From a virus, in IMG/VR virus record IMGVR_UViG_3300025646_000254, positions 1 to 27,742 of that record: a stretch of DNA of 27,742 bases. One strand, given 5' to 3'. The translations under genes were made by a program, and so were the position numbers. The notes beneath the pieces are model-generated. The model ran no database searches and was not told where the DNA came from. It saw nothing but the letters and a program-made list of their open reading frames with translations. Shown piece after piece: positions 1 to 27,742 of this stretch (within the stretch, counting starts at the first letter, position 1; the number at the start of each line of letters is the position of its first letter).

Positions 1-317
1 GCCATACTATCCGCTATCTGTGTTGGTGTAAAACCAATTTTTAATAGATAAGCAAGAATAGCTTGAGGACTGTTTTTAGATCGGCCAGCAACCTGAGCAA
101 TTTCAGAATCACTAACGTCCTGCTTCAAACCACCTCGACGTTCTTTTAGTTTATCTGAATTAAATAAGTATACCCAGTCTTTCCAGTATTGAGCTTGATC
201 GGCAAATGCCATTGCAGCTTTAGCTGGGTTGTTATCAGACCAGTTAATAAAGTTGGTAAATGATAACATCTGTAGCAATGCAGAACGGCGGTTGAAGAAC
301 ATGATAGCCCCAGTAGA
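1..317 (-). other. C-terminal LPD38-like block of the giant protein (partial)
   Basis: Residues about 2039-2143, running off the window. The segment contains FFNRRSALLQMLSFTNFINW followed by SDNNP, an aromatic-rich helix and an ERRGG motif. This arrangement (RRSAxLQ, then FxNW, then FADQxQYWxDW) is typical of large-polyvalent-protein associated domains near the C-terminus of marine phage internal proteins. The LPD38 name is given from memory of the family pattern, without a profile search. The rest of the protein lies to the left of base 1. Confidence 0.45.
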
Positions 318-3300
318 GCCGTTAATCCAGTTCAACCATTTGTTCATTTGTCGGTTTGCACCAGAAGGACGGTTCACACCACTCTTCATAGAATACAAAG
401 CATCCTCAATAGCTTCACGATGTGCACGACCCTTGATTGCTTCAATCTTATTAAGGTTTTCCTCACTAAAGATTGCATCTGCATTTTCAATAAACTGAGC
501 TAAAATCTCTTTACGCCCAATCTTTTCAGTCATGCTGTTAAGATCCGCTAATACAGAATCACCTTCCCAAAATTCAGATGGTTTAGGCCATGTTTCTTTG
601 CGCCCAACAATCATCAATGCCTCACCTAAATCCGCTAATTGCGGATTATCTAAGATTGCATCTTCTAATAACGATTGGTCTTCAGCACTAAGCCCGGGAA
701 TATTAGTACCTTGAGATGCCCACATATAAACGCGTAGTGCATGGTCATATGTAAATGGTGTGCCCGCAATAGGCTCACTAAGCATTTTATATTCCTCCTT
801 AAATTCAGTTGTAACAACTTTAAACTCGCGCTTAATTTGTTGGCGCATAGTATCAATAGCTGCAACGCCTTTAAAGTAAGGCTCCATAAGATTCTTTTCA
901 AAGAACGCCATGTCTCTGTCTCCCTGAGCACCCTTGCCTGCAAATGCGTAATGTACCAATCCTCTAAAGTCGTCTGCACCAGGAGCAATGAAGAATTTAA
1001 ATCTACCTTTACCTTTACCTGCTAGCTGACCTCTAATTCTAGAAAATTGTTGCTCAGCGGATATTCCACTGCCGCGTTCAAGCATTCTATTAAACTCACC
1101 GTTTAATACTTGCGCAGGAGGGAATCCTTTAGAATATTTTCTTTGCCCGTCAACAAACCTATCTTCTATTAAAGCCGTTTGAGCTAATGCACTTGATATT
1201 TTAGATTTTACTATTTCATTTTTGCTTTTAAAGTCTTTAATAATTTTTGCAAACCTTTCATCCGATGTATTTTTAATAAAATTAATTAGCTTGTCACTAA
1301 TATATTTACCGTTTTCATCAACACCGGCTACTGAAGCATATGAGTTACCAGACATTAAAATAAGCTCTTCCGGGTTTAATCCGGTTTCTTTATTAAAATA
1401 TCTTTCGCCGTAATTTCCATTTATAGGATCATAGTCGGCCGGCATAGCCTCTTTAAGATTTGTTTCATCCAATATTTTATTAAACTCTTTTTTGAAAGCT
1501 ATTAAAACATAATTTCTTGTGATAAATCTGTAGTCTCTTTCAAAATCTGTAAGTGGATTTGGTTTTTGTAACGCTGTTTCAAGCAAAATCCTACCAATAA
1601 AAGAGTTTGGGCTTGCATGCTCTTTTATAATATTTTTAAACGTACCATATCCTTTAGAATAACCAGCTATCCCCGCACCCATTCTTTGCGGGTGGTTTGA
1701 ATCACTATGCGAAGAAGCTATGTAAGTACCTATAAATCTTGCTGCTTCGCCGTTTGAATTAGGATCTTTCATTTCTTCTTGGATAATAGAATTAAATCTT
1801 AACCACATTTCTCTATGTATGGTTTCAACCATTCTATTATAGCGGAGCACGTCACCCGCTTTCATGTATTCCTTTAATTCCTCCTCTGTTTCTAAAATAT
1901 TTTCTTGTGTAAGAAGTTTCCCATTTTTGCCTTTAATCCGATATCCTTCTAAATTTTTAAGAGGTAGACCCCACTTTATAGGTTTAACGCCTGGTATAGG
2001 ATTATTTTTTTCATCTAACCCTAATTCTGTTTTAATTATGTCGCGGAACTTTTTAAATTGTTCAGCATTTTTTCTCATACCGTGGCTATCGGCATTACCT
2101 ATTAAGCTTGTATAAATAGAATTTTCAGGGAAGAAAAATTCTTTTGGAAAATTAGGTGCAATCTTTTCTTTAAATATATTTATAAACTTATATAAATCTT
2201 CTTCGTTCTTAAGATTGTATCTCCCGTTTTCTTTTCCAAATTGTCCCTTTAACGTTTCATCTATTGTGTTATTATAAAATCTACGTTTTGCATCAATATT
2301 AAAAAGAATTTCGCTAACAGTAGATTTTTTATAATTGTCTTGTTGCTTTTTACTTAAAGAGTATTTAACATTACCACGCTCAGATTGTCTTACGAATTCC
2401 GGTCCTAAGTTTTCAGCATTTTCAACACCTAATCGTTGTTGATTTTCAATAAGTGCTTGAGCTATAGGGCTATTAGGGTCTTGAAGTGCTTCTTTAATAA
2501 TATCAAATGACAATTCTTCAGCCATTGCTTTAGCTAAAGATTCTTTCTTACCTCTAATAGGATTGCCGTCAGGTTGTAATATAGTGGCTAAAAAGTCCGC
2601 ATCGGATATAACAATAGCTGCTCTAGGTAAACGTCTTACTAAGTCAGCACCGGAAGTTCTACCAGCTAAATCAGTAGTCGTTTTTTCTCTATCAATCTTT
2701 TTACCTTTCCAGTCGCTTGTCCATACACCATTAACGCTTTTTTGAACGGCAATAGGCATAGCCGTGCTTAACCATGTGGTAGACATGTTTTCAAGAATAG
2801 CCGCCTTGTTACGCAATAAAAATTTACGAAGCTCACCGTCTTTTTTGCCACCCATTGCTGTTTTAAGGTCGATATCGGCTTGCTTACCCATTTCGTTTTT
2901 AATCTCCTTAATAATAGGAGTAACAGTAACGTTCTTGCTTACCTTGGCATCAATACGAGATTTTAAAAGACGTACTGTTCTAAGTACTTTACCTTCAATA
3001 GATTTAATAACTTCGGGTTCAACTACACGTCTTCTAATAAGGTTTTTATATTCCGGTTTAGCGCTTACACTTGGTTCCTCAACTGCCTCAATAACAGCTG
3101 GTTGTATAACTTCGGTTTCAACTTCTACATCTTCTTCCGCAAGTTTTCTTGTTGATTTGCCTTCTAATCCTTCAAGATCAATATTTTCAAAGTTTTCAAC
3201 CCATACTGGATTTGCTTTAAATGCATCAAGAATACGAAATTTAATACGGCCATTTAAATAACCGTAAGCAGAACCTCTACCGTCAAATTTGTTTACATCT

Positions 3301-6300
3301 CTTTGAGTATATAAACGAGATACAACATCAGAGACGGCTTCTTCTTCATCTGTGATTTGAAGACCTTTAGCTTGGTATTTTGAGAGCTGAGCCCCAACCA
3401 TACCTTGAAGTGCTTCATATAATTCATAGCTATTCGGGTCATAACCTTCAGCTTGCATTTTTTCAAGTTGGGCTTTAGCACGTTCAGCAGATTTACTCAT
3501 ACTAAACTTTGTGCCTTCTTGTCTTTGTTTAAATTCTGCAAGTTTAGCTTTTACTTCGCCTTTAAATATTTTTTCCGTTAATCCTTTAATTTCACCTGTA
3601 TCAAATGAAGCATTAAAAGATTCAATTGCGGCAAGGACATCTTTACCTGTTTTTATTTCTGTAGGTAAGCTTTCGCCTTTAAATATTTTATTCCAGCGAG
3701 ATAATAATTTGCCTTGAAGAGTTTTATTAGCGTTTGTTTTTAAATCAAATCTTCTTGATAATTCTACAACGCCAGCCATAAGCTCTTCAGCAATATCAGC
3801 TTTATCCCTTGGTTTTGTGGCATTTTCAATCCTCCCATAAGCAGCATCAATACGATCAAATTTGCGTTTAGCGATTTCACCATATGTATCTATCATATGT
3901 TTACGCAGATCTTGTGCTAAACCTATAATATCACTATTACCTTCAAAGAGTTTTCTAAATAAAGTAGCATGGGATACTTCGTGCGCAGAAACAGATTGAT
4001 TTCTTCTTTCACCTTCTTGAGAAACTATTGCAATTGGTGCATTAAATTCAGCGCCGGCAAAAATGCCGTAGAATTCCATTTCGCCTTTTTCTATAGCTTC
4101 TTTTGCTTTTAAAAGCTCTTCTTTAAGTTTAGTTTTATCTTCGTCTGAAATATCTTTTTTGTCAACAGCTTCAATTGCCTTATCAATACCTTCTTTTGTA
4201 GTTTTAGCGTATATATATTCGAAGTTTAAACCTTTTTGGGCAGCCGTTTTCATTTGAAAAACTTTTGCTTTAGCACGGCTTCTAGATGCTTCACTTTGAC
4301 CTAAAACATCGTCTTTTCTAAACTCTAAATTAGTTATAGTATTTGCATGCTTTGCAATAAGACTTTCTTTTTCAGATCGCGAAAGATTTTTATTAGCATT
4401 AATTCTATCAATAGCTCCTTTAGCTTTATATATTTGGCTATCAATGTTTAATAAAATACTTTTATCTGATTTAGAAAGTTCATCTATACGAGCTTCGGCT
4501 AATTTCATTGCAGCAAGGTTTTCTTTAATTAAACCATCTGCTTCTTCTTGTAATGCGCCAATAGCTTCTTGAACTTGCAGGTCGTTAATATTACCAGACT
4601 GCAAGTCATTAATCTTATTTGTAATCTCAATTACTCGTGCACTTCTTCTATTTGCCGCTGCTTGTTCATTGCCGGTTGTTGCTGCAGAATATATATTATT
4701 TATTAAAGATGGTGCACCAAACCCAAGACCAGACATTATAGCACCGGAAAGATATGCTTCTCCAATGCCGTCCCAAATGCCAACTTCTTTTTTATCTAAT
4801 ACCCATCTATCTGCCCAATTACTTATTAGTTGAGACCCTAGCTCCGCGCTACCCTCTTTGTTTAAACCTGTACCCCAAGTTTCTAAAGCTTTAAGGGTAG
4901 TCATTGGATTTTGCGTAAGGTCAGTACGAGATAAGTCAAATGACTTTTTAATACTTTTTTTAGCGGCTAAAAACTGGTCTAATGCTATTTTTTCAGTAAT
5001 ATATTCACCGGCACCGTACATAATACCTGCAGTGTAAAAACGTAGAGGTGATATTTTTTCACCATTGTCCATTTCTTCCTGCATTGTACGAAACTTCTCT
5101 CCAGATGCGCTGGCGGCAATTAAACCTAGACCAGCACTTGGCACACCAGCAGTAATAGCTGTATTAACTGCCTGCTCAGTAAATAAATCTAAACCAAATT
5201 CTAAAAAGTCTTCTACAGATTTAACTTTACTAAGTTCTTGACGTTTTTCAATTTTACCTGTAATATTTTCAGCTTCTTTAACAAGAGCATCGCCTGTAGT
5301 AGATAAAAGATTTAAACTTGCTTTTACAGGAATACCTGCTACATAAAATGGCACATAGCCAGTAGCTTCTTCACCTGTAATGCGCTCTTTAATCTTATCT
5401 GGTGATATTTCTCTAGCAAAGTTAAGTATGTTACCACTTGCATTTAATGCGGCTGCACTAACACGACCTACGGCAATATCTAAATTATCATAAGACCTAG
5501 CGGTTAAGTCTACAAGCTCTTCTAAGTTTTGACCAGTTTCTATAGTATTGGCCAATTCCTCATTAGTAGCCTTATATGATTCGTAAACGTCGTTATAAGA
5601 TTTGCTAAGGTCTTTATACTCATCTATTTCTTCTTGAGTAATAGATGCGGGGTCTTTCTTATATTTTTCGCCAATTTGATTTAGCTTAATTGCCGATGTT
5701 TCTAAATATGCTTCCTCTGCTATTTTATTTTTAGAAAGGCGATCAATTTCAGCAATTGCATTTTGTCGGCTTTTTTCAACCTCTGATTGTAATTTTGCTT
5801 TTTGTATTTCCGCCTCAGTTATAGGTCCGGCTGGAAAAAGTGAGGGCATATACTTTTTTAAACGACCAAGAGGGCTGTAAATATCATCGTCAAAATCTTC
5901 TAAGATTTCTTCAACTTTTGCATTAAACAAATCAGATTTTGCAGTCTTAAGGTACATGGCTTTCGCCTCAGCCGTAATATCTTCAGGCTTTGCGCCTTCA
6001 CCCAGTTTTCGTTTAGCCGGTTCAATAAAGTCGTCGTAAACATATACATCATAAAATTCACCTGTAGCCATCAATATGCCTTTAGGTGTCATTTCTTTTA
6101 CAGCTACCTTTTCAGGTGTGTCAATATTCTCTTCAAGAGCTAAATAGTCTTCAGATATATTTACAGCCGCTAGCCTTTTAAGTGCTTTATCTACCGGATT
6201 AAGATCTTGTGACTCCAATGAAGTATCGGCCAAACTGGAATCCCCAGCGGCCGTCTTCTTTTCTGGTTCCGTCGGTGGAGTTGTTTCCGCGGAACCGTTT

Positions 6301-6431
6301 AGCTTTCCCTCACTTGCGGTAAAGCCGAATTCATCCATATATTCATTAAGCTCCATATTGGAAGCTGCAGCGCCTGTTTTTAAAGCTTCTAAAGTAACTT
6401 CATTGCCGCTGGCATCAAAATATTTAGGCAT
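1..6431 (-). CDS. Giant polyvalent internal virion (cargo) protein, C-terminus cut by window edge
   Basis: The frame was checked triplet by triplet: it is open from ATG at 6431 to the left edge, 2143 codons without a stop, so the protein continues outside. Visible organisation: acidic Pro/Thr-rich N-terminus (to about 75); helical region; glycine/alanine-rich hydrophobic stretches at about 420-443 and 557-578; Lys/Glu coiled coil at about 595-730; a zincin-like domain with HEVSH at 817-821; a sigma-70 region 2-like stretch at about 1000-1077; blocks typical of phage large polyvalent proteins (MGGKKDGELRKF from 1193, PGADDF from 1817); and a C-terminal block from about 2039 resembling the LPD38 type. 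It is last in a run of three probable internal proteins behind the muzzle gene, which suggests capsid cargo ejected with the DNA. Size and domain mixing fit the polyvalent proteins described by Iyer and colleagues. Enzymatic roles are inference. A natural start at 6431 follows the previous stop by 10 bases. Confidence 0.8.
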   Translation of the reverse strand, partial: MPKYFDASGNEVTLEALKTGAAASNMELNEYMDEFGFTASEGKLNGSAETTPPTEPEKKTAAGDSSLADTSLESQDLNPVDKALKRLAAVNISEDYLALEENIDTPEKVAVKEMTPKGILMATGEFYDVYVYDDFIEPAKRKLGEGAKPEDITAEAKAMYLKTAKSDLFNAKVEEILEDFDDDIYSPLGRLKKYMPSLFPAGPITEAEIQKAKLQSEVEKSRQNAIAEIDRLSKNKIAEEAYLETSAIKLNQIGEKYKKDPASITQEEIDEYKDLSKSYNDVYESYKATNEELANTIETGQNLEELVDLTARSYDNLDIAVGRVSAAALNASGNILNFAREISPDKIKERITGEEATGYVPFYVAGIPVKASLNLLSTTGDALVKEAENITGKIEKRQELSKVKSVEDFLEFGLDLFTEQAVNTAITAGVPSAGLGLIAASASGEKFRTMQEEMDNGEKISPLRFYTAGIMYGAGEYITEKIALDQFLAAKKSIKKSFDLSRTDLTQNPMTTLKALETWGTGLNKEGSAELGSQLISNWADRWVLDKKEVGIWDGIGEAYLSGAIMSGLGFGAPSLINNIYSAATTGNEQAAANRRSARVIEITNKINDLQSGNINDLQVQEAIGALQEEADGLIKENLAAMKLAEARIDELSKSDKSILLNIDSQIYKAKGAIDRINANKNLSRSEKESLIAKHANTITNLEFRKDDVLGQSEASRSRAKAKVFQMKTAAQKGLNFEYIYAKTTKEGIDKAIEAVDKKDISDEDKTKLKEELLKAKEAIEKGEMEFYGIFAGAEFNAPIAIVSQEGERRNQSVSAHEVSHATLFRKLFEGNSDIIGLAQDLRKHMIDTYGEIAKRKFDRIDAAYGRIENATKPRDKADIAEELMAGVVELSRRFDLKTNANKTLQGKLLSRWNKIFKGESLPTEIKTGKDVLAAIESFNASFDTGEIKGLTEKIFKGEVKAKLAEFKQRQEGTKFSMSKSAERAKAQLEKMQAEGYDPNSYELYEALQGMVGAQLSKYQAKGLQITDEEEAVSDVVSRLYTQRDVNKFDGRGSAYGYLNGRIKFRILDAFKANPVWVENFENIDLEGLEGKSTRKLAEEDVEVETEVIQPAVIEAVEEPSVSAKPEYKNLIRRRVVEPEVIKSIEGKVLRTVRLLKSRIDAKVSKNVTVTPIIKEIKNEMGKQADIDLKTAMGGKKDGELRKFLLRNKAAILENMSTTWLSTAMPIAVQKSVNGVWTSDWKGKKIDREKTTTDLAGRTSGADLVRRLPRAAIVISDADFLATILQPDGNPIRGKKESLAKAMAEELSFDIIKEALQDPNSPIAQALIENQQRLGVENAENLGPEFVRQSERGNVKYSLSKKQQDNYKKSTVSEILFNIDAKRRFYNNTIDETLKGQFGKENGRYNLKNEEDLYKFINIFKEKIAPNFPKEFFFPENSIYTSLIGNADSHGMRKNAEQFKKFRDIIKTELGLDEKNNPIPGVKPIKWGLPLKNLEGYRIKGKNGKLLTQENILETEEELKEYMKAGDVLRYNRMVETIHREMWLRFNSIIQEEMKDPNSNGEAARFIGTYIASSHSDSNHPQRMGAGIAGYSKGYGTFKNIIKEHASPNSFIGRILLETALQKPNPLTDFERDYRFITRNYVLIAFKKEFNKILDETNLKEAMPADYDPINGNYGERYFNKETGLNPEELILMSGNSYASVAGVDENGKYISDKLINFIKNTSDERFAKIIKDFKSKNEIVKSKISSALAQTALIEDRFVDGQRKYSKGFPPAQVLNGEFNRMLERGSGISAEQQFSRIRGQLAGKGKGRFKFFIAPGADDFRGLVHYAFAGKGAQGDRDMAFFEKNLMEPYFKGVAAIDTMRQQIKREFKVVTTEFKEEYKMLSEPIAGTPFTYDHALRVYMWASQGTNIPGLSAEDQSLLEDAILDNPQLADLGEALMIVGRKETWPKPSEFWEGDSVLADLNSMTEKIGRKEILAQFIENADAIFSEENLNKIEAIKGRAHREAIEDALYSMKSGVNRPSGANRQMNKWLNWINGSTGAIMFFNRRSALLQMLSFTNFINWSDNNPAKAAMAFADQAQYWKDWVYLFNSDKLKERRGGLKQDVSDSEIAQVAGRSKNSPQAILAYLLKIGFTPTQIADSM
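3201..3433 (-). other. Sigma-70 region 2-like segment inside the giant protein
   Basis: Residues about 1000-1077. A helical stretch with an acidic run (TDEEEAVSDVVSRLY) leads into NKFDGRGSAYGYLNGRIKFR starting at residue 1047, then ILDAF. This resembles the sigma-70/ECF region 2 pattern 'FDP.RG.F..Y....IR..ILD', which binds the beta-prime coiled coil of RNA polymerase and the -10 element. No region 4-like helix-turn-helix was recognised downstream. The resemblance is by eye and could be convergent. Confidence 0.4.
3740..4080 (-). other. Zincin-like (HExxH) metalloprotease domain inside the giant protein
   Basis: Residues about 784-895 of the giant protein. HEVSH lies at 3969-3983 (residues 817-821) and is followed about 60 residues later by AEELMA, with Glu882 and Glu883 as candidate third zinc ligands. 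The preceding strand-like segment (FNAPIAIVSQEGER) and this spacing match the gluzincin layout, in which a HExxH helix is followed by an E-containing helix. Zincin domains are a recurrent component of phage polyvalent proteins, where they may process virion proteins or attack host targets after ejection. The target is unknown here. Confidence 0.65.
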
Positions 6432-6441
6432 AGTATTTTAT

Positions 6442-7572
6442 TTAAAGTGCAGGTAATAAACCTATTAATCCTTGTAATGTTTTTCTTTCGCGCTGTTCAC
6501 TTTCAATCCATATTTTTTCAACTGGATCCCATTCGTAAACAATCCAACTATCTTTACCTGACGGTGATACTTTAGTATTTTCGTCAATTTTAAATGGTAC
6601 TCTAGCATTAAAGGCGCTTTCAATACGCTTAACAGCAGATTCATAATCTTTTTGTGCCGATGTCCGTGTATCTTTACCGCCAGCCGCTTTAGCTTTTGAT
6701 TTAACACCAATATTAGCCGCCACTTTATTAGCCTTTATAATACGATCAATCAACATATTTTTTGCTGCATCAAAACCAACTTCATCAATATCAATATCAC
6801 CTGTTGGTATTACATCACCAAAATCGCCATCGCTAATAATAGAGCGCAAGGCACTTTCGGTTTTAAACATGCTATCGTATTGTGAACGTAATAGTTGTGC
6901 ATCCGCGTCTGTTAAAGCTCTCCCTAGATTTTGCAAGTTTGAATTTGTTTCTAAAATTCCTGTGGCTTCAGCAAAAGCTTTGCGACCTGGCAATTTCAAA
7001 TCTTTAGCTGCATAATCTTTTCCATTAACAGTATATACAATATGGCCGTCTTTTATAGCAACCTTGTATTCACCACCACCACCAAAAATTTGTTCAAGGG
7101 CTTTTACTTGTTCTGGGTTTGATTGGCCAACTGAAAAGCCACCATCTTCGGCTACAATATTTAAAAAATCATTTTGAAGTTTTGAAATGTAGTCCATTTC
7201 TGCTCTAACACCTGAAAATTGATTGTTTATATTGTTCATTTCACCAACCAATTCCATATGCTCAATGCTTGTCGGGTCATTCAATCGCCCAACTCTATTC
7301 GCTTTTTCAGAAAATGAATATTTAGCATCTGTACCAAATTTACCAAGGGCAGCTTTTAACTTTGGGTCGTCTACACTATTAAGATTAATATTACCATCAA
7401 GGGTGTCTAATCTTTCCGCAATACGTTGATTAAGCTCGGCAATTTCTTTTTCTTTCTTTGCTTTTCTCCCTTCAAAATCAAAACCTTTAGCAAAAGCACC
7501 TACTAAATCTGCTTGCTTTGCCTGGGTTTTGGCAAGTTCTTTATATCCTTGTAAAATAGTTGTGTCTGCCAT
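6442..7572 (-). CDS. Probable internal virion/cargo protein (376 aa)
   Basis: Not matched to a named family. The N-terminal 70 residues are charged and helical (KAKKEKEIAELNQRIAERL), probably coiled coil. The middle holds a Gly-rich turn (FGGGGEY, about 165-171) followed by a short beta-like segment (YKVAIKDGHIVYTVNGKDY). The C-terminal third has a Lys/Ala-rich linker (GVKSKAKAAGGKD) and ends in a segment with several aromatic residues (DSWIVYEWDPVEKIW). No signal peptide or membrane segment is visible. The ATG at 7572 starts two bases after the stop of the upstream 236-aa gene, and the stop lies 10 bases before the giant protein, so all three are probably co-expressed. Position behind the muzzle gene suggests a protein packaged in the capsid and ejected; this rests on position only. 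Confidence 0.7.
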   Translation of the reverse strand: MADTTILQGYKELAKTQAKQADLVGAFAKGFDFEGRKAKKEKEIAELNQRIAERLDTLDGNINLNSVDDPKLKAALGKFGTDAKYSFSEKANRVGRLNDPTSIEHMELVGEMNNINNQFSGVRAEMDYISKLQNDFLNIVAEDGGFSVGQSNPEQVKALEQIFGGGGEYKVAIKDGHIVYTVNGKDYAAKDLKLPGRKAFAEATGILETNSNLQNLGRALTDADAQLLRSQYDSMFKTESALRSIISDGDFGDVIPTGDIDIDEVGFDAAKNMLIDRIIKANKVAANIGVKSKAKAAGGKDTRTSAQKDYESAVKRIESAFNARVPFKIDENTKVSPSGKDSWIVYEWDPVEKIWIESEQRERKTLQGLIGLLPAL

Positions 7573-7574
7573 AA

Positions 7575-8285
7575 TTATGGAAATTTAGTATCTAGCTTTA
7601 AAGACATTGACTTAACTCTCTCGCCACCAGCTAAAATGTCTTCCATAATATCTCCCTTTTTAGCCGCATTGTAAGCTCCAATACCGTCGGCTATTCCACC
7701 TGCTATTTGGCCAACGCCTCCTGCAATATTTTCTCTAAATCCAAGCAATGCTTCTGTTTGTGCCTGCAAGTCAGCCATGTCCATACCAAGCTGTGTGCCA
7801 AGTAAATCTTCTTGGCGTTGTCTTGTATACATTTCACCTTGGCGCTCCATACGTTGCAATCTAGAAGCTTCTCCAGCTTGCAAACGTTGAATTTGAGATT
7901 CTTGCTGACCAATACTCGCCGATGCGGCTTGTAAGTTTTGTGCTTGTTGATTTGCTAATGCCTGAGTAAATGCGGCAATGCCCGAACCACCAGCCGCACC
8001 ACTTAAACCTTCCATAGCGTTTGCAAACATTTGTTGTTGCTGCTGTGCTTGGAATTGTGCTTGCTGTTGATTAACAGTTAAGTCCTCGTATACATTTTCC
8101 ATGTTTGCATACGGGTTACTAATATCTTGGGCAAAATATTTAGCTTTGCTTGCTTCAAACGCCTCACGAGCCGTGGTTTGTTTTTGTTTAGCTTGGCGAG
8201 CTCCAACAACATTTTGATAAAGATTAGCTCCACCTTCGATCAAAGCCGGTGCTGCCTGTAATGCTGCTATTGCTAATGGTCCCAT
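7575..8285 (-). CDS. Probable internal virion protein, Q/A-rich, membrane-active ends (236 aa)
   Basis: Both ends are hydrophobic and Gly/Ala-rich: residues 1-20 (GPLAIAALQAAPALIEGGAN) and about 185-208 (ENIAGGVGQIAGGIADGIGA). Between them is a long Gln-rich helical part with a Q tract at about 71-84 and heptad-like Q/E/R repeats to about 180. This 'hydrophobic caps plus amphipathic Q-rich middle' resembles the small internal core proteins of podoviruses (T7 gp14-type), which insert into the host outer membrane during ejection. The similarity is in character and position, not in a proven family match. It sits directly after the muzzle gene and 2 bases ahead of the next gene. The ATG at 8285 is preceded by an AT-rich leader without a Shine-Dalgarno sequence. 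Confidence 0.7.
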   Translation of the reverse strand: MGPLAIAALQAAPALIEGGANLYQNVVGARQAKQKQTTAREAFEASKAKYFAQDISNPYANMENVYEDLTVNQQQAQFQAQQQQQMFANAMEGLSGAAGGSGIAAFTQALANQQAQNLQAASASIGQQESQIQRLQAGEASRLQRMERQGEMYTRQRQEDLLGTQLGMDMADLQAQTEALLGFRENIAGGVGQIAGGIADGIGAYNAAKKGDIMEDILAGGERVKSMSLKLDTKFP

Positions 8286-8316
8286 ATTAATTAAAGTTAT
8301 AAATTATTATCACGTA

Positions 8317-11300
8317 TTATTCACTGCTTATAAAGGCTTCTGTATTAACCCCAAATAGCTCTTTAGTATCTCCACTGGCTGTTGTCATTTTAACTTCAGC
8401 ATAGTATCCTATTATTCCGGATGTATTTACTTCATTACTTTTAGATACAAATACAAATTCACCCGCCGCAGGTTGTGTTACACCATAATCATCACTAACC
8501 GTCATTCTATTGCCAGCAATTGCAATGATTTCACCAATCTGCAATATATTACCGCCCCCGTCTAATACAAAAGCAATATCACCAATTTGAACTGATGTGT
8601 TTATAGTATTAACAAAGTCAAGCGTAAAGTCAGAGCCCGCAACACCAGATACATCAATACTACCTACACCTTGAATAGAAAACTCACTAGTATCAAGCGT
8701 ACCTGTTTGGTTAACGTTGTTCCAAGTGGTTGCTAATCCCTTAATATAGTTAAAGAATATACCTTCGCGTTTTTTCCAAAAGTCTACTTCACCATTTTGG
8801 CTATTGGTTGCAACCTCAGCTGTCCATCCGCTATCGCCCTCATAAGATAAAGACTTAAAGTTCTTTATGCTTGATGGACTGTCATTAATAATGCAGGTTA
8901 CTGTAGAATCGTATTGCGTATCGTAGAAGTTTGATCGCGTTTCATTTGAATGCTCCCACAATTCACCACCGTTAAAAGTATAATATTCGTTATTTAACGA
9001 TATACCAAATTCCGGTAAATAGCTTAAACGCGTTGGCCAGCCGTCTACACTTTCTTTAAAAGAAATAACTTCTTGGTCAATAGTAATATTATATGCCGAC
9101 GTAGTCTCATCATACGACCCGATTAAAGGTCTTACTTGAGCTTTCAAACCGTCTTGGAAGAAGTCAGACATGCTTTTATCCGATATGTCTGTTAGTCCGT
9201 CAATAGACAATCTTAATACCGCACCTCTGGCTTTATCAGTAAAATAAACTCTAAATCCATATGATGCAAATGATTCCGGGTTTTTAGATATCCCATATTC
9301 TCCTGCAAATGTTGAAGCATCGCCTAACACTCTATTGGTAGATACAAGGTTTACATTGCCATCAGCATTATATAATGCATCTTTATCAGCAAGTATTCTA
9401 AATACTTTGTCCTCACAAAAAGCCACTAATGAAGTGTCTCTAGCGTGCAGCTTTTGTATGCTACCATATATAGGCTCAAGGTCTTTAGTAATTTTTAAAC
9501 CAGCAATAAATTGATTAAGGTTATTTACACCGGAAATACTATTATAAATACCACTGTAAATAAGCCCCGTGTCTCTTCTTTCTTCTACATATGGTTCTTC
9601 TAATATAGAAGATACCTTAACGCCTTTGCCAACGGTTGGAGCGTTAAAGTCATCGTTAATTCGGTTTGATTCAACACCATTGCCAAAGCTGTAGCAGTTA
9701 AACCATTCTAAATCAAATGGAGTACCATGAGTTGCAATATCAAGCAAATTGGTTGCTTCATAGTAAATATCTAAATCAGCATCTTCCAGCGGCTCTGTTT
9801 CAAAAATAGCTGGATTTTGTGATACAAATATGTCACTAGTTTCGTCAAAATACTTATTCCAATCTCTAGTTTGCCGGTATGCTTGAATATTGTAATTGCT
9901 AAAACTTGTAGCTGTAACAGGTCGGTCAAATGTTACGACTCTTTCTATTTCATATTCTCCGTTTACATCTGGACCATTTACCGTATCACTAATATTTGTT
10001 ATAGTGTAGTATTCATCTTCACCGTCTCCAGGGAAATAAATATATTTACCAACTGCAAGACCGTAATAGAAAAAGTTTGCTCCAACTGCGGCGCCGCTAT
10101 CATATGGAGTTGTATCATAACCCCAATTAATAACCATAGAATTAGATCCAGCAACAGGTTTTGTATGCCATGTTAATATTGGTGGGTCGCTGCTTGAATC
10201 GTATCCCGCTGGATATGTATTTAAAATACCATTAGCTGTATATTCTAAATCATATTTAGGATTTTTTTCTTGCAATGACGACAATATATACTCATCAAAA
10301 TAAGTATCTCTATTTATTTTAACAAAGAACTTACCTTGATATTCCTTTTTAAATAGTTGTTCGTATTGATAAACTAAAATAGTAAAGTTGGTGTCAGCAG
10401 CCAATGCATCCCACCACGCAAAATCAGTTGACTTTTTAGTTTTAAACGTTAAAGAATATTCCGCATATTCAACGGATGAAACTGTATTAACTTCACCTGT
10501 TGGACCACCGGATAATATTTCATATAAATCAGTAACTTCAGCTCCGGTTAGCCCTGGGTTTGAAGTATTTACATTTATAAACTTAATGTAATTTCTGCCG
10601 CTCCATTGCCCGTAAAAGTCAGCGTCTTCTCCTGCTTTTGGGCCATTAAATCTTACTGTTATGTATTCATTATCATCTGAAGCAGGTGCTACTTTTTTAA
10701 CAAATCTTGATTGCTTTTCAACAAGCTTATTTGTTACGTCTTGCGGCGCTTGATTGCTAATATCTAGTATTTTATACTTAGCTTTTACTTCAACATATAA
10801 ATCAGAATCGTGTGCCTTTTTTAAATGTATGTAATTGTCTTCAATAAGTTTATTGCGATCAGCACTTGGAAAACTTAACCACACATTACCATCATCGGCT
10901 TTGTAAAATCTATCTAAAGCTAAATTGTAATATGGATTAGAAGTATCCTTCACCATAATTTTGTAATGTGAAGCAAAATCAGGTGCATTAGACGTAATGC
11001 TTACTCGAAGCTTATTGGACTTATTAGAATCAACCTTAGGTATGTCTACAGCCGCATCTGATGACGTAAACACTGGTGTTTCACGTCCATATTCATCTGC
11101 ATAAACAACCCCAAGCTGGTAATTGCGCATTGACTTAACTGAAGCCTCTGGCTTTTTATCACCACCGTGTGCTGTAGCTGTATAAGAAGTAGTAAGCTCA
11201 GGAATAATAGCGGTACCGCCAGTTTCTATATTAAAGTTTTGTACGTAGTTACCGTATATAAGTCTATTGCTTATAATTTCTTGCGACTTAGCTTTTTTGG

Positions 11301-12606
11301 GCACGTTGTCGTAAGCTCTTATAATTTGATTAGATTCAATTACTGGTCCAAATACATTTGATTGTACCTCAAACGTTGTATCTGTAACTGGTATTGTTTC
11401 TATTTTATAAATATTATTAGAGCTACCGTCTTTGTATAATATATCAATACTTTCAACATCTGCTGGTGCTGTATCAAAACTACCTAGCTCTAAAAAGCGT
11501 ACATAGTTTTGCATACCTTTATTTAAAGCTTTGTATGGCGTATAATCAAAAGTATTGCCAATAAATGCGACCTCAGAAAAAGGAGATAGCGCTGAATAAT
11601 TATTGTCGATGTACTTCCAGCGATAAGCAAAACGCGGGAATTTTAATTCAAACAGTGGATCTTCTTCCTCCAATACAACATCCCAAAAATAATCAAGGTT
11701 ATTTAAGTTTTGAGATATAGAAAGTATTTCAACAGTAATATCAGTTGTTGGTGGCGGCCCTGGATTAACGGTTATATTTACAACTTCTGCACGAACAAAA
11801 TATTCATCAACAAAATTGTCATCATTTTCTCTAGAAGCACTAAATAAAATAATATCGTTTAATGCCCAGTCAGGTACACCTTTAAATTGAATAGTTTTTG
11901 TATCGCCAGTCTCTAATATATTATAGGCATCACCAGTTGTTGTTGTTGTGAAGTTTGCATAAACTTGAACGGAATCAACACCGCAACCTAAGCCAGAACC
12001 AGTTTTTAATGTTGCACGCATTGTAAGTGCGGGCGCCGTTAATGGTTTCTTTTTAATTACAGTAATATCTTCTGCAATAAAATCGCGACTATATACCTGA
12101 GTATGAACAGAGAATGTATTACCACCCTGATTAGAACCAGCTTTAAATGTTGCAATATCAATTTTACGCGGCTCATTTAAATCATCCGTCCACATTAACA
12201 TTCCATCAAGAACATTAATTCCAGTAATTAAATAAGCATCGTCAAAATTAAGTACGCCGTTTCTATCAACCAACACAGGTGCAACAATATCAGTAGCCTG
12301 GTCGTATTCAACAATGGCATCTACAGTATCGCTTGTAATAAACCAATAAAGCTTGTTTGTTGAGATGTCTTTAGTTGTACCAATGCATATAGCATTTGTT
12401 AAACCGAAGTTGTCATCCCAGTCACCCGCGCCTTCAAAGTTTTTCTTAGTATTACCTAGTATGTTTTCAATCGCACCAACATCAGAACCTTCAGATGTGC
12501 TTATCTGTATATTCTGAGCATCGCGATATTCGCCGGCTGGTACTAACCTCTCATCAAGGTCTTTATTCATTCTACCACGTACGAAATTGCGCTGTAGTTT
12601 TGCCAT
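8317..12606 (-). CDS. Tail muzzle/nozzle-like stabilisation protein (1429 aa)
   Basis: A very large, beta-rich, Asp/Asn/Tyr-rich protein. The N-terminus (MAKLQRNFVRGRMNKDLDER, then LVPAGEYRDAQNI) is a characteristic opening of marine and crAss-like phage structural proteins often labelled 'stabilisation protein'. In crAss-like virions the corresponding muzzle protein forms the distal tail tip, equivalent to T7 gp12 or P22 gp10. The chain alternates strands and turns with few long helices, as expected for propeller and Ig-like domains. A mid-chain segment (FRILADKDALYNADGNVNLV, then TNRVLGDASTFAGEYGISKN) and the following SFASYGFRVYF look propeller-like. The gene follows the second ring protein (stop and start 3 bases apart) and precedes the internal proteins, the same order as in crAss-like genomes. 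Assignment to muzzle is an inference from order, size and N-terminus. Confidence 0.7.
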   Translation of the reverse strand: MAKLQRNFVRGRMNKDLDERLVPAGEYRDAQNIQISTSEGSDVGAIENILGNTKKNFEGAGDWDDNFGLTNAICIGTTKDISTNKLYWFITSDTVDAIVEYDQATDIVAPVLVDRNGVLNFDDAYLITGINVLDGMLMWTDDLNEPRKIDIATFKAGSNQGGNTFSVHTQVYSRDFIAEDITVIKKKPLTAPALTMRATLKTGSGLGCGVDSVQVYANFTTTTTGDAYNILETGDTKTIQFKGVPDWALNDIILFSASRENDDNFVDEYFVRAEVVNITVNPGPPPTTDITVEILSISQNLNNLDYFWDVVLEEEDPLFELKFPRFAYRWKYIDNNYSALSPFSEVAFIGNTFDYTPYKALNKGMQNYVRFLELGSFDTAPADVESIDILYKDGSSNNIYKIETIPVTDTTFEVQSNVFGPVIESNQIIRAYDNVPKKAKSQEIISNRLIYGNYVQNFNIETGGTAIIPELTTSYTATAHGGDKKPEASVKSMRNYQLGVVYADEYGRETPVFTSSDAAVDIPKVDSNKSNKLRVSITSNAPDFASHYKIMVKDTSNPYYNLALDRFYKADDGNVWLSFPSADRNKLIEDNYIHLKKAHDSDLYVEVKAKYKILDISNQAPQDVTNKLVEKQSRFVKKVAPASDDNEYITVRFNGPKAGEDADFYGQWSGRNYIKFINVNTSNPGLTGAEVTDLYEILSGGPTGEVNTVSSVEYAEYSLTFKTKKSTDFAWWDALAADTNFTILVYQYEQLFKKEYQGKFFVKINRDTYFDEYILSSLQEKNPKYDLEYTANGILNTYPAGYDSSSDPPILTWHTKPVAGSNSMVINWGYDTTPYDSGAAVGANFFYYGLAVGKYIYFPGDGEDEYYTITNISDTVNGPDVNGEYEIERVVTFDRPVTATSFSNYNIQAYRQTRDWNKYFDETSDIFVSQNPAIFETEPLEDADLDIYYEATNLLDIATHGTPFDLEWFNCYSFGNGVESNRINDDFNAPTVGKGVKVSSILEEPYVEERRDTGLIYSGIYNSISGVNNLNQFIAGLKITKDLEPIYGSIQKLHARDTSLVAFCEDKVFRILADKDALYNADGNVNLVSTNRVLGDASTFAGEYGISKNPESFASYGFRVYFTDKARGAVLRLSIDGLTDISDKSMSDFFQDGLKAQVRPLIGSYDETTSAYNITIDQEVISFKESVDGWPTRLSYLPEFGISLNNEYYTFNGGELWEHSNETRSNFYDTQYDSTVTCIINDSPSSIKNFKSLSYEGDSGWTAEVATNSQNGEVDFWKKREGIFFNYIKGLATTWNNVNQTGTLDTSEFSIQGVGSIDVSGVAGSDFTLDFVNTINTSVQIGDIAFVLDGGGNILQIGEIIAIAGNRMTVSDDYGVTQPAAGEFVFVSKSNEVNTSGIIGYYAEVKMTTASGDTKELFGVNTEAFISSE

Positions 12607-12609
12607 GTA

Positions 12610-13521
12610 TTAGTGTTTAATCCACTTAGATTGATTTCTCATTACCTGTGCCAATTCTGCAATCTTAAGATTTGATAAACGTATCTTAGCGTTACGTTTT
12701 GCAGCTGACATTTCTTTTTTGTAGCGGTTGATTTGGTATTCAGGAGTATTTGCACGTGTAGCCAGAACAGCGTGTGCAATGTATTTATAGATAGCTTCTT
12801 CAGCAAATTTATGTACTTTCATTTCCTCATCAGTGCCTAATCCATCACTAATGTATCTTAGAGTAACAATTTTGTTTGCCATATTTGAGCTGAACTGCGC
12901 AATGCCACGTTGTTGGTCAATGTAGAACACACCGTTGCCCTGCGCTTGCTCTGGATTTAATCCATAGCGTTGTCCATAGCGGTATAGGTTAAAAATATCC
13001 GCATCATTCATATTACGCAAGTCATCAGTATTGCTTGAATAATATGCTTTATTAAAATTGGTTAGTGTTTCAGATTGATTTGCTTCAACAACGTCACCAT
13101 TTTGATCAAACAAGTATTCGTAATTACCGTCTTGTACATAAGCGGTTGGGTTACTTGTTTCGCGTGTAGGATAAATAATGCGCTCAATTCCGTCTTCACC
13201 AGTCCAAGTAAACCTTACATAGTTTACGTAGTCTTGAGGTAGTGGCATATTTAAAGCAGGACCTACTTCAATTTCAATTGCTTTAGTTGACGGTAATAAA
13301 TCAAAGCTAAATTCTTGAATAGCGCGCTGTGCATGAAATGCAACGTCTGTTCGCTTAATCTTGCTGATAATTTTATCCTCACCTACATAAGCAATCATAA
13401 AATTGTTTACAAGGTCTTTTATACTGGTGAACTGGTAAGCACCGTAATTTTCATCGCCACTATTCCATTGCCCATCGGCACCTTCGTAGTATTGTTCGCT
13501 AGTTTGATTTATCAGCCCCAT
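12610..13521 (-). CDS. Head-tail connector/ring protein (303 aa), gp11/gp4-like
   Basis: An aromatic-rich structural protein with a helical N-terminal part (about 27-75, SIKDLVNNFMIAYVGEDKII, then a long helix AFHAQRAIQEFSFDL), a beta region ('MPLPQDYVNYVRFTW', about 93-110, then an irregular insertion about 125-200), and a helical C-terminus (MKVHKFAEEAIYKYIAHAVL, about 234-255) with a basic tail (KRNAKIRLSNLKI). Helix, then a PxDYVxxxR strand, then helix is a common build of podovirus adaptors (T7 gp11, P22 gp4) and crAss-like ring proteins. Gene order agrees: it lies between a smaller connector (3-base gap) and the muzzle gene (3-base gap). The exact ring position cannot be told from sequence alone. 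Confidence 0.7.
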   Translation of the reverse strand: MGLINQTSEQYYEGADGQWNSGDENYGAYQFTSIKDLVNNFMIAYVGEDKIISKIKRTDVAFHAQRAIQEFSFDLLPSTKAIEIEVGPALNMPLPQDYVNYVRFTWTGEDGIERIIYPTRETSNPTAYVQDGNYEYLFDQNGDVVEANQSETLTNFNKAYYSSNTDDLRNMNDADIFNLYRYGQRYGLNPEQAQGNGVFYIDQQRGIAQFSSNMANKIVTLRYISDGLGTDEEMKVHKFAEEAIYKYIAHAVLATRANTPEYQINRYKKEMSAAKRNAKIRLSNLKIAELAQVMRNQSKWIKH

Positions 13522-13524
13522 TTA

Positions 13525-14211
13525 TTAAGCTTTTTCTTGTTGTAACTTCTGTATTTCCATTTGATTACCAATTTGGTAAATGCTTGGATCTTTAATAGCA
13601 ATACCAGCAAGCTCGAGTATTTTGTAAACTAATTCAGGTTCTTCTGAATCGTGTAGTTCAAAATCTGTAGAGTTAGCAGAATTATATAATGCTTGCCCCG
13701 CTACGGTTGTATATGCCCACACTACGGTAGCTGGTCTTTTAATATAATTACATGTAACACCTGTAGTTAATTCAGCTGCTCCATATACTTTATATCCATC
13801 AGTTGACGCTACATAAATTGGGCGATCGTTAGTTGGCTTTGCCAATGGTGAGCTTGAAATGTATAAATATTCATTGTTATTTACGCGCTCAACCTCTGTG
13901 CTATTATAAATAATTGTACCCATACGATACAAGTTAGCAGGAGCTGTCCAATAGTTATTGGAGTACGTCATGCTACCGTTTGTCTCGAACAGGTTGATTT
14001 TTTCATTAAGGATATTGAGCATATCAGAGTATTCGGTATCATTACCGTGCATACGACCGAATTGATTAATGTCGTAAAAATATTGCTCAAAGATGTCCAT
14101 TTGCGCTTGATTGGCAAATAGATTGAACTCTTGAGGCGTAACATATCCTCTTTGTTCTTTGTTAAGTATGGCTAATACTCGTTGATAAACAGTGTCTACG
14201 CTTACGCTCAT
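13525..14211 (-). CDS. Head-tail connector/ring protein (228 aa)
   Basis: Begins with a helical pair (VDTVYQRVLAILNKEQRGYV, then PQEFNLFANQAQMDIFEQYF) commonly seen at the N-terminus of podovirus adaptor proteins. A beta-rich middle follows (YWTAPANLYRMGTIIYNSTE from about 87; NYIKRPATVVWAY about 155-167). It ends in a helical C-terminus containing an acidic patch (HDSEEPELVYKILELAGI) and a Gln/Lys tail. The pattern 'FELHDSEEPELVYKIL.LAGI' is typical of marine and crAss-like connector proteins, which build rings under the portal. It starts just after a strong hairpin terminator and is followed three bases later by the second ring protein. Assigned from pattern and position. Confidence 0.65.
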   Translation of the reverse strand: MSVSVDTVYQRVLAILNKEQRGYVTPQEFNLFANQAQMDIFEQYFYDINQFGRMHGNDTEYSDMLNILNEKINLFETNGSMTYSNNYWTAPANLYRMGTIIYNSTEVERVNNNEYLYISSSPLAKPTNDRPIYVASTDGYKVYGAAELTTGVTCNYIKRPATVVWAYTTVAGQALYNSANSTDFELHDSEEPELVYKILELAGIAIKDPSIYQIGNQMEIQKLQQEKA

Positions 14212-14220
14212 AGTTGTATA

Positions 14221-14259
14221 ATTATTAAAAAATGGGGACCGTTTTCACGACCCCCATTT
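14221..14259 (-). terminator. Rho-independent terminator after the 285-aa gene
   Basis: On the minus strand AAATGGGG (bases 14259-14252) pairs perfectly with CCCCATTT (14237-14230). The loop contains a smaller CG/CG pair. The 3' arm runs straight into a T-rich stretch (complement of 14221-14230). It sits 8 bases beyond the stop of the 285-aa gene and ahead of the connector gene, so it would end or attenuate transcription between head and connector genes. Confidence 0.8.
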
Positions 14260-14266
14260 GTATGAC

Positions 14267-15124
14267 TTATAGTCGTTTTTCAATAGCGCTCAGTACTTCC
14301 ATTCCCTCATCGGTTTTGAAGTAGGCGGCAAGCGCTGAATATGGGTGTTCATCAAATGGAACCGTCATTAGTTTTCGACCGGTATTTCCGTAAGTGAACG
14401 TTCTATTATCAGCTGATAAATTAATAATACCAGCTTCAGTTGCTTTAATACCAATATTACGTAAATGTACATTTTCGTCATTGGCGAGTTCTAAGAACAA
14501 ATCAGGATTACGACGTGCAAAGATTAACAAATCTCGTTTAAGCTCCTTAGAAGAGAGTTCTGATACCTTAGAACCAAATTCTACGCGCAAGATTGCTTCT
14601 GCTTCATCTACGTCCATACCTTTTGCAGCATTCATTGCTTCAAGTTCTAATTCAATGAAGTCAACTTCTTCTTCTGCAATTTGTTCAGGTGCGTATTCTA
14701 CAATTTTACCAGCTTTTGTAAATGGATGATAAAGAGAAAGCATTTGTTGCAATTGTACATTTTCTTTTGGTACGCGCAATACACCGTCTCTAAATACGAT
14801 GCGACCCAATGTAACAGGTCCTTCTTGTTCGTCCACAAAACAAGAACGTTGGTTTGTAGCATAACGTAATTCGCGCTGATATCCTTTTTCTTCATCAAAA
14901 TAAAGCAAAGGACGTTTAGCCGTATGCATTGTAGGTACTGTAAAGACTAAAGGTCTACGAGTTCCTGATAGCTCGTACAAACGGTCTTTTACAATCCATT
15001 TATTTTGTTTAGGTAACTCAAGTGGCTGTTCGATGTTATCAAATGATGCTACTGGAGCTTCTACTTCTGCAGGTGCAGGTTTTGGGGCAGCTTTCTTAGC
15101 TACCGGTTTTTTAGCTGTTGCCAT
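14267..15124 (-). CDS. Conserved head-associated protein of unknown function (285 aa)
   Basis: The N-terminal ~25 residues are a Lys/Ala/Pro tail (MATAKKPVAKKAAPKPAPAE), likely disordered. A compact domain follows (about 40-150) with LYELSGTRRPLVFTVP and YFDEEKGYQRELRYATNQ, then an acidic helical stretch (AEEEVDFIELELEAMNAAKG, about 160-180). A helix-rich part contains SKELKRDLLIFARRNPDLFL and LRNIGIKATEAGIINL. The last part carries the TGRKLMTVPFDEHPYSALAA segment. This overall pattern occurs widely next to capsid genes in marine phages, but no function is known to me. It lies directly after the capsid gene and has its own hairpin on each side, suggesting separately tuned expression. Possible roles: capsid decoration, minor head protein or head completion. 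No catalytic motif is evident. Confidence 0.7.
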   Translation of the reverse strand: MATAKKPVAKKAAPKPAPAEVEAPVASFDNIEQPLELPKQNKWIVKDRLYELSGTRRPLVFTVPTMHTAKRPLLYFDEEKGYQRELRYATNQRSCFVDEQEGPVTLGRIVFRDGVLRVPKENVQLQQMLSLYHPFTKAGKIVEYAPEQIAEEEVDFIELELEAMNAAKGMDVDEAEAILRVEFGSKVSELSSKELKRDLLIFARRNPDLFLELANDENVHLRNIGIKATEAGIINLSADNRTFTYGNTGRKLMTVPFDEHPYSALAAYFKTDEGMEVLSAIEKRL

Positions 15125-15152
15125 GATATAATAAGATTAAATAAAGGTAATA

Positions 15153-15182
15153 ATTACCCCCGCCACAAGGACGGGGGCAATA
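15153..15182 (-). terminator. GC-rich hairpin after the major capsid gene
   Basis: On the minus strand CCCCCG (15077+ arm: bases 15177-15172) pairs with CGGGGG (15062-15057 arm: bases 15162-15157) around a 9-base loop; the stem extends outward through a G-T pair and A-T pairs. Downstream bases are A/T-rich (TAATTATTACC) but lack a clean T-run, so it may act as a leaky terminator or an mRNA 3'-end stabiliser. It begins about 15 bases after the capsid stop codon. Confidence 0.65.
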
Positions 15183-15197
15183 TTATATAACTGCTTC

Positions 15198-16625
15198 CTA
15201 GTATGCAGTTGATTTCAACATTACGAAGTTGTTCGCAGCTTGAACACAGATTGTACGCTCAGACAAGAAGTGAACGTTCATCTCATCAGCATCGCTAGTG
15301 TAGTTACCACCAACAGAACCAGTAACCCAAGACTTCATGCGACGATCGTCAGCCTCAGAAGAGCGGTAACGGATGTGCAAGAAAGGACGAGAGATGTTCT
15401 GACCCAATGTTTGGTCGTAAACAGTAGAAGTACCAGCAGGTACCAATACACCGTCGATATCATCGATGTTTCCACGAGTAGTAGAATCGTTCAAGTATTT
15501 CCAGTCAGTCTTGTAGAAATCGTAAGATCCACGACGGAAACCAGAGAATCCTAGGTTCAATGCCATATCTTCAGAGTTGTTAAATACCCCGTAAGAAGTA
15601 CCACCAGCTCCGTAAGAGTTTTGAGCAGCAAGCATGTTGTCAATACCCAAAGAAGTTGCACGATCCAAGAACAACATGTTTTCTTCGATAGCTCCTTGCT
15701 TGTCAAGTTCAGCCAAGATGTTATCAAAAGCATCTAGACCAACACCAGCACCAGAACCGCCAAAGTCAGCATCGTTGTAAATCATACCGCGCTCTTCAAG
15801 AGCAGCAAACAAACCTTGAGTACCTTCGATGTTACCGAACAATCCAGCAGCTTGAGCTTGTTCAGCTTCAACCATGCTCATTTCCAAGTAATCTTCGAAA
15901 CGTAGACGAGACTCGTGCTCAGACTTCAAGTACCACAAGTAACCACCAGTGCCAGCTTCAGTAGTAACTTCAACCCAACCGATTTGAGCTACATCAGAAC
16001 CTTTAACAGAGTACTTATCACGTAGAATGATAGGCTTGTTAGAGAAAGTTGTGAAAGAAGCATCGATAGAGTTACCAGCATTGCTAGAACCTTTTACGTA
16101 CTCAGAACCAAATACGAATAATTTGATGTCAGCCTCACCAACCCAAGCAGCAGGGAAGAAACCATCAGCAGTGTCGTAAATTTTTACAGATACAGCAGTA
16201 CCAGCTACACCAGATACGTAACCTTTCAAGGTGTTACGGTTAGCGTCGCCGCCGCGAGACATTACGATAGTCATACCTTCGCCCAACAAGTGGTTAGCAG
16301 GTAGAGTAAGAGTACCAGCAGTTGATCCAGTACCAGCAGTAGCACAAGTTACTCCTTCGTAAGCAATGTGCAAACGGCCTTGTTCAGACCAAACAACTTG
16401 GTCAGAAGCCATAGGCATTTCAGCGCCTACCATACGCAAGAAACCGCCGATAGTGCGCTTTCCGTAGCGTTCTACTTCCTTCTCGTATACTTCAGGAAGA
16501 AATTGTTGTGTAAAGTCCATGTCAGCCACAGACAAGTAGTTATCACCAAACAATGTCTTAGTAGGACGTGGTGTTAGGTGATTCAAGTTCGCCAATGTAC
16601 TTGGCGATGATGCAAATCCAGCCAT
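15198..16625 (-). CDS. Major capsid protein, HK97 fold, crAss-like type (475 aa)
   Basis: Length and position between scaffold and connectors fit the major capsid protein of crAss-like phages, which builds the icosahedral shell. The N-terminal arm (about 1-60) ends in YEKEVERYGKRTIGGFLRMV, followed by the beta segment MASDQVVWSEQGRLHIAYEG that typifies this family. A Gly/Thr/Ala-rich insertion (about 95-130) may be surface exposed. Later segments (LKSEHESRLRFEDYLEMSMV, about 230-250; FGNIEGTQGLFAALEERGM) and a C-terminal strand (NMHFLSERTICVQ-type, near 450) complete the fold. Codon choice differs from neighbouring genes: AAC, TTC, TAC and CAC are preferred over the T-ending synonyms, consistent with selection for high expression. 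The stop is TAG, followed by a strong hairpin. The leader before ATG is A-rich without Shine-Dalgarno. No protease cleavage site was identified. Confidence 0.85.
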   Translation of the reverse strand: MAGFASSPSTLANLNHLTPRPTKTLFGDNYLSVADMDFTQQFLPEVYEKEVERYGKRTIGGFLRMVGAEMPMASDQVVWSEQGRLHIAYEGVTCATAGTGSTAGTLTLPANHLLGEGMTIVMSRGGDANRNTLKGYVSGVAGTAVSVKIYDTADGFFPAAWVGEADIKLFVFGSEYVKGSSNAGNSIDASFTTFSNKPIILRDKYSVKGSDVAQIGWVEVTTEAGTGGYLWYLKSEHESRLRFEDYLEMSMVEAEQAQAAGLFGNIEGTQGLFAALEERGMIYNDADFGGSGAGVGLDAFDNILAELDKQGAIEENMLFLDRATSLGIDNMLAAQNSYGAGGTSYGVFNNSEDMALNLGFSGFRRGSYDFYKTDWKYLNDSTTRGNIDDIDGVLVPAGTSTVYDQTLGQNISRPFLHIRYRSSEADDRRMKSWVTGSVGGNYTSDADEMNVHFLSERTICVQAANNFVMLKSTAY

Positions 16626-16648
16626 TTTTTAATTTTTTTTAAATGGAA

Positions 16649-17824
16649 TTATTTTTTAAATCTAACCTTGAGCCTAGAAGCGCTTTGTCCCGCATCAATC
16701 GCGCGAATGGTCCAGCCATTAGATGCCGTAACTCCTTCATGAACCCCTCTCGGGCTCATATCTACGTTCTTTGACTTTGCCATACTTTCTTTTAGAGCAT
16801 CAGCTTTGCCTTGCTCATAAAAGTGTTGCGCAACTTGATCGGCATTCATTGCTGTGAACAGCGATTTATGGTAGCCCTTGGCATTTGACATTTCCCCCTT
16901 TTCATTCAAGAACTTCTTGACAAAGTTGTTAATGTCGCCCTGAGTTTCCTTAACCTCAGCAGGATTTTTAACGCGGAAGCGGTACTTTTTGTCTCCAACT
17001 TGATAATCGAAACCTTCGAAGTTATCACTAAAGACTTTCTCGCTTTCAGCTTTAAATCTCCGTGCTTGTTGTTCTGCAATTTTAGCAGCCTCTGCACTCT
17101 CTTTATTATAGCGGTTAAAAAACTCAACCGCTTTTTGCTGTTCGGGGTTTAATTTTGAACCCGCTTTAATTTCTTCATAATATTTAGACTTTAATCCGTC
17201 TAAATAATTCTTAGCTTCCAACAATGCTTGTTTTCTTTCAAGCTTTTTAAGACGAATTTCACGTTCGTCGTCAAGTTCTTCGTCGTAAGCAAATTTGTCA
17301 CTTAATAAGAAGTCAATGTCTTCTTTATCTAAGTGTGGATTTTTAGCCTCGTAATATTCGCGCAGTAAAGCATCTTCATTTAACGATGCATAATCTGTAT
17401 TAAGGCGAACATAATCTTCTAGGCTTCCACCCGTTTCATTCATAAAGTCAACAACCTTCTGAATGTTTTCTGGCAATTCAATACCAGTTTCTTTTTGTTC
17501 AGCTATTGCTTCCTCAATTTGTTCATCGAGCTGATATGCAGCTGTCTCAACCTCTTCGTCTGTAATTTCCTGTAATACAGGCTCTACTTCTTGTGCTGGC
17601 TGCACATCATCAGAGGGCTCTTCATTTTGAATGGGCTCTTCTTCTCCGGCAGGTTCTGCATTTGTTTCTTCGATGTTTTGCTCTGATACTCCTCCGCTAA
17701 CTTCGGATTCGTCGCGTACAGAAACCTCATCTGTGCTTTGCTCTTGAACGGCATTTTGTCGCAAATCTAGTTTAATGGTACCATCGTCATCGACGCTAGC
17801 AACCTGATTAGTTTCTTCACTCAT
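16649..17824 (-). CDS. Scaffolding-like acidic coiled-coil protein (391 aa)
   Basis: The N-terminal ~115 residues are extremely acidic and Gln-rich (for example EEEPIQNEEPSDDVQPAQEV), almost certainly disordered. A helical centre (about 115-270) with long Glu/Lys/Ala heptads (REIRLKKLERKQALLEAKNY and KIAEQQARRFKAESEKVF) is likely coiled coil. A short folded patch follows (FDYQVGDKKYRFRVKNPAEV). The C-terminus is strongly basic (SASRLKVRFKK). Acidic body, coiled coil and basic capsid-binding tail, coded between portal and capsid genes, are hallmarks of internal scaffolding proteins such as those of P22 and T7. No protease domain was seen. A role as a minor head protein is the main alternative. 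The gene lies 33 bases after the portal stop and 23 bases before the capsid start. Confidence 0.65.
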   Translation of the reverse strand: MSEETNQVASVDDDGTIKLDLRQNAVQEQSTDEVSVRDESEVSGGVSEQNIEETNAEPAGEEEPIQNEEPSDDVQPAQEVEPVLQEITDEEVETAAYQLDEQIEEAIAEQKETGIELPENIQKVVDFMNETGGSLEDYVRLNTDYASLNEDALLREYYEAKNPHLDKEDIDFLLSDKFAYDEELDDEREIRLKKLERKQALLEAKNYLDGLKSKYYEEIKAGSKLNPEQQKAVEFFNRYNKESAEAAKIAEQQARRFKAESEKVFSDNFEGFDYQVGDKKYRFRVKNPAEVKETQGDINNFVKKFLNEKGEMSNAKGYHKSLFTAMNADQVAQHFYEQGKADALKESMAKSKNVDMSPRGVHEGVTASNGWTIRAIDAGQSASRLKVRFKK

Positions 17825-17857
17825 GATAAAATATTATATAATTATATGTTGTTATTA

Positions 17858-20281
17858 TTACTTAGGTTCGAACGTACCTAAACCGAACCCACCGCCAAGT
17901 ATATCATTTCCAGAGGATTCGAAGTTTTTGGGACCAGATTGATTTTGACGCTGATCGATTAACTCGCTTTGTTGAGAAGCTTGTAGTTTGGTGCGCTCAT
18001 CTTTCCGGTCCTCTTTTTGTTTTTCTTTTTGTTTTTGTCCCTCAACCTCAATGCCTTTAAGTTGCATATTGTATTGGAACTCAAGAGCCATAAGCTCTTT
18101 CTTAGCGGCAACCTCAGCTTGCATTTTTTGCTGTTCAAGTTGGCCTTTAAGTTGTTCAAGTTGTGCTTTAGTTTGGAACAACGCTTGGTCTTTTTGCACT
18201 TCAGCTTGAGCAGCAACTTGTTGTGCCTGTGCATTTGCTTGCGCTTGTGCCTGAATATTAGCTTGTTGCATTTCTTGGTCGCGTTGAGATTTCTTTCTGC
18301 GACGAAGTTTTAATAGCTGATTAGCAAGCTTAATATTTTTAACCTCGCGAATATCTATTGCATCTTCTAAATCAATAAGACCGGCTGATAAAGCTGTTTG
18401 AATATTGTTTTCAAGCAATCCTTTTTCTTCTTCGTCCGGTGTAAGCTCAATAAAGATACCAAAGTCGTACAAATGCAAATCAGTAAGTTCTTCAAGTGTA
18501 GCCACATTAAACCCACCAATTTTCTGGATAAATGCTTCTTTAGCTGGCGAGTATTCAATAACATCTGAAATGCGAAGTGATAATGCTTCTGCAGTTTCAG
18601 CAGTTAAGAATAAACCGGCATCAAGAATATGACGTGTTGCTGTGTTTGAGTTTGCAGCTGCAAGTTTTTGTACACCAACTAAAGCTCTTGAATCAGGCAT
18701 AGAACCGTCACGTGCTTCATTAAGACCCGTTACGTCACGAATCATCTGCAAGTAATAGTTGTATGTTTGAATAAGCGTTTGTAGCTTTTGACCACCCGCA
18801 CCAGTTTGTAAAGGCTGAATAGGCACTTTACCTGGGTTCATATCACCTTCTTGTGTAAAAGAACGACCAATAACAGAACCCGTTTGGAAGAACATGTTAA
18901 GTGCTTCTTGCGGGTTATAGTTTGTTCCGTTACCTAAATCAATTTCAGCAAGACCATCTGCATCTAAGTAAACACCATCAGGCATCATTTTAGACAGCAC
19001 CTGTTGCATTTTAAGGTGAGTAAGCTGAATCATATCAGCAAACCCGGTACAACGACTTACAATTGATTCAATACGTCCTTTATACATACGTGGAGCTACA
19101 ATACTATAGTTCATTTTAACTTTAGTATGGTCGCTCTTAGGACGAATCATATTTTTAGCTACTTCCCACTTCAACAAAATATTTGTACCAAGCACAAGTG
19201 CACCTTCGTACAATACTTCTAATGAGCGAGATAGCTTGCCAAATTCTTCGGAGTCTGCAGGTGGATTATATTGGTCGTCTCTTTCAATAGCTTTTTCAGC
19301 ACCCGTTGCAGTCTTTTTAGTTTTATACACTTCGTTCATGTACGTTTTGTAGTTGAAATACAAAATTTGAACGGTGTTGGAATCACGAGCATCGTGGTTT
19401 AACAATGCCTGATCTAATGAATTGTTATAATTATGTGTGCCTTGCTGAGAAATTTCTTCTAGCTGGTCGTTTGTTAAGCCGGGGAATTGCTTTTTAAGCT
19501 CATTAATTGGTACCCATTTAACTTCACCAACATAATAAATATCTTCAAAATATGGCGATTCAGTATAAGAATAAACCATATTAGCTGGGTCAACGTATTC
19601 AACCTTAACCCCTTCAGCTGCATTAAAATAATTTTTTACAGCACCAATTCCTAGTGTTGCAATATCATAATACACACGCTTTTTGATGAGGTCGTAGTTA
19701 TTTCCAGCAAGTAAAGTATTGATTGCTGTTTCTTCTGCAATTTCAATACCTTGCTTATAGCTTAGCTGCATATGCAACTCTAGCTCCTCTTTTGATTCCG
19801 GCAATGCTGCAGGATCATTTTCGTAAAGATTAATACCAAAGGCTTGTTGTGCGTAATCGTTCAACTCTTTGGTTTGCATATCACGAATAATAGAATCCAT
19901 ATAATTAGTGCGCTTAGCTACGCCGTATGGATCTTGTGAATATGCTTTAACGTCAAAAGAACGGTCTGCAATACCGTTAACTACAATATCTACAAACTTA
20001 GACAGAATAGGTACAGGCTTCCAGTCTAAGTTCAAATAAGATAAATCACCATTAATAGACAATTCATCTTTATATTTTTGGATGCTTTGTTCGCCACGAG
20101 CATACAATCGCAAATTATGGAATGTATTCTGATTGCTTCTAAAGCGCACTGTACCTGAGTTGCTAGAAAACCACTCGTTCTGAATAGCTCGCCCAACCTT
20201 TAAGCCATACTCATACGACATCTTTTCCTGGTCGCTGGCTACCTGGCTAGGGAAGAAACTATTTACAACTGCATCAGCCAT
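17858..20281 (-). CDS. Portal protein, crAss-like type (807 aa)
   Basis: The dodecameric ring at the unique vertex through which DNA is packaged and ejected. Supporting segments: LRLYARGEQSIQKYKDELSI followed by WKPVPILSKFVDIVVNGIAD (about 57-110), the classic portal wing opening; VYYDIATLGIGAVKNYFN and VEYVDPANMVYSYTESP (about 205-245); and the crown/clip part with RDVTGLNEARDGSMPDSRAL, then VGVQKLAAANSNTATRHILD (about 520-560), a strongly conserved crAss-like and podoviral portal motif. The C-terminal ~130 residues (about 660-770) are a Gln/Ala/Lys-rich coiled coil, reminiscent of the long barrel of P22-type portals that projects into the capsid. The gene starts 4 bases after the TerL stop, so packaging motor and portal are co-expressed. 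The ATG at 20281 has only an AT-rich leader. Confidence 0.85.
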   Translation of the reverse strand: MADAVVNSFFPSQVASDQEKMSYEYGLKVGRAIQNEWFSSNSGTVRFRSNQNTFHNLRLYARGEQSIQKYKDELSINGDLSYLNLDWKPVPILSKFVDIVVNGIADRSFDVKAYSQDPYGVAKRTNYMDSIIRDMQTKELNDYAQQAFGINLYENDPAALPESKEELELHMQLSYKQGIEIAEETAINTLLAGNNYDLIKKRVYYDIATLGIGAVKNYFNAAEGVKVEYVDPANMVYSYTESPYFEDIYYVGEVKWVPINELKKQFPGLTNDQLEEISQQGTHNYNNSLDQALLNHDARDSNTVQILYFNYKTYMNEVYKTKKTATGAEKAIERDDQYNPPADSEEFGKLSRSLEVLYEGALVLGTNILLKWEVAKNMIRPKSDHTKVKMNYSIVAPRMYKGRIESIVSRCTGFADMIQLTHLKMQQVLSKMMPDGVYLDADGLAEIDLGNGTNYNPQEALNMFFQTGSVIGRSFTQEGDMNPGKVPIQPLQTGAGGQKLQTLIQTYNYYLQMIRDVTGLNEARDGSMPDSRALVGVQKLAAANSNTATRHILDAGLFLTAETAEALSLRISDVIEYSPAKEAFIQKIGGFNVATLEELTDLHLYDFGIFIELTPDEEEKGLLENNIQTALSAGLIDLEDAIDIREVKNIKLANQLLKLRRRKKSQRDQEMQQANIQAQAQANAQAQQVAAQAEVQKDQALFQTKAQLEQLKGQLEQQKMQAEVAAKKELMALEFQYNMQLKGIEVEGQKQKEKQKEDRKDERTKLQASQQSELIDQRQNQSGPKNFESSGNDILGGGFGLGTFEPK

Positions 20282-20285
20282 ATTG

Positions 20286-22496
20286 TTATTTTATTATTTT
20301 TGAAGTGAACCCGTCTTGACTGTATCTAGCAATCGTTAGGTTTAGTTTTGTTTTCTCTTGTTTGCCAATAGGTCTATACAAATCTTTATGGCAAGCCATA
20401 ATTGCTAACCCGGAACTGATAGAAGCATCGTGCTTAGTACGGTTGTTTATATCAAACTTAGACCAATCATTAAGTGTATCGTTAAAATACATTGTGCCGT
20501 AAGAGCCATCTTCAAGCAGTCCTACATGCTTTTCAATGTACATCTCAATTGCAGCGGCGTGCGCTTGCTTCATATCCATCGATGAGTTAGGTATACCCCC
20601 AATCTCTCGTTCAGTTACAGAAAGTTTATTCCATAATCTGTCAGGTCGGTTCATCGAATAACCTCTATATCCTCTTCTTTTAAAATGATACAGTAACCTA
20701 GGTTTGTTATTCTCGGCAAGTATTGGCATTCCATAAAAGACGCAAGCCATAAGCACGTCTTCAAAGAATATCTCAGCAGTTTGAGGCCTAGCAATATATT
20801 CTAAAAAAAATGTACTAGGCGGTGCATCTTCCATCGTAAATTTAGTTAACCCGTGTAATGCACCTTTTGAGCCCCTGCCATCAGTCGTTCCTGAAATATC
20901 GTAACTATCACACCCAAATGCACCAATGTGCTCATTGCCTGGGTATTTAATACCGTTTTTAAGTAACACTCTGTTTTGTAGATTCGCACCAGGCACCCAA
21001 GAGACTAAAAATCTGCCACTTGGGTTAGGTAAAAATATAACTCTAGTGTCTTGAATACCGTTTTCCCATTGAAAACTACCGCGTGTTATAGTATTAGTAT
21101 TACGCAAGTCTGCGTTATAATCAATTTGCTCGTAAATTTTACTTAAGTTAAAAATACTATTTTTACTTTCATCGCGGAATGCGTGGTCAGTAGTACGAGG
21201 GAACTGACGGTAATATTCGTTCAAAGCATCCTGGTCGCTTTTAAGACCTTCAACTTCGTTTTCCCAATAATCTATAACCCCAACTTCTATAACGTCACCA
21301 TGTGGTCCGAAAACAGGTTCTGTGGGTGTATTAAATACGGGAATGCCGTATTCATCTATAAAACCTTCGTAATTCCATTCCATTGGAATGAAAAGACTGT
21401 ACAACCCAGATTTAGTTTGGCCGTTGGCGTTTCGCTTAGTAACGTCGGAATCGTTATATAATTTTTTAAAGTTGTCACCACCTTTGTCAAGTGCGTTCGA
21501 TGTACTACCCATCATACACTTCCCAATAATGCGGGAACCCAGACGCAAACAAGTTTTTGTTACACGCCAGTTATTTAATATATTGTCCGGTCTCTCCCAT
21601 TTACCGCTTTCATCATGGACAAGCAGTTTAAGCTTCTCACCATCGTAAGAGTTATCGCCTGTGTTTTTCCAGTCGATCGTTGTATCAAGACCTTCAAGTT
21701 GTTCTCGTTGTTCACCGCTTTGGATTGATTTCCGAGTCAGCTTAGAGGCAGGAACCCTATATGCCAATTCAGTCTTCGGTCGATCCATACCATCTTGTAT
21801 AGGACGGAAGAAAAACGGGTAGTTAAGGGAAATGGGTACAACTTTATCTGTAAACATTTTTTTGGCATCACTACCTGATTTTGATAGGATACCGAATCGT
21901 GCATCACTTGATATTGTGGCTTGGTTAACTGTTTCTCCAGATGCCATAAATGAGAAACCACTCCGTCTGTTTTTAAGATAGCACATTCCGTAGCATCTTG
22001 TATCAGCTTTACATGCTTCCCAAAATATGAAAAAGATTCTGTTTGCTTCCCTGTAGTCTGGGTGTCCAACGTCAATCTTGCTCCACTGTAGATACATGTA
22101 ATGAGTGCCAGTAATATAAGTAGGAATACCCTTATTATAAAACCAATAACCGTTCTCACGGCGGTTGAATTCTTCATCAATATAGCCCTCCCACTTTGCT
22201 TTAAACTCCTCGGGTAAGTTTTTCCAATCGAATATCGTTTTTATATTCTTCAATTCTTTTGGATATTCTGTAACCTCCCATTTGTTATTACCTTTCTTAA
22301 GGTTCTTGGGGGCCGGCGGCAATGCTATACGCAAATTTTGTATCTCAATGATTTCGCCAATTTCTCCGGTTGTGCTAATTACAACAAGGTCATGTTCTTT
22401 ATTGTAACCGTACGACCACTTCTTACCTCGATTTAAACGATGTATTGTAGTAAGCTTTACGGGCTCTACGGTTTTAACTAAATTCTGTTCGTACAT
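20286..22496 (-). CDS. terL: Terminase large subunit, crAss-like type (736 aa)
   Basis: ATPase and nuclease that pumps and cuts the genome. The ATPase half has a degenerate Walker A-like loop KNRRSGFS (about 175-182), Walker B LLVHDE (about 291-296) and a coupling motif MGSTSN (about 329-334). The RNase H-like nuclease half has candidate metal ligands in FGCDSYD (Asp about 528), MPILAEN (Glu about 594) and TKHDASIS (Asp about 689). The conserved aromatic segment ENGYWFYNKGIPTYITGTHY (about 114-133) precedes the ATPase and is typical of crAss-like terminases. The start overlaps the stop of the upstream 91-aa gene by one base (TAATG), implying translational coupling, and the portal gene follows within 5 bases. 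Function is well supported; crAss-like affiliation is by pattern recognition. Confidence 0.88.
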   Translation of the reverse strand: MYEQNLVKTVEPVKLTTIHRLNRGKKWSYGYNKEHDLVVISTTGEIGEIIEIQNLRIALPPAPKNLKKGNNKWEVTEYPKELKNIKTIFDWKNLPEEFKAKWEGYIDEEFNRRENGYWFYNKGIPTYITGTHYMYLQWSKIDVGHPDYREANRIFFIFWEACKADTRCYGMCYLKNRRSGFSFMASGETVNQATISSDARFGILSKSGSDAKKMFTDKVVPISLNYPFFFRPIQDGMDRPKTELAYRVPASKLTRKSIQSGEQREQLEGLDTTIDWKNTGDNSYDGEKLKLLVHDESGKWERPDNILNNWRVTKTCLRLGSRIIGKCMMGSTSNALDKGGDNFKKLYNDSDVTKRNANGQTKSGLYSLFIPMEWNYEGFIDEYGIPVFNTPTEPVFGPHGDVIEVGVIDYWENEVEGLKSDQDALNEYYRQFPRTTDHAFRDESKNSIFNLSKIYEQIDYNADLRNTNTITRGSFQWENGIQDTRVIFLPNPSGRFLVSWVPGANLQNRVLLKNGIKYPGNEHIGAFGCDSYDISGTTDGRGSKGALHGLTKFTMEDAPPSTFFLEYIARPQTAEIFFEDVLMACVFYGMPILAENNKPRLLYHFKRRGYRGYSMNRPDRLWNKLSVTEREIGGIPNSSMDMKQAHAAAIEMYIEKHVGLLEDGSYGTMYFNDTLNDWSKFDINNRTKHDASISSGLAIMACHKDLYRPIGKQEKTKLNLTIARYSQDGFTSKIIK

Positions 22497-22498
22497 TA
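22494..22498 (-). promoter_or_regulatory. TAATG stop-start overlap before terL
   Basis: The TAA stop of the 91-aa gene and the ATG of the terminase gene share one A. With no Shine-Dalgarno upstream, termination-reinitiation is the simplest way ribosomes would reach this start. Seen directly; coupling is inferred. Confidence 0.7.
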
Positions 22499-22771
22499 TT
22501 TAGATCTTCTTTCCGCAAAACCCTTAAAAGCCTCTTTCTTTTCCTCAGCGGGTCTGTTTTCTAATACTCTTTCTTCCTCTTGAATACGGTTTAATATCTC
22601 AAATGCATCAAATATGGCAAGCTTCTTAGTAGCTGCTGCATTCTTAAGACGGTCGGCTGATACATCATCTTCTGTATTAGTGATGATTTTTTCTTCAGCG
22701 ACTTTTATAAGTTCCTCAACTGCTTTGTGCCCAGCTAGGATTATACTCTTCTTCGTCTCCTTGATATTCAT
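22496..22771 (-). CDS. Small helical protein in terminase-small-subunit position (91 aa)
   Basis: Start chosen at ATG 22771 (MNIKETKKSIILAGHKAVEE); the frame is open further upstream to 22885, but that extension (with VYPPIKLQLN) would overlap the co-chaperonin gene almost completely and has no protein-like character. The 91 residues are nearly all helical and charged: an N-terminal helix (KAVEELIKVAEEKII), an acidic turn with Asp/Asn (NTEDDVSADRLKNAAATKKL), a second helix (AIFDAFEILNRIQEEERVLE) and a basic/acidic tail. It is coupled to terL by TAATG. Small size, two-helix build and position immediately before terL make a small-terminase-like role possible, but there is no recognisable DNA-binding motif. 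It overlaps the preceding gene by 56 bases. Confidence 0.6.
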   Translation of the reverse strand: MNIKETKKSIILAGHKAVEELIKVAEEKIITNTEDDVSADRLKNAAATKKLAIFDAFEILNRIQEEERVLENRPAEEKKEAFKGFAERRSK

Positions 22772-23306
22772 ATTTAATTGTAATTTTATTGGCGGGTACA
22801 CGATACAATCGTTCACCCTCGATATTAAATTCGTATTCCATACCAGGAACAAAACCCACAAGGTCTCCTCTATTAAAATCTGCATTAGGGTGTTTAATAA
22901 TCCCTATTGCAGCGCGTTCATGCACATTACTCCAAATGTTTGTTGCTTTCAGCGGTTTGATAAAACAATAGCCGTCAAGAGCTTTCCATTCATTGTTTCT
23001 TTTGTATGCATAAATCTGGTCTGGTTGCACAAAGAACAAGTCTTCTTTATAATATGACTTACTGTTCTTTTCTTTGCCTCTAACGTCACGGAAACGTCTA
23101 AATACATTGTGATGAACAATAATTTCATCATCAATTTCTATTTCAGTTTCAACCGCTACAGGTATTTCTTTGACAACCGCCAGCCTACTGGTGTATTGAT
23201 GGTTTTGTAATTCTGTATTTAGTAATAGTTCTTTACCGTCAATTCCTTTTTTCGATGTTGATCTGCCTTCTTTAGGCTCAACCAAGAAATTAAAAAATCC
23301 CCTCAT
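22716..23306 (-). CDS. Probable double GroES-fold co-chaperonin (196 aa)
   Basis: Start set at ATG 23306, which overlaps the upstream stop as TAATG; a TTG two codons earlier is less likely. Two successive GroES-like units are visible. Unit 1 (about 1-105): strand FFNFLVEP, a polar mobile-loop-like stretch (SKKGIDGKELLLNT), then AVVKEIP, IDDEIIVHHNVFR and LFFVQPDQIYAYK, the order seen in Cpn10 (loop, 'G.V..IG', 'vGD.V.f', 'e.DIlA'). Unit 2 (about 110-185): GYCFIKPL, AAIGIIKHPN, NRGDLVGFVPG, then EYEFNIEGERLYRVPANKIT, but with a short loop. Phage GroES substitutes (T4 gp31 type) pair with host GroEL to fold the capsid protein; position just before terL and capsid genes fits. The tail is acidic (GDEEEYNPSW). 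Assigned by eye; a different OB/beta-barrel protein is the alternative. Confidence 0.5.
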   Translation of the reverse strand: MRGFFNFLVEPKEGRSTSKKGIDGKELLLNTELQNHQYTSRLAVVKEIPVAVETEIEIDDEIIVHHNVFRRFRDVRGKEKNSKSYYKEDLFFVQPDQIYAYKRNNEWKALDGYCFIKPLKATNIWSNVHERAAIGIIKHPNADFNRGDLVGFVPGMEYEFNIEGERLYRVPANKITIKYEYQGDEEEYNPSWAQSS

Positions 23307-23308
23307 TA
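23304..23308 (-). promoter_or_regulatory. TAATG stop-start overlap before the co-chaperonin gene
   Basis: The TAA of the 72-aa gene and the ATG of the 196-aa gene share one base. This decides the start of the latter, since the alternative TTG lies inside the upstream coding sequence. Confidence 0.65.
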
Positions 23309-23524
23309 CCAACTTAAATCGTATTCTACAGAAACGGCCATGTTCTTATTAAAATCCTTCCATGGCATAACCATATCACCCTTTTGAATATAGACAGAGT
23401 ACTTTTCTTCCTCTTCTATAATGTTAACTATGGTATGACCGCCATACACTTCCTGTCCAACAGAATAGTGCATGGCGTCATTTTTATAGTCCTTACCGAT
23501 ACTAATCTTCCTGATTATCTGCAT
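23306..23524 (-). CDS. Small conserved hypothetical protein (72 aa)
   Basis: No named family recognised. The sequence is beta-like: ISIGKDYKNDAMHYSVGQEV, a turn (YGGHT), IVNIIEEEEKYSVYIQ, then MPWKDFNKNMAVSVEYDL. The pattern 'IG.DYK.AMHY.VGQ' with a later 'W..FN.NM..S.EY' has the look of a conserved small protein found beside structural genes of marine phages. It overlaps the end of the upstream 78-aa gene by 23 bases and is coupled to the co-chaperonin gene by TAATG, so the whole run is translated as a unit. The ATG at 23524 is the first in the frame; the internal ATG before HYSV would lose the conserved-looking N-terminus. Confidence 0.6.
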   Translation of the reverse strand: MQIIRKISIGKDYKNDAMHYSVGQEVYGGHTIVNIIEEEEKYSVYIQKGDMVMPWKDFNKNMAVSVEYDLSW

Positions 23525-23738
23525 CGGTAATCTCTCCAGTACTTAGGTTAACTGTAACATTACCATAAGCCTTTTCTAGCTCCACTTGTGTTTCCTTAAG
23601 CTTTTCGATCAACACATTAACTTCTTTAACCATGTCGTTCTTTTGCATTTCGAATCCACCAATTGTTGCTTGGCCTTGATTAATCTGATTAACCAATGTT
23701 TGCAATGTTTCGAGTTCCTTTTCTGTAACCTTTTTCAT
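23502..23738 (-). CDS. Small coiled-coil protein (78 aa)
   Basis: A charged, mostly helical protein with heptad spacing: TEKELETLQTLVNQINQGQA, then VKEVNVLIEKLKETQVELEK, ending in a short strand (GNVTVNLSTGEITDAD). The 'YGNVTVNLSTGEIT' ending recurs in small proteins of phages of Bacteroidota and marine phages; role unknown. It is first in the small-gene run before terL, behind a 60-base AT-rich gap, and overlaps the next gene by 23 bases. TAG stop. No signal or membrane segment. Confidence 0.6.
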   Translation of the reverse strand: MKKVTEKELETLQTLVNQINQGQATIGGFEMQKNDMVKEVNVLIEKLKETQVELEKAYGNVTVNLSTGEITDADNQED

Positions 23739-23798
23739 TTGATTGAATTTTAATTGTTTATACTAGTTATTATTACTTAAAAGACTAAATATCTAATG
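23739..23798 (-). other. 60-base AT-rich gap between receptor-binding and packaging modules
   Basis: One of the longer non-coding stretches in the window. It contains no hairpin with a T-run, no clear Bacteroidota -33/-7 promoter (TTTG ... TAnnTTTG) and no RNA gene. It is a plausible promoter location by position only. Confidence 0.4.
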
Positions 23799-24071
23799 CT
23801 ACGGCTCGCTTGTTTCATTTAATGATCTATCAGGAATCATTAAATTATAAAGAGTCTCTGAAAAAGAAATTTCATTTAAGCTATAATTATGAGTAATATA
23901 ATTTAGCTTACCGCTATCAAAATAAATAATAGTTAAATTATTTAGCACATAGTTATCTTCATTGGAAAAAGATTGTGCTAAGTTATTTTTTATTTCATTT
24001 ATCGGGCCGTCATTAAAATTTTCTTTATTACAAACCCACTCGGCCTCGTTATTATTTTTAAATATAATCAT
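23799..24071 (-). CDS. Small AT-rich protein coupled to the tail spike (90 aa)
   Basis: Not recognised. Composition is Asn, Ile, Glu and Ser-rich (ENFNDGPINEIKNNLAQSF; NYITHNYSLNEISFSETLYN), matching the AT-rich base composition of the spike gene upstream and unlike the packaging genes downstream. Alternating strand and helix; no membrane segment. The ATG overlaps the spike stop as TAATG, so production is tied to the spike. A small gene coupled directly behind a spike or fibre often codes for a chaperone, a capping protein or a structural adaptor; that role is inference here. Confidence 0.55.
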   Translation of the reverse strand: MIIFKNNNEAEWVCNKENFNDGPINEIKNNLAQSFSNEDNYVLNNLTIIYFDSGKLNYITHNYSLNEISFSETLYNLMIPDRSLNETSEP

Positions 24072-24073
24072 TA
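24069..24073 (-). promoter_or_regulatory. TAATG stop-start overlap after the tail spike gene
   Basis: TAA of the 532-aa spike and ATG of the 90-aa gene share one base, the third such junction in the window. It supports translational coupling of the spike and its small partner. Confidence 0.65.
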
Positions 24074-25669
24074 TGGCAATGTTTTAGAAGTTAATGTTGA
24101 ATCTACACAATTAATAATTTTACCAGATCTAAACGTATCTACGGTTTCTAGTGTAGTATTGGGCATATAACAATTTATAGATACAGATCTATTGTTATAA
24201 TTGGTCCAACCACCGGCCATACCTGAACAACCAATATAGGTAACATATTGCCCTACTGCCGCTGGAAAATCTTGAAGAGAGTAACCAATACAATTTTTAA
24301 AAACAATGCTTAGGCTATTGTTTGCGGTTGAAAAATAGAAGGAACCATTTTGAGATCCGTTATAGTCAGGCTCGCAATCGCTTACGCATGAATCAAAAAG
24401 TATTTTTGGGCCATCAACTAAACGAGTGCCAACACCAAAACTTCCACCATCTGTTGATATGCAATTTTTAATTAAAATATTATCAATAACAGTAGAGGAA
24501 TGCCCACAACTAACTAAAAAGCTTGAATACCCCCCAATACAATTTGTAATACGTACATTATTAATTGTGTGAGATGAGTTTTGAGCTACATCGTATAAAA
24601 AAGATTCATTCCCCGCAGTACAATTATGAAATTCACAATTTTCCATTGAGTATGATAAATATGAACCAAACGATCTAGGGCCGGATTTACAATTATAAAA
24701 TTTACAATCTATAGCTGAAGAACGACCACCCATAAAACTATAGCCTGCTTCTGATTCACAATTATAAAATTCATGACCTGCAGCACCATCTACCTCCCAA
24801 ATAAAAGATCCGTCGTCGGCTATAAGATTTTTAAAAATACCAGCCGAAGCGTTAGCGGTAAAGTTAAATGTCTCCTCTAAAAAAACTAAACCGTCAATAG
24901 TAATTTTTTCGCTACTATCTTCATTGCCTGAATATAAAAAATTTCCTAAATAATAAGAAATTTCAAAAATAGATTTTTGTTTTTCTATAGCAATAACATT
25001 AACATTTTTATTAAAATAAAAAGTATCACTAAAAGTATATTTACCCGGAGATACATATAATGTTTGTTGTATTTTTTCAACTAATATTACATTTGAAGTA
25101 GATAGATTATCTAAAGGAAATGCTTCTCCTTCTAAAATTGCAGAAATTGATAATCCAAGCCTAATAGTTCCACTTAAGAAACCAATAGAATAAATATTTG
25201 TAGTTATTTTTGCATACTCGCCATTAACGCCCTTAAGAATAAATTCATACTCTGCGCCATAAGTATAACTAAAACCAGGGTATGGGAAAATTAAATAAAA
25301 AAAAGCGTTTGAGCTATAATCTTCATTTATAACCTCAAATGGTAATGAAGTATCGCCGGGGTCACCAAAGCTCCATTGATACGGTAAAGCACTAGTTGAA
25401 AAATTTTTATAAAGTTCAGTTTTAGTTAGACTAGCTTCACCTGCGGCATTATATGCATCAATAAAAGACTGCGCATTTTCAGTGGAAGTACCGGTAGCTT
25501 TTACAAGAAAAGAATTTTCGGTGTCAAATGACGGTATACCACCAATATAAGCCCCTGCATTATCTAGTGTTACAGACTGAAAGCCATTACCTCCCGCTGA
25601 ACGGTCTTTCAAATCAACACTGCTATCATAAACCAGGACTTTACCTAGCTTGTTTAATTGTTCTGCCAT
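24071..25669 (-). CDS. Right-handed beta-helix tail spike / receptor-binding protein (532 aa)
   Basis: The N-terminal ~75 residues (AEQLNKLGKVLVYDSSVDLK, then GGIPSFDTENSFLVKATGT) look like a virion-attachment region. A beta-sandwich-like stretch (about 95-200) precedes the helix. From about 215 the chain shows the beta-helix signature: LYVSPGKYTFSDTFYFNKNV (the 'pectate-lyase-like' entry), then repeated rungs. From about 300 to 521 nearly every rung carries an Asn-Cys or Ser-Cys pair at the same position: EFYNCES, KFYNCKS, EFHNCTA, RITNCIG, LIKNCIS, LFDSCVS, VFKNCIG, then INCYM and IINCVDS, giving a stacked ladder. No catalytic residues of a known depolymerase were identified. It lies between the 117-aa gene (3-base gap) and a coupled small gene. 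AT-rich relative to the ConA gene upstream, suggesting separate acquisition. Confidence 0.75.
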   Translation of the reverse strand: MAEQLNKLGKVLVYDSSVDLKDRSAGGNGFQSVTLDNAGAYIGGIPSFDTENSFLVKATGTSTENAQSFIDAYNAAGEASLTKTELYKNFSTSALPYQWSFGDPGDTSLPFEVINEDYSSNAFFYLIFPYPGFSYTYGAEYEFILKGVNGEYAKITTNIYSIGFLSGTIRLGLSISAILEGEAFPLDNLSTSNVILVEKIQQTLYVSPGKYTFSDTFYFNKNVNVIAIEKQKSIFEISYYLGNFLYSGNEDSSEKITIDGLVFLEETFNFTANASAGIFKNLIADDGSFIWEVDGAAGHEFYNCESEAGYSFMGGRSSAIDCKFYNCKSGPRSFGSYLSYSMENCEFHNCTAGNESFLYDVAQNSSHTINNVRITNCIGGYSSFLVSCGHSSTVIDNILIKNCISTDGGSFGVGTRLVDGPKILFDSCVSDCEPDYNGSQNGSFYFSTANNSLSIVFKNCIGYSLQDFPAAVGQYVTYIGCSGMAGGWTNYNNRSVSINCYMPNTTLETVDTFRSGKIINCVDSTLTSKTLP

Positions 25670-25672
25670 TTT

Positions 25673-26026
25673 TTATATTTCGTTTGTTTGGTTCTCTAAA
25701 ATAAACTGACGTGCTTCAGAAGCATTCATTAATGTATAACTTGGTGCAGTCTTACCGCTTCCTAATGCAATTAATGCAGAAATTTCCGATGCTTGCCAAG
25801 ACAACTCTAATTCATAAACAGTTACGTCATTAACTACAACGGGTGTGCCGTATGTAGTTTTATATTTTTCACCGTATTGTTCCCAAGTTGGGTGTACGGT
25901 TTCTGTAGTATCTATATTACCTTCTTCGTCGTAAGTATTTACCGTCCAGTCGTATTTAGTAATGACTGCAGGTAATGCATTTCCGATATCTGAAGTAGGT
26001 ACTGATATATATACGTTTCCTCTCAT
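25673..26026 (-). CDS. Hypothetical protein of the receptor-binding module (117 aa)
   Basis: Not recognised. Starts with MRGNVYISVPTSDIGNALPA, then a beta-like middle (VITKYDWTVNTYDEEGNIDT; PVVVNDVTVYELELSWQASE) and a helical C-terminus (ISALIALGSGKTAPSYTLMN, then SEARQFILENQ). The GSGKT string resembles a P-loop by chance; it is not preceded by a hydrophobic strand in the usual geometry. The gene is 11 bases downstream of the adhesin stop and 3 bases before the spike start, so it is likely a tail adaptor or fibre-linked protein. ATG at 26026 is preceded by an A-rich leader. Confidence 0.6.
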   Translation of the reverse strand: MRGNVYISVPTSDIGNALPAVITKYDWTVNTYDEEGNIDTTETVHPTWEQYGEKYKTTYGTPVVVNDVTVYELELSWQASEISALIALGSGKTAPSYTLMNASEARQFILENQTNEI

Positions 26027-26037
26027 TATCTTATTGT

Positions 26038-27742
26038 TTATTGATAAGTATGTTTTAAAGCTTGGTAATTTCTAGCCACCTCCTCGGCGGTCAATGCGCG
26101 GTTATAGATGCGCGGTTGGGCGATTGGAGCGGTTAGTGCTTGGTTAATGGTTGTAAAGTTTCGCCCAATCTCAACGGGTAAAGTACCCGTAGATATTGCG
26201 GTTGTGTGTGCCGTTGTCGCTTGTTGTACTCCATCAACATAAAGAACGGCATTTGTTCGGTTGTATGTTCCTACAATATGCGTCCATCCCTTTGTTGCGC
26301 TTAAGGATGAATAAGTTGCTATTGCGCTAGTATTTATATAAAAATTGACATTTGTAGCAGTAGCCTTATAAAGCAGATAGTTTCGATTGTTTGAATCATT
26401 ATGCCATCTTCCTAAAATACCCTTATTGCTTGAACCATCCCAATACACCCACGCCTCCAAAGTAATCGCATCGGTAATATCAAGACCCGCATTATCGTGC
26501 ACCTCTGCCCACGAATTCCCATCAAGATTGAGCGCACCTTGTTTCCGCACGTTTTCAAATGGATTCACGCCAGTGATGTCGCGGCCAGTTGTTAAACCTT
26601 GGGGAAGTAATACGTCGTTTTCTTGAGCAGTTCCGTATGTCGGCACATAAGAATCTACTTCCGTTCCGTAATTGATTAAGGCGCCCCAAACGAGAAAATC
26701 GCAATTTTGTGTTGTACCCGTTGATGAACGAGCGCCAAAATTAAAATAGTTACTTGAACCGCTTCCTACAATATCATAACGCACCCATTCAGTAGTGATG
26801 TCAAGCGTGTTTGTTGAACTTCCTCTTGTATAAAAAGCAATGGTTTGTGCACTTCCCGTGTTAGATTTAATCCAAACTGCTGATGTATAACTTCCCGTTG
26901 TGCTTGCGCTTGCCGTTGTTGAAAGTATAGCGTATGAATCGCCAGCGCCTCCCTCGTGTGATGCTTGAATTCTTGCCGCCGTTTGGCTTCCGTCGGGCGC
27001 TTCTGCATAATTATCAGTAACTGATAAAGATGATGAATTCCCTGATATAAGTTGCTGCCAATCTGAATTGTCAAAGTCTTCGCTTTGCTTAACGTAGTTT
27101 GTCCCCTTATTCCAATCAATAACCGCCGTTTGCGATACGGGTGCGCCGATGCCGTGCGTCCACGTTGCGCCGCTTATGGTTCCGTGGTTGCCGTTTCCGC
27201 TACCATCGTACGCCGTCGTTCCCGCACCTTCTTGCATTGGTAGCCATAACTTTAAAGCGGTGTTATCCACTCCCGTTGGCACCACCTTTTCGGGGTTGTT
27301 GTATAGGTCGGCCACTTGTGCGGCGGTGAGGGCGGTGTTGAAGATTTTGACGTTTGATATATGCCCGTCCCAAGGGTTGCCGTTCAAAGTTACATTTCTA
27401 CCAATTACGACGTTATTGGAATTTGTACCCGTGCCGCTAATTGAATGCGTTTGAGTGCTTTTTAATTGACCATTTTGGTAAAACTTAACATCTTGCCCAC
27501 CGGTAAATGAAATGGCAAAATGCACATATTCCCCAGTATTCAAAACAAACTCGCTAAAGAATCTTGTACCATTAGCGTAAAACTCTAATTCTCCATTACC
27601 GGGATATTGAACACCTACATAATAAACACCACTTCCCTTTGTAATGATTCGGCAATAATTAGGCAGTGTATCAGCCTTAATGATTGCGCAAATAGTGAAA
27701 TTAGTGAACCCGTCTAAATCGTTGCTATCCGCTACGCTTACA
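26038..27742 (-). CDS. ConA/LamG-type multidomain adhesin or tail fibre, N-terminus outside window
   Basis: The frame stays open from the stop at 26038 to the right edge, so the true start is outside; a TTG at 27543 is only an internal codon. About 567 residues are visible. Domain 1 (to about 160): a concanavalin-like sandwich with FTNFTICAIIKADTLP, EYVHFAISFTGGQDVKFYQN, then WDGHISNVKIFNTALTAAQV, the usual LamG-type ending. Middle (about 165-390): WLPMQEGAGTTAYDGSGNGN, then a carbohydrate-binding-like jelly roll opening NYVKQSEDFDNSDW, a motif frequent in phage fibres. Domain 2 (about 400-560): ITLEAWVYWDGSS, WTHIVGTYNRTNAVLYVDGV and IAQPRIYNRALTAEEVARNY. Such domains bind cell-surface glycans. 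Base composition is visibly GC-richer than the other genes, for example around 27140-27320, pointing to transfer. Confidence 0.75.
   Translation of the reverse strand, partial: VSVADSNDLDGFTNFTICAIIKADTLPNYCRIITKGSGVYYVGVQYPGNGELEFYANGTRFFSEFVLNTGEYVHFAISFTGGQDVKFYQNGQLKSTQTHSISGTGTNSNNVVIGRNVTLNGNPWDGHISNVKIFNTALTAAQVADLYNNPEKVVPTGVDNTALKLWLPMQEGAGTTAYDGSGNGNHGTISGATWTHGIGAPVSQTAVIDWNKGTNYVKQSEDFDNSDWQQLISGNSSSLSVTDNYAEAPDGSQTAARIQASHEGGAGDSYAILSTTASASTTGSYTSAVWIKSNTGSAQTIAFYTRGSSTNTLDITTEWVRYDIVGSGSSNYFNFGARSSTGTTQNCDFLVWGALINYGTEVDSYVPTYGTAQENDVLLPQGLTTGRDITGVNPFENVRKQGALNLDGNSWAEVHDNAGLDITDAITLEAWVYWDGSSNKGILGRWHNDSNNRNYLLYKATATNVNFYINTSAIATYSSLSATKGWTHIVGTYNRTNAVLYVDGVQQATTAHTTAISTGTLPVEIGRNFTTINQALTAPIAQPRIYNRALTAEEVARNYQALKHTYQ

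Follow-up and report, generated by a model that had tools for sequence, protein, structure and literature searches.

How a phage gets its first genes transcribed is a question with two known answers: promoters that the host can read, or an ejected polymerase (as in N4, crassviruses, and P23-45). The locus described here raises the question of whether there is a third. It lies in a 27,742-nucleotide stretch of viral DNA (record IMGVR_UViG_3300025646_000254; hereafter the window), where a gene for a giant, probably ejected protein encodes a domain that resembles region 2 of sigma-70. An ejected sigma-like domain, if true, would be a third solution at time zero and would explain how infection starts in crass-like phages that have no recognizable polymerase. 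The favored reading is that the domain is an ejected partial sigma factor that serves early transcription by docking on the host's RNA polymerase; this proposal is in part inferential and is given slightly less than an even chance (roughly 0.45).

The giant gene and its position among putative cargo genes

The window is crassvirus-like by its genes (muzzle, portal PHROG, and terminase PHROG) and consists of the structural gene block only. Two scans of viral contigs yielded overlapping sets of 33 and 80 loci; full-length relatives of the giant protein are mostly about 2300 to 3400 residues long, and the sigma-like domain recurs in dozens of them. When the whole giants of the window and of relative L091 were compared with 50,697 phage records by tblastn, no match was found, and the giant of L033 gave one marginal match (E 7e-3, 23% identity) that lies outside the sigma region. 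With these searches near-empty, no annotated isolate is usable as a model.

In crAss001 the gene order is gp44 (muzzle), gp45, gp46, gp47, a strand switch, gp49, and gp50; mass spectrometry of virions revealed gp45, gp46, gp47, gp49, and gp50, all of which are presumed to be ejected (PMC10172136). Among this cargo, gp47, gp49, and gp50 comprise the RNA polymerase and the giant proteins that accompany it. The window has the order muzzle, 236-residue protein, 376-residue protein, giant (Table 1), and the giant thus follows the muzzle and the gp45 and gp46 positions as gp47 does. In the relatives, the giant is followed by a strand switch and then by replication genes. An earlier note on this DNA, made from the sequence alone, had called the giant protein ejected-type, and the gene order agrees, the support being one of position. 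By this analogy the giant probably enters the cell with the phage DNA. The differences from crAss001 are that the profile of the giant family matches none of gp45, gp46, gp47, gp49, and gp50, that crAss001 has no match to Sigma70_r2, and that its gp50 carries the polymerase DxDxD motif. The same note had placed a protease-like domain in the chain. An HExxH motif does precede the sigma-like segment in all 34 giant proteins first collected; no protease profile matched the giant.

Table 1. Features of the giant gene and its neighbors, in window coordinates
Feature	Position	Strand	Remarks
Giant protein gene	3..6431	minus	ORF of at least 2143 aa, open at contig edge; gp47 position
Most conserved stretch near the domain, residues 1139-1345	2397..3017	minus	SKNVTV..GKQADID..GGKKDG..WKGKKIDRE
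Acidic linker, residues 1088-1138	3018..3170	minus	low model confidence
Sigma-70 domain-2-like domain (predicted), residues 979-1087	3171..3497	minus	AlphaFold2, fold searches, hhalign with shuffles, dN/dS
Pfam Sigma70_r2 match, residues 1004-1073	3213..3422	minus	profile positions 1-67 of 71
KFDGRGSAYGYLNGRIKFRILDAFK, residues 1048-1072	3216..3290	minus	aligned with regions 2.3-2.4
EAVSD, residues 1031-1035	3327..3341	minus	profile alignment with DLIQE, E. coli sigma-70 region 2.2
HExxH (AHEVSHATLF), zincin-like metalloprotease motif, residues 817-821	3969..3983	minus	motif only
376-aa gene, cargo protein 2 (gp46) position	6442..7572	minus	position only
236-aa gene, cargo protein 1 (gp45) position	7575..8285	minus	position only
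Crassvirus muzzle protein	8317..12606	minus	PF25731 E 1.1e-11, PF25729 E 3.1e-11; phrog_14478

A predicted sigma-70 domain-2-like fold within the giant protein

The segment to which the earlier note drew attention (3201-3433) is real and is read from the minus strand, where giant residues 1000-1077 span about 3201-3434; the plus-frame translation is interrupted by stops. Judged by profiles, single sequences of the segment resemble sigma-70 region 2 weakly, but the resemblance is specific. A six-frame search of the window with PF04542 as the one family found exactly the domain site (18.5 bits, E 4.1e-5). Against all of Pfam, Sigma70_r2 was matched by the whole giant at 14.7 bits (E 0.026) and by the domain alone at 18.6 bits (E 0.0016), the highest of the domain scores, every one of which falls under the family cut-off of 24 bits. 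A genuine stand-alone sigma factor from the relative G046, taken as a positive control, scored 17.4 bits on PF04542 and was likewise under the cut-off. Among 43 members of the family scanned with Pfam, 7 match Sigma70_r2 and 3 match Sigma70_ECF, which exceeds any unrelated family; the NCBIfam scan of the same 43 gave sigma70-ECF in 7, TIGR02943 in 5, and FliA/WhiG in 2.

Profile-profile comparison with hhalign, whose pairwise E-values have no database calibration, aligned the domain with a sigma region 2 profile (built from E. coli and Bacteroidota sequences) at 78-81% probability and in the expected register, so that FRGDSAFYTWL of sigma is paired with FDGRGSAYGYL of the giant. Controls stayed low: none of 200 column shuffles exceeded 5.8%, reversing the profile gave 0.14%, and a scan of windows along the giant gave no more than 2.9% outside the domain. 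In that scan, which used a shallower, 31-sequence alignment, the domain itself reached only about 5%, yet it ranked at the top. The phages' own genuine sigma factor reached 93% against the same region 2 profile. A comparison with a small set of housekeeping sigma factors gave 0.36%, with a profile (Neff 1.6) too thin to count. Sequence searches of the PDB with phmmer and with the A1 and A2 profiles found no sigma match, and the A4 profile found an ECF sigma at E 0.44 only. An origin of the domain by copying from the sigma factor that the phages themselves encode was not supported (hhalign 0.4%).

A model of residues 965-1250 has a pTM of only 0.39 overall, yet it is confident over the domain, and the domain modeled alone by AlphaFold2 with 43 relatives reached a pLDDT of 91 and a pTM of 0.85. 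Sigma factors make up 48 of the best 50 rows of a Foldseek search against the PDB, in which all E-values were above 0.001; an epitope scaffold accounts for the remaining two. Realignment with VIA placed T4 gp55 (7d7c chain F) first (Z 7.9, 2.6 Å over 87 residues) and E. coli sigma-70 (6ca0) second (Z 7.2, 2.4 Å over 83 residues), with sigma factors in 44 of 50 rows and SRP-type helical bundles and Sld7 in the rest. The N-terminal domain of SigE (8b3z) shares the domain-2 fold at 2.5 Å over 72 residues, and the top named matches in BFVD are phage sigma factors (probability 1.00, E 0.02). Since a Z below 8 is unconvincing alone for a helical domain, the case for the fold rests on the agreement of structure and sequence profiles. 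The model thus supports a sigma-70 domain-2-like fold for residues 979-1087, and the fold proposed in the earlier note is supported by fold search, by profile-profile comparison, and by recurrent matches to several independent sigma families.

The segment had been described as flanked by acidic helices, which holds in part: the downstream flank is modeled, with low confidence, as a moderately acidic linker; it is a possible counterpart of the sigma finger. After the linker, the model of the giant continues as a long helix with no clear helix-turn-helix (HTH). Weak matches to sigma regions 3/4 (E 0.07-0.18) occur in L031 and L033 only, two distant members, and a sigma-4 HTH in the giant is not established.

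Segment versions among the relatives include KFDGRGxxYGYLNGRIxFRIxD, KFDPSKNDSLYGYINAQLANRM, YKPESGVPLAAYINKYLPVRA, and WDGKGTLSGFLGGRISFRIED; in some relatives (e.g., L011 and L016) the segment has diverged further, and its assignment there is less certain. Variability of the motif positions among homologues would have counted against a sigma-like segment, and K/R1048, the aromatic residues at 1049 and 1058, N1060, and R1066 are kept in most of the 43 relatives. In 15 pairs of relatives, dN/dS was 0-0.09 for the domain versus 0.06-0.55 for the whole giant; the synonymous sites of one pair (L005/L039) are saturated, and in another (L074/L080), where the domain window was misplaced, the domain is not lower than the whole giant. 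By this sequence measure, purifying selection acts far more strongly on the domain than on the remainder of the giant.

An accidental helical bundle, unrelated to sigma factors, is therefore quite improbable given the profile-profile tests with shuffles, the fold searches in two libraries, and the selection on the domain. Such a bundle would account for individual scores under curated cut-offs, and Foldseek E-values above 0.001 and Z below 8 can be reached by helical bundles by chance; it would not account for an alignment in the correct register that stands far above 200 shuffles, nor for near-exclusive sigma matches in two structure libraries, and a genuine phage sigma factor does no better on Pfam.

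Conservation of the residues that contact the beta' subunit is mixed. The motif in region 2.2 of E. coli sigma-70 is DLIQE (D403-E407), and its pairing with EAVSD comes from the profile alignment and not from a complex. An acid is kept at the D403 position in 33 of 43 relatives and at the E407 position in 32 of 43, and Gln occurs at the 406 position in none of the 43, being replaced by S, A, or D. Of the contact residues asked about in the earlier note, two acids are thus largely kept and the glutamine is never found. This pattern bears on the possibility that a descendant of sigma domain 2 has been repurposed to bind DNA, to serve genome entry, or to help assemble the ejection apparatus and makes no contact with RNA polymerase. 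The loss of Gln406 in every relative, and of the E407 acid in roughly one in four, would fit such a change of use, as would the divergent forms in some relatives and the location inside an ejection protein; the low dN/dS and the acids kept at the D403 and E407 positions in most members speak against it, and we consider it unlikely.

Early motif, sigma factor, and search for a polymerase in the relatives

Evidence on transcription comes from longer relatives, since it lies outside the structural block. Direct terminal repeats were found in G022 (236 bp, 99.6%), G035 (296 bp, 100%), G046 (1194 bp, 97%), and G043 (147 bp, 91%), a sign that these genomes, of 63.5-67.6 kb, are complete or nearly so; direct terminal repeats are lacking in G044 (65.9 kb). 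The annotated nonstructural genes of G046 encode ribonucleotide reductase, primase-helicase, thymidylate synthase, MazG, and a sigma factor. The near-complete relatives appear, from their sequences, to have no recognizable RNA polymerase. Their ORFs of more than 1000 residues are the muzzle, the giant, and probable fiber genes; the giants and other large ORFs of five long relatives showed no conserved DxDxD polymerase motif, and crAss001 gp50 found no match in the near-complete relatives. A search for T7-type polymerase (PF00940) was uninformative, there being no match in these or in control genomes. A highly divergent phage polymerase is possible, since even the crAss001 terminase was barely matched.

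A separate sigma factor of about 253 residues is encoded in six of six long contigs (that of G046 matches the PHROG 'RNA polymerase sigma factor' at E 7e-22). Upstream of genes on the nonstructural strand lies a 33-bp early motif, TTACA-N5-AAYACG-N10-GATAATA, with about 41 bits over 46 columns and 7-13 copies per contig; none was found on the structural strand, in one shuffle per contig, or in crAss001. A pattern scan found the motif in 20 of 47 records, in a single orientation per phage contig, with 0 matches to the reversed pattern. In a Bacteroidetes MAG, 12 of 12 copies are on contigs C16 and C67, of which C16 is probably the phage contig that carries a relative of the giant as well. A candidate two-part GTAACAA...GATAAT promoter was unsupported, the actual motif being TTACA...ACGA...GATAATA. 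The search for a motif on the late strand gave a weak, mixed result.

The early motif lies 5 nucleotides before the ATG of the sigma gene in G031 and G035, 102, 359, and 469 nucleotides before it in G039, G023, and G010, respectively, and 0.9-2.8 kb upstream of the gene in G017, G022, G043, G044, and G046. A motif directly upstream of the sigma gene should be usable before the phage sigma factor is made, and its reader would therefore be host polymerase with either host sigma or something brought in. Neither early nor late genes showed upstream enrichment of the host -7 consensus TAnnTTTG.

These observations also bear on the possibility that the ejected domain is a decoy that binds the beta' clamp, displaces host sigma, and shuts down host transcription without directing phage promoters, the early motif being read by host sigma or another factor. 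A sigma-2 fold with no established sigma-4 and with an altered contact motif would suit a decoy, and the loss of Gln406 would agree with binding that has ceased to support initiation. However, a dedicated early motif must be read by something at time zero, and a pure inhibitor would leave it without a reader; the motif also differs from the host consensus. We regard a decoy as an improbable explanation.

A candidate ejected partial sigma factor and its precedents

In the favored reading of a partial sigma factor, the giant would enter the host together with the phage DNA, and its sigma-2-like domain would dock on the beta' clamp of the host's RNA polymerase in the manner of sigma domain 2. The acidic linker, the helix that follows, and the conserved module might take the roles of the sigma finger and of an upstream contact, so that host polymerase would initiate at early promoters belonging to the phage. 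The separate complete sigma factor, encoded among the early genes, would serve later genes, and the ejected giant would take the place of the virion RNA polymerase known from canonical crassviruses. Its action would resemble that of T4 gp55 or AR9 gp226, both partial initiation factors built around sigma-2, except that it would arrive in the virion. Support for a partial sigma factor comes from the fold, the homology to sigma region 2, the constraint on the domain, the acids at D403 and E407, and the cargo-gene position, and further from the lack of a recognizable polymerase, the strict early motif before the sigma gene, and the precedent of AR9 gp226; together these leave it just short of an even bet. 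Against it are the contact-motif losses described above, the reliance on gene order for ejection and virion presence, the uncertain status of a sigma-4 HTH, the origin of the early motif and sigma gene data in relatives and not in the window, the chance of a highly divergent phage polymerase, and the chance that host sigma might read the early motif unaided. More tentative is the wider proposal that a clade with no virion RNA polymerase ejects a giant with a built-in partial sigma that commandeers host polymerase onto the 33-bp promoter, with a conventional sigma factor for later genes among the first products. With a defined promoter motif and a domain of 110 residues, the proposal is testable with purified parts. 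A search of the literature, with most subscription journals outside its reach, found no report of a virion-delivered sigma factor.

T4 gp55, the best structural match of the domain, is a phage late sigma factor and a partial sigma centered on domain 2. It is produced in the course of infection as a small free protein, whereas the domain described here is inside a giant, probably ejected protein and has 9% sequence identity to gp55 in the alignment. Bacterial ECF and group sigma factors differ in that they are free proteins with sigma-4 present and a DLxQE-type motif intact; the domain-2 part of the giant sits within a chain of at least 2143 residues and is not a free-standing protein of about 150-600 residues like those of the sigma-70 family. 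AR9 gp226 has a sigma-2-like domain, a finger, the first helix of sigma-4, and a new C-terminal domain, with no HTH (PMC9209446). Going by that published description, the giant is alike in having a sigma-2-like domain, a linker, a helix, and an unrelated conserved module; gp226 differs in serving a jumbo-phage polymerase as its promoter-specificity subunit, and no such polymerase was recognized here. In crassviruses, N4-related phages, and P23-45, giant proteins carry a fused virion polymerase (PMC10770324). The giant resembles the P23-45 case in that transcription machinery is fused to a giant virion protein and coupled to genome entry (PMC10770324), the fused component in P23-45 being a polymerase joined to the tail tape and not a sigma-like domain.

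Promoter-like sequences and a separate sigma factor gene

A strict 33-bp promoter-like motif, TTACA-N5-AAYACG-N10-GATAATA, lies 5' of non-structural genes on the early strand of relatives, with 7-13 copies per long contig. It was found in G010, G015, G017, G022, G023, G027, G028, G031-G033, G035 (L167-L170, as an example), G036, G038, G039, G041, G043, G044, G046, G050 and the Bacteroidetes MAG G051 (contigs C16 and C67). No copy was found on the structural strand of the long contigs searched or in the crassvirus crAss001. All long contigs also carry a separate sigma factor gene of about 253 aa (see the table), and in G031 and G035 the early motif lies 5 nt upstream of its ATG. A second sequence, TGACnTTnGGTAGTTATATATAATAGTA, recurs approximately 50-70 nt 5' of genes that open a structural gene block and is possibly a late promoter.

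Features in the window and in related genomes
Feature	Location	Strand	Detail
Stand-alone sigma factor gene	G017:7135-7893
Stand-alone sigma factor gene	G022:51466-52224
Stand-alone sigma factor gene	G035:18118-18900
Stand-alone sigma factor gene	G043:9499-10263
Stand-alone sigma factor gene	G044:61523-62287
Stand-alone sigma factor gene	G046:26412-27176
TGACnTTnGGTAGTTATATATAATAGTA upstream of late genes (examples)	G022:61127, G044:49185, G046:9943, G035:7807
FFNRRSALLQM, C-terminal stretch of giant protein	window 267-299	minus	residues 2045-2055
GroES-like PHROG match	window 22716-23312	minus	E 9.7e-14
GroEL-type chaperonin	G046:1166-2725		PF00118, E 1.1e-57
Protein with Concanavalin A-like lectin domain	window 26038-27741	minus	PF13385, E 4e-46

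Other features of the giant proteins

The FFNRRSALLQM stretch of the window giant resembles the large polyvalent protein domain LPD38; a profile search with this protein gave no confirmation. The giant of one relative, L004, contains an inserted zeta-toxin/polynucleotide-kinase-type P-loop domain (residues 2028-2185; PF06414, E 1.6e-14), and none was seen in the giants of L075 or L091.

Chaperonin-type matches, a lectin-type protein and a possible host

A GroES-like match lies in the window, and the near-complete relative G046 carries a GroEL-type chaperonin. The product with the lectin domain is probably a fibre or adhesin. The sole relative found among cellular genomes, L125, sits on contig QQUU01000066.1 of a Bacteroidetes MAG, which suggests a host in the Bacteroidota unless this phage contig was misbinned.
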